Shown one piece after another: positions 1-64,000 of a stretch of 64,000 nucleotides of DNA. The first letter of the stretch is position 1, and every line of letters begins with the position of its first letter. A program made the position numbers and the translations under genes. Source of the DNA: Imbricaverruca yamaguchii (Eukaryota > Arthropoda > Thecostraca > Neoverrucidae). The notes below the pieces were generated by a model, which was given only the letters and a program-made list of their open reading frames with translations, did no database searches and was not told the origin of the DNA. The stretch lies in contig JAOTOL010001219.1 in NCBI GenBank assembly GCA_034440575.1, positions 186,001 to 250,000 of the forward strand, given 5' to 3'.

Positions 1-1771
1 GGGACACCCGGTACCAAGGCGGCCAAGGACAACAGCGTGCCGTACGAGACTCTCCGTCGTCAATGGCATCAATTTCACCGGCTCCACCGGCTCAGGGCGG
101 CCGGCAGTACTGGCGACGGCCGGGGAGCAGAAATTGGTCGAAGTGATTGCTTATCTCGTTCTCCAGCGACATCTGTGACCCGATCCAGCAATACCTGAAC
201 AACCTCGGCCGGGAGACGCAGTGGAATGACAACCGGCTCGGGAAGGACTGGCTGTCACATTTCAAGGCCCGCCGCGCCGACATCCTCGCGTCGCGCAAGC
301 CCGAGATTCTCACAATAGCCCGTGCAAAGTCTCACAGAGGAAGTGGTTGACGCCTTTTTCACAATGCACGACGAGGTGATCATCGACCTAGGCCTGGAGG
401 CCAAGCTGGGCAACATCTACAACCTCGATGAGACCGGGCTTTCGACCGACTCGCGGTCGAAAAAGGTCATCGTGCCCAGCAAATCACGTGACGCCTACCT
501 CAAGACGGCCAGCGGCGGGAACGCGATGTATATCGTCCTCTTCTGCGTGGACGCCACGAGAAACTACTTTCCCCCTTCGTTGTGTACAAAGCCAAGCGTG
601 AGGCATTTGACACGTGGATGCATGGCGGCCCGCCGGGAACGGCCTATGGAACCACACCGCCCGGCTGGATGGAGGGGAACATCTTCGAGAGCTGGTCCCA
701 GGCCATCTGTTCCACAGATCATCCAGACGTACGGTGGCGAGACCACGGTGCTCGTCTACGACGGACACGGCTCACACATGACATATCGGACAGCGGCGCT
801 TGCGAAGGAAAACAACATCACAGCGGTGTGTCTGCCACCACACACCAGCCACGCCATCCATCCCCTCGACGTCGCGGTGTTCAAGCCGGTCAAGGTTGTC
901 TGGGCTGCAATCCTGAAGCGGTGGCAGCGCAAGTCACGACTCGTCGCCGTTGACAAATCAGTGTTCCCGATGCTCATCTCCCAGCTGTGGAAGGAACTGG
1001 ATTCGGCCCACGTCATGGACGGCTTCCTCGGATCGTGCCCCTACCCCGTCAACGCGGAGAAGGTCCGCAGCCGGATGGTCGGAGCCGGAAACACGGCACG
1101 CGATGACATCTCGTCCCCAGGCAAGGCACTCAAGGAAGCCGTGTTCAGTATCCTCAGCCCGGAACAGTCTGATGAGACAAAGGCGGCCCTCGCTAATAAG
1201 ACAAAGCGCCGCAACCGCGTTCAGAACGAGCGCGGCGAGGTTCTGACGGTCGAAACTTCTCTTCAGAGGCTCAAGCTGGAGGCGATGAAGCGCACCGAGA
1301 AGCGGAAGGAGCTGCCATTGGCACACAAGATTAAGAAGCCCTCCGTGAAGCGAAAAATTATCGAGACTAGCGACGAGGACGAGATCGTCGAGCCGTTCCC
1401 GGATAGTGATTCGGAGCCAGAGGCACCACCGCCGCCGAAAAAGGAGGCGCTTCAAACCGTGCCATATCAGGAGATAAAAAACTCCGAATTCGTCATTGTC
1501 AAGCTGGACAAGAAGAAGTTCCTTGCCCAGGTTAACGAAATCCAGACGAACTCCACGGCGACTAACAGGACGGTGCATGGCCTGTTCTTGAAGAAGCTGC
1601 CGGGCTCGGACAAGACGTTCTACTTCCCAGAGAAAGATGACAAGTCGATTGTCTACCCGCACGAAGTCGATTGTCTACCCGCACGAGGTTCTCGGAAAGG
1701 TAGAGGTGACGCCAGACCGCCACGCCTCCGTGTTCGAGATCGTCGGCGACGTCCGTGATTTCAACTTGTAG
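1..1771 (+). pseudogene. pogo/Jerky-type DDE transposase, frameshifted
   Basis: This is a decayed DNA-transposon transposase of the CENP-B/pogo (Tc1-mariner superfamily) type, whose intact relatives cut and paste the element. Frames switch several times. An N-terminal HTH-like part reads KAAKDNSVPYETLRR near 20-60, and a CENP-B-HTH-like part lies in the 147-350 frame (RETQWNDNRLGKDWLSHFKA, then RKPEILTIARAK). The catalytic core lies mainly in the 322-1771 region, with NLDETGLS at about 420-445 (first Asp), VYDGHGSHM at about 755-780 (second Asp) and LPPHTSHAIHPLDVAVFKP at about 828-885. The frame shifts out near 580 and back near 711. A 22-bp tandem duplication (1642-1663 and 1664-1685) shifts the C-terminus, after which the original frame reads to TAG at 1769-1771. 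The family call is from recognisable motifs. The 5' end is cut by the window edge. Scattered indels argue for an old inactive copy, although assembly errors could contribute. Confidence 0.85.
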
Positions 1772-3264
1772 TTTGCACGGCATTCCCGACTGTTGTATTT
1801 TCCGTTCGACCATTGTGTTTATTTGTTCCGACCTCAGCTAATATTGTGTCTTTAACAAAGTGTAATTACCAGGAAACGTCTCATATTTTGTTTTGATAAT
1901 TGCATCGTCTGCGAAGTCAGTGACCTCAACTAGTGTTATGCAGTGAATTCTGAACCGTGTCTTTTCCGTTCCTACATCAGCCATAACTACGCCCTTGCTC
2001 AACTTGGAATTACCAGGAAATGGCTGATCTCATTTTTTATAATTGTATTTTTTTAAACACCCATAGTATTTCTGGCGTGAATTTCAGTGTCACATATTCA
2101 GTGGGTTGGGCACAATTGGCTGTCGAAATCGCCATATTCATTTTTGCGAAAGTGCAGAAAAAATGAGTATAGTCGACTTTTCTCAGAAGACATGCTTGCC
2201 AAAGAACACCAGTTGACCAATAAAATGTGTGGCACACGCAGTCAGAAAACTTAATGTCAACATCCCATTAATCCAATATTGAAATTTTATTTGGTTTGGA
2301 AGATGTTACACTGGAAAGGTAAAACCATACTAATTTTGGCCGACCCTATCCTAATTGTTTTTTTTTGGCGAGAAGTAAACTAACTGAGATGTTATTGTAG
2401 CAGTATTGCATTAGGCGATTTCAAACGTCACCTTAAAATAATTTGAAGCACCTCAATTTCTGGTGTACGCGTTATTTCAGGTGCGATTTCACTTAAACAT
2501 TATGCTTCAAATAGTCCCGAGCCCAGTGCGGCTTCGTCCTTATTCCTGCCGACATGAGCTGTAGGCGATGGCTTACCGAGCAGCACTGGGTCACTCCGTG
2601 CTGAATATTCCTACCGACATGAGCTGTAGGCGATGGTTTACCTAGCAGCACTGGGTCACTCCGTGCTGAATATTCCTACCGACATGAGCTGTAGGCGATG
2701 GCTTACCGAGCAGCACTGGGTCACTCCGTGCTTCTTATGTAAGTCTCTTTGATGTTGGCCTATTTTCTTTACCACTTAGCGGCATTTGAAAAAGGTGAAT
2801 TAGAGCTGGGAACATTGCCTTGGATTGCCAAGATGGAAGCCTTCTTGGCGTGTGTACAATACAGCCTTCGCGGAATCTCCAGCCGAGACAAAAATGTCCA
2901 TTATATAGCGGTGTATGCCTCCACTGCTGAAGGAGCTTCTCCCCTCATCTGCGTCGCATTGCCGTCGAATCCCTGCGATCGAACACGAAACTGCTCTTGA
3001 ACTCTTAAGCTCGTCAACAGGTGACGAGTTCAGCACACTTTCAGTTTTCTGAATATTCGCTCGCGCTGACGAGCGAACTTGCAAGCGATGCACGAGCCGG
3101 TGGGATTAGCACACCTGCCGCACCACGGTGGCTCGCCTCGGCCGATTATGGCGGCAAGTTGGCAGCAGTGTGGCGGCTAACCTAACCCAGCCTAAGCTAC
3201 CCTAACATAACCTAGCCTGTTGCTCGGCGGCCTGGCCTGGCGCATGGCAAACCATATTGTAATA
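1772..3264. other. AT-rich non-coding DNA
   Basis: No gene is recognised here. It contains the 64-bp triple repeat at 2542-2732 (listed separately) and a short CCTAA-rich patch at about 3178-3220. The small open frames (for example 2749-3000) have no recognisable domain and look like chance ORFs. Confidence 0.6.
2542..2732. repeat. 64/65-bp tandem repeat, 3 copies
   Basis: Three nearly identical units start at 2542, 2607 and 2671. Each begins ATTCCT(G/A)CCGACATGAGC and ends with CACTGGGTCACTCCGTGC. The copies differ at only a few positions, so the triplication is recent. Confidence 0.95.
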
Positions 3265-3522
3265 CAGAGTTAAAATAGTGGTGTTTCGTTAGGTGTGAGA
3301 TGTCCAAACGAGCACAGTAGGATGTCGAAATTTGCCATGGAATTAGTATCACTTAAAATGCTTTTGATGCCTCAGAGTCAAATTCGAGCTGATAGTGTAG
3401 GCACTTCGAGCTAATGGTTTAGGTTTCAAGGAGCAGGATGTCAATACTTTTTGGAGAAGGATGTCGATTGAGCGTTCAGAAAGTGGTATATTCCACCCTA
3501 TTTCACGACTGATGTGTCACTC
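3265..3522 (-). mobile_element. hAT-like MITE (copy 1)
   Basis: This short non-autonomous element is homologous, in reverse orientation, to parts of the copies at 40977-41867 and 55236-55730. Shared blocks include GTTAGGTGTGAGATGTC..., the ATGTCGAAATTTG region and AAAGTGGTATATTCCACCCTA. It starts CAGAGTTAAAATA and ends CACTC. It is flanked by an imperfect 8-bp target duplication, TTGTAATA (3257-3264) and TTGTAACA (3523-3530). An 8-bp duplication plus CAGTG-like termini is the hAT signature. There is no coding capacity. Confidence 0.7.
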
Positions 3523-4001
3523 TTGTAACACGTTGGCCTCAGCAAGATGTGCCAGCAAAACTGTTACGGCCATATGAGCAGTCTCCAGCATCTTCTTCAA
3601 AATGTTTTGCTCACCAACAATGAAGGAAAAAATCAGATATTTTCTCGGTGAGTAAATCTTTCTACGTTGGTAGGCTCTCATACTTACCAGTTAAAATCCA
3701 AAACGAAGCGTATCTTAACTCGCTTGGCTTAATGCCTACAGACTTGCCTTCCTGATCCTAACAGAACAGGGAAGTAGTAACCACAAGAAAGGCATCATTT
3801 ATCTTTTAATAATATCCAGCTGTACCTACCACCTTCCACACCATATCCAATGTGTTTGCGTGTAACTAGTAGGTTGGCAATTCAAAACTTACTATTCTTC
3901 AGCTTACGAATGTCATTAAGTACAGTCCATATGAATCTCAAGTTCAAATTATCTTTCATATAAGGGATCGTTGCGCCGTTTAGCCTTCGTACTACACTCC
4001 T

Positions 4002-4058
<57 letters not shown>

Positions 4059-4342
4059 TATATAAGTTTCGGTGTTGGCTGTCAACTATCTACTTACGGT
4101 CGATTGGCTACCTATTTACGGTTACCTACTATCAGGTCCGACAGTGAACCTCCAGTAGGGATGTTTTCCTTCATTGAATGGAACATCGTGTTTCCTGTTT
4201 GCGGGCCATGCATTTCTTGCAGCGATCGCGGGAGTCCATCCGAGCATCACAGGGCAGTCTGCACTCAATGCGTCAGCAAACTTCAGCGACAAAAATAGTC
4301 CGCCGTCGGCGCACGTCGAGCCCGGAGCCTTGTCCGTGTGGC
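3523..4342. other. Non-coding sequence with (TA)n tract at 4007-4056
   Basis: No gene is seen. A (TA) dinucleotide microsatellite of about 50 bp occupies 4007-4056. The flanking sequence up to 4342 is unique, with no recognisable domain in any frame. Confidence 0.7.
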
Positions 4343-5372
4343 ACCGCCTCCTTCCGCCGTCCACGGGCGGCGTGTACCGCCTCCTTCCGCCGTCCACGGG
4401 CGGCGTGTACCGCCTCCTTCCGCCGTACACGGGCGGCGTGTACCGCCTCCTTCCGCCGTCCACGGGGGCGTGTACCGCCTCTTCCGCCGTCCACGGGCGT
4501 CTCCCCGGGCGGCGTACGCCTCCTTCCGCCGTCCACGGGCGGCGTGTACCGCCTCCTTCCGCCGTCCACGGGCGGCGTGTACCGCCTCCTTCCGCCGTCC
4601 ACGGGCGGCGTGTACCGCCTCCTTCCGCCGTCCACGGGCGGCGTGTACCGCCTCCTTCCGCCGTCCACGGGCGGCGTGTACCGCCTCCTTCCGCCGTCCA
4701 CGGGCGGCGTGTACTCAGGCGGCGTGTACCGCCTCCTTCCGCCGTCCACGGGCGGCGTGTACCGCCTCCTTCCGCCGTCCACGGGCGGCGTGTACCGCCT
4801 CCTTCCGCCGTCCACGGGCGGCGTGTACCGCCTCCTTCCGCCGTCCACGGGCGGCGTGTACCGCCTCCTTCCGCCGTCCACGGGCGGCGTGTCACCGCCT
4901 CCTTCCGCCATCCACGGGCGGCGTGTACCGCCTCCTTCCGCCGTCCACGGGCGGCGTGTACCGCCTCCTTCCGCCGTCCACGGGCGGCGTGTACCGCCTC
5001 CTTCCGCCGTCCACGGGCGGCGTGTACCGCCTTCCGCCGTCCACGGGCGGCGTGTACCGCCTCCTTCCCCGGGCGGCGTGTACCGCCTCCTTCCGCCGTC
5101 CACGGGCGGCGTGTAGCGCCTCCTTCCGCCGTCCACGGGCGGCGTGTACCGCCTCCTTCCGCCGTCCACGGGCGGCGTCCTCCTTCCGCCGTCCACGGGC
5201 GGCGTGTACCGCCTCCTTCCGCCGTCCACGGGCGGCGTGTACCGCCTCCTTCCGCCGTACACGGGCGGCGTGTACCGCCTCCTTCCGCCGTCCACGGGCG
5301 GCGTGTACCGCCTCCTTCCGCCGTACACGGGCGGCGTGTACCGCCTCCTTCCGCCGTACACGGGCGGCGTGT
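4343..5372. repeat. 33-bp GC-rich minisatellite, about 31 copies
   Basis: The unit is about 33 bp, CCGCCTCCTTCCGCCGTCCA followed by CGGGCGGCGTGTA. There are a few truncated units (for example near 4490-4520, 5025-5040, 5068 and 5176) and a recurrent C-to-A variant (GTACACGG). Because 33 is divisible by 3 and the unit has no stop in several frames, it produces artificial ORFs of 300-500 codons on both strands. I see no sign that any of these is a gene. Confidence 0.97.
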
Positions 5373-5947
5373 TCCAGCGCCGACAGTTAAGCTGCATTGG
5401 AACGACTGCACCATTACGGGCGCGGTCGTTGGGCCACCGGTCGGGAGACGTGTCCCCGATGACCCCACGTTGACTGTCGCTTCGCCCTCACCATCCGAGT
5501 GGGATGAAGCTTTCCGCTCGGATACACGGGAGGAGTCCGACGTGGTAGTGTGGGTCCAGAGTTCAAATGCGGGAGGAGTCATGAGTGTGAGTTTGGGTCA
5601 GAAATTCAGATGCGGGAGAAGTCCGACGCGGACGGTATGGTCCAAAGTCCTCGATCGAGATAAGTCTCCTTCACGCGTTTTTCTAACACTGCAAACTAGT
5701 TAGGTTAGGCGGACAGGTGTGTACTTTTCCACCCACGTTTCATTGCCTTGAACGTTGGTGATACATTTGCATGACGCCAATCTACAGGTACTCCAGAATA
5801 CTAATACAGAACGACTGGCTGAAAATAACACCCAGCCTTTCCCCATAATCTAAATTCTGTAATCCATTGATAAGTCTTGTGACTTGGCGCTCAACTCTCT
5901 ATATTTGTGTACTCTTCTACGGAGGACCTCAATGCCTGTGCACATAT
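5373..5947. other. Spacer between two minisatellites, no gene
   Basis: This is unique sequence with no recognisable protein or RNA feature. The open frame running out of the upstream array to 5703 is a continuation of the repeat ORF. Confidence 0.5.
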
Positions 5948-7010
5948 TCCGTGTGTGGTCTCACGTGCGAGATGACACGTGTGAGGACGTGCAGGTCTGG
6001 CTGTATTCCGTGTGTGGTCTCACGTGCGAGATGACACGTGTGAGGACGTGCAGGTCTGGCTGTATTCCATGTGTGGTCTCACGTGCGAGATGACACATGT
6101 GAGGACGTGCAGGTCTGGCTGTATTCCATGTGTGGTCTCACGTGCGAGATGACACGTGTGAGGACGTGCAGGTCTGGCTGTATTCCATGTGTGGTCTCAC
6201 GTGCGAGATGACACGTGTGAGGACGTGCAGGTCTGGCTGTATTCCATGTGTGGTCTCACGTGCGAGATGACACATGTGAGGACGTGCAGGTCTGGCTGTA
6301 TTCCGTGTGTGGTCTCACGTGCGAGATGACACATGTGAGGACGTGCAGGTCTGGCTGTATTCCATGTGTGGTCTCACGTGCGAGATGACACGTGTGAGGA
6401 CGTGCAGGTCTGGCTGTATTCCATGTGTGGTCTCACGTGCGAGATGACACGTGTGAGGACGTGCGGGTCTGGCTGTATTCCGTGTGTGGTCTCACGTGCG
6501 AGATGACACGTGTGAGGACGTGCGGGTCTGGCTGTATTCCATGTGTGGTCTCACGTGCGAGATGACACGTGTGAGGACGTGCAGGTCTGGCTGTATTCCG
6601 TGTGTGGTCTCACGTGCGAGATGACACGTGTGAGGACGTGCAGGTCTGGCTGTATTCCATGTGTGGTCTCACGTGTGAGATGACACGTGTGAGGACGTGC
6701 AGGTCTGGCTGTATTCCATGTGTGGTCTCACGTGTGAGATGACACATGTGAGGGCGTGCAGGTCTGGCTGTATTCCATGTGTGGTCTCACGTGCGAGATG
6801 ACACGTGTGAGGACGTGCAGGTCTGGCTGTATTCCGTGTGTGGTCTCACGTGCGAGATGACACGTGTGAGGACGTGCAGGTCTGGCTGTATTCCATGTGT
6901 GGTCTCACGTGTGAGATGACACGTGTGAGGACGTGCAGGTCTGGCTGTATTCCATGTGTGGTCTCACGTGCGAGATGACACATGTGAGGACGTGCAGGTC
7001 TGGCTGTTTG
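5948..7010. repeat. 59-bp minisatellite, about 18 copies
   Basis: The unit reads GTGTGGTCTCACGTGCGAGA, then TGACACGTGTGAGGACGTGC, then AGGTCTGGCTGTATTCC. Units differ by a few transitions (CGTG/CATG, GTGCGAG/GTGTGAG). Each unit carries TCACGTG and ACACGTG E-box-like hexamers, so the array holds dozens of CACGTG motifs. The array ends at about 7010, where the last unit runs into unrelated sequence. Confidence 0.97.
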
Positions 7011-8367
7011 TCTTCTCCGAGAGCCGGGACTGCGACGGCGCAGCGTGTGCCCAAGCGGAGGGCTTTGCCGACCTGCAGGATCCTCGTGTTCATCCCGGAA
7101 ATAAAATGTTCAATGCGAGGCGTTTTTATTTTCAGCATTTCATCCTGGCACTTTGGCGAGATTGACTCATGGTTCCGAGTCTGCTGTACGCAGAGCTTGT
7201 GGCAGACACTGAGCCTATCATCTGATAGTATAGTTCCATTTCAACGAACCAGATCCAGAGTCAATTTGCATGAACGCCCCGACACCAATGTCATACATGG
7301 CGTATTGCACCCTGCCATTGACGGTGGTGCTATGGTCTAAATGAAGCAAATTTAGAGATAAGTTCATGTCCAATAAGTGTTTTATTCGTTCGCTACTCAT
7401 TGAAATGCAATTGTTGTAGTAGATTATCTCTGTCAACTGGTCACACTATATACACATGTTGACAATCAGCTTCTAAACAGCAGCCATTCACATTCTGGCC
7501 ATAACGAAGGACTGTGCGGACTTGAAGCTGCCGATGTGTTTTAGGACCTTCAACCAACGCTGAACAATATTATCGCACCACACATAGCGTAGTCTATTTT
7601 GGTTCGTGGCGAATGCGTTTGTTTATGTTTTCATGTTTGCTCTTACATACTAACCTTATGTAAGATATGCCTTCGCGATATGGCGAAGCGAATTCAGTAC
7701 TATATCGTAATTCGCCGTCCAAAACATCTCTTATCTTTACGTGCTTCAATCTCAATATTCAGCCAATAGCGTACTTACGACTATCAGTTTCGGTTATTTG
7801 CAGATACCCAACTCAATGATGTCTATATTGGTGATGAAGATAAAATACCTATGCCGTATGCTGGTTTTGTTATAGCGAACCACAGCTACATGACCAATGC
7901 GGTCGATGCGCCCTAAAGCCCAAATATAACGAACCACAACACTGGAAATGCCTTTATCTCGAATTGCGCTCCGAAATGTTTGTGTATCACGATCCGTTAT
8001 GGTTAGTAGAAGCATAATGCTTAACGAGATACTCTTAAAATAAAAGCATAGCTTAATAACTGCATGGGCACGCACCAGAGAGCACAATGTCGATAGTTGT
8101 TTGGGAAGGATGCGGATTAATTGTTCAGGTAGTGGCATATATTATGAATAATTTATAATTGCGATCAGTTGGATCAGTTTGTTTTCTCCGTACGTGTTAT
8201 GCTACCGTTGGGAATGCTCCAGCAGCAAAACAGAACGGTTCAAGTTGAGTGAAGTGGTCGGCGGGCTCTGAAGCACCGATCCGCCACCAACTCCAATGTA
8301 CCGATGTGGCACGGGCAGCGTGGATGATGAACATAGCCTTCCACAGTTCTGACCAAGCAACGGGCAG
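7011..8367. other. Non-coding; traces of dispersed repeats
   Basis: No gene is recognised. A remnant of the SINE/LINE tail (ACATGACCAATGCGGTCGAT, then GCGCCCTAAAGCCCAAATA) sits at about 7885-7930. A stretch near 8065-8150 is weakly like the end of the hAT-like MITE family (GGTAGTGGCATATATTATGA). Both are eroded. Confidence 0.5.
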
Positions 8368-9053
8368 CCTGTTGGGTTTTCATGAGGTATGAGGTGTCGA
8401 AACGAGTACAGCATGATGCCGAATTTTGTCGTTGAAAACGATCTCGCTTAACATGACTTGTAAGTTTTTCAAAAGTAAGTTTGATCCAACAGCGTACTCA
8501 TGCTTGTTTTTTTCCCTTTGATTTCAGACACCTAGTTTAGGGATAGCCATATTAGCGGTGACGATGCGAAATACCCCCACTTATCAACTGATATTGTATA
8601 TTTGTTTTTGTTTTTTTTATTTTAATAAAAATTGATCAGAGTTGTTGCTGGGGTGGCTTTAGGAACCAGGGTTCTATTGCTAAGCAGAACTTGTTGCGTG
8701 AACCCTGGCCCCACCACCGGATCCATGAATTCCAGTTCAATGGCAGAATTTTGATCGAAAGTTTAACGTGCCGTCGATGCACCCCGACACGGCCGCCCAG
8801 TATATCAGACCACATCGTAGATACCCGTTCACCTGGAATTGTGTGCAGATGTTTTTGCACCACAGTTTGCAATGGTGAGCATAAGCAAGATGCGTATCAA
8901 CAAATTACTGCTAGACATTACATATGAAGACTTAATGAAGTCTCGTCGCGAAGCACGATGTCGGTACTTCGTTGGGAGGGATGTCGATTCAGTGTTCAGA
9001 AAGTGGCATATTTCACCCGCCCTATTTGACGAATAATATATCACCGTAATAGC
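8368..9053 (-). mobile_element. Diverged hAT-like MITE copy, interrupted by a SINE
   Basis: The left part (GGTTTTCATGAGGTATGAGG, about 8378-8400, and the following GTCGAAACGAG) and the right part (GGGATGTCGATTCAGTGTTC, about 8980-9000, followed by AGAAAGTGGCATATTTCACC) match the two ends of the MITE seen at 3265-3522 and 55236-55730. Between them lies a SINE-B fragment. The termini are too eroded for me to define a target duplication, so the boundaries are approximate. Confidence 0.5.
8620..8803 (-). mobile_element. SINE-B fragment (5'-truncated)
   Basis: This is homologous to the better preserved SINE at 25183-25504. Shared blocks are GAGTTGTTGCTGGGGTGGCT, TGTTGCGTGAACCCTGG and TTTAACGTGCCGTC..ATGCACC. 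The tRNA-like head is missing. It lies inside the diverged MITE at 8368-9053. Confidence 0.75.
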
Positions 9054-9221
9054 GGACACGATTATATTACATCATGCGGTATTTGGGCGCAAAGGTTAAA
9101 TTATTCGGTGTGACAACATTGGTTGTTTTTCTTCGTGTAGCTTGCAGCTTTCAGTGCTGAACAATCCAAATCAGCATCGCTTTTCTAACACTGGAATACT
9201 GCTGACACCCTCTTGACCTGA

Positions 9222-9446
9222 GGGGCGAGGGTGGCCGAGTGGTTAAGGTGCTGGGCTCTGGGTACCAAAGGTTCGACAGTGTCGAACCAGGAATGAAGAA
9301 TACAAACTCGTGGCCTCGGTAGCTTGGATGGTGGAGCGTCGGACCCGAATCTCGCGGCCGGCGGCATTTGCAGAGTCCACCCACGACCAATCGGTGTGAT
9401 ACGTTGGCGACGCTATACAACCTTGTGGTTGAATGCGTCATAATAT
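9222..9446 (+). mobile_element. tRNA-derived SINE with Leu/Ser-like head
   Basis: The head looks like a tRNA 5' half: GGTGGCCGAGTGGTTAAGGT at about 9230-9249 (A-box like), then CTGGGCTCTGGGTACC and a degraded B-box region, AAGGTTCGACA. The 3' half, CCAATCGGTGTGATACGTTG then GCGACGCTATACAACC..GGTTGA, is the body and tail of the SINE-A family at 18390-18554. It is therefore a different tRNA head on the same SINE tail. It is not a functional tRNA gene, since a cloverleaf cannot close after the anticodon arm. Confidence 0.6.
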
Positions 9447-9551
9447 AACCCGAGATTATTCTTCTAGAATAAAACGCTTTCAAATCATTTGTTTGGTTCC
9501 TATCCTAGTGTCTCACAGACAACCATCACGTCCATCACACATCGTCGTCTG

Positions 9552-9578
9552 AAGTCATCCACGTTACGTGGATGACTT
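9552..9578. repeat. Perfect 12-bp inverted repeat (hairpin)
   Basis: AAGTCATCCACG at 9552-9563 is followed by TTA and then its exact reverse complement at 9567-9578. No mobile-element terminus or transcript is evident around it. Confidence 0.85.
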
Positions 9579-10796
9579 ATAAGGCAACTTCCTGAGCACT
9601 GGTAGAGAAAATGATCACAAAAGTATACTTAATCGATGTCAACCAAGTTTATATATACATACCTGTCACTCCTGACATGCCCTCACCGCACAACTAAAAC
9701 ATATCCACAGCACACCTCAAGAGCAGGACGTTCGCGCGCGGACTGATATATGGGAGGGTCTAAAATGTTACTTCGGGATATGGGTTTCCTATATAATGGT
9801 ATATGGTAACGGTGATATATAATGGTTTAAGGAAAGTTATACTAAAACAATCCATCTAAAATCATTTATTCTCACGACCATGAAGTTGTTTTTAATTTCT
9901 TATTAATGTTAAATGAATTTCGATGCAATTTTTAGTTCATGTCTGGAATGTTTAGTTGATGCAAGGAATGACTTGGAAGGATGAAAAGCGACTAGACGGG
10001 CGGGCAAATTGCCGCCGTAAAACAGATGATCGTCACGGACGAGCGGAAATTTGCGTCTCATTTCGCACCATGATTGCTATGATTTACCAAAAAATGAATA
10101 TAAGTTAGAGGAAACTGCCAAGATAACTACAGGGGACTTTTTCTCAATTAATAATAATCAGGATTATGGGAAGAAATTAATCATTAGATCAGAATGAGGC
10201 ATATAAGATTATAGAAGATTAGATCAACACAAGTAAATCTGAATTTGTCCCGAGTGGGGACACCTCGCGGTCGGAGTGGCATGAACTACTATTCCCGCTT
10301 GTTGATGAAATGCGGAAACAATATAAGTCATGAAATCGAAAGAAGGTGCAATTTCTGGTTCCATGCAGCTTCAATTTGGAGCAAGGTGTTAGCAGGTTTT
10401 AGGAACGTTTTGGTACCATTCAGGCAATTTTCATGGGGAAAATCCTTCCGATATCTTTTATGTATATCGCTTCTGACTGCTTCAAAATATAAATATGAAC
10501 GGTTTTATCCATCCCATTTGATGCAGAACATATCATTCTCCAAGGAAGCAAAAATAAATGCATTATCCATGGGTTTTTGTGGCAATGGTTTAAATAGCTC
10601 CGGCCGGAGTGGGGATTGAAGAGCGGTGAATCCATTGAATCCAAGAACGGACATTCCTACGCGGTCGGGCTGATACAAGTGAATTCCTTTATTTGGTTAC
10701 CGGAGCGTAGTTATTTTTTTTATTCAACGAAGAATTTTCTTTAAAGCTCTTCGCTGCTATCCGGATGGAATAGACTGCCTGTTTGGCTCGAAGTAT
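9579..10796. other. AT-rich non-coding DNA with one dispersed repeat
   Basis: No gene is recognised. About 9790-10000 is homologous, inverted, to 62046-62275 (listed under findings). The remaining open frames (for example 10245-10619) contain no identifiable domain. Confidence 0.5.
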
Positions 10797-10799
10797 GAG

Positions 10800-10930
10800 A
10801 GTTGGTATTGCCTGCCTAGGTAGGTACCTACCTACCTGCTTCGCGCCAGTCGTGATGTGCTGCCGTTCTGATGGAAAGCAACAGATCCTGGGTTCGATAC
10901 CCACCCCGGGAAACTTTAGTGCACAACTCT
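10800..10930 (+). mobile_element. Possible tRNA-type SINE head
   Basis: A B-box-like stretch, GGGTTCGATACCCACCCCGG at about 10892-10911, follows a region resembling a tRNA arm. It looks like a degraded SINE promoter. No tail of the other families is attached, so this call is weak. Confidence 0.3.
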
Positions 10931-11007
10931 ATGTGATGCTTGCAGCTTCTGTCTAAGCTGCTTTGTTGCCAGACACCAGCATTGAACCGCTCAGTCCTCA
11001 CCAACAT

Positions 11008-12911
11008 AGTGGTGACGTCATCCTTGGCAGTGGTGACGTGCTCCTCCTTAACAGTGGTGACGTGCTCTTCCTTCACTATAGTGACGTGCTCTTACTTGAC
11101 AGTGGTGACGTGCTCCTCCTTGACAGTGGTAACGTGCTCTTACTTGACAGTGGTGACGTGCTCTTCCTTCACTATAGTGACGTGCTCTTACTTGACAGTG
11201 GTGACGTGCTCCTCCTTGACAGTGGTGACGTGCTCCTCCTTGACAGTGGTGACGTGCTCATCCTTCACAATAGTGACGTGCTCTTACTTGACAGTGGTGA
11301 CGTGTTCCTCCTTGACAGTGGTGACGTGCTCCTCCTTGACAGTGGTGACGTGCTCATCCTTGACAGTGGTGACGTGCTCTTACTTGACAGTGGTGACGTG
11401 TTCCTCCTTGACAGTGGTGACGTGCTCCTCCTTGACAGTGGTGACGTGCTCATCCTTGACAGTGGTGACGTGCTCATCCTTCACAATAGTGACGTGCTCT
11501 TACTTGACAGTGGTGACGTGCTCCTCCTTGACAGTGGTGACGTGCTCTTACTTGACAGTGGTGACGTGTTCCTCCTTGACAGTGGTGACGTGCTCCTCCT
11601 TGACAGTGGTGACGTGCTCATCCTTGACAGTGGTGACGTGCTCATCCTTCACAATAGTGACGTGCTCTTACTTGACAGTGGTGACGTGCTCCTCCTTCAC
11701 AATAGTGGCGTGCTCCTCCTTGACAGTGGTGACGTGCTCCTCCTTGACAGTGGTGACGTGCTCCTCCTTGACAGTGGTGACGTGCTCCTTGACAGTGGTG
11801 ACGTGACATGGTGACGTGCTCTCCTTGACAGTGGTGACGTGCTCCTCCTTGACAGTGGTGACGTGCTCTTACTTGACAGTGGTGACGTGCTCCTCCTTGA
11901 CAGTGGTGACGTGCTCCTCCTTCACAATAGTGACGTGCTCATCCTTGACAGTGGTGACGTGCTCATCCTTCACAATAGTGACGTGCTCTTACTTGACAGT
12001 GGTGACGTGCTCCTTCTACAATGGTGACGTGCTCCTACTTGACAGTGGTGACGTGCTCCTCCTTGACAGTGGTGACGTGCTCCTCCTTGACAGTGGTGAC
12101 GTGCTCCTCCTTGACAGTGGTGACGTGCTCCTCCTTCACAATGGTGACGTGCTCTTACTTGACAGTGGTGACGTGCTCCTCCTTGACAGTGGTGACGTGC
12201 TCTTACTTGACAGTGGTGACGTGTTCCTCCTTGACAGTGGTGACGTGCTCCTCCTTGACAGTGGTGACGTGCTCCTCCTTGACAGTGGTGACGTGCTCAT
12301 CCTTGACAGTGGTGACGTGCTCATCCTTCACAATAGTGACGTGCTCTTACTTGACAGTGGTGACGTGCTCCTCCTTGACAGTGGTGACGTGCTCCTCCTT
12401 GACAGTGGTGACGTGCTCATCCTTGACAGTGGTGACGTGCTCCTCCTTGACAGTGGTGACGTGCTCATCCTTGACAGTGGTAACGTGCTCCTCCTTGACA
12501 GTGGTGACGTGCTCCTCCTTGACAGTGGTGACGTGCTCCTCCTTGACAGTGGTGACGTGCTCCTCCTTGACAGTGGTGACGTGCTCATCCTTCACAATAG
12601 TGACGTGCTCTTACTTGACAGTGGTGACGTGCTCCTCCTTGACAGTGGTGACGTGCTCCTCCTTGACAGTGGTGACGTGCTCCTCCTTGACAGTGGTGAC
12701 GTGCTCCTCCTTGACAGTGGTGACGTGTTCCTCCTTGACAGTGGTGACGTGCTCCTCCTTGACAGTGGTAACGTGCTCCTCCTTGACAGTGGTGACGTGC
12801 TCCTCCTTGACAGTGGTAACGTGTTCCTCCTTGACAGTGGTGACGTGCTCCTCCTTGACAGTGGTAACGTGTTCCTCCTTGACAGTGGTGACGTGCTCCT
12901 CCTTGACAGTG
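11008..12911. repeat. 24-bp minisatellite, about 79 copies
   Basis: The unit is GTGACGTGCTCCTCCTTGAC followed by AGTG. Variant units carry CTTAC for CTCCTCC, CATCC, or TTCACAATA in place of TTGACAGTG, and these recur in patterned blocks. Each unit contains TGACGTG, a CRE-like half-site, and a pyrimidine tract ending in CAG. Because 24 is divisible by 3, several frames stay open for hundreds of codons; these are artefacts. The array is interrupted at its right end by the DNA transposon at 12912-15638, with a remnant of the unit at 15639-15680. Confidence 0.97.
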
Positions 12912-15638
12912 GGGGCATTCCACGACAAATCGACATGTGACCTGCACCCTCACATCTCAGATTTTGATGAAAATGGTTCTATAGGGTTATCAGCATCGCT
13001 GAACACGCCTGTGCCATTTTGAAGTCTCTTAGGTTTACCGTTTTCTAGTTATGAACTATATAATTTTTACATTTTGCACTGTCATGACTATCTTTGGTGC
13101 TAATTTTCTCTGAGTCATTTTTCAGTAACTGAACAAATTTATACGTCAAAATGAAGACAAAACATTGAAGAATATGACTATGCCACCATTTAAACTTTCA
13201 TTACGTAATTTTTGCCGACTCTAGCCAAATAAAAAATTGAAAAGAAATAAAAACATTTTTCCCCTCCGTTATCGTAATTTTTCTCCCTTTCATATGAAAG
13301 AGTGTAGTTTTTTACCCTAGAAACATAAATAAAAAAAGTGGTTATCGACTTGGAAAGACGAATCAAATGCGGTGAATGCGGGCGCTGCGCTCACCGGACC
13401 GGCGCGCGCGCTGCCGCTGCCTCGCGATACGCCTGCCGGGGGGAGGGGGAGGGGAAGGGGGAGCCAAGCGTGGGATGTCAAGAATATGTCCTGGAAAAAA
13501 GACTATGTGACGGTAAGAGATGAGAATGGGGTTAAAGTAAAGAAGCAGAAACGTTTGATTTTAGGTAATTTGCAGGAAATTTACCAACTTTATAAAGAGA
13601 ACGGTAGCAACCCGCGCATTGGGTTTTCTAAGTTCGCCAGCCTCCGCCCCAAACACTGTGTCCTGTTGGGAAGCAACGGCACTCATACGGTTTGTGTATG
13701 TTGCTATCACCAGAACGTTAAGCTAATGTTAGCGTCTCTGGGCTTAAAAGACATTACCTACAAGAACCTGTTGAAGCACGCGGTTTGTGATGTCGGGAGG
13801 GAAGCCTGTATGCTGCAAAAGTGTGAAAACTGTCCAGGTCAGGACGGTGTCAGGTCATATTTGATCGACACTTTAAATGCGCAGGCAGGGGAAATCTCAG
13901 ACTTGGTGGACGAAGTCAGATTTAGTCAGTGGCTAAGCACGGATCGTTGCACTTTGACCGAAATTGTTCTTCCTATGGACGAGTTTCTTGACAAACTGTC
14001 TGACGCCATTGTGACACTTACTCGGCATCATTTCACGAGTCAGCATCAAAGCAAATATTTCGACGATCTAAAAAAGCAGCTACCTGAGCATGAAGCACTG
14101 ATCATATTATATTTTTCAGAAAACTACACTTTTGTAGTTCAAGACGAAATTCAGTCATATCACTGGAACGCACCACAGTGTACCGTTCATCCGTTTGTTG
14201 TTTATTGGCGAGAGGCTGGAAAGATTGAATGCCACAGTTTTGCGTGTTATCAAACGAACTGAAGCATGACACCGTCGCTGTGCACACATTCTTGCAGCAC
14301 ATTGTACCGAAAGTGAAAGGCATAGTCCCGAACTTGAAAAAGATTCATTATTTTTCGGATGGGTCAGCTGCCCAGTACAAGAATAAGTTTAATTTCGTGA
14401 ATGTGAGTTTTCATGATGAGGATTTCGGAGTCCAGTGCGATTGGAATTTTTTTGAAACGTTGCATGGGAAAAAAAATCGTGCAACGGTGTTGGGGGTACA
14501 CTGAAAAGGGTTGCAGCTAGCGCCAGTCTTTCGCGGACACACTCGGACCACATTCTTACTGCGGAAAAGCTATGTAAAGTGCTACAGGACAAGGGTAATT
14601 TGCATACCGAGTGCTACTTTGTAGCGAAAGAAGAGGTTAGTCGTACACGGCATGAGCTTGGCGATAGACTGTCAATGGCAAAAACTGTCAAAGGGACTCT
14701 AAAAATACACAGGGTAACTCCAGTGAAGGCAAACATTGTCGTTGTGCGAGAACTTGCCATAAGTGAAGGAAGAGAAGTGATGGTGGCCTGATTTGCTACA
14801 GGATTTAGGTTGAATGGTTAGCGTGACCTACATCGGCAGCTGATTTCCGTTTGTTTATGTGCGAATTACAATGTGAAGTGAGCTAATGTTAAGTTATGCA
14901 TTTTGTACCTCTGATAAGGCTCATTGTACCATCTCGTTAGCATTCGCAAATGTACATGTACTTTCCGGCATGTTATTTGTGTGAATAACAAATGAAGTGC
15001 TAAAACGTCCTGCCTGGTGTTTATAAATAATCTGCAGTGTCCTCTCAATCCCACGGGGCCGCGGACGACAGCCGCCAGCACCCCTATCCCCCGTTGGCAG
15101 CAGCTGGCCGCGGCCGTTGCTGAACGACGCCGTATTGGGTAAAATGAGGCCGGGCGGTTGGTGTTTGAAATTATGTTTAAAATATTTATAAGCCGATAAC
15201 CACTTTTTTTATTGATGAAATATAGGTAATAATCAACGCTCTTTCATTAAAAAATATCAAAAATCACAATATCGAAGGGGAAAATTTATCAAGAGAACTT
15301 GGCATTTTTTTAAGTGTTATATTTGACATATATTTAATTGCTATGGTTTCGATAGTGATAAACGTTCATTCTGCATGGGATTGCAATCATTTTGATGTAC
15401 AAACTCACCTACTTATCATTCAATGTAGCAGGGATAAATCCTGCCAAACAAAGCCATGTATGCATCGAATGTAAAAATGTCGCAGGCTGTAGCTCGAAAA
15501 CCGGAAGTCGGAGGGGCCTGAAAATGTCACAGGCGTGTTTAGGGCTGCTGATAACCCTATAGACTCATTTTCATCAAAATCTGAGATGTGGGGGTGCAAA
15601 ATCGAAATTTTATTTGTCGATCTGTCGTGGAACGCCCC
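12912..15638 (+). mobile_element. DNA transposon with long (about 440 bp) TIRs
   Basis: The ends GGGGC(A/G)TTCCACGACA at 12912 and its reverse complement ending at 15638 form an imperfect long inverted repeat (about 12912-13352 and 15189-15638). Within it, AGTGGTTATCG near the inner edges and CAGATTTTGATGAAAATG near the outer edges pair well. AGTG flanks both ends (12908-12911 and 15639-15642), consistent with a 4-bp target duplication, but the host array is itself repetitive so this is not certain. Between the TIRs lies a transposase-like gene. The element sits cleanly inside a 24-bp minisatellite, so it inserted after the array formed. Confidence 0.85.
13372..14791 (+). pseudogene. Transposase-like protein of the long-TIR element, two frameshifts
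   Basis: Three reading frames join into one protein of about 430 residues. The first runs from about 13486 (likely start MSWKKDYVTVRD) to about 14240, the second from 14229 to about 14480, and the third from about 14480 to TGA at 14789-14791. Recognisable blocks are IGFSKFASLRPKHCVL, a Cys/His stretch CVCCYHQNVKLM, CENCPG, YFSENYTFVVQDEIQ, DTVAVHTF, YFSDGSAAQYKNK and a DWNFF block. From memory, these blocks occur together in a family of uncharacterised, multi-copy proteins of many invertebrate genomes, where the Y of YFSENY is usually D. If so, a likely acidic residue is lost here. The A8 run at about 14469-14476 may explain the second frameshift. I cannot assign a named superfamily. Confidence 0.7.
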
Positions 15639-16382
15639 AGTGGTGACGTGTTTTGACTTGACAGTGACGACGTTTTATATTTTCAACTGTCTGCGCTACG
15701 ATACTGCCCACGATCTGGAACTGAATCCTCCAGTCATCAATGAAGTGCGATTTTTTGGTTCGACTTCTCCATACCAATGAAGATCAACCTTATTCTTGAT
15801 TTCTAGGTACTTTTTAACGCTATCAATTCATGAATGATGGCTGTTTGTCTTCGACTTCTCCATGCTATTAAACACCATCCTTATTCTTCATTTATACTTA
15901 CTTTTTACCACCATGAATTATACTAGGGAATTAAAGATATTTTCCAGCCAACTTGTTCTCTCCATTGCTGGAATTAGCTAGCGCCTACACACACTGCAGC
16001 TGGGGTTTTGCTTGGTCATTTGTGATTACTGTGCAGATGTTAATGGTATCGAGTTTGTGGTTGGTCGTGATTGCAGTCGTAATTGTAATTGCTAGCCGTT
16101 GTAACTGTACCAGTACCGGAGGCAGGACCACAGGAGCAGTGACAGAGGAGAATGCAGGGCCGTCTCGTGCAGTATAGCTATCGGTTAAGATGACGAGAAG
16201 TGTGGTGCCATTGGCCCTGGTCCCAACGTTCGTGCGGTTATAAACAGAGGCGTACACAATCGGTCTCATGTGCACTCATTTTCAGAATTGATATCGATAC
16301 AGACTAGGACCATTTGTGTCGAGGGAAAGCACTCGATTGACATGGTGAACCGTACACAGGTTGGCACCTTTGCTCGTCTGTA
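15639..16382. other. Remnant of 24-bp array, then unique intron-like sequence
   Basis: 15639-15680 is the displaced end of the 24-bp array (AGTGGTGACGTG...CTTGACAGTG). The rest shows no recognisable gene. The small ORF at 15953-16177 has no identifiable domain. Confidence 0.6.
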
Positions 16383-16565
16383 CGCTTGTCGGTGTATGCT
16401 CCACAGCCGTCGTGTCTGCCGGTGTATGCTCCACAGCCGTCGTGTCTGCCGGTGTATGCTCCACAGCCGTCGTGTCTGCCGGTGTATGCTCCACAGCCGT
16501 CGTGTCTGCCGGTGTATGCTCCACAGCCGTCGTAACTGCCGGTGTATGCTCTACAGCCGTCACCA
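16383..16565. repeat. 30-bp minisatellite, 6 copies, just upstream of a CaMKII exon
   Basis: The unit is GTCGTGTCTGCCGGTGTATG followed by CTCCACAGCC. Each unit contains CCGGTGT...CACAG, which resembles the real acceptor CCGGTGTTTCAG at 16595-16606. The array ends 41 bp before the exon. Confidence 0.95.
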
Positions 16566-16606
16566 TTTGGCTGACCTAACTGACCCACGCCCTTCCGGTG
16601 TTTCAG

Positions 16607-16661
16607 TCCGGCTACACGACAGCATACAAGAGGAGAGCTTCCACTACCTCGTCTTCGATCT
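16607..16661 (+). CDS. CaMKII: CaMKII exon (kinase N-lobe, VRLHDS...VFDL)
   Basis: This 55-bp internal exon of calcium/calmodulin-dependent protein kinase II encodes the hinge-proximal part of the kinase N-lobe. The acceptor is TTTCAG at 16601-16606 and the donor GTGAGT starts at 16662. It enters in phase 1 (TC completes a Val codon) and reads RLHDSIQEESFHYLVFD, then leaves two bases of the next Leu codon (CT). The peptide matches the conserved CaMKII segment, and I recall the homologous mammalian exon also being 55 bp. No upstream exon carrying the glycine-rich loop or catalytic Lys was found between 1 and 16600, so the preceding intron starts outside the window. Confidence 0.93.
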
Positions 16662-17490
16662 GTGAGTGGCCGACGAATCGGCATGCTGGATGGATTCAGC
16701 GCCGGTTATGGCTGGGCCACAAGGTCAACTCTATTTCCGGATTTGTCTAGGGCGCAAATTTATCCTGGTAGTCGACGCGCTCTTGCGCTCCAATTCGTTA
16801 TCATCCATGTGTGGATTTGGGGCAATGGCTAAGCCATAGAAAGTCTGTGGACGTAAATGTACGGTTGGTATTTTTTAGAGCGGCTCGACCTAATCCGCCT
16901 AAGACGTGTGCTGCGTCCAAGATTGAAATCGAGCCAATCCATGGGTGAAGCGTGAGTTGCATCTTAAGCGTGTTGGCAGCCTGTGATACGAATCATCTTA
17001 AGGATTGTTCGCACCTTGCGTAATCTCGACGCACTGTCGGAATAGACGCAAAGCTAGCGACCAGTTAGCATGGGGCCCAATGAGTGCCGATTCTGCCATT
17101 GCGCCTGCCTTGCGTCAGCTGTCTGCCGAGCCCTACAAATCGCTGGCGATTTCCGAGTGGACAGAGTTGGGTTTTGTCAGCTTTTTTTCCGCTCGGCGCA
17201 CCAGCGGCCTTGCGCAGGGTCGACAGACCGCCCGGGATAAGCTGTGGTCGCCATATTTGCTGATCTTCGGCAGATTGTGACCACATCGGCTGCGTTTTCA
17301 GCTTGTAAGTTGCAACACGTCTCAACGTGTGCGTCGGGATTACGCCTAGTCCGTCACTGCGATGGCTTTTTTGCGTCGAGCTTACGCCAGGTGTGAACAG
17401 TCCTTTAAGCGTGTGGACTGACTGCGGTGGGAATCACTTTCCATGTACCCATCGACATATTGGGCTGTGCCAATTGAACGAATACTGCGT
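16662..17490. other. CaMKII intron sequence, no other feature seen
   Basis: This is unique sequence after the donor at 16662. The open frames at 17005-17280 and 17327-17605 have no recognisable domain. Confidence 0.6.
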
Positions 17491-17501
17491 CTGCCTCCCG
17501 T

Positions 17502-17668
17502 TAGTTGGTTGGTTGTTTGCTTTTACGACACATCGACCGTTGAGTCATGTAGCGTCGCCAATCTCTCTCGCCGATTGGTCGCGGGCGAAGAATAGCGACA
17601 GGTGAGAATCGAACCCACAACCTTTTGATTGCGAGACGATCAACTTGCCCCTAGACCACTTGGCCCCC
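17502..17668 (-). mobile_element. SINE-A copy, reverse orientation, with target duplication
   Basis: Read on the minus strand it has a tRNA-like head (A-box region GTGGTCTAGGGGCAAGTTG, B-box GGGTTCGATTCTCACCTGTC), the body CGACCAATCGGCGAGAGAGA, and a 3' tail ending in CAAACAACCAACCAACTAAC. It is flanked by an 11-bp direct repeat CTGCCTCCCGT (17491-17501 and 17669-17679), the hallmark of target-primed insertion. Confidence 0.9.
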
Positions 17669-18109
17669 CTGCCTCCCGTGTGTGTCCCGTGTCATTTCTG
17701 CTGATCCCGTAAATGTCTTACCGCGCATGCGCAATGAGGCGAGTGGCTGACATTAAATGACATTTTATGCAGGGTACGCTTTGCTTAGTCGTGGCATTAG
17801 ACAACTCATGTTCTGAGATGTTACGATTCCCACAGCCGGAGCTACGATTCCCACAGCTTCTACGGCACGCTTGGCAATGCAGCCGCTCTTCCTTCCACAC
17901 CAGCGATCGTGGTGTCAATTCAGTTGCGGAAGTCTAACGAACCTAACGACGGATGTAGCCAGGCCCACCCGCCCCAGCACCTAACTGTGTCCGGTTGGCT
18001 AATGTTGACGCCGCCGATGCTGCGCCGTGACCCATGTGTAGCCTCGCTACAGCCAGACTGCACTCTGTATGGATTTGGTATAAATGCTGATACACCGTGC
18101 TTTTAAGCT

Positions 18110-18334
18110 TAGGCATGTGACGGTAAGCATGGCCAGATAATGTATTGTTACACTTAGGCATGTGACGGTACGCATGGTCAGATAATGTAGTATTACGCTT
18201 AGACATGTGACGGTAGGCATGGCTAGACAATGTGTTATACCACTTCGGCCTGTGACTGTAGGCATGATAAAATAATGTATTAGTACACTTAGGCCTACGC
18301 CAGCTGACATGGCCAGACAATGTGTTAGTGCAGA
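18110..18334. repeat. 45-bp tandem repeat, 5 degenerate copies
   Basis: Units start at 18110, 18155, 18200, 18245 and 18290 with TAGGCATGTGACGGTA-GCAT and continue GGCCAGATAATGTATTA. The last two are the most diverged. Confidence 0.9.
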
Positions 18335-18389
18335 AACCATTACCCGTGTTGTAGCCCATACGGTGTCCATGCCACCACCCATGTTGTAG

Positions 18390-18554
18390 GGGACGAGTAG
18401 CCTAGGGGTAAGTTGCTCGTCTCACAATCGAAAGGTTTTGGGTTCGAGTCTCACCTGTCGCTACTCTTCGCCCGTGACCAATCGGCGTGAGAGATTGGCG
18501 ACGCTGCATGACTCAACGGTTGATGTGTCGTAAAAACCAATAACCAACCAACAA
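18390..18554 (+). mobile_element. SINE-A copy, full length, with 15-bp target duplication
   Basis: This is a tRNA-derived SINE. The head has A-box TAGCCTAGGGGTAAGTTGC and B-box GGGTTCGAGTCTCACCT. The body is CCAATCGGCGTGAGAGATTG, and the tail is GCGACGCTGCATGACTCAAC then GGTTGATGTGTCGTAAAAAC, ending in CAATAACCAACCAAC. The flanking direct repeat CCACCCATGTTGTAG is exact (18375-18389 and 18555-18569). Pol III promoter boxes are intact by eye. Confidence 0.93.
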
Positions 18555-18606
18555 CCACCCATGTTGTAGCCCATACTGCTACCATTACCTCACCCGTGTT
18601 GTAGCA

Positions 18607-20020
18607 CACGTGTGCGACGGGTGGTGACTTGTGTCTCGCCTGCCACCAGTGTGACGGGTGGTGACCATTGTCTCGTCTGCCATCAGTGTGACTGGTGGTG
18701 CCCTGTGTCTCGCCAGCCAGGTGGTGACCTGTGTCTCGCCTGCCACCAGTGTGACTGGTGGTGCCCTGTGTCTCGCCTGCCACCAGTGTGACTGGTGGTG
18801 CCCTGTGTCTCGCCAGCCATCAGTGTGACTGGTGGTGCCCTGTGTCTCGCCAGCCAGGTGGTGACCTGTGTCTCGCCTGCCACCAGTGTGACGGGTGGTG
18901 CCCTGTGTCTCGCCTGCCATCAGTGTGACTGGTGGTGCCCTGTGTCTCGCCAGCCAGGTGGTGACCTGTGTCTCGCCTGCCACCAGTGTGACTGGTGGTG
19001 ACCTGTGTCTCGCCTGCCACCAGTGTGACTGGTGGTGCCCTGTGTCTCGTCTGCCATCAGTGTGACTGGTGGTGCCCTGTGTCTCGCCAGCCGGGTGGTG
19101 ACCTGTGTCTCGCCTGCCATCAGTGTGACTGGTGGTGCCCTGTGTCTCGCCAGCCAGGTGGTGACCTGTGTCTCGCCTGCCACCAGTGTGACTGGTGGTG
19201 CCCTGTGTCTCGTCTGCCATCAGTGTGACTGGTGGTGACCTGTGTCTCGCCTGCCACCAGTGTGACTGGTGGTGCCCTGTGTCTCGCCTGCCACCAGTGT
19301 GACTGGTGGTGACCTGTGTCTCGTCTGCCATCAGTGTGACTGGTGGTGCCCTGTGTCTCGCCAGCCAGGTGGTGACCTGTGTCTCGCCTGCCACCAGTGT
19401 GACTGGTGGTGACCTGTGTCTCGTCTGCCATCAGTGTGACTGGTGGTGACCTGTGTCTCGCCTGCCACCAGTGTGACTGGTGGTGCCCTGTGTCTCGCCT
19501 GCCACCAGTGTGACGGGTGGTGACCTGTGTCTCGTCTGCCATCAGTGTGACTGGTGGTGCCCTGTGTCTCGCCAGCCGGGTGGTGCCCTGTGTCTCGCCT
19601 GCCATCAGTGTGACTGGTGGTGCCCTGTGTCTCGCCAGCCAGGTGGTGACCTGTGTCTCGCCTGCCACCAGTGTGACTGGTGGTGACCTGTGTCTCGCAT
19701 CAGTGTGACTGGTGGTGACCTGTGTCTCGCCTGCCACCAGTGTGACGGGTGGTGACCTGTGTCTCGCCTGCCACCAGTGTGACAGGTTGGTGCCCTGTGT
19801 CTCGCCTGCCACCAGTGTGACGGGTGGTGACCTGTGTCTCGCCTGCCACCAGTGTGACGGGTGGTGACCTGTGTCTCGCCAGCCGGGTGGTGACCTGTGT
19901 CTCGCCTGCCACCAGTGTGACTGGTGGTGCCCTGTGTCTCGCCTGCCATCAGTGTGATGGGTGGTGACCTGTGGCTCGCCTGCCATCAGTGTGACTGGTG
20001 GTGACCTGTGTCTTCTCTGC
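18607..20020. repeat. 37-bp minisatellite derived from the adjacent CaMKII exon boundary
   Basis: About 40 units (hand count) of CCTGTGTCTCGCCTGCCACC followed by AGTGTGACTGGTGGTGA, mixed with a 26-bp deletion variant containing GCCAGCCAGGTGGTGA. The unit matches the real intron-exon junction at 20009-20045: the pyrimidine-rich end of the intron, CAG, then the exon bases TGTGACTGGTGGTGA(A/C)CTGT. The last repeat runs directly into the true acceptor. See findings. Confidence 0.97.
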
Positions 20021-20026
20021 CCTCAG

Positions 20027-20165
20027 TGTGACTGGTGGTGAACTGTTTGAAGACATAGTCGCCCGCGAGTTCTACAGCGAAGCGGACGCGTCTCACTGCA
20101 TCCAGCAGATTCTGGAGTCTGTCAACCACTGTCATCTGAACAGCATTGTCCACAGAGATCTCAAG
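20027..20165 (+). CDS. CaMKII: CaMKII exon (VTGGELFED...HRDLK)
   Basis: This 139-bp exon encodes the start of the kinase C-lobe up to the catalytic loop. The acceptor AG is at 20025-20026 and the donor GTAACG starts at 20166. T completes the Leu codon left by the previous exon, then 46 codons read [20 protein letters not shown]...[21 protein letters not shown], ending in phase 0 after the Lys. HRD is the catalytic-loop motif with the catalytic Asp at 20155-20157, and the Lys of DLK is the usual partner. In mammals, as I recall, this stretch is divided into exons of 66 and 73 bp, which also total 139. The HLNSI segment before VHRDLK is variable among CaMKII proteins. Confidence 0.96.
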
Positions 20166-20261
20166 GTAACGATCCGGAATGTCTGTTTTCAGTGCTGTCC
20201 TTTTCACGTTATTCGCAGTCATTTCGAGATAAATGTATTTTTATATAACTTTGGTCAGAAT

Positions 20262-20520
20262 TCTTGCTGGGGTTGATTTACAAGTCCATAGTCTTACTGC
20301 TCAGCTGAGCTTGTTGCGTAGACCCTAACCCCACCGCCCGATCCATTAATTGCGGTTCAATTGCAGAATTTTGCTCGAGAGTTTAGCGTGCCGTCAATGC
20401 ACCGACTCGGCCGCTCGGTAGCTGGTCCCCGGCCTTATCGGGCCAGCTGCCAACTGACCCTCCCAGCCGGGGGCTAAATGCGAGCGCGTGAAGCGACTCG
20501 AACCCCGTGTTGCCAGGACA
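20262..20520 (-). mobile_element. SINE-B copy
   Basis: This copy is homologous over most of its length to 25183-25504. Shared blocks are TTGTTGCGTAGACCCTAACC, TTTAGCGTGCCGTCAATGCA, GGTCCCCGGCCTTATCGGGC, GGGGGCTAAATGCGAGCGCG and GAAGCGACTCGAACCC. On the minus strand the last block reads as a B-box (GGGTTCGAGTCGCTTC). The A-box end is lost near 20520. It lies in the CaMKII intron, antisense to the gene. Confidence 0.85.
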
Positions 20521-22295
20521 GGGGAGATCAATGTGACTGCGTCAGTGTATCGCACGCCCAATCTCAATACTCCTGTCCGCAGTCTGTTGGCGTCGCTGCA
20601 GCTCAGTCGTGGTAACTGTGATGTGCACTTAAGTACAATTATGATGTTACATATTGCATTATCTCGGTACATTGTCTATGTATGGTCTAGGTGTGGCAGT
20701 GTGGTATCGCGGAGCAGAGGTTGAAATTAGGCCTTTTCCCAGAAATTGGTACATTACTGGAATATGCTTAAATTTTATGCTCAAAAATATATTTTGATAT
20801 ATCAATTATTGATTCATTTATTGGTACTCTTTTGATTCAGATGTGTCCGATGTCGTTCTGCATTGCGCAAAGCGAGACGTATATTATGAAGTTGCACGAA
20901 CAATGTTCGTCGAACATTTTATATTGCAGTGTCCTATCATGTTCAAATCTTGTCAAGTTCCAGTGTTTAATTAGTGATCTACACGGGACGAAAAACGAAA
21001 TCTGACATCAAGCAAATTGAGCTAGATATCCTGGTTATATATTCGCATTTTCGGTGCCGAGTGGTACATTTGCAGCATTGGCGGATCTAGAGGTACTAGG
21101 TACTATTATCTCCCTGATGGAGATGCGGCGTCCTTCTGACTATGACAAGTCTTGCCATAGAACGCTCGACTGCATCACCGCCACCATGCCACCCCTGTCT
21201 CCCATCCCCACCCCACCCGGGCCTGCGCAGTTTTCTAAAAAATTTGCAGGCTATGTCATCTGAAGCGGGTTTTGTTCACAACGTATTCGTCTCGACTATT
21301 TTCCGCTTGCATATTTCGGTATGACGGACTATCTTTGGGTATTGAATGGCCACTACAGTCGATTCGTCCCTAAACCCCCTACAGCTAACTGCCACTGTTA
21401 ACAACAGATGTTTATTTTTTCTGCCGTTCACATCACTTACGTGCCAGATGATGTGTTCGCTCCAGCTGCATAATGTGTCCAGATGTCCAAAGGTCTCATG
21501 GAGTTGTACCAGTGTGCACCACTGATTATTGTGCGGTATAAGCATGTTAATGCTGCATGCAATAAGCATGTTAATGCTGATGGCTATGGTAATTAAGTGT
21601 GAATCGCGCCTTATCGCCAAGTTATCCTTGACGCCCATCGTCCAGTTGGCCTCGTTGGGGGCGAATCTGCGGATGTTGTTGGTGACGTGGCTTCACACGG
21701 TGACATTTCGAATCATGGCCGCCGTCGTAGGTCGAGGCGAATCGGAATGGTTGGCAATTTTGTTCTGATCGAAACCTGACATATTGGTTGCCGCGGATTT
21801 GGCTGATGCAGAGGAAAACCAACAGGTTTGGATATCATTGGTAAGGTCAGAAAAAAAAGTTGTCTTAACATTGCTAAAACTGTTACAAGTCAAACCTAGG
21901 TAGAATATGTATACACTTTGTGAAAACCTGGCACTTCTGCTATGCTTGTTGAAGTGATTTAAACCGAAGTCAGTAACCCTGGATATTGAACATGCATTTG
22001 AGCACACACGTTTTTTGTGTGTGGGGGGTATCGATGACGTCTCAGGTAAGGTCAAATAACACCAGTTGATAGTTGTGGTAAAAGCCGCCAATGAATGAAT
22101 TCATCAGTGGCGTAAAACTTTGAGGCGCAACTTATTAGGTGGCTGACATTTCCACTTCGGTCGGTGCCTACTCAATAATGCTCATTCTAGGTCAATCATG
22201 GGTCATGAAGGCCAGTGCATGTAATGATCCACTGACTATGGGTACATTGTTCAGCATCAAAATAACATTGTATATGTTTGCATTGCACAGCACGC
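20521..22295. other. CaMKII intron, no gene recognised
   Basis: This is unique, moderately AT-rich sequence. The ORFs seen in it (for example 21693-22091 on the minus strand) carry no identifiable domain. Confidence 0.6.
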
Positions 22296-22310
22296 CCATA
22301 TAAGAACCCT

Positions 22311-22373
22311 GGGCGCTGCATGACCGATTTAGTCGATGTGCCCCTAAACTCAAATAACCAACCAACCAGCCAT
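22311..22373 (+). mobile_element. Tail-only SINE/LINE retrocopy with 15-bp target duplication
   Basis: This 63-bp insertion, GGGCGCTGCATGACCGATTT then AGTCGATGTGCCCCTAAACT, ends in (AACC)-type repeats. It is flanked by exact copies of CCATATAAGAACCCT (22296-22310 and 22374-22388). It matches the 3' end of the I-group LINE at 50119-50176, so it is a severely 5'-truncated retrocopy. Confidence 0.93.
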
Positions 22374-23043
22374 CCATATAAGAACCCTATTTTGATCTCT
22401 GACGATGTGATGCTCATATAATTCTCGATAGCGGTTATTTGTGTACCCTTGGTCGCATTTATAAATACAGGAGCGTGGGAGAAGTGGTTGGCATACACCA
22501 ATGTTGGTGAACTTATATATTAGCTACTTAATTTTGCATGAGAAGAAGCGACTCGACGTGCCCCGATGCCCGTGTCCTGCGTCCTCCGCTGAGACGGACC
22601 GCATACCAATAATTCGAAATATAGTGGCGTTTGCTTTCCCTGTGCATTGGTATACGCTCCCGGTGACATCTCACACATGATACAAATGTATCGGGAGTTA
22701 AGACTGAATGTGTTTCCATTGGCCCTTTCAGCTACCCAATTGGGATGGTTATTTTCCAACTTCCCAATTGGTTGAGTAATTGAATACTCCTCCGCTGGTC
22801 GTGCGGTCGGATAACGTCCAATTTGTGCAGTTAGCTGTGTGCGAGCTGTTGTGGCTCTGCCTAGGTGACCCTGATTAACTCACCTAGCTGAATTGAGTGA
22901 TTTGTTGTCGAAATGAAACGGGCGTTTGCTTCCGTTTTACCCAGGCTTGTTGTTTTAGTCAGGGTTGCTGTGACTTGTGGATGGTTCTGGCCTGGCCTTA
23001 ATTGTGACTTTCCTTGACGCTGGCTTTGTTTGGTTCTAAATGT

Positions 23044-23190
23044 AGCGCCGAATTCAGCGGGATCAGCAAATGAACTACACCAATTTTGCGCCGGATGAAG
23101 CGAGATCTGCTGGAAATATACTACACCAATGTAGTGCCAAATACAGGGGAATCTGCCGGAAATGCAGTACACCACAACCGTGGTATTTTT
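23044..23190. repeat. About 46-bp degenerate tandem repeat, 3 copies
   Basis: Three diverged units carry GCCG(A/G)A..., then ATCTGC(T/C)GGAAAT-A and CTACACCA. They begin near 23044, 23090 and 23136. Confidence 0.6.
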
Positions 23191-23492
23191 TTAAAGGCCA
23201 AGTGTTAAGCGAATCGAGGTTCACACAAGTTTGTCGATTGTGTAGGTATTTTACAATCAAATAATATTTTGGTTTCGCATTAGAACCAATTGCCATCCAT
23301 TGATTATCATTTCAGCACCTTAAAGGTGTGTACCATACATAAAGTTCTGGAAAGTGTGATTTTTCTATGTCGTGTTCTTCCCATTTCTAATCGGTATTGA
23401 TAAAATGCCAGTTGTGGATTAAATTATTTCGATGCTGCCAGTTCCGATAATAAACAACGATGACCTTGTTTCTTCTTGATATAATTATAATA

Positions 23493-23493
23493 C

Positions 23494-23574
<81 letters not shown>

Positions 23575-23590
23575 ATATGTGTGTATATGT
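23493..23590. repeat. (TA)n microsatellite
   Basis: This is a nearly pure TA dinucleotide run of about 75 bp, with TACA/TGTA interruptions at both edges. Confidence 0.97.
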
Positions 23591-25182
23591 ACATATAAAT
23601 TATCCAAGATCAAACAACGTTTCGTAATGCAATCACTTATTTACCTTGCGTGAGACGAAATGTACGAAATGTCTAAAACCCAGGAGCACTTAAGAGCCAT
23701 TCTTCGTTGCATTAAATAATTATTTACCTTACAATGTTGCAAACGATACCACAATATCGCTGGTAGAGCATCCTCGGAGGTAATCATGCAGGGAGAGGAA
23801 AATGCACAGGTGTACGTGATCTTTGCAATGAATATACCTGCAGTAAGAAGCTAGGTTACTAGATAAGAGACAGCATGAAAACGTTGACAAACGCACACGG
23901 TGCAAACAGCAAGACCACGTGTGGTGAGAGGGCCCATGAGCCAGACGTATCGCCAGAATTGGTTTGATATCCATAATCCACATCAACTAGAGCAGCTTCA
24001 AGTTTGCATAGTCCTTAGTAATGGCCCAATGCCAATGGCGAAGCTGCTGTTCAAAAGTTTGCTTTCGGCATTGGTATGTGTTCATGGTGACAGTATGTTC
24101 CCCGACAGGGTTATCAAGTATACATAAGCGAACGTCGTTGAAGTACTCGTTGAACTGGAGCCGTATGTGGTTTGTTAGTTTCTTCGATGTTTAGTCCATA
24201 TCTCCTCTCCTGGCGCACAGAGAACAGTTGATCAAGTATGTGGTGCTCTTCGTCGTGCAGTGACATTTCAGTCCATTGGAACACTTGCGGCCATGGTGTT
24301 CGACAGCGGTGCAGGATCGCGGCTCCAGATAGCAGTGGGGACCAACTTTTGGAGCAAGGTCTGCCCGCTGCTCCAGCTGATCCTATGCTGGCTGCAGCAG
24401 AAGCCCGCACAATGCCGTCCGTTCCCCATAAGTACCAACATTCCAAACAAGTCAATTTCGGAATCCCAATTCGGAAACTCGGTAAAGTGAGGCTAAGCTT
24501 CCGGGCTCAGTATAGACATGAAATGTTGGTACTTAAGTCGGTACTTCGACTTGGTAGCACATATTACTCGCAGATATTTACAAAGAAAGGATAGATTTGT
24601 GCTCAATAATGGGAGCAGATGCGCAACATGCAATTGGTACACCAACATAATACCATACCTATATCAATATCTGCAATACACACACCGTGCTTGCAACACG
24701 AGCTATACACGAGTAGTTTATAAAAGTGATAGGGAAGCGATGGCCTAAAGTGTACACACATACCTTGTTCAGTGTTCATAGTGTACACACATACATTGTG
24801 CAAGTTTGTTTTTCGTGTATATAAACTAGTGCATGCTTCGTGAAGTTAGACAGCCTCGATGTTTTTGTTTCACTAGGAAGTGTGTTATAGTGGAAGACAG
24901 ACGAATACAGAAATATACTGTGGCCCGCCTCGCTGTGTATGGCTGACAGGTGCAGGTAGTCGTCTGCACGTGTGTGGCGGTTCATAGGGTAGAGTTTGCA
25001 GTGATTTGAACGGCAATGTGCGTTGGCTCACCCGTCATAATGATCTTGTGGAGCCAAGTAAGGCCGTGAAATAGATGTAGATCAGCTGCGGCAAGGAGCC
25101 CCAACTCGTTACGGGCATACAAAATGTGATTAAATTTCCGTATATCTGACACGAATCTAGTTTTTGTTTTGTTTTAAATAAA
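23591..25182. other. CaMKII intron, no gene recognised
   Basis: This is unique sequence. Overlapping short ORFs at 24114-24594 on both strands have no recognisable motif. A small direct repeat, AGTGTACACACATAC, occurs near 24748 and 24779. Confidence 0.55.
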
Positions 25183-25504
25183 TTTAATCCGAGTTGTTGC
25201 TAGGGTGGCTTTGGTAACCATGGTTCTATTGTTAAGCAGAGCTTGTTGCGTGAACCCTGGTCCCGCCACCCGATCCATGAATTCCAGTTCAACGGCAGAA
25301 TTTAGACCGAAAGTTTAACGTGCCGCCAATGCACCGACACGGCCGCCCGGTAGCTCGTCCCCGGCCTTATCAGGCCAGCTGCCAGCTGACACTCCCGGCC
25401 GGGGGCTAAATGCGAGCGCGGGAAGCGACTCGAACCCTGTGCTGCCAGTACAGGAGAGACCAGTGCAGGCCAGCGCTCCAACCAACTGAGCTACCGGGGC
25501 GGCT
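25183..25504 (-). mobile_element. SINE-B, full-length reference copy
   Basis: On the minus strand this begins GCCGCCCCGGTAGCTCAGTT. The A-box is TAGCTCAGTTGG and the B-box GGGTTCGAGTC, about 60 bp apart, as in a tRNA-derived SINE with a short insertion. The body follows with GGCCTGATAAGGCCGGGGAC and AAGCTCTGCTTAACAATAGA, and the 3' end is AT-rich. Copies of the family occur at 8620-8803, 20262-20520 and 26007-26095. Confidence 0.88.
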
Positions 25505-26006
25505 TTAGTGAATGCTCTTGTTAATGATTTTACATTACATATGTTTTAGTTTATGATCTTGTCTAATCTGTGGATGTTTGCTGCCGACTGTTCCCGTAAA
25601 CAGATATGCAGTAGCGGATATTTGATAAAAACTAGGCTATTGACTAGTGAAGAGGGTACTGTTGGGCAGATGGTGACACAAATGGCTCAGGACCAGAAGG
25701 AATCCAGTGCACTTGCGGACCACAATAGCTACATGGCAATCCCACGACATGTGGCGGTCATATCACCCCAAAGTTCTTACACGAATGGCTCTCAGCTATC
25801 ACGGTGTTACCACAGCACACTTCGGGGTAATATTGCGAAAATTTTGACGCGATCCGAACGGGAGAAGCTGAGTTTTGGTCCGGTTTACTTTTAAACTGTT
25901 ATCCAGGAAGTAGTTGAGTTGGTTCAGACATGTCTTCATCTGATATAAGATTTGGGAGATCAGATTTGCGACCAGTGATGAGGACCTAGGTGTCGTCTGC
26001 AAACGT

Positions 26007-26095
26007 GTGCTACGGGGCGCGAGGCGGGAAGCGACTCGACCCTGTGCTGCCGTACAGGGGACCGTGCGGCCAGCGCTCCAACCAACTGAAGCTGG
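26007..26095 (-). mobile_element. SINE-B head fragment inside the LINE remnant
   Basis: GGGAAGCGACTCGACCCTGT and GCCAGCGCTCCAACCAACTG match the tRNA-like head of SINE-B at 25183-25504. The fragment splits the reverse-transcriptase similarity of the CR1-like LINE. Confidence 0.75.
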
Positions 26096-27639
26096 GGACG
26101 CACTGAGGTTAGAAAAGATGCAATAGGACCTAGTGATGAGCTTTGAAAGACACCTATGTTGTCTGGGGGAAAGGAGGAGAGATGCCACGCGGGCTGTTGA
26201 TCTGAGCCTGCGTGTGACTTCCCAGATCTGCCCTAAACCAGTCGGTATCGATTTCATGGAGTTCTAGTTTAGTGAGCAGTTCGGTGTGGTTTATTACGTC
26301 GAAACCTTTACTGAGGTCCAGAATGCAAAGGAGAACTACTTCCGAGCGGTCCATTGCTGCTATAATTTTGTCCGTGACTGAGATGAGAGCGGCTTCCGTA
26401 GAGTGACGTGGTCTGAAGCCGCTGGAGCTGAGTTTGGACCAGTAGGTGGTTTGAGTTCATGTAGTGATAAAGTTGTCAGGACTACCCTCTCTGTGTTGGC
26501 GATAACCGGAACCAACGAGATGGGCCTAAATTAGAGTCCTGGTTTATGAATGTGAGTTACTATTGGCTGTTTCCAAGTGGAGGGGATATCGACTGTAGGC
26601 AGACGTGCGTTTCTAATGTCGACCACCACTTATCCGGTAAAATAGAACGGACATTTGATAACCTTAATACAAATCCCATCGTGTCCGCAAGCACCTGTGT
26701 TTCTCATGTCCACGACAATTTGGCTAGCTGTTCAAGAGATATGGGTGGTACTTTATTAGAGTTATTAGGTAGAGAGACGTATAAGGTAGAGACACGTGAT
26801 AGCCGGCAACTAGGAGATGTGTGTTCAGGCATGTTTCCTTGGCGTTTGACCTCTGCTGATACTTTAGGTTCGACACTAACAAAGTATCGATTTAGCTACT
26901 CAGGTAGGACCTAAGGTTGAACTGTATGAGAACCTTTTTGGTGTCGATACTGGGCTTGATAGCACACCACACAGCTGATGCGCCCTTCTGAGCTATCGTT
27001 CCGCTAATCTCGTTCTTATAGTCAGCTAGTCGACTCGCCCCTAGACCCCAATTCATCATCATCATCATCTTACAGTCAGCTCTAATAGCTGATCGAACTT
27101 GTCTGCTAAGTACTTTGTATGTGTTTCTATTTTGCTAGTGCAAGGCTACATTTCGCCGATGCATGAGCTGTTTGGTAGCTTCGCTAGCCTGCGGTGTTGT
27201 TGATTTCCCAATTTTGATGTTGCTTAGTGGCAGGTGCTCGTCGGTAATATGTGCTGGGAACTCAGTAGGGTGTCCCGCTTGTCAGTTACTGAGATGCGAC
27301 CAGTGACTTGGGCCCAGTCGATCTCACCAAGGTCAAGGGTCAGTTCTGAGGTATCCACTCGTCCGAAAGAACGTGTCTGTAGCACGGTGTTAACTGAGGC
27401 AGGCCTGTTTACTTTAATCGAATATGTAATACATTTGTGAGGACTGTAGTGGCATAAACTCACTCTGGTTCTACCGACAGAGATGGGCGAGATTGTTATG
27501 ATGACATTCAATAAAAAACCTGTGGCGAATATGACATAAATACATAAAAGATAAGTGCAACTTTGAGCCACAAGGGCCCTTCTTGGTTGCACTCCGTACA
27601 CTCAACCAGTTGCCCACCAAATCCGTCGATCAGCCCTCC

Positions 27640-27860
27640 CTGTAATACTGAAAAGGAAGCCCTCTATTCTTATAAGGATTGTCAATGCTGCTTTTAAAGA
27701 CGTCCAATGTGCTGCTAATTAGAATAGTTTCTGGCATCTGGTTCCAGTGTTCTACTACCCTGTTGGTGGAGAAAGACTGTCTTAACTTTAATTCTGTGGT
27801 TAACTTTAATTTTGAATTGATGACCTCTAATTTGTATGGCGCTTCACTGTCACGGGAAGT
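27640..27860 (-). pseudogene. LINE reverse-transcriptase C-terminal tail, misplaced
   Basis: Read on the minus strand, this gives KLTTELRLRQSFSTNRVVEH, then WNQMPETILISSTLDVFKSS. The RQ-FSTNRVV-WN-LP pattern is the usual C-terminal end of CR1-like ORF2 proteins. It lies between the endonuclease and RT parts of the surrounding LINE, so it belongs to a separate 5'-truncated insertion or a rearrangement. Confidence 0.7.
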
Positions 27861-28957
27861 TAATGGTTGCTGATGAACTCAGGCAGGTGTGTTTTGCTGG
27901 GGGCTATTAGCCGTATCGAGGAGGTTGCAATTTAGATCACCTGCGAGGTAGAAAGTGCCGGTAAAGTTCAGTGTCGCCAATTGAACATGTCTTTCGAGCT
28001 CCGCGAAGGCATCATTTAAGGCAGGAAGAGTGTTACGAGGAAGCCGATAGATTGCCGCCAGAATGAACACCTTCCGAACCAGAACACTTTACGCCTTTCC
28101 CTTCGACTTTGGCTGAGAGTGATTCTAGTTTCGAGGCGTATATTTTTCCACCACGGTAATAATTGGCGCTAACTTGGCAATAATCGCCGTGACACCATAA
28201 CTACGAGAGTCGGGCCGGTCCGTGCGTTTTACTTGGTAACCAGGGAAGTTAATGAGACGCTTGGGGGTGCTAGGTCGCAGCCAGGTCTCAGTCACCACAG
28301 CTAGGTGTAGAGCTGCCCGTTGCCCTGCTGAGCTGTCACACGGTTTGTTCCGCCCGTGGTTCGCATCGTCCGCAGCGCCTGTCCGACGTGTCTTCATGGG
28401 CGCTGTGTTGGTAACGGCGAGCTCCCATCGGTCGGGTCAACCGCTCAGGAGTGGTGAGACTGGTGACTGGCAGGGACGGAGGCCGTGGCGGTGATGACGT
28501 CACGGACGGGACGGCTGCGTGCGCGTTGATGACCCTGGGACGTGATGTCGGTGAATATTTGGACCAGGACGATGAATAACAGCACACTGATGATGTCCGT
28601 ATGCATGATGAAAACTGTTAGAGCTGAAGATAGATGATGCAGATCACTATTGCTGGAAACACGGGAATTCCGAGCGGCACCAAGTCGTTAGTGAGATAAT
28701 TGCCTTCTCCGTTGCAGTGCCGAGAAGGAGACACGGGAAGTAGTTGATGATTGATGCAAGGGAAGTCGCTATAGAGAAAGGCGCTGTCATTTCTTCACTC
28801 AATCAGTTATTCAAGCTTCAAACGACTGTGATGTGCAATCGCCGTCAGGAATGACCATGAAACAGTTTCACTAATGAGACCAGTCACTTCGCGCGCGTGT
28901 AACGTATAGGTACGCCGGTTGGCTCCATAGTTCTCTTTTGTTCTCGAACACTTCACT

Positions 28958-29008
28958 GGGCGCTACATGACCAATGTAGTCGATGCGCCCTAAATCCCTA
29001 CTAACTAA
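28958..29008 (+). mobile_element. Tail-only SINE/LINE retrocopy with 15-bp target duplication
   Basis: GGGCGCTACATGACCAATGT then AGTCGATGCGCCCTAAATCC, ending CTAACTAA, is flanked by exact CTCGAACACTTCACT (28943-28957 and 29009-29023). It belongs to the same tail family as 22311-22373. Confidence 0.93.
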
Positions 29009-29559
29009 CTCGAACACTTCACTCTGTCTGGTTCACTTCTCACTGTTCACACACCTTATACACAGAGGCAACAAAGAGGGCGAGGGAAAGGTTTGGCGAG
29101 CGACCGAGACACGTCAGGTCGCGGCGTCGCGCTCAGGCCAACTATATCAACCTACCGCAGAACTCATGAGTATTGGTACGAAGTACGCACTTTGCCAGTA
29201 TGTACGGATAAAATGAGGGATGTCGGGGTGCGAGTAGAAAGCGCCTCGTATGCGCATCGGTGGAGGGAGGCATATTCATCAGAAGACGCCGAAACAGTGA
29301 ATTGCTGATGACTCACCCATCCAGCCCCTGCCACGAGGCCGGTCGTAGCTACTCCGGCTTGGCATCGGAACTATGCGGCCTCCGGTGTTTGTCTGGATCT
29401 GTACGCGTGCGCGATCTGTTTGGGTGATCACGCTGGTTATGCCATTGCTCAAATATAGAGCAAAGCTTTACGTTGCACTTTGGACTGAGGTTATCGCAGC
29501 GCGTGGCTCTACGGACTTTTCACTGGACTATAGGAACTTCCCTGCAGAGTCCTAGGATC

Positions 29560-29747
29560 ATCCACGCCGACGTCCACATGCCCCACCTACTGACAGCGTA
29601 GTTGTACAGGCTAGTGTTCGTCTGGGTCCTAGGTTCATCGACATCGACATCAACCAGTCCCCTCCTACTGATAGCGTAGCTGTACAGCCTCCAGTGTTGG
29701 TCTGGGTTCATCGACACCGACGTCAACCAGTCTCCTCCTAATGACAA
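29560..29747. repeat. About 70-bp degenerate tandem repeat, 3 copies
   Basis: Successive units share CCTACTGA(C/T)AGCGTAG-TGTACAG, GTGTT-GTCTGGGT and ATCGACA(T/C)CGACGTCAACCAG. The third unit is partial. Confidence 0.75.
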
Positions 29748-30193
29748 CAGAACCGAATTACAGTTGGGCAGAGTGAAGTCGCAGATTCTGTCCTGCTATA
29801 ACCGTTGCATATGTCGGGTTGAATTCCTTAGCACAACCTCTGCTCAACGTAAAGTGCTCACTGACCTGCAGAAATGCGAGAGGCCATCATCCAGACCCTG
29901 ATATGTGTTAGGATTTGGTTGTAATGGACAGAGCTGAGTATTCACGTAAAGCTCAGGACATTGCCTCGGGCATTGGGTCGATGCAAGGCAACTCTACAAG
30001 TACTCTGGGTTATGAAATACGAGAGTTAACGAGGACATCCTTTGATAGCTACCGTATCATCTTGTCTCGATTCTGCTGCTGAGCAACTTCAGAATTGCAG
30101 AGCTGTACTGTGCTCCTAACACGGAAGCCGGTTGCTCATGATCGCGTGTAATGTGAACAGTTCAAGAGCTGTGATCTGCTCTCAACCGATCGA

Positions 30194-30304
30194 GTGATCG
30201 AGTGCTGTGTATGTTCCTGCGACTGATGTGTGTGCTGTGTGTGTTCCTGCGACTGATCGAGTGCTGTGTGTGATCCTGCGACTGATGTGTGTGCTGTGTG
30301 TGGT
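30194..30304. repeat. 29-bp repeat, about 4 copies, abutting a CaMKII acceptor
   Basis: The unit is GTGCTGTGTGTGTTCCTGCG followed by ACTGATCGA or ACTGATGTGT. The final partial unit, GTGCTGTGTGTGGTTCTCAG, is itself the 3' splice site of the next exon. Confidence 0.9.
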
Positions 30305-30310
30305 TCTCAG

Positions 30311-30413
30311 CCGGAGAACCTGCTGCTGGCCAGCAAAGCGAAGGGCGCCGCCGTCAAGTTGGCCGACTTCGGACTGGCGATCGAGGTGCAGGGCGAGCAC
30401 CAGGCCTGGTTCG
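30311..30413 (+). CDS. CaMKII: CaMKII exon (PENLLL...DFG...HQAWFG)
   Basis: This 103-bp exon encodes the rest of the catalytic loop and the activation-segment start. The acceptor is TTCTCAG, ending at 30310, and the donor is GTGAGT at 30414. It enters in phase 0 and reads [20 protein letters not shown], then [14 protein letters not shown] plus one base (G) of the next Gly codon. The N of PEN is the metal-binding Asn, and ADFG carries the metal-binding Asp. The length equals my recollection of the mammalian exon (103 bp). [21 protein letters not shown] is the invertebrate CaMKII form. Confidence 0.96.
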
Positions 30414-30663
30414 GTGAGTGGTCAGCTGGGCTCCGTCTCGACACCGGTGCTGTCTTGGTGTCCCAGGACTGGCATTTTTGCTCCAGCCCGGCTGTTTTCT
30501 GTTCAGATGGTGTGACTTTCCGAATTGGGAAACCAATTGACAGCACAACCCACTGGACTGTGGATGCAAATTATGCTGCCGGAAAATTCACATGGATATC
30601 GCCATAGACCAGATACGTGGGAATCATGATGCATTGCGTACACGTTAATCTCAGATCACCATG

Positions 30664-30718
30664 GGCGCTGTATGACCGAAGCAGTCGATGCGCCCCTAAG
30701 CCCAAATAACCAACCAAC
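30664..30718 (+). mobile_element. Tail-only SINE/LINE retrocopy with 14-bp target duplication
   Basis: GGCGCTGTATGACCGAAGCA then GTCGATGCGCCCCTAAGCCC ends in AACCAACCAA. Exact flanks CTCAGATCACCATG lie at 30650-30663 and 30719-30732. Confidence 0.93.
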
Positions 30719-30732
30719 CTCAGATCACCATG

Positions 30733-31208
30733 TATCAGTGTTTGGCTGGGGAGTAGTAATCAAATAGTGTGTAGTGCATTGGAACCTATAGACACGCTGC
30801 ATGTTGTCTGCATCTGATCAGCGTACATCAGTCGGGAACGAGCAATATATTGCCCTGTGACATTATTATGGAGTGCCCTGGTACTACCTGGTGCATGCTA
30901 TTTGGCCGCAATTTCTCTGAAATGGATAAGTACCGTTCTTTTTTCTGTCGGTAGCACATTCGAAAAGGCGGGGCATGGCTCCTTTAGGTGGGTGGTTATG
31001 CTGACTGGATGCTTAATGTCTGAATTGTTCTGGCTGTATGTATACCTGGATTGCAGTGTCGGTCCGGGCGGGTGGCTCGTGCGGTTGTTGGTTGGTGTCT
31101 TGTGGCCACGTCGTGTGTGGTGTGTACTGAGTCCGTTGGTATACGACTGGCTATCCGCTTCTTTGTCTTGCATTGTACTTATTGTCTTTGTTTCCTTCCT
31201 TTTGGTAG
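30733..31208. other. CaMKII intron, no gene recognised
   Basis: This is unique sequence. The 120-codon open frame at 30857-31219 has hydrophobic stretches but no recognisable family and runs into a SINE, so I treat it as chance. Confidence 0.5.
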
Positions 31209-31350
31209 GGGACGAGTAGTCTGGGGGTAAGTTGTTCGGCTCACAATCGAAAGATTGCGGGTTCGAGCCTCACCTGTCGCTACTCTTCGCAAGCGACCAA
31301 TCGGCGTGTGAGATTGGCGACGCTACATGACCGAGCGGTCGAGGTGTCCG
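31209..31350 (+). mobile_element. SINE-A copy, tail degraded
   Basis: GGGGACGAGTAGTCTGGGGG (A-box region), GGGTTCGAGCCTCACCTGTC (B-box) and CGACCAATCGGCGTGTGAGA match the copy at 18390. The tail continues GCGACGCTACATGACCGAGC, then diverges without the AACC repeats. No clear target duplication was found. Confidence 0.85.
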
Positions 31351-31859
31351 CCACCTTCCTCTAGGTATTCGCGGGCAGTCGACAGCCGACGGGAGACGTC
31401 CTTGTCTTGTAGCCGAAAGATAGCCGTGTGAAATATCGTTTACGTGTCGGCATTTCGGTTTCCGCAATCGTCCAGCGCGACATACAGGTCTATTAGCTAT
31501 TCACATGCGTCTTAGACGAACCGAAGTTTGTGTTCTATGTGCGGTGTTCACTTAATGGGATGGCTGTCAGCCACGCTGTCCACCCGTACGGGGACGGGGC
31601 CTCCTGCCTAGTAATGATCGGCTCGTTGAAAGGCTGTTATCAGAAACGGCGCCAGCCGGGATTGAAAGGCACTCGCGCCGGGCCTCGGCACATATAAACT
31701 ACTGCAGATGACCAGATGGAAATGTAAATTCGGCCGGACTCAATGACAGGTGGCAGTTGAACCGGCGGCGTTCTGGGCTTGACTATCTGGGCGATTGATC
31801 ACCGTCATCACCGGGCCAGTGACCTGTTTATTGGGTGGTACACGACGCACATTCACGAC

Positions 31860-31990
31860 TGATGGCGCCGCCCACACTGTTTCGCCGGTAGGCCGCGGGA
31901 TTGGGAAATGCCTCGGTCGGTGCGGGTGTCGAGCCCGGGACCTTCGGTACCCAGAGCCCAACCTGTTCACCTTGCCCGCTCTGAGCACAG
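31860..31990 (-). mobile_element. Probable tRNA-type SINE, minus strand
   Basis: The minus strand reads GGTTGGGCTCTGGGTACCGA followed by AGGTCCCGGGCTCGACACCC. This resembles the head of the SINE at 9222-9446 (GTGCTGGGCTCTGGGTACCA) with a better B-box. The tail is not matched to the other families. Confidence 0.45.
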
Positions 31991-32140
31991 TCAGCTGAAC
32001 AGCCAAGCCAGGCAGAACACAGCCAGGATCGGTTGGGGCTGCCCGGCTGTGGCGATGTTTCTCTTCCTTGTATATATGCGGGAATGACCTCCTCCGGTGT
32101 ACCTATACAATCAAAAGTGGTAATTCCGTCGTCCTTAATG

Positions 32141-32290
32141 GGGGCGTCGGAAGCTCGGCGGTTAAGCCGAGCGTCTGGCTCGCCATAGGTACGGGGTTCG
32201 ATACCCCGCAATTCCCGCTCTTCCTGCTAGGGCAGGCGACGCCATGTGGTCTCAGCTGCTGAGGGCGTCGTAAATCCGCAATCCAATCCG
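32141..32290 (+). mobile_element. SINE-C (tRNA-like head)
   Basis: The head is AGCTCGGCGGTTAAGCCGAG then CGTCTGGCTCGCC. The B-box is CGGGGTTCGATACCCCGCAA, whose arms pair as a TpsiC stem. The tail is GACGCCATGTGGTCTCAGCT, then GCTGAGGGCGTCGTAAATCC. A second copy, split by a hAT-like element, lies at 57642-58245. Flanking CGTCGTCC/GGTCGTCC may be an eroded target duplication. Confidence 0.75.
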
Positions 32291-32845
32291 ATCGGTCGTC
32301 CATAGTGGATCTGCGTGGATTTGGAGCATGGCTTCAGGAATTAGGGTGAGGTTTACACAGCCGGAGTTGAGCTTTCAGTTATTATCCGAACAGTAATTCA
32401 ACGACGCAAACTATCTGTTGCGGCATAATGGTATTTGCGAAAAACAGGTAGTGCATGCTGAATAACCGATATATTACCTAGCACACGATATCGCGTTACA
32501 ATATCGCGTAATCACATCAATCGCACCGCATATTTTCACCGAATTTCACCATATTTTCGCTCTGCCTCCTGCATATTTTCACCGAATGAACGACACTTGG
32601 TGCTGGAATCATGGTAAACGCAGCTAGTCAGATTAATTCCCTATACACCCCGTTTAGACCCTGATTAGGCCCCAGCAAAATTCGGCATCCTCCATTCATA
32701 TGGATCGTTGGTTATTCAAGGACGTGCCGCTTCGATTGTGGTACAACACTGGCGTTGGAATCTGTCGGTCGTACTCTGATTATAGCAGTACATACTTAGC
32801 AATGCATGCAAATGTCGTAGATGCCGTCGGTGAAAATGGGCTGGC
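32291..32845. other. CaMKII intron, no gene recognised
   Basis: This is AT-rich unique sequence. A short direct repeat (GCATATTTTCACCGAAT, about 32528-32546 and 32571-32588) is the only structure noticed. Confidence 0.6.
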
Positions 32846-35800
32846 CTTGGGTGGGTTGTGGTAGGATGTGGTGGACCAGGGCTGGCCGTGGGCGGGTTGT
32901 GGTAGGATGTGGTGGACCAGGGCTGGCCGTGGGTAGGTTGTGGTAGGGTGTGGTGGACCAGGGCTGGCCGTGGGTAGGTTGTGGTAGGGTGTGGTGGACC
33001 AGGGCTGGCCGTGGGTGGGTTGTGGTAGGATGTGGTGGACCAGGGCTGGCCGTGGGTGGGATGTGGTAGGGTGTGGTGGACCAGGGCTGGCCGTGGGTAG
33101 GTTGTGGTAGGGTGCGGTGGACCAGGGCTGGCCGTGGGTAGGTTGTGGTAGGATGTGGTGGACCAGGGCTGGCCGTGGGTGAGTTGTGGTAGGGTGTGGT
33201 GGACCAGGGCTGGCCGTGGGTAGGTTGTGGTAGGGTGTGGTGGACCAGGGCTGGCCGTGGGTGGGTTGTGGTAGGATGTGGTGGACCAGGGCTGGCCGTG
33301 GGTAGGTTGTGGTAGGGTGGGGTAGGGTGTGGTGGACCAGGGCTGGCCGTGGGTGGGTTGTGGTAGGGTGTGGTGGACCAGGGCTGGCCTTGGGTGGGAT
33401 GTGGTAGGGTGCGGTGGACCAGGGCTGGCCGTGGGTGAGTTGTGGTAGGGTGTGGTGGACCAGGGCTGGCCGTGGGTGGGTTGTGGTAGGGTGTGGTGGA
33501 CCAGGGCTGGCCGTGGGCGGGTTGTAGTAGGGTCCGGTGGACCAGGGCTGGCCGTGGGTGGGTTGTGGTAGGGTGTGGTGGACCAGGGCTGGCCGTGGGT
33601 GGGTTGTGGTAGGGTGGGGTAGGGTGTGGTGGACCAGGGCTGGCCTTGGGTGGGATGTGGTAGGGTGCGGTGGACCAGGGCTGGCCGTGGGTGAGTTGTG
33701 GTAGGGTGTGGTGGACCAGGGCTGGCCGTGGGTGGGTTGTGGTAGGGTGTGGTGGACCAGGGCTGGCCGTGGGCGGGTTGTGGTAGGGTGCGGTGGACCA
33801 GGGCTGGCCGTGGGTAGGTTGTGGTAGGGTGTGGTGGACCAGGGCTGGCCGTGGGTGGGTTGTGGTAGGGTGGGGTAGGGGTGTGGTGGACCAGGGCTGG
33901 CCGTGGGCGGGTTGTGGTAGGGTGCGGTGGACCAGGGCTGGCCGTGGGCGGGTTGTGGCAGGGTGCGGTGGACCAGGGCTGGCCGTGGGCGGGTTGTGGC
34001 AGGGTGTGGTGGACCAGGGCTGGCCGTGGGCGGGTTGTGGTAGGGTGTGGTGGACCAGGGCTGGCCGTGGGTGGGTTGTGGTAGGATGTGGTGGACCAGG
34101 GCTGGCCGTGGGTAGGTTGTGGTAGGATGTGGTGGACCAGGGCTGGCCGTGGGTGAGTTGTGGTAGGGTGTGGTGGACCAGGGCTGGCCGTGGGCGGGTT
34201 GTGGTAGGATGTGGTGGACCAGGGCTGGCCGTGGGTGGGTTGTGGTAGGGTGTGGTGGACCAGGGCTGGCCGTGGGTGAGTTGTGGTAGGGTGTGGTGGA
34301 CCAGGGCTGGTCGTGGGCGGGTTGTGGTAGGGTGTGGTGGACCAGGGCTGGCCGTGGGCGGGTTGTGGTAGGGTGTGGTGGACCAGGGCTGGCCGTGGGT
34401 GGGTTGTGGTAGGGGTGTGGTGGACCAGGGCTGGCCTTGGGTAGGTTGTGGTAGGGTGTGGTGGACCAGGGCTGGCCGTGGGTAGGTTGTGGTAGGGTGT
34501 GGTGGACCAGGGCTGGCCGTGGGTGGGTTGTGGTAGGGTGTGGTGGACCAGGGCTGGCCGTGGGTAGGTTGTGGTAGGGTGTGGTGGACCAGGGCTGGCC
34601 GTGGGCGGGTTGTGGTAGGGTGTGGTGGACCAGGGCTGGCCGTGGGCGGGTTGTGGTAGGGTGTGGTGGACCAGGGCTGGCCGTGGGTAGGTTGTGGTAG
34701 GGTGTGGTGGACCAGGGCTGGCCGTGGGTAGGTTGTGGTAGGGTGTGGTGGACCAGGGCTGGCCGTGGGTAGGTTGTGGTAGGATGTGGTGGACCAGGGC
34801 TGGCCGTGGGTGGGTTGTGGTAGGGTGTGGTGGACCAGGGCTGGCCGTGGGTAGGTTGTGGTAGGATGTGGTGGACCAAGGCTGGCCGTGGGTAGGTTGT
34901 GGTAGGGTGTGGTGGACCAGGGCTGGCCGTGGGTAGGTTGTGGTAGGATGTGGTGGACCAGGGCTGGCCGTGGGTGGGTTGTGGTAGGGTGTGGTGGACC
35001 AGGGCTGGCCGTGGGCGGGTTGTGGTAGGGTGTGGTGGACCAGGGCTGGCCGTGGGTGGGTTGTGGTAGGATGTGGTGGACCAGGGCTGGCCGTGGGTAG
35101 GTTGTGGCAGGGTGTGGTGGACCAGGGCTGGCCGTGGGTAGGTTGTGGTAGGATGTGGTGGACCAAGGCTGGCCGTGGGTAGGTTGTGGTAGGGTGTGGT
35201 GGACCAGGGCTGGCCGTGGGTAGGTTGTGGTAGGATGTGGTGGACCAGGGCTGGCCGTGGGTGGGTTGTGGTAGGGTGTGGTGGACCAGGGCTGGCCGTG
35301 GGTAGGTTGTGGTAGGATGTGGTGGACCAGGGCTGGCCGTGGGTAGGTTGTGGTAGGGTGTGGTGGACCAGGGCTGGCCGTGGGTGGGTTGTGGTAGGGT
35401 GTGGTGGACCAGGGCTGGCCGTGGGCGGGTTGTGGTAGGGTGCGGTGGACCAGGGCTGGCCGTGGGTGGGATGTGGTAGGGTGCGGTGGACCAGGGCTGG
35501 CCGTGGGTGGGTTGTGGTAGGATGTGGTGGACCAGGGCTGGCCGTGGGTGGGTTGTGGTAGGATGTGGTGGACCAGGGCTGGCCGTGGGTGGGTTGTGGT
35601 AGGATGTGGTGGACCAGGGCTGGCCGTGGGTGGGTTGTGGTAGGGTGTGGTGGACCAGGGCTGGCCGTGGGTGGGTTGTGGTAGGGTGTGGTGGACCATG
35701 GCTGGCCGTGGGTGGGTTGTGGTAGGGTGTGGTGGACCAGGGCTGGCCTTGGGTGAGTTGTGGTAGGGTGTGGTGGACCAGGGCTGGCCTTGGGCGGGTT

Positions 35801-36932
35801 GTGGCAGGGTGTGGTGGACCAGGGCTGGCGTGGGCGGGTTGTGGTAGGGTGTGGTGGACCAGGGCTGGCCGTGGGTGGGTTGTGGTAGGGTGTGGTGGAC
35901 CAGGGCTGGCCGTGGGTGGGTTGTGGTAGGGTGTGGTGGACCAGGGCTGGCCGTGGGTGGGTTGTGGTAGGATGTGGTGGACCAGGGCTGGCCGTGGGTG
36001 GGTTGTGGTAGGATGTGGTGGACCAGGGCTGGCCGTGGGTGGGTTGTGGTAGGGTGTGGTGGACCAGGGCTGGCCGTGGGTGGGTTGTGGTAGGGTGTGG
36101 TGGACCAGGGCTGGCCGTGGGTGGGTTGTGGTAGGGTGTGGTGGACCAGGGCTGGCCTTGGGTGGGTTGTGGTAGGATGTGGTGGACCAGGGCTGGCCTT
36201 GGGTGGGTTGTGGTAGGATGTGGTGGACCAGGGCTGGCCGTGGGTAGGTTGTGGTAGGATGTGGTGGACCAGGGCTGGCCGTGGGTGGGTTGTGGTAGGG
36301 TGTGGTGGACCAGGGCTGGCCTTGGGTGGGTTGTGGTAGGATGTGGTGGACCAGGGCTGGCCGTGGGTGGGTTGTGGTAGGGTGTGGTGGACCAGGGCTG
36401 GCCGTGGGTGGGTTGTGGTAGGGTGTGGTGGACCAGGGCTGGCCGTGGGTGGGTTGTGGTAGGGTGTGGTGGACCAGGGCTGGCCTTGGGTGAGTTGTGG
36501 TAGGGTGTGGTGGACCAGGGCTGGCCTTGGGCGGGTTGTGGCAGGGTGTGGTGGACCAGGGCTGGCGTGGGCGGGTTGTGGTAGGGTGTGGTGGACCAGG
36601 GCTGGCCGTGGGTGGGTTGTGGTAGGGTGTGGTGGACCAGGGCTGGCCGTGGGTGGGTTGTGGCAGGGTGTGGTGGACCAGGGCTGGCCGTGGGTGGGTT
36701 GTGGTAGGGTGTGGTGGACCAGGGCTGGCCGTGGGTGGGTTGTGGTAGGGTGTGGTGGACCAGGGCTGGCCTTGGGTGGGTTGTGGTAGGATGTGGTGGA
36801 CCAGGGCTGGCCGTGGGTGGGTTGTGGTAGGATGTGGTGGACCAGGGCTGGCCGTGGGCGGGTTGTGGTAGGGTGTGGTGGACCAGGGCTGGCCGTGGAT
36901 AGGTTGTGGCAGGGTGTGGTGGACCAGGGCTG
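32846..36932. repeat. 41-bp G-rich minisatellite, about 100 copies (4.1 kb)
   Basis: The unit is GACCAGGGCTGGCCGTGGGT followed by GGGTTGTGGTAGGGTGTGGTG. The same positions vary repeatedly (GTGGGTGGG/GTGGGTAGG/GTGGGCGGG, AGGGTG/AGGATG, CCGTGG/CCTTGG). The minus strand has no stop in any frame of the unit, giving a spurious open frame of 1394 codons (32796-36980) with a 41-residue period; it is not a gene. A block near 35729-35929 recurs at 36466 onward, and a CCAAGGCTGG variant recurs exactly 287 bp (7 units) apart. Confidence 0.98.
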
Positions 36933-37012
36933 GCGTGGCCTCTCCTGTACCCGCGGATCGGCGGGGCCCGTATGCAACAACGGGTGTTCCCGCAGGAGTC
37001 AGCTGAGCGCTA

Positions 37013-37237
<225 letters not shown>

Positions 37238-37396
37238 TTAACGGCCACTTTGAATCTGGATATCGGGGCTCTTCTAGTGTTCGGTGTATGCGCCCATGTT
37301 TTTTTTATCGCATCCACAATATGTTATGTGCTGTATGCCCAATATGCTGCACTGTCTACGTGTATTTTTTGTGATGTCATGGCTGTAACACTCTGC

Positions 37397-37675
37397 TCGG
37401 GTCGGGCCGGGCCGGGCCGGGCCGGGCCGGGCCGGGTCGGGTCGGGTCGGGTCGGGTCGGGTCGGGTCGGGTCGGGTCGGGTCGGGTCGGGTCGGGTCGG
37501 GTCGGGTCGGGTCGGGTCGGGTCGGGTCGGGTCGGGTCGGGTCGGGTCGGGTCGGGTCGGGTCGGGTCGGGGTCGGTCGGGTCGGGTCGGGTCGGGTCGG
37601 GTCGGGTCGGGTCGGGTCGGGTCAGGTAAGGTCGGGTCAGGTCAGGTCAGGTCAGGTCAAGTCGGGTTGGGTCAG
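37397..37675. repeat. (GTCGG)n pentanucleotide microsatellite
   Basis: About 50 pentamers are present. They start as GCCGG, become an almost pure GTCGG core, and end as GTCAG, with one register break near 37570. Decay is concentrated at the two edges. Confidence 0.97.
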
Positions 37676-37886
37676 AGGAATGCACATGCACAGGGGAGGG
37701 GGAACTCGATCTCATTGTTGGCGAAAACATTGGCACGGACGAGTTGATGGATACTAAGGACACAGCTGGCACAATGGTCGCGCATCAACCTCAATGCAAC
37801 CAAGACATATCCAAGAAGAGTTAAATCCAGCCGTAACTTGGCCGTGTGGGCACAGTCGAGTTGGTACAACGGTCGCACATCAACTG

Positions 37887-37891
<5 letters not shown>

Positions 37892-37966
<75 letters not shown>

Positions 37967-37984
37967 CACACGCACACACACACA
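37892..37984. repeat. (TA)n followed by (CA)n
   Basis: About 68 bp of TA dinucleotides is followed by a short CACACA run, immediately upstream of the mariner terminus. Confidence 0.97.
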
Positions 37985-37985
37985 C

Positions 37986-39031
37986 CAGGTCGTCCAAAAA
38001 CTATCCGACCATGAATTTTCCCGGGTACAGTAGTGATGCTAAGGCACAGTGGAAGCAGTGCACAGTGGAAGGAGACAGCTTAATGTGCATGCGTGAAGTT
38101 TGTATCTGCCTGCGAGTGTGTCAGTAGCTGCCTACTGGCCGCTCAGTGAGGTGCCCTGATACATGTTCGTCGGATTTTCGATTTATCTCAAGATGTCTAA
38201 ACGAGTTGAGCAAAGATACTGAATTACATTTTGTCAAAAGCCTGGTGATTCTCAAAGCGAAACTTCGTAAGATTCAGCAGGTGTTTGGAGAAAATGCTAT
38301 GGGGGTAACACAAATTAAGGAATGATTCAACCGATTTAAAAATTGCCGCACATTGGTGGAGAGTGTCGAACGTTATGGGAGGCCACAAACCGCTCGGAAT
38401 GCAGCTGCTGTTGCGAAGGTGGAAGATCTGGTAATGGGAGATCGGCGTTTGATCGCACGAGAGATTGCTGAAGAGGTTGGGATCAGTAAAGATTTTGCAA
38501 ATGCAATTATGCGTGATGATTTGAACACGCGCAGAGTGGCTGCGAAATGTGTGCCCAAACTGCTGTCTGCGGAACAGAAAGAACACCGTCTTCAGGTTGC
38601 ACAGGACATGCTGGACACTGCCAACACTGATCCTGAGTTTCTGAACACCGTGATAACTGGAGATGAGTCATTCGTGTACGGGTACGACCCGGAAACAAAA
38701 AACAAGAGCACAATCGTCGCAATGGAAGCATCCCGCTTCCCCTTGGCCGAAAAAAGCGCGACAGGTGCGAAGCGAAACCAAGGTGATCCTAACCGTTTTT
38801 TTTATATCCGTGAAATTGTGCATCACGAATACGCACCGGAATGACAAACAATGACAAAATAATAATATCAACAAGTTCTCAAACGACTCCGCGATGCAGC
38901 TCGGCGCAAAAGGCGAGACCTCTGGACGGCGAAAAACCGGCAGTTGCATCATGACGATGCCCCAGCTCATTCATCGCACCTGATCCAAAATTTATTGTCC
39001 CAACATGGAATTCCAGTCGTTAACACTCGCA
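37986..39031 (+). mobile_element. mariner transposon, 3'-truncated
   Basis: The 5' end, CAGGTCGTCCAAAAACTATC, resembles a mariner inverted terminus. The transposase similarity stops near 39031, before the region that would carry the last catalytic Asp and the right TIR. No right TIR was found. Confidence 0.85.
38193..39031 (+). pseudogene. mariner transposase pseudogene
   Basis: The ATG at 38193 begins MSKRVEQRY, followed by an in-frame TGA. Other lesions are a frameshift near 38265, a TGA where Trp is expected (QIKE*FNRFK, near 38323) and more frameshifts after 38700. Conserved parts include the HTH region REIAEEVGISKDFANAIM, the first catalytic Asp in VITGDES (about 38650-38670), HHEYAPE and the second Asp in LHHDDAPAHSSHL (about 38940-38980). 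The C-terminal PDL(A/S)P..FFLF block with the third Asp is absent. This is an inactive copy in a CaMKII intron. Confidence 0.9.
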
Positions 39032-40871
<1,840 letters not shown>

Positions 40872-40976
40872 TGACGAGAAGGCATCGGTGTGACCGCCCG
40901 GCGGGCGACTCGCACGTCCGTCCTAGTGGGCGGCTCTGGTGGCCGTCCTACTGGGCGGCTCGGGAGGCCGTCCTAC

Positions 40977-41867
40977 CAGTGTGAAATTTTTAAAGAAAAT
41001 GGGTGGAAGATACCACCTAATGAAAGTTCAATCGACCTCCCTCTCTATGGCTTTTGTGACATCCTTGCTTACTGGCTGCTGATTACGAAGCCAACATGAA
41101 CTCAACTGAAGACATCCTGATGCCCTTCAACAATTCAAATATGCCATAGTTGGGGTGCACCAATGACCTGTGATCAGGAAACCTCCTGAAACCGTATCAC
41201 AGAGCCTCTTCTGTTTCAGATAGTCTACCCAGTATCCTGAAACCCGGTATCATCCAGCCCTCCTGAAGTCCTTATTCAACAAGTAATGAAGCCCTGCATT
41301 GAATACAATATGCAGGCGTATCAAAGTTGCTCAGTGATAAATTATTTCTCTTTCTGAATACACCACTTTCTGAACACTCAATCGACATCCTTCTCCAAGA
41401 AGTATCAGCATCCTGCTCATTGATATGAAGTATTTATGTCTCCTTTGTAACAGTATCTCGTTTATAAATGGCATGTGCATGCCCTCAATATGGAATGGTG
41501 TTACACGAACATTTTGCAATGCAATTTCGGGTAAAGGGATGACCTATGTGATATGGGATACAATGCCAGTTCATTATATGGGCGCTGCATGACCGAAGCA
41601 GTCGATGCGCCCCTAAGCCCAAATAACCAACAAACCAGTTCATCATTGTTATTATTCTCCTTATCCCGAATACGTCTTTTCTTAAATTATGAATCTTAAA
41701 ACAAATGATAAAGGTCCAGTCATAATCACCTACACCATGAGCTCAAATTTTAGTCTGAAAGACATCAAAAACATTTTAAATTACACTAATTACATGCCAA
41801 ATTTCGACATCCTTCTATGCCAATTTCGACATCCCACACCTAATGAAAAACCGATATTTTAACACTG
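40977..41867 (-). mobile_element. hAT-like non-autonomous element in the 25-bp array
   Basis: The left end is CAGTGTGAAATTTTTAAAG and the right end reads CAGTGTTAAAATATCGG on the minus strand, together forming a short TIR. An exact 8-bp repeat CGTCCTAC flanks it (40969-40976 and 41868-41875), although the host unit itself contains this octamer. About 41340-41867 is closely similar to 55236-55730. No transposase is present. A tail-only retrocopy is nested at 41578-41634. Confidence 0.85.
41578..41634 (+). mobile_element. Tail-only SINE/LINE retrocopy nested in MITE
   Basis: GGGCGCTGCATGACCGAAGC then AGTCGATGCGCCCCTAAGCC ends in ACCAACAAA. The target duplication is CCAGTTCATTAT/CCAGTTCATCAT (41566-41577 and 41635-41646, one mismatch). 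The homologous MITE at 55236 lacks this insertion. Confidence 0.92.
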
Positions 41868-43085
41868 CGTCCTACTAGGCGGCTCTGGAGGCCGTCCTGC
41901 TTGGCGGCTCGGGAGGCTGTCCTGCTGGGCGGCTCTGGAGGCCGTCCTACTGGGCGGCTCGGGAGGCCGTCCTACTGGGCGGCTCGGGAGGCCATCCTAC
42001 TGGGCGGCTCTGGTGGCCGTCCTACTGGTCGGCTCGGGTGGCCGTCCTGCTGGGCGGCGGGGGAGGCCGTCCTACTGGGCGGCGGGGGAGGCCGTCCTAC
42101 TGGGCGGCTCGAGAGGCCGTCCTGCTGGGCGGCGGGGGAGGCCGTCCTACTGAGCGGCTCAAGAGGCCGTCCTGCTAGGCGGCGGGGGAGGCCGTCCTAC
42201 TGGGCGGCTCGAGAGGCCGTCCTACTGGGCGGCTCGAGAGGCCGTCCTACTGGGCGGCGGGGGAGGCCGTCCTACTGGGCGGCTCGGGAGGCCGTCCTGC
42301 TGGGCGGCGGGGGAGGCCGTCCTACTGGGCGGCGGGGGAGGCCGTCCTACTGGGCGGCTCGAGAGGCCGTCCTGCTGGGCGGCGGGGGAGGCCGTCCTAC
42401 TGGGCGGCTCGGGAGGCCGTCCTACTGGGCGGCTCGAGAGGCCGTCCTACTAGGCGGCTCTGGAGGCCGTCCTGCTGGGCGGCGGGGGAGGCCGTCCTAC
42501 TGGGCGGCTGGGGAGGCCGTCCTACTGGGCGGCGGGGGAGGCCGTCCTACTGGGCGGCTCGGGAGGCCGTCCTACTGGGCGGCTCGAGAGGCCGTCCTAC
42601 TGGGCGGCGGGGAGGCCGTCCTACTGGGCGGCTGGGAGGTCCACTGGGCTCGAGAGGCCGTCCTGCTGGGCGGCGGGGGAGGCCGTCCTACTGGGCGCGA
42701 GAGGCCGTCCTGCTGGGCGGCGGGGCGTCCTACTGGGCGGCTCGAGAGGCCGTCCTACTGGAGGCCGGCTCGGGAGGCCGTCCTACTGGGCGGCCGGGAG
42801 GCCGTCCTACTGGGCGGCTCGAGAGGCCGTCCTACTGGGCGGCTCGAGAGGCCGTCCTGCTGGGGAGGCCGTCCTGCTGGGCGGCGGGAGGCCGTCCTAC
42901 TGGGCGGCTCGAGAGGCCGTCCTACTGGGCGGCTCGAGAGGCCGTCCTGCTGGGCGGCGGGGGAGGCCGTCCTACTGGGCGGCGGGGGAGGCCGTCCTAC
43001 TGGGCGGCTCGGGAGGCCGTCCTACTGGGCGGCTCGAGAGGCCGTCCTACTGGGCGGCTCGAGAGGCCGTCCTGCCGGGCCGCTC

Positions 43086-43999
43086 GGGTGGCCGCTCGGC
43101 GGAGCAATCTGTGACGTTGGCGGTGACCAGACGTGAGTCGCGTCCAGCGACGCCGCTGCGTCGGGTATTTGGCACGAGGTATCGTGCGTGTCTCGACAGT
43201 CCTGCTGCTGAGCTGGATAATGCTGCGGAAGTGCGCGTTGCAAGTAGTGCATGAGCCACGTCTGGAGCGGCACAGTGGGTTTTGTTAATCTCAATTTTTT
43301 CTCGCTCGAGTTGCCGACTGGTGGACAAATGAAACGTTTCCACGTATGGCAGTGAATTGCAATTGGCCGATAATGTGACAGCGGCCCAGGAGCTGCACAT
43401 TGATCTACCGTCAGAACATGACTTTTTGGGACCACTTGCATTGGGAGTAGTGGGAAGGGAACTAGACACTTGGGTTTTCTTTTTGCCCATGCTGGTTAAT
43501 AAACGCACCGCGTATTTACCCCAACATATCACCCATCCGCATGGTGGCACGGGCACACTCGTGACATCGACTGTCATAATTTTGGCGCAATATGACCAGA
43601 CCTGTCGAATCGACAGAAAGCCCAAATAACTAACGATTTACATGATTATTTCCAGATCTTCCCGATACATTGTCGCCTGGGCCGGCCATTGAGACGTTGG
43701 TGGGGAAGCGCGGGCGTGCGTCACATTCGTCACATTCAACATCAACCCCGCAGTGGGGCCGGCCTCGTCACACGGCTGGCTAGGGAAATGGCGCTCCCTC
43801 GGGTCGCCACAGCCACCCCTCTTCCTTCCGTCCATACGCTCCCATTCCAATTCCCATATCATCTCAACATCCATGTCCTTCACGTGACCTTGCAACACCA
43901 ACTATCCCTACTATGAGCAGGCAGGGCAACTTCCCCGGCCCTGCCCACCAGCTCAGTTTTATCGGGGTAGCCGCGCCCCCTCGGCCCGGCCCCCGGGAT
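43086..43999. other. Non-coding sequence upstream of the LINE
   Basis: No gene is recognised. A weak, diverged tail-type remnant (GCGCAATATGACCAGACC, then AGAAAGCCCAAATAACTAAC) is at about 43584-43633. Longer minus-strand ORFs here run out of the 25-bp array and are shadows. Confidence 0.5.
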
Positions 44000-44379
44000 T
44001 GACGGAGTCCTGGAGGTTGAGGTCCCCCGTCGCACGGTGCTAGTTGTGACGGGGGACCAACACACATCTTTGGTCCCGATATCCCGGAGGGGCGGGCGGG
44101 CCCGTGGGGCCTCACACGGACCAAGTGGCTGGTCGCCTCGATCCGGGGGCCTGGGATTTTCTCAGTGCCCGCCGGCCCGGCCGGCTGGGGTCAAGGGGTG
44201 GGCGGTGCTGGATTCCGGTCGGGGTGGTGAGTATCTCTCTCCCGGCCGGGCGAAGGCGCCGCCTGCCCCGTATAGCTCCCCGGGCGCCTGGCGACCTCCC
44301 GTTCGCGGGACCCAGGCGTACCCCCAGTAGGGCCCCTTAGTGGTGGGGCGCTCGAGGAGCCGAGACAACAACATAATGT

Positions 44380-45750
44380 ATGGCATCTACCAACACAAAA
44401 AAATCTCCTGGTCCCTTCCGTAGGGGCCAGACCAGTCGTTCTACTGTCCCACGCGTTATTTTCAGAGGACAGACAAAGTCACTCGCCTCGTTGTCGCCGT
44501 TCCAGCGACGCGACGGATGCGACCGATTTGGGAAGGTTTTGCGCTGCGAAAAGTTGAGAGATGGCTCCTTGGAGGTAGAATTCGCACATGCAGGAGAAGC
44601 TGAGAGTGCATTGCTGGTGTCTGAGTTTATATATAGTGTTCGGAAGGACGGCGGGAAAATCGACGAGACCATATCAATCAGCATAGAGCCTCACAAAACG
44701 AAAAATACCTCACGAGGTGTGATAAATTGCTTCGACTTGAGAGATGTGCCTGAAGAAGAAATCGTAGATGGACTGTCCAAATTTGGTGTGACCGGGACAA
44801 GGAAGATGAAGCTGAGGAGAGGGCCGGACATGATCCCAGCCAACAATGTCATCCTAACATTCAATACTACAGATCACCCCACTGAAATCCACGTTGGCTA
44901 CATTCGCGTCAAGGTACGTACTTTTCGACCAAATCCAATGAGATGCTTCAAATGTCAGAGGTTCGGAGATACCAATCAGTATTGCCGAAATCGTCCTGTG
45001 TGTGGTAGGTGTGCCTCATACGACCACACCAGTGAATCCTGCAACTCCGAGATGACATACTGCACGAACTGTGGCAAGGGTTCATTCACCTCCCCATTCA
45101 ATTCAACTCCCCACGCTTCATTCGATCGAGCCTGTCCAAGTTACATGAGGGAAAAAGAGATCATATCGATAAAGCACTCCCAGAAAATCACGTTCACAGA
45201 GGCTAGGGAAATTTACGAAATGTCTCACCCCGTAATATCGTACGCTGCAAAAGTAAAAAGCTCTGCACTGGCTCCACAGGATGCCAATATTCAAAACGCA
45301 AGTGATCTCATAGAACAACTAAGCATTCTTCTTCAAAACTTCGGTGTACCTGTCCCCTCGCCAATAAAACGAACGCCAACATTTCACCCTCTTGGAACAC
45401 ATGACATTTCATCACCGACGTCCGAAGTACTCGGACCACCGCAGAAAGAGCTCGTTTCTACCACTCCGGAGGATACTTCGGGGCCTCTGAACGTCCCATC
45501 GCACGCCACCCTGACCGTCGAACGGGAGAGTGAAAAGTGGCAACATGCACGGCGAGGGAAGCGCCCCACGAAGTCCTCTGCTTTAGCATCCTCAGCTCTT
45601 TCCACCAGTGCTCACCCTACCTCAATCCGCCCCATTATCACGTCTCCCTCAGACCCCACATCAATGCCATCCACAGCGCCATTCATTGTACCCAAGTCCT
45701 TACCACATACCTACACACACTCCATCCCGACCGCTACATCGACGGCCTGA
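44380..45750 (+). CDS. LINE ORF1, gag-like zinc-knuckle protein
   Basis: This is an uninterrupted frame of 456 residues starting MASTNTKKSPGPF. ORF1 proteins of this type bind the element RNA. Residues about 180-250 contain a series of Cys/His knuckles: MRCFKCQRFGDTNQYCRNRP (CX2C..C pattern), VCGRCASYDHTSESC and YCTNCG. The C-terminal third is rich in Pro, Ser and Thr and lacks a recognisable fold. The open frame contrasts with the broken ORF2 of the same element. The Met at 44380 is the first in frame; whether it is the true start cannot be seen. Confidence 0.85.
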   Translation: MASTNTKKSPGPFRRGQTSRSTVPRVIFRGQTKSLASLSPFQRRDGCDRFGKVLRCEKLRDGSLEVEFAHAGEAESALLVSEFIYSVRKDGGKIDETISISIEPHKTKNTSRGVINCFDLRDVPEEEIVDGLSKFGVTGTRKMKLRRGPDMIPANNVILTFNTTDHPTEIHVGYIRVKVRTFRPNPMRCFKCQRFGDTNQYCRNRPVCGRCASYDHTSESCNSEMTYCTNCGKGSFTSPFNSTPHASFDRACPSYMREKEIISIKHSQKITFTEAREIYEMSHPVISYAAKVKSSALAPQDANIQNASDLIEQLSILLQNFGVPVPSPIKRTPTFHPLGTHDISSPTSEVLGPPQKELVSTTPEDTSGPLNVPSHATLTVERESEKWQHARRGKRPTKSSALASSALSTSAHPTSIRPIITSPSDPTSMPSTAPFIVPKSLPHTYTHSIPTATSTA

Positions 45751-46289
45751 CCAACCTCACCATGCCATTCCGCTACACGCTCTCTTCCCCGGGCTTCTAA
45801 ACAGCCCCCGGCGGCTGTGCCAGGCGCCTGGGGAGTTGAAGTGCGCGCCGGAGCTCCGTACTTGGGGGCTCCGGGGCGCACAGACCGACGTATGTGCGCC
45901 CCTTCGGGCCCGGAGTCCGGGGGCCGGCACCCAGCGGTGACACCTCCGCTGTCGCCGCATGCTACACCCTCGACACGCAGGCGAGTCGAGGGCCCGTCTG
46001 ATCCTATGCCACAGACCAACCGGTCTGAGATGGGACCGCCGCCACCGCCTCCGCCTCTGCTAAACACTCCACTAGTGGTGGAACCTGGTAAACCATCGCG
46101 CGCTGAGAAGCGTGCGATACCTTGCACTGCGTCACCCCCTGAGGGGGTAACTCCGCGTTCACGCCCGAGGACGTCGTCGCTCGGTGCGCATCCGAGCAGC
46201 CACCCGGAACAGAACGCAGACGGCAGTCTCTAAAAGATGATTTTAGATACAGACATACAATAATTTGGTCAACTCTAGTCAACCACGAA

Positions 46290-49200
46290 ATGCCCTCTTT
46301 CGTTTTACAGTGGAACATGCGTGGTTTTAGAGCCAATTTTACTGACCTTCAGGCTGTTTTATCTCAGCGAAATCCCGCCGTTGTCTGTCTCCAAGAAACC
46401 AAGCTGCCGCCTGGGGCCTGTTGCTCACTAAATAGGTACTCAGTATTTCGCAAAGACATTCCGACTGTTACAGTGACACATGGTGGAACCATGCTGGCGG
46501 TACACAAGAGCGTACCTGCGCGTCAGGTTACTCTGCTCACATCACTGCAGGCAGTTGCTACCCGGGTGACCTTCGGCGATCGTCCAGTAACCCCCTGCTC
46601 ATTATACCTGCCCCCTGGGCTTTCTCTCCCCTCTGTAGAGCTTGGACGTTTAATGTTAGAACTCCCGCCGCCAGTTCTACTCTTAGGCGATTTTAACTGT
46701 CATCACTCAGCCTGGGGCTGTAACACGACCAATACCCGTGGAAGACTATTCGAACGTTTTATTCATGCCGAGTTGTTGTTTCTTTTAAATACAGGCTCGC
46801 CCACGTATTTTACTTCACCTTCCGGAAGCACATCTGTTTTAGACCTGAGCCTCTGCTCCCTACAACTGGCGGAACATTTTACCTGGTCCGTAGACAACGA
46901 TCCGCTGGGAAGCGACCACTTCCCCGTGTGGTTGGAATACCAAGCTGGACCTGTCCTTGGCACGAGGTCTCGGAGGTGGAACCTCCGAAAAGTTGACTGG
47001 GGTGAATTGAAGGCGAAATTAGAGGAGAAGTTCACTCCCATCAACGACTCTCCACCTACGGGGGCTACTTTTACAGCTAGAATACTCGAGGCAGCCACCA
47101 CATGTATCCCGTTAACCTCTGAGTCTCCCCATCGTACCCCAGTCCCGTGGTGGACTCCTGAGTGCCGGGAGGCCATCCGTGCCCGTAAACAAGCCTTTCG
47201 AGCCTTTGACCGTCGAAGCACAACAGTCAATATGATAGCATTTATGAAAGCCAGAGCATACGCTCGTAGGACTGTTAGTGAGGCCAAACGGAATTCGTGG
47301 CAAAAGTACGTCGGAGGCTTCACTTCATCCACCTCCTCAAAGGAGGTGTGGTCGCGAATAAAGCGTATATCCGGTAAATTATGTTCTGCCCCGTTGCCTG
47401 TCCTACAAGTAGCAGGTCGTAACATTACACACACAGCTGAGGTCGCGAGTGAATTTGGTCACACGCTATACCAACGAAGCAGATCCGGGAATGATCACCC
47501 CAAATTCCTGCGTCATCGGTTCCAGAGCGAGAAAATTACGTTACAGTTTTCCACATATAAACGGCTGGCATATAACGATCCCTTCACAAAGGCAGAGTTA
47601 GCATCAGCAGTTCTTTCTCTGCGTGAAGTGTCTGAGGGTCCTGATAAAATACATGATGAAACGCTGCGTCACTTGCCACCTTGTGCCCAGCACGTTCTGG
47701 TGTCCACGTTAAATTCGCTTTGGAAAACCGGAAAGTTCCCGGCAGCCTGGCGACAGGCCACTGTTATTCCACTCCTGAAACCCGGGAAGGATGGAAAGGA
47801 TCCTCTTCACTACCGTCCTATCTCGTTAACATCTTCGCTATGTAAGCTGATGGGAAAAAATGGTGAATGTCCGGCTTATCTTGGTATCTGGAGGACAGAA
47901 AGATTTTAGTAAATTCTAAGTGTGTTTTTAGGAAAAATCGCTGTACGATCGACCGTCTTATCACCCTTGACACTGACATACGTGCTGCTTTTATAAGGAA
48001 GCGACATGTTGGAGCTGTCTTTTTTTACATTGAGGGCGCATTCGACACAACATGGCGCCATGGCATACTTATAAAAATCCATGAATGCGGTCTTCGTGGC
48101 CCGCTAGCTTTCTTCCTTCAAAACTACCTAAAAGATCGTCTGTTTAGAGTCCGTGTTGGCAACCATTTCTCTGGCTGGTTCCGGCAGGTGAATGGAGTGC
48201 CTCAGGGCGGCGTGCTTAGCGTTCCTGTGTTTTCCCTCCTCATTAATGATATCGGCAGTACGTTTCCACCAGCTATCTGTAGCTCGTTTTTTGCCGACGA
48301 CTTCGCTATTTGGACGTCGAGCGCCTCATCACCCACACTACAAAGGCAGCTATAGCTTGCTGTCTCCCTCTTGGAACGATGGGCAAACGCAAGGGGCTTC
48401 CGTTTTTCAGCGGGAAAAACTGTAGCCATGCATTTCTGTCGGCGTTAAGGCTGTCAGAACGTGGAGATCATGCTGTATAAGTCACAAATTCCTACGAGAC
48501 CGGTGGTTAGGTTTCTTGGTGTTATGTTTGACTCTCGCCTAACATATCGGGACCATTTTAAAATGCTCCGTGACAAGTGTTTTAAAACGCTGAATATACT
48601 TAAGGTGATTTCACGTACATCATATGGTGCCGACAGACTCACATTGCTGCTTTTATATCGATCTTTAATTCGTTCTAAGCTTGACTATGCGTGCTTTGTG
48701 TATGACTGTGCATGTGCAACAGCCAAGCGAACACTGGACACCATTCATCACACTTCGCTACGTATCGTTACCGGCGCATTTCGCACGTCACCGGCAGTAA
48801 GTCTTTTAGCAGAGATAAACGAGCCCAGCCTTGCTATGCGTCGCGAATTGCTTGGGATGCGCTATGCATGCAAGCTGCGGCAGTTTCCCGAACATCCCAC
48901 ATATCGGTCACTATTTTCCCGACGTATACTTGCTCTGTTCAGAGGGAGACGACTGGGAACATCGATTCGACTGTGTGAGGATCCGCACCCTCTTCAAGAA
49001 TAGCGCCATACGCTTGAGTGGAGTGCTGCGTGTGGATTCTCTAAAAACCCTCCCTGGAGATTGGTCTCCAGATATTGATCTATCACTGGCACATATGAGA
49101 AAAGGTCATGCTATTCCTGCAGAACTCAAGCTCAGAGCACTGGAACTTATTTCGTCCTACGGAGACTACACATCGACCTATACGGATGATTCCAAAACGG

Positions 49201-50002
49201 GTACCGCTGTTGGCAGTGCCTTTGTTACAGACACTGCAACTCGAACATTTTCGCTCCCAGCGAATGCATCGGTTTACACATCGGAATTGGTTGCAATGAA
49301 CAAGGCGCTGTGTTTTGTTGAGATTGGACATGATACGTCGCATGTGATATATATAGCGACTCGCTCAGCAGCCTGCTGGCGCTAGGAGGGTTTTACCCAC
49401 AAAACCCAGTGGTACAAGACGTTCTATCTAAACTTACGTTGCTCAACACAATAGGTAAAAAAGTAGTATTATGTTGGCTCCCAAGTCACGTGGGAATCAC
49501 TGGAAATGAGGCTGCGGACGCTGCAGCGAAACGCGCCGCTCAAGCTCCACGCACTCGACGTCTTCCTCTCCCTGCGAGGGACTTTTTCCCAGACATTAAG
49601 AGCGCCGTTCTAAGGAAATGGGAAGCCAGCTGGGAGTCCATGACTGATAATAAGTTGAGGAGAGTTAAGCACCGTCTCAGTGAATGGCCATCATCATCAC
49701 ATAACATCAGACACAGGGAGGTGGTATTATGCCGCTTGCGAATAGGTCATACATACGACACCCATCGGTACCTCCTGAGTGGTGACGAAAAGCCGTTGTG
49801 TCAAAGGTGCCGCGCTCTCCTATCAGTACAACACATATTGGTTGTGTGCCCAATACTTGCCCCTGTGCGAAGACGTCACTTCGGGCGCAGTTCAGTCTCG
49901 GTACGGGAAGTATTGGGGGATGAATCCCCCTTCATACAATCGGGACAGCTATTCCACTTCCTTGCAGATGTCAAGTTTGCGGTGGTGTATACGCCCCATT
50001 AA
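46290..50002 (+). pseudogene. LINE ORF2 (endonuclease, reverse transcriptase, RNase H), frameshifted
   Basis: The first segment, 46290 to about 47860, carries the AP endonuclease (QWNMRGFRAN, CLQETKL, LLGDFNCHHSAWG, GSDHFPVW) and the start of the RT (HYRPISLTSSLCKLMGK). After a frameshift, 47867-48355 has the RT core: FYIEGAFDTTWRHGIL, NGVPQGGVLSVPVFSLLIND and the catalytic SSFFADDFAIW. A stop follows (48353-48355). The thumb region is at 48461-49003 (FLGVMFDSRLTYRDHF). The RNase H domain is at about 49130-49560 (YTDDSKTG, YTSELVAMNKAL, LPSHVGITGNEAADAAAK), with a shift near 49352 inside a TA run. A C-terminal Cys/His stretch (CQRCRALLSVQHILVVCP) ends at 50002. Key catalytic residues are present, but at least four lesions make it inactive as read. 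Confidence 0.93.
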
Positions 50003-50176
50003 TATGACAGGTATGTGGTAGAACTGATATGGTTATGCTGTATATCACGACAGTGGATTTTACAATGCCACATTTAATACCAACTTTCGTTCTACAACCT
50101 GATATGAGTGACTATGTTATGGGCGCTGCATGACCTCTGCAGTCGATACGCCCTAAAACTCCAATAACCAACCAAC

Positions 50177-50639
50177 TTCGATATCAGTTCGTGACTGATT
50201 CTTCGGCTCGCATATGAATTCATCACTAATTTGAATGGATTCACCGAATGGTACGAATCCGACACTGGCACCGCTTTGAACTCGGCAGTTTCCTCGGCAT
50301 GATCTCTCGAGCTGTGGGTGCTATATTATGGTCGGTACGCCCTAAAGCTGTCACACGAGCGGCTGAAGATCGGAGAGCACAGCTCTCCGTGTCTGTCAAT
50401 GGAAAACCTGGCATATTGTTTCTCAGTTTGTGGTGGGCAGTGTTGATTTGCAACTTAGGACTATTCGCAAATAAGAAGAAAGATTGCGACGAAAGACATG
50501 GATAAAAACAGTCACAGCGAGATTAGTGGTTCCAGTCTCTAACCATGTTACTGAAGTCAAGGCCGTTGAAGGCGAGCTCTGATTTATTATTAGAGTTTTA
50601 GGGTGAGTCAGTCCCAATTGGGTTATTTTGTTGGGGGCA
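50177..50639. other. Non-coding sequence after the LINE
   Basis: This is unique sequence with no recognisable gene. Small ORFs at 50241-50505 occur on both strands without domains. Confidence 0.5.
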
Positions 50640-51048
50640 CGCTGAACGAACGTAATCAGTATGTTTGTTGAAGTGGTACGTCGTGGACAGCGCGCTCGAC
50701 GAACGTGATCAGTATGTTTATTGAAGTGGTACGTCGTGGACAGTGCGCTCGACGAACGTGGTCAGTGTGTTTATTGAAGTGGTACGTCGTGGACAGTGCG
50801 CTCGACGAACGTGGTCAGTATGTTTATTGAAGTGGTACGTCGTGGACAGTGCGCTCGACGAACGTGGTCAGTATGTTTATTGAAGTGGTACGTCGTGGAC
50901 AGTGCGCTCGACGAACGTAATCAGTATGTTTGTTGAAGTGGTCCGTCGTGGACAGTGCGCTCGACGAACGTGGTCAGTATGTTTATTGAAGTGGTCCGTC
51001 GTGGACAGTGCGCTCGACGAACGTCGTCAGTATGTTTATTGAAATGGT
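50640..51048. repeat. 53-bp minisatellite, about 8 copies
   Basis: The unit is GACAGTGCGCTCGACGAACG, then TGGTCAGTATGTTTATTGAA, then GTGGTACGTCGTG, with few differences between copies. Confidence 0.97.
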
Positions 51049-51767
51049 TGCCGGCTGAGTGGCGCTTGAGGACGGGGTCGGCTGCCGGCTGCCCGCGGTG
51101 CTATTTTGAGCATTGCCACGTGTTTTGCCGGCCGATCTGAGCGGCGATGCCGTTGTGTGACGCTCAGCGGGTAGGTGAGATGTTCATGCTCCATGACTTA
51201 CGTCGGTGAAGCAGAATACAATCTACGATAAAACACGAGCAGTGCAATCCGTGGAGAGGAAGTGCGTTTTGCCCTTGTCATTCAGTCTAAGAAAAGTATA
51301 AGCATTTCAGATATTCGGGTATATGGTTTGGGTAATTATCCATGCAGTTTCGATAAAAGCTGGTTCTAAGGAACGAATCGTTGGAATCTTGCAGCGAAGT
51401 TAGGTGGAGGTGCGTTCCCGCCGATATTTGTCACGGTTTTATTGAAATACCCCCTCGGCTCCTGACTCGACACATTAATTGCCAACTTCTTGCATATCCG
51501 TGTCACCGTCAAAGGAGCCAAATATAAGAAATCTGTCGGACGTTTTGCTCGTCTGTGTGCACTTCCGTGAGAATTGGCCGCAGAAAGGCGACGTCCATTA
51601 CGCTCATGGTGAGTGGACCGGTGCTTTTGTGTGCAAAGGTCGTGTTCGGGGACCGGGGTCGTACAAAGCTCACGCTCGTGCCCTGTTGGAACGTGTCCCG
51701 GTGGATTGGGTCACGGCCCACATCCGCGAATATGTGTCGACTTGGTATTGTATGCGCCACATGTCTC
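51049..51767. other. Non-coding sequence, no gene recognised
   Basis: This is unique sequence. Open frames entering the next array from 51479-51613 have no recognisable domain in their unique N-terminal parts. Confidence 0.5.
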
Positions 51768-52798
51768 CATCGTCGCACCAGGCACCACCTCGGCACCTGC
51801 GTGTCTCCACCGTCGCACCAGACGACACCACCTCGGCACCCGTGCGTCTCCACCGTCACACCAGACAACACCACCTCGGCACCTGTGTCTCCACCGTCAC
51901 ACCAGACACCACCTCGGCACCTGCGTGTCTCCACCGTCACACCAGACACCACCTCGGCACCTGTGTCTCCACCGTCACACCAGACGACACCACCTCGGTA
52001 CCTGCGTGTCTCCACCGTCACACCAGACACCACCTCGGTACCTGTGTGTCTCCACCGTCACACCAGACACCACCTCGGCACCTGCGTGTCTCCACCGTCA
52101 CACCAGACACCACCTCGGCACCTGTGTCTCACCGTCACACCAGACGACACCACCTCGCTACCTGCGTGTCTCCAACGTCACACCAGACACCACCTCGGTA
52201 CCTGTGTGTCTCCACCGTCACACCAGACACCACCTCGGCACCTGCGTGTCTCCACCGTCACACCAGACGACACCACCTCGGCACCTGCGTGTCTCCACCG
52301 TCACACCAGACGACACCACCTCGCCACCTTTTTCCCCCCCCCCCAACACACCGTCACACCAGACACCACCTCGGCACCTGTGTCTCCACCGTCACACCAG
52401 ACGACACCACCTCGGCACATGTGTCTCCACCGTCACACCAGACGACACCACCTCGGCACCTGCGTGTCTCCACCGTCACACCAGACACCACCTCGGCACC
52501 TGTGTGTCTCCACCGTCACACCAGACGACACCACCTCGGCACCTGCGTGTCTCCACCGTCACACCAGACGACACCACCTCGGTGTGTCTCCACCGTCACA
52601 CCAGACACCACCTCGGCACCTGCGTGTCTCCACCGTCACACCAGACACCACCTCGGTACCTGCGTGTCTCCACCGTCACACCAGACGACACCACCTCGGC
52701 ACCTGCGTGTCTCCACCGTCACACCAGACACCACCTCGGCACCTGTGTGTGTCCACCGTCACACCAGACACCACCTCGGTACCTGTGTGTGTCCACCG
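51768..52798. repeat. 40/43-bp minisatellite, about 25 copies
   Basis: The unit is CACCTGCGTGTCTCCACCGT followed by CACACCAGACACCACCTCGG. A frequent 43-bp form has an extra GAC (CAGACGACACC). A poly-C expansion (12 C) interrupts at about 52337. Three plus-strand frames stay open for over 400 codons because of the unit; these are artefacts. Confidence 0.97.
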
Positions 52799-53477
52799 GT
52801 GCTGCGGGTGGCCGCAGTGGTCGGGCCGAGAGTCGCCGGCTGTGCATTAAGTGGCGTACGGCGCCCGAGACCGCGTCATTAAGGACGCCGCCGGCGGTCA
52901 CTGGCCTGACTTCTGACGAGAATGGGCCGGGCCCGGGGGGGGGGGGCACCTGCGGTCCGCGGTCGGTCACCGGCTGGACTGATGGCAGTGTGGGAGGGGA
53001 TGGGGGCTGGCGGTTGGCACTCGTTCCTGTTGTGTATGCGTGCGAGACTGGCTGAAAGGGCGGGAGCTTCTGGGGCTGGTGGCCGCGGGCCAGGCGACAC
53101 GCTGCCCACCAAACTGCTCCGGCGCTGATCACAGATAGTTCTGAACCCTGTCGCTGTCTGAACACTGTCGCTCCGGCCCCGGACCTATATCTGACTTTGG
53201 CTTCTGTCCCGGCCCCGGGCCCATATCTGACTTTAGCTTCTGTCCCGGCTCCGGCTCACGTTCCTGTTTTTGTTCCGGTTTGGGCTCTGGCTCTGGCTCT
53301 GGCTCTGGCTCTAGATCTGGCTCTGGCTCTGAGTCTATGAAGTTCTAGATTATCGTGGTTTCCACAAAGGAAATTTGATAATTGTGCTTGTCATATAAGT
53401 CGCATTGTTTCAATACTTGCAAATGTGTTTTTATTTCTACGTATAATCTAGTTTTCACTCGGTTGCGCTCTATCGTG
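52799..53477. other. GC-rich non-coding sequence with CTCTGG microsatellite
   Basis: No gene is recognised. A G10 run lies at about 52937, and a (GGCTCT)n hexamer run at about 53283-53336 follows a degenerate CCGGCCCCGG...TATCTGACTTT duplication (53173-53232). Confidence 0.6.
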
Positions 53478-54421
53478 CGCGCCACACGAGGGTCGGCTTT
53501 CGCCCTGTTGGCGTAGATATTAGCGAGGCATTCGACTGCCCGCTGGCGCCACACGAAGGCGCGCTGTCGCCCTGTTGGCGTAGACATTAGCGAGGCATTC
53601 GACTGCTCGCTGGCGCCACACGAGGGTCGGCTGTCGCCCTGTTGGCGTAGACATTAGCGAGGCATTCGACTGCCCGCTGGCGCCACACGAAGGCGCGCTG
53701 TCGCCCTGTTGGCGTAGACATTAGCGAGGCATTCGACTGCCCGCTGGCGCCACACGAGGGTCGGCTGTCGCCCTGTTGGCGTAGACATTGCAGGCATTCG
53801 ACTCCCCGCTGGCGCACAAGAAGGTTTGGCGTAGACATTAGCGAGGCATTCGACTGCCCGCTGGCGCCACACGAAGGCGCGCTGTCGCCCTGTTGGCGTA
53901 GATATTAGCGAGGCATTCGACTGCCCGCTGGCGCCACACGAAGGCGCGCTGTCGCCCTGTTGGCGTAGACATTAGCGAGGCATTCGACTGCCCGCTGGCG
54001 CCACACGAAGGCGCGCTGTCGCCCTGTTGGCGTAGACATTAGCGAGGCATTCGACTGCCCGCTGGCGCCACACGAGGGTCGGCTGTCGCCCTGTTGGCGT
54101 AGATATTAGCGAGGCATTCGACTGCCCGCTGGCGCGAGTCGCTGTCGCCCTGTTGGCGTAGACATTAGCGAGGCATTCGACTGCCCGCTGGCGCCACACG
54201 AAGGCGCGCTGTCGCCCTGTTGGCGTAGACATTAGCGAGGCATTCGACTGCCCGCTGGCGCCACACCAAGGCGCGCTGTCGCCCTGTTGGCGTAGACATT
54301 AGCGAGGCATTCGACTGCCCGCTGGCGCCACACGAGGGTCGGCTGTCGCCCTGTTGGCGTAGACATTAGCGAGGCATTCGACTGCCCGCTGGCGCCACAC
54401 CAAGGCTCGCTGTCGCCCTGT
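53478..54421. repeat. 67-bp minisatellite, about 14 copies
   Basis: The unit is GTTGGCGTAGACATTAGCGA, then GGCATTCGACTGCCCGCTGG, then CGCCACACGAAGGCGCGCTG and TCGCCCT. GAGGGTCGG/GAAGGCGCG variants alternate along the array. A few units carry internal deletions (near 53790-53825 and 54133). Confidence 0.97.
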
Positions 54422-54618
54422 TGACCTAATCCATCGATCACACGCGGACGATCAATGCCGGGTGGTTGGAGAGAACAAGGTAGGCTAAGTATGCCAGGTA
54501 CTGTGTGTAAACTCGAGCAACAAATGGGCGAATGGGGAATGGCGTGCTGGGCGGCGTACCCGGAAGAGGACTTGTCCCCGCTTGCGCTGTGGGGAGCGTG
54601 ATTGCTGAGGGCCTGTCC

Positions 54619-54780
54619 GCGCTGATGCACATCACATTTACACATCACACATCACCGCGCTGATGCACATCACATTTACACATCACACATCACCGCGCTG
54701 ATGCACATCACATTTACACATCACACATCACCGTGCTGATGCACATCATCATTTACTACTCTACACATCACCGCTATGAT
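54619..54780. repeat. 38-bp repeat, about 4 copies
   Basis: Units of CACCGCGCTGATGCACATCA followed by CATTTACACATCACACAT. The fourth is degenerate. Confidence 0.92.
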
Positions 54781-55790
54781 GCACATGACATTACTCATCC
54801 CACATCACCCCGCGGCCTGTTCACATCCGACATCACCGACCAGTATCGCATCTGCCATCACTGCTGGCCAATACCTCATCCGACATCACCCCGACCAGTT
54901 CACATCCGATAGCATCACCGACCAGTATCACAGCTGACATCATCACCGACCAGTATTACATCCGACTTCACCACCGACCAGTTCACATCCGATAGCATCA
55001 CCGACCAGTATCACAGCTGACATCATCACCGACCAGTATCGCATCTGACATCATCACCGACCAGTATCACATCCGACATCACCCCCGACCAGTTCACATC
55101 CGATAGCATCACCGACCAGTACCACAGCCGACATCACCGCCAGTATCACATTCGAGATCACCACCACTATCACATCCGACATCACCACCACTATCACATC
55201 CGACATCACCATCAATATCACATCCGAGATCACCACAGTGATTAATTATTCGTGAGGTAGGGTGGAATATACCACTTTCTGAACACTCAGTCGACATCCT
55301 TCTCCAACAAGCACCAGCACCCTGCTCAGTGATATGAAGTATTTGTCTCCTTTCTAATATTTTCTTGTTTATAAAAAGCATGTGTATGCCCTCAATAAGG
55401 CATGCTGTTACACAAACATCTTGCAATTCAGTTTCAGGAAAATGGATGGCCTATAATGTGATATAATACCATACAATACCATATAATGGCATGCAATATC
55501 AGTTTGTCGTAGTTATTATTCTCCCTATCCCGAATATACCTCTTCTTTAAGTATGAATGTCAAAACAAATAATAAAGATCCAGTCATAATTACCTACACC
55601 ATCAACGCAAATTTTAGCCTGAAAGACATGAAAAATATTTTAAATTACACTAATTACATCTCAAATTTTGATATCCTGCTATGCTTGTTTCGACATCTCA
55701 CACCTAACGAAAACCAATATTTTAACCCTGCATCACCACCAGTATCACGTCGGACATCACCGATGAGACACGCCGTCAGTCGACGACGCG
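54781..55790. repeat. Degenerate CATCACCGACCAGTAT repeat, split by a MITE
   Basis: Irregular units of about 20-30 bp combine CATCACCGACCAGT(A/T), TCACATCCGA and GATAGCATCACC. The array resumes after the MITE (55739 onward, CATCACCACCAGTATCACGT). Confidence 0.85.
55236..55730 (-). mobile_element. hAT-like MITE (495 bp) in a minisatellite
   Basis: The termini are CAGTGATTAATTATTCG and, on the minus strand, CAGGGTTAAAATATTGG. The flanking 8-bp repeat is GATCACCA/CATCACCA (55228-55235 and 55731-55738, one mismatch). Over nearly its full length it matches 41340-41867, minus the nested retrocopy there. There is no coding capacity. Confidence 0.85.
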
Positions 55791-56109
55791 TCCCGCCTCC
55801 TCCCTGCAGCCATTCATTGTGCGCTATCGCCCACGAGGGAACCATCCGCCCTAGCTTACGCTCTCAGCTTGCGTTATTCAGCAAGCCAGCTGTGTTCAAG
55901 AAGACTAACCGGAATTATCATATGCAATCTATGATGTTGACTTAATCGTCTGTATCAGCTGTGCCAAAGGAAGACCATTGTATACTCTGGGCTGCCGTCG
56001 CAAGCGTTGACCGGCGGTGTTGCTGTCTTTTGTTTACTGTCGGGGTTGCTGCCTCTCGTTAATTTCGTAGGTGGCGACTGTCGGGGTTGCTGCCTCTCGT
56101 TAATGTCGC
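55791..56109. other. Short unique stretch
   Basis: No gene is recognised. A local direct repeat, GGCGACTGTCGGGGTTGCTG or GTCGGGGTTGCTGCCTCTCG, occurs at about 56040 and 56076. Confidence 0.5.
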
Positions 56110-56845
56110 GGGTGGTGACAGTACGTGGTGTGACCGGTATTCTGCCGGACCAGATGCGGCCCGGTCTGCGGTGCAGTTTTGTGTATTGTGTTCTGTATTA
56201 GTGTGTGGTATGAAGTGTGTATGGTACGGTCTGAGACCAGACACGAAGTTGCGTTTCGAGTGGTGTGTGGTATCCGGTATGTGGTGTGGCCGGTGTTCTG
56301 TCGGACACAGCCCGTTACGTGATGCGATGTGGTGTCGGTATCCGGTGTTTGATGTGGCTGGCGCTCTGTCGGACCAGACAAGTCCCGGTATGCGATGCTG
56401 TGTGGTGTGTCGTGTGCGGCATTTGGTGTGGCTGGTGCTCTGTCTGACCAGACGGCCCGGTATGCGATGCTGTGTGGTGTGTCGTGTGCGGCATTTGGTG
56501 TGGCTGGTGCTCTGTCTGACCAGACGGCCCGGTATGCGATGCTGTGTGGTGTGTCGTGTGCGGTATTTGGTCTGGCTGGTGCCCTGTCGGAGCAGACACG
56601 GCCCGGTATGCGAGTCTGTGTGGTGTGTCGTGTGCGGTATTTGGTGTGGCTGGTGCTCAGTCAGGCCAGACACGGCCCGGTATGCGATGCTGTGTGGTGT
56701 GTCGTGTGCGGTATTTGGTCTGGCTGGTGCCCTGTCGGAGCAGACACGGCCCGGTATGCGAGTCTCTGTGGTGTGTCGTGTGCGGTATTTGGTGTGGCTG
56801 GTGCTCTGTCGGGCCAGACACGGCCCGGTATTCGGCGTGCAGCGA
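56110..56845. repeat. 72-74-bp minisatellite, about 10 copies
   Basis: The unit is GTGTGCGGTATTTGGTGTGG, then CTGGTGCTCTGTCGGACCAG, then ACACGGCCCGGTATGCGATG and CTGTGTGGTGTGTC. The 5' units are strongly diverged and the 3' units nearly identical, so the array is growing or homogenising from its right side. Confidence 0.93.
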
Positions 56846-57641
56846 TGCCCGGAAGTCCAGGTGCCCGGCCGGGTTCGTCCTCCTACTCCCGGCTAACATC
56901 GATCGGGCGCACAGGTCGACTGGAGAGCCGCACGGCCGCGGTCGCCCGCCCAGCAAACTAGAGATGCGCACGGACGTGGATGGATGCGAGAGGTGTGCGA
57001 TTTCAGTATGTGCGTGTGTGCGTGGCGCGCGCGCGGTCGGGTGAGTACTGAGGGGGACAATGTCGCAAGGTTACATGTTAGCGCAAGGCCGAGAGGAGTG
57101 GAAGTGGTTAAATCATCCTTTGGTGGGAAATGACCCTCTGAAGTGCATTTTCAGCGACATTCGCGCATTGGAGCGCGGTGTTGCTGCAGGAAATGAAGTA
57201 TAATCGCCAGTGCGGGTGGCAACGGGCCCCTCTCCCGTCGCCAGCGTCGGAAACGGACAGATCCGGGTGTTGATGCCCGTCATGGATTTTGTATCGTCTT
57301 TGACAGGATTACCGTGCAGAACTCAGCCCACTGGGCCCTGCCCCACGTGTTCTCATTCATCGTGGACTGAAAGTCGAGCTCGCGTCGTCTCGTGGTTCAC
57401 GAGACTGGATGCTTTTAGAGTTAGCCGATCTGTCTGCAGGTTCACAAATTGCTCTTCGAAGAGGCTTCACTTTGGTGGCCTTCGGTCTAGAAGGTTTTGG
57501 GACTCCGGCCAGTGCGGCGGTGCGGGTAACAAGCAAAGCACCACCTCGACCTGGTGATGACAGGGCGGTATTGATTGGGTCGCTGATGCTGTGGACAGAT
57601 TCGCCTTTTTGTTCGTCGGTCTCGATGTCTGTTCAGTATGG
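56846..57641. other. Non-coding sequence, no gene recognised
   Basis: This is unique sequence. The ORFs at 57210-57663 show no recognisable domain. Confidence 0.5.
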
Positions 57642-58245
57642 ACGTCGGCGGCCCAGTGGTTAAGCCGAGCATCTGGCGTGCCAGAGCAGGCGCGCACCCA
57701 GGATTTCCCCATGGAGGGACACGGACCGAAAAGGGCACTTGGACGGCTCCAAAAGGGCACTTTGCGGCCCGGAGCACACTGGAAGGTTTGCTGACCGGGG
57801 GGCGCGTGAATCTTCCATGGGACACGTTGTATGATATAGGGCAGAGTTCACGGTACAGCACAATGCACAGGGCAAGGCACAGGGCACTTTTAGATCAAAA
57901 GGGCACCTAATTGGGACAGGCATAGGACAGGAAATGGCACAGGGGAATGTCATTTTTAGGCCAAAATGGCAGTTTTGGGCCTAAAGGGCACCTTTAGCAC
58001 AGGCGGGGCACATAAGGCAGGCGATTTTTGGGCTAAATTTGGGATATTCCGGCCAAGAGGGCACTTTTCGGTCAAAATGGCACTGGTCTCATGGGGGCCG
58101 GGCTCCCTGACCGACCCCCCCCCCCTCTGGTGCGCCTATGTGCCAGAGGTACGAGGTTCAGTTAACCGTGGCGTCCGTCCTTGCTGCCGGGGTGAGAGCC
58201 AGACGACGCCATGTGGTCTCAGCTGCTGAGCACATCTTTAAGTCA
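57642..58245 (+). mobile_element. SINE-C copy split by a hAT-like element
   Basis: The left piece at 57642-57686 is CGTCGGCGGCCCAGTGGTTA then AGCCGAGCATCTGGCGTGCC. The right piece at 58141-58245 is GTACGAGGTTCAGTTAACC, then GACGACGCCATGTGGTCTCA and GCTGCTGAG. Together they match SINE-C at 32141-32290. Confidence 0.8.
57687..58140. mobile_element. hAT-like MITE (454 bp) nested in SINE-C
   Basis: It begins CAGGCGCGCACCCAGGATTT and ends in a C-rich run followed by CTCTGGTGCGCCTATG, so the ends form an imperfect TIR (CA..GGCGC(G)CACC). An exact 8-bp duplication TGCCAGAG flanks it (57679-57686 and 58141-58148). The interior is rich in AAAAGGGCAC-type repeats. There is no coding capacity. Confidence 0.88.
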
Positions 58246-58348
58246 CCGTCCAGGAGTCGTTAGCGTGCTGGATACCGCGTTTCTCCCACAAAGGTGAGGT
58301 GTCGGGCAATAATTCCGCCAGATGTGTGGGTTTTGGGCTTCTGCGACC

Positions 58349-58450
58349 AGTTGCTGCGGTAAAGAGACCATTCCAAGCGGGAGTTGGACCAGCTGACCAG
58401 TTGCTGCGGTAAAGAGACCATTCCAAGCGGGAGTTGGACCAGCTGACCAG
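58349..58450. repeat. 50-bp tandem duplication
   Basis: Two copies of GACCAGTTGCTGCGGTAAAG, then AGACCATTCCAAGCGGGAGT and TGGACCAGCT, with a third partial start. Confidence 0.95.
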
Positions 58451-58736
58451 TTTCCACTGAGCGTAGGTGACATGGTATTCGAGTAAGCCGCAGGCCACGC
58501 ACTTTAGATTGAGAACAAATAAACATGAAATACAAGTATCACAGCACATTCCTTAAAGGCCACCACCGAGACACTGGTCAGACTTGTGTGGTGCCGCTGC
58601 GGCAGACTACACAGCTGGCTCACGGTGTCGGCGGATCGGCGCTCCCGTCAGCTGATCAGTAGTGACGTCACCAGAATCAGCTGACGTCCGGTGCGCCCCG
58701 GCCAATAGCTGTCGGCGCGCCGGAACGCTGCTCCAT

Positions 58737-58852
58737 GCGGTGCGTGTGCGTGCGTGCGTGCGCGTGCGTGTGCGTGCGTGTGCGCGTGCGTGCGTGTGCG
58801 CGTGCGTGCGTGCGCGTGCGTGCGTGTGCGTGCGTGTGCGTGTGCGTGTGTG

Positions 58853-58924
<72 letters not shown>

Positions 58925-58936
58925 CGTGTGTGCGTG

Positions 58937-58976
<40 letters not shown>

Positions 58977-58997
58977 TGTGGTGCTGTCTTTTGTTGC

Positions 58998-59060
<63 letters not shown>

Positions 59061-59076
59061 TGTGTGTGTTTGGCCA
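58737..59076. repeat. (TG)n/(TGCG)n microsatellite
   Basis: About 340 bp of alternating purine-pyrimidine sequence (TGTG, TGCG) with one interruption, GTGGTGCTGTCTTTTGTTGC, near 58978-58997. ORFs across it on both strands (Cys/Val or His/Thr repeats) are artefacts. Confidence 0.97.
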
Positions 59077-59261
59077 GCCTGCCACCGTGTGGTGATGTCG
59101 GCTGGTACTGATGCGATGAGCCGAGGTTTCTCTTTCTCTTTCCCTTTCTCTTTCTCCATGACCGTGTAATGGTAAGATGGCAGGTCGGGCCAGACGATGT
59201 GCCCTCCCTGCGGATGGTGAATGTTCAAAATGACCACCCAGTATGCTCCATATACTTAACC

Positions 59262-61022
59262 CCAGGAACAATCTTTCCACTTGCAGAACTGTTGCAAGTG
59301 GTAAATCAGCTCACTCCTCCGCTGATTTTATGTGGTGACTAACGCACATTCACCAAGTTTGGGGTTCAGCGAACAGTACTGGTCGTGGGCGTGTATTGGG
59401 GCGAATTATCCGGAATTTTCCCCTTAGTATTTTTAACACTGGAACTCCAACTCATTTTACACTGCAAACAGAACAGACCTCTGTGCTGGACTTGACGCTT
59501 TGCAGCCCTGAACTTTGGTTGCTCGTCTCACAGTCGAAAGGTTGTGGGTTCGAGTCTCACCTGTCGCTACTCTTCGCTGGCGACCAATCGGCGTGAGAAA
59601 TTGGCGATGCTACATGACTTAACGGTCGCTGTGTCGTAAAACCAATAACCAACCAACCAGCCCTGAGCTTTCCCCCTATTTAGAATGGTCGGTGGATGAT
59701 GATCCAGTTACGAGTGATCATTTTCCCGTTTGGACTTGCTTCATTGATGGTGTGGAAGCTGGTCGACGTCCGCCGAAGTATATTTATGTGAAAGCTGACT
59801 GGAATTCCTTCCAGTCCGATGTGGAGGAGAAACTCGGCGAATGCTCCGAAAGATTGGTTTCCATAGAAGTGTTTGCAACCACAATGTTATAAAATGCTCA
59901 GCAATATATTCCTCGTTCGTCGGGCACACCACGTCGTGTACCAGTCCCATAGTGGTCGGATGAGTACCGAGAGGTATTGCGTGCTAGAAAGAAGGCATTC
60001 CGTATTTTTAATCGTGACAGCTGCATGGCATATCTCGTAGCTTTTCGCAAGGCAAAGGCACACGCGAGGCGCACAATTACTGATTCCAAACGACAATCGT
60101 GGAAGGTGTACGTCAACACGTTGAACCGTTCCACTTCGCTGTCATCGGTGTGGTCCCGCATCAAACGTATCTCCGGCAAACGTACCTGTACCCCACTCCC
60201 CACACTGCACATAAATGGACAAGATATTAATCCGAAGGATGTCGCCGACGAGATTGAATAGGCCTTCTCCGAAAGATCGAGAAATAAAAACAGTCGACGT
60301 TTCTCGGAATACAAAGCCCTTGATTTGGTGCGAAGCACTACCCCTTGATTTCACAACAGTTTCTATCCATTACAACAGTCCATTTTCTATATCCGAACAG
60401 ACTGCTGCTATAAGCACCCTTAGGAACGTAGCAAAAGGACCCGACACCTTACACAATGGCATTATTAAGCATCTGCCGATAACAGCTTTAACACTTCTGC
60501 AAATGTTCAACGAAATGTGGGGAAGGGGACATTTCCATTGACATGGCGGAGGGCGCTTGTCGTCCCTATCTGCAAGCCAAACAAAACGGGAAAGGACCCA
60601 TTACATTATCGACCCATATCATTGACCTCTTTGCAAATTTTTTGACAAAATGGTAAACTTGCGACACATCTGGTTTTTAGAACGCAACCATATACTCACC
60701 TCGATACAGTGTGGCTTCCGCAGACACCGTAGCACATTTGACCATAATTTAGCTCTTGATTCCGTTGTACGCCTGAGTTTCATGAAAGGATGTCATACCG
60801 CCGCCATATTTTTCGATGTTGACGACGCTTGTGATACCGCATGGCGTCATGGTATCCTCACGAAATTGCACCAAAATAGGCATAAGAGGCCCGATGGTGT
60901 TTTTCTTGACTAATTTTTTAACAAATAGGACATTTCGGGTCAGAATAAGTGGCTACCTCTATGTCACCTTCCAACAGATTTATGGGGTTCCGCAGAGAAG
61001 TATATTGAGTGTGACTCTGTTC
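59262..61022 (+). mobile_element. Second I-group LINE fragment, left part
   Basis: This is a 5'-truncated, related but distinct LINE. Endonuclease pieces are TPGTIFPLAELLQVVNQLTP, NTGTPTHFTLQTEQTSVLDL and VTSDHFPVW. A linker with RKAFRIF-like and SSVWSRIKRISGK blocks follows (59977-60260), then RT pieces (HYRPISLTSL, CGFRRHRSTFDHN, DDACDTAWRHGILTKLHQ, YGVPQRSILSVTLF). Stops and frameshifts are frequent. It is split by a SINE at 59517-59657 and by a 2.4-kb insertion at 61023. The homologous RT resumes at 63450. Confidence 0.88.
59517..59657 (+). mobile_element. SINE-A copy inserted in LINE
   Basis: This copy is 5'-truncated (it begins GGTTGCTCGTCTCACAGTCG). B-box GGGTTCGAGTCTCACCT, body CGACCAATCGGCGTGAGAAA and tail GTCGTAAAACCAATAACCAA are present. 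The target duplication is CAGCCCTGAACTTT/CAGCCCTGAGCTTT (59503-59516 and 59658-59671). It interrupts the LINE endonuclease codons at CSPEL. Confidence 0.93.
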
Positions 61023-63438
61023 AGTGTTGGAAAAACTGGAGTTTGTTGGTGTCATGCCTACCGATACATTTTGTACTCCAGGATTGTGACTAGACTAAAT
61101 GAAATATTTTGTACTCTAGAAGGGAAAACGAAGAACAACATTGCTTGGTCGAGTGCTACCACTAAAAGTCCATACCTGACAACAACTAGCAGTTTCCGCG
61201 ACCCCAGCGCGTCGACCATCCAACGTCACTACACATCCTTGAAAGGCAGTACAAAGCATACGACGGAGCATGAGCCGTCGGTGTTGCGCTAAAATTCGTA
61301 AAGAACCTTACTAAAACCGGCTACACACAACGTCGGCGCTTCATATGTGAAAAACGCTATATTAGTGTCAATAAAGTCAATAATTAATTCAATATTTATT
61401 CAATATTGGTTCAATATTTATCAATATTTTATCTGATATATAACATACTTAGATTAATGAATATCTATTCCATATTACTCTTTGAAAACTTGCGCTGGAG
61501 CCTAGAGGTGTTCTATAGCCTTGCGCTGGAGTACTCGCCAAGAAGCACCAGAAATCTCTAGTTGGCAAATCCAGGGGTACTTGGTGTAATCGGAGTATAA
61601 AGTTGAAGCCTGGTTTCGCCAGTAAATGCTTTAAATGCGCAATCGAAGGTCGTTTTGTGAAAGGGACAACTTTTTTAGACACAATGAGCCCGTTCAATGC
61701 AAGAAAATCACTTCAAATTTCCTAAAATCCGCCCCGGAGCAAGCAAGTTCTCCGAGGCGATTACACCAAGAAACCAATGTCATTTGTGCACTTTTGCATG
61801 ACTGGCGCATATTTATTTTGTAAATGTGTGCGAAGATAAACATGCGCCTTGAAATATAACCACATTTTGGGTTCATCGGTGTCAGTGAAGGGTCCGTAAT
61901 ACATGTTCCGAAATTTACTCCGACCCATTCCCTGTTCCCCGCCCCATGAGGAGTTGTACTTCTCGGGCTGAGTTAGCGAATCCGACCAGCTCTATCTAAG
62001 AAGAAAAATAAAACCACCCGTGGCCAGTTTTACAAATACTCCCGTCTAGCAGCTCTAGATACTCCTAACTCGATCCTTGCTTCAACTAAACATTCCAGAC
62101 ATGAACTAAACAAGTACATGAAGGAACTTATAATAATAATAAGAATGGGTTTGAATTCCTTGTCTCAGCTTTTTCGTGCAAAATAACCTTCTTGGTGATG
62201 AGAATAAAACTATTTTAGCCGGACTGTTTTAGTATAATTTTCATTAAACCATTATATATTCCGAAACCCATATTTATAGACTTGGTCAACATGGATTAAG
62301 TATGCTTTTGTTATTATTTTCTCTACCATTGTGCCTGAAGTTGGCTTATAACCTCATCCTTCGCTAATTTAGCAACAGCACAAATTATATATATGGCAGT
62401 CGTTCGTAGGCTCTCATATTCCATAGAGCTAGCTGTGTGCAGTCTCCACGCAAATCAGAAACATGTTAAAATTTTCTGATGTAAGATTAACTCTCCTTAT
62501 TTTGACAGCAGGAATAGTAAAACATATTTCGTTATTAAAATCTATGTGATAATTTTATTTTATGGTCGCTTTTAACTTGTGCGTATCAATATGCCGGGTA
62601 TTCTCCCTCTATCTTGTTCCTGAGACCACGTGACCTATGACGAAACTTCCGATGTAAAACCGGCTCATCGCGACGGGACCCACTGGGGCCATGAAACTCA
62701 TTTGGGGAGCGTTCAAAATCTTGGCCACCAATCCGTCTAAAGACAACTGAAGTTAGCAATAATTCCAATGAATCGCGGGTGAACTCGGCCCATTAGTTGT
62801 GGGACCAGTCCCTCGGAGAAGTGTTTGTTGAAGGATGATCCCGGTTGTGTGGTCCGCCCAATGTGAGTCAGTGCGAGTCATCCTGATCTCTGCCAACAGA
62901 TATGTTATTTGTGCGTTCACATCATATCAAGCCCATTCATCATACATATTTGTTTGTGAACTCTGGAATTGCTTCACGCACCTACACTCAGGCAACACCT
63001 ATCCCATTTCCATATATCATGGGTATATTTTGGGGAGTACTTTGGCCACTGAGGGCATTTCCCACTAGATGCATTCCTCGACACAATTGCACATATTCAC
63101 GACTCAGCTTGCTGACATATTGCTGACTTAGAAGTTAGCTATATGTACATATATAATGCTTACATGGTACATACAGCATGAAATGCTGACATTTATTTTT
63201 AATTCCATTAAAGCAATGCCACCTGGTTATGAACAACTAATTTTTTTAGTGCAGCAAAATTTTGGGCATGGCTTAGTTTGGCAAGATGTTCATGCATACA
63301 AAAATGGTGACATTGGTTTTCAGCCCCACTAAAACAAGGTCAGTTGTCAGTTAGTGCATACCTGTTTTGTTTTTTTGTACTCCAGCCTAAAAAAAAATTG
63401 TACTCCACTACCAAGAAAAAAATATGAAAATCCTACAC
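61023..63438. mobile_element. 2.4-kb insertion of unknown class inside the LINE
   Basis: An exact 11-bp repeat TGACTCTGTTC (61012-61022 and 63439-63449) brackets AT-rich DNA that interrupts the RT sequence between SVTLF and AIAINNVGD. No transposase or RT is recognisable inside. 62046-62275 is a dispersed repeat shared, inverted, with 9790-10000. The similar TTTTGTACTCCAG/TTTTTTGTACTCCAGCC blocks near both ends (about 61070 and 63373), and an A-rich right end, suggest a composite retroelement insertion. Confidence 0.65.
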
Positions 63439-63449
63439 TGACTCTGTTC

Positions 63450-64000
63450 GCCATTGCCATAAATAATGTGGGTGATACACTGCCAACATCGGTAGGACGA
63501 GCGCTATTCGTGGATTATTTTACAGTGTGGTTCTCCTCTCGTACGGTGGAAAGACAGCTCCAATTAACTAGTGAAATTTATGGAGTGGTGTGATAGAACC
63601 GGTTTCACTTTATCCACCTCAAAGACTACCGTTGTTCATTTATATCGCAAACGCCGTTGCACAGACCCAACGATAAGGATGAACGGTCACCTCATACCTT
63701 TCAGGCCTGCAGTCAAGTTGCTGGGGGTGTGGATGGATTGCCATGTGACGTATAAAACTCACATCACTGACCTTATCAACAAATGTACAAAAGGTCTTCA
63801 TGTAATGAGTACCGTGTCTAGGTGTTCATATGGAGCTGACAGATCAATTTTATTCCTCATGTACCGATCGCTCGTGCGTTCTAAAATTGACTATGGATCT
63901 TTTATTTATGACGGAGCGGGTGCCACATCCGAGCGCTCTCTTGATGTGATCCACAATTCAGCCCTTCGCATCGTTACTGGAGCCTTTCGCACTTCACCGG
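63450..64000 (+). pseudogene. Second I-group LINE, right part of RT (runs off window)
   Basis: The sequence reads AIAINNVGDTLPTSVGRALF, then VDYFTVWFSS. The catalytic FADD seen in the first LINE is replaced by FVDY, so the second Asp is lost. After a frameshift near 63595 it continues TGFTLSTSKTTVVHLYRK, KLLGVWMDCHVTYKTHI, YRSLVRSKIDYGSFIYDGAG and LRIVTGAFRTSP to the window edge. The same thumb block lies at 48461-49003 in the first LINE. Confidence 0.9.

Follow-up and report, generated by a model that had tools for sequence, protein, structure and literature searches.

How did an intron of a conserved kinase gene come to hold dozens of copies of its own 3' splice site, and do these copies matter to the cell? 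The question arises in the window, the 64-kb stretch of barnacle DNA analysed here as part of contig C986, in which four CaMKII exons were located on the + strand with tblastn, namely E4 (16607-16661, 55 nt, VRLHDSIQEESFHYLVFDL, with the first base of the V codon in the previous exon), E5 (20027-20165, residues 93-138, i.e. 46 residues ending in HRDLK), E6 (30311-30413) and E7 (40600-40683). The exon boundaries were read by eye and are supported by the open reading frame that runs across all four exons when they are joined. The intron between E4 and E5 (16662-20026, + strand) carries a 37-bp minisatellite that, according to TRF, occupies 18612-20046 (+ strand) with 41.6 copies, which corrects the start at 18607 given in the original prediction. 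As that prediction held, the unit joins the end of the intron to the beginning of the exon: a full unit comprises 17 intron bases and the first 20 coding bases of E5, and its alignment with the exon junction extends over the whole 37 bp and not over a few bases.

Cutting the array at its GGTGGTG core gives 41 units, in addition to the core within the exon itself, of which 30 are 37 bp long, nine 26 bp, one 32 bp and one 38 bp. Apart from the nine 26-bp units, which are scattered along the array and have no acceptor, every unit (32 in all) contains CAG|TGTGA, and the last of these is the true acceptor. The predicted figure of about 40 acceptor copies exceeds that of the decoy 3' splice sites (CAG directly before TGTGA), which number 31 and extend over 18647-19989 on the + strand, with the first decoy exon base at 18650 and the last at 19990. 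The true junction at 20010-20046 reads GTCTTCTCTGCCCTCAG|TGTGACTGGTGGTGAACTGT, and its polypyrimidine tract and acceptor GTCTTCTCTGCCCTCAG (20010-20026, + strand) have the top score among the 32 junction copies. In an ungapped comparison with this junction, the decoys are identical at 23-33 of the 37 positions, with 25 of the 31 at 30-32. At three positions all 31 agree with each other and not with the true copy: they have G for C at -12, A for C at -5 and C for A at +16.

The unit was found in this gene only. All 19 scored matches of the 37-bp unit in the 767-Mb assembly, a count to be read as a lower bound, lie inside the CaMKII array, so that the same array was not seen at unrelated loci. 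Within the 64-kb window, no 20-mer outside the array came within 4 mismatches of the first 20 bases of the exon on either strand; the best match in 20 mononucleotide shuffles, searched on the + strand only, had 6 mismatches in 15 cases, 7 in two, 5 in two and 3 in one. An Rfam scan of the DNA gave no match, a tRNA scan gave one tRNA-Val and nothing relevant to the array, and the open reading frames inside the array are mechanical products of repetition with nothing relevant among them. The observation of a junction-derived minisatellite in CaMKII is confirmed. It is very improbable that the array is a product of assembly and is absent from the animal or wrong in length. Minisatellites are hard to assemble and the real copy number may differ, but the units differ from one another at many positions, those of 26 bp are dispersed through the array, and several unrelated genes on other contigs have different units at their own junctions.

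We read the array as a 'mirage' minisatellite, which arose by tandem duplication of the intron-exon junction and whose decoys are normally ignored, and we put the probability of this reading at roughly 85%. A segment with the intron end and the first 20 coding bases would have been duplicated in tandem, and the copies on the intron side would then have expanded, presumably via unequal exchange or slippage. The outermost junction would have been kept in use, its sequence held by selection on protein and splicing; the inner copies, meanwhile, would have drifted and spread as a group. Since all 31 decoys share G, A and C at the three positions at which the true copy differs, the inner units seem to have been homogenised among themselves, to the exclusion of the edge copy. 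On its left side the array starts in the exon-derived part of the unit, and because of this the endpoints and the mechanism of the first duplication cannot be read from it. A 4-base homology at the unit ends was dropped as evidence on the mechanism, as the preceding bases are necessarily the end of the previous unit.

The direction from exon to array, also part of the original prediction, is supported as the simpler one by comparison with other CaMKII genes. The genome has a second CaMKII gene on contig C1152, which differs from that of the window at many synonymous sites and was treated as a paralogue, not an allele. The protein segment VTGGEL at the start of E5 is present in all four CaMKII proteins fetched (barnacle-type), and the paralogue encodes it in other codons (AGTGACGGGCGGCGAGCTC) and has no acceptor array within 1.5 kb of its exon 5, where a donor array of 62 bp and 4.0 copies is found instead. 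There is little to recommend the opposite order, in which the minisatellite came first and gave the exon its opening bases, or converted their synonymous sites. The true copy being itself a unit of the array, inner units could in principle convert the edge of the exon, and the left edge of the array, too, starts in exon-like sequence; against this stand the conserved protein segment, the different codons of the paralogue and position +16, at which 31 of 31 decoys have C whereas the A of the exon makes a conserved Glu codon, so that conversion has not overwritten the exon at that base. In the related species Pollicipes pollicipes, two annotated CaMKII isoforms and a second CaMKII read straight through the junction-spanning segment at the level of the proteins; the window gene differs from these annotated proteins in QGEHQ (QGEQQ in P. 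pollicipes) and RRINTAEAL (RRINATEAL), which speaks against P. pollicipes as the source of the DNA. Either one CaMKII gene acquired the array after the duplication, or the other gene lost it. Barnacles are reported to have undergone a whole-genome duplication (PMC11331182, in the part of the text available), which may be the source of the two genes.

Mirage minisatellites have been described from amphioxus, in Adh3, troponin C, the globins BflGb6 and BflGb9, and PGBD5 (PMC3087553, PMC3902484), and the CaMKII array has every testable feature of that description as given in the accessible portions of these papers. In both cases tandem units of minisatellite length (here 37 bp in 41.6 copies) span an intron-exon boundary (here with 17 intron and 20 coding bases), and both 5' and 3' exon boundaries are affected, with arrays at 5 acceptor sides and 8 donor sides in the 88 barnacle exon matches sampled. 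In addition, the inner units of the amphioxus globin mirages are reported to be homogenised with the edge unit spared (PMC3087553), which is matched by the three differences common to the 31 CaMKII decoys. The barnacle, in contrast, is an arthropod, and its 31 decoys compare with 3 and 6 units in two BflGb6 haplotypes, its 37-bp unit with units of 10-72 bp in Adh3 and 150-160 bp in BflGb6, according to the same portions; normal splicing and a copy number that is unstable between alleles belong to the description of the amphioxus mirages. Junction arrays, moreover, occur at about one in ten of the barnacle exon matches sampled. Other systems are less close, as far as the excerpts of the respective papers go. 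Internal tandem repeats in human segmental-duplication genes likewise expand over exon-intron boundaries and can create introns (PMC2812944), but these are recent duplicates with an often altered transcript, while the conserved kinase exon of the barnacle appears intact. Intron gain by duplication of an AG/GT proto-splice site (PMC2891723, PMC3087553) also involves tandem duplication across a splice signal, but barnacle CaMKII has no sign of a new intron and an existing one was lengthened. Ordinary intronic minisatellites share the unit length and the common variants, and for one in C. elegans a connection with alternative splicing is reported (PMC4039745), but the CaMKII unit includes an acceptor and coding bases. 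A prawn lectin family (PMC7536079) was set aside, since its excerpt describes coding tandem repeats with alternative acceptors and not a junction array. Among the matches listed from the open-licence literature, as titles and abstract openings, 'mirage' arrays were found only for amphioxus and none for a barnacle or other arthropod, and the word minisatellite is absent from the main text, in the form available, of the barnacle genome papers PMC8917513, PMC8270832 and PMC11331182. As far as seen, the array is thus of a known kind, with a new phylum, many copies and a high frequency.

The frequency was taken from a sample of exons chosen regardless of repeats, which comprised CaMKII and other kinases (best 30), myosin heads (best 30), tyrosine phosphatases and ion channels, the last two contributing 40 short loci, namely the first 20 in each list whose match did not exceed 350 bp. 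Of these 100 exon loci, 12 with matches longer than 450 bp were left out; the flanks of the remaining 88 were 1.5 kb, 450 bp or 300 bp, and some of the 40 short loci are neighbours in one gene. A side was scored positive if a copy of the match edge that spans it by 10 bases on each side lay within 450 bp. By this rule, 11 of the 88 matches carry a junction-spanning array, at 13/176 sides (5 at acceptors, 8 at donors); outside both CaMKII genes the figures are 7 of 80 matches and 8/160 sides. An earlier scan of 60 loci had 12 positive, among them L069, which fell short of the 10-base/450-bp rule. The myosin exon L066 ends in CAG|GTGAGG, followed by 19 further canonical donor copies; at the phosphatase exon L074, TCT|GTAAGT has seven further copies, two of them with GTGAGT and the last cut by the end of the stretch, and at the phosphatase exon L077, AAG|GTCAGT has eight, six of them unchanged. 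L085 and L105 have acceptor arrays at true junctions. The exon for residues 230-277 (L026, L027) has an acceptor array in both CaMKII genes, with units of 43 and 66 bp, and the two are apparently independent events. L052, L054, L056 and L057, four of the 12 positives in the scan of 60 loci, resemble duplicated myosin exons and were left out of the junction arrays: a myosin-exon copy lies 1.0-1.3 kb away with 93% identity at L056 and L057 (contig C1272), and the identity is 84% at L054 (C1274). The pairs at L054, L056 and L057 resemble mutually exclusive muscle myosin exons.

Junctions are not hot spots for such arrays, an idea that we rejected because control points carry arrays more often than junctions do. 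At points away from exons, arrays are present in 18 of 96 cases in the locus flanks and in 71 of 293 in the window, compared with the 13/176 junction sides (Fisher p 0.008 and 2e-6) or with the 8/160 sides outside CaMKII (p 0.0009 and 5e-8); the control points, which are not proven to be non-coding, were set at fixed offsets, 1000 bp from the exon match in the flanks and every 200 bp away from exons in the window. TRF arrays cover 27% of the window, and those with a period of at least 10 cover 25%. Each of the four exons in the window has an array no more than about 50 bp away, and only that of E5 spans the junction: one at 16390-16561 lies about 45 bp upstream of E4, a 30-bp array at 30202-30302 (from 30191 in an alternative 59-bp reading) stops 9 bp upstream of E6 without spanning the junction in the 10-base test, and a 33-bp array at 40710-40791 begins 27 bp downstream of E7. 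Since the controls exceed the junction rate, the arrays at junctions appear to be a side effect of very active minisatellite formation and not to be targeted to junctions. A deficit at junctions is as expected if some arrays disturb splicing, but its size should not be over-read because the coding side may be less repeat-prone, the matches are partly non-independent and the window was picked for its repeat.

What the decoys would do if used can be read in silico. In the spliced four-exon sequence, all 31 are in the right phase, as predicted, and each leads to a premature stop. The 16-residue peptide that was to precede this stop fared less well: nine of the 31 decoys stop at the predicted place and none yields the exact peptide, which is a consensus reading of the units. 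Splice sites were scored with a matrix built from 51 acceptors and 55 donors of the same genome, themselves chosen with a generic consensus. The E4 donor, CT|GTGAGT, scores 5.4 and the true E5 acceptor 10.25; the decoys range from 4.6 to 8.6 with a median of 8.0, close to the median of 8.3 for the training acceptors, and score as ordinary acceptors. Phase, stops and scores would all fit functional decoys that tune CaMKII output through premature stops and nonsense-mediated decay, as would the C. elegans intronic minisatellite, which is enriched beside alternatively spliced exons according to the available part of that report (PMC4039745). Under an 8-base rule, junction arrays are also present at 7 of the 42 sides of 21 CaMKII exon matches (3 acceptor and 4 donor sides, in six exons), a set from which the opposite-strand hit C986:139316 was left out and in which some CaMKII exons were not found. 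Eight of the 21 are also among the 88, with the exon of L019 counted as that of the window. Leaving out the window exon, 3 of 7 CaMKII matches in the set of 88 are positive, compared with 7 of 80 others (p 0.03), a higher rate that is a weak point for something special about the gene. However, the paralogue has a donor array and no acceptor array at exon 5, so that the decoy element is not conserved between the gene copies. Similar arrays are found at myosin, tyrosine phosphatase and ion-channel exons, the junction rate is below that away from exons, and most insertions of intron-like sequence would give a stop. The idea of a device specific to CaMKII is not supported, given the arrays at 7 of 80 exon matches of other genes, which affect acceptors and donors and are rarer than those away from exons. 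Regulation by nonsense-mediated decay via the decoys is possible and not needed by any finding, and we consider it improbable.

If the decoys are normally ignored, as the mirage reading has it, the question becomes how the true site is told from its copies. At E5, none of the 31 decoys reaches the score of the true site, which might suggest decoys weakened by selection. As a general rule this was rejected, since in several arrays canonical decoys equal or exceed the true site. They do so in 13 of 16 cases at the L026 acceptor, 2 of 2 at L105, 1 of 2 at L085, 3 of 3 at L020, 1 of 2 at L042, 1 of 1 at L060, 19 of 19 at L066, 6 of 6 at the L074 donor and 6 of 7 at L077, and in none of 4 at the L074 acceptor and none of 1 at the L026 donor; at L033 and L069, 2 of 2 decoys each equal or exceed the true donor, and the sole donor copy at E7 of C1152 has lost its GT. 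At the paralogue exon for residues 230-277, five of six decoy acceptors agree with the true one at each of 25 intron bases and score within 0.1 of it; four of these five also match over the next 6 bases. If splicing there uses the true site alone, local acceptor strength cannot be what decides in general. Even at E5, strength does not single out the true site, since other AGs inside the units (CGCCAG|CC) score up to 10.8. Given decoys equal to the true site in several arrays, the choice of splice site probably depends on exon context. The true acceptor alone joins directly to a full coding exon with a donor, and exon definition would pick it, aided at E5 by the better pyrimidine tract. Usually, splicing takes the AG that comes first after the branch point. 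Since the array fills the whole stretch between 18612 and the true AG, this would place the branch point of the true site within the array, probably in the last repeat. Stepwise removal of the intron through a zero-length exon motif, CCAG|GTGGTG, after the short units is scarcely credible: six of the nine 26-bp units end in CCAG|GTGG, but the likeness is confined to the motif, and the other three as well as the 37-bp units lack it there.

How the spliceosome chooses between equal sites is classically studied with duplicated splice sites. The barnacle genome offers this as a natural experiment on about a tenth of the sampled exon matches, with 31 extra acceptors at E5, 19 extra canonical donors at L066 and, in several arrays, decoys whose score equals that of the true site, and RNA of the animal would tell which of the three, position, exon context or site strength, settles the choice. 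Junction arrays are also a substrate from which introns may grow or be gained and exons may shift. Here we speculate, as an unlikely extension, that junction arrays may affect thousands of exons genome-wide, each with a series of nearly identical decoys in phase, and that their copy number may vary between individuals and alter how much is made from genes like the two CaMKII paralogues, in which case the choice among identical splice-site copies would be a heritable and rapidly mutating dial.

Other repeats and mobile elements were seen in the window and beyond. The intron between E6 and E7 holds a G-rich 41-bp array of 99 copies over 4.1 kb (32838-36938). A DNA element at 12912-15638 has 24-nt terminal inverted repeats that are 92% complementary, is flanked by AGTG on both sides as judged by eye, and lies inside or at the edge of a 48-bp minisatellite sequence; its open reading frame at 13372-14262 matched no Pfam family at E 0.001. 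An open reading frame at 322-1755 encodes a DDE_1 transposase, and those at 46290-48352 encode an endonuclease and a reverse transcriptase as in a non-LTR retrotransposon. A dispersed tRNA-like repeat, recognised by eye in both orientations at 18387-18555 and 17490-17670 of the window and near 400-600 of L020, is probably a SINE. Finally, a COX1 sequence (L071, contig C996, 270910-272247) has an identity of 97% to the cluster named for Leucolepas longa and of 91% to those named for Balanomorpha, Scalpellum and Lepas, which points to a thoracican barnacle. It contains 12 TGA codons and is open in the invertebrate mitochondrial code; on a contig of more than 270 kb, it is a recent nuclear copy or marks a chimeric contig.
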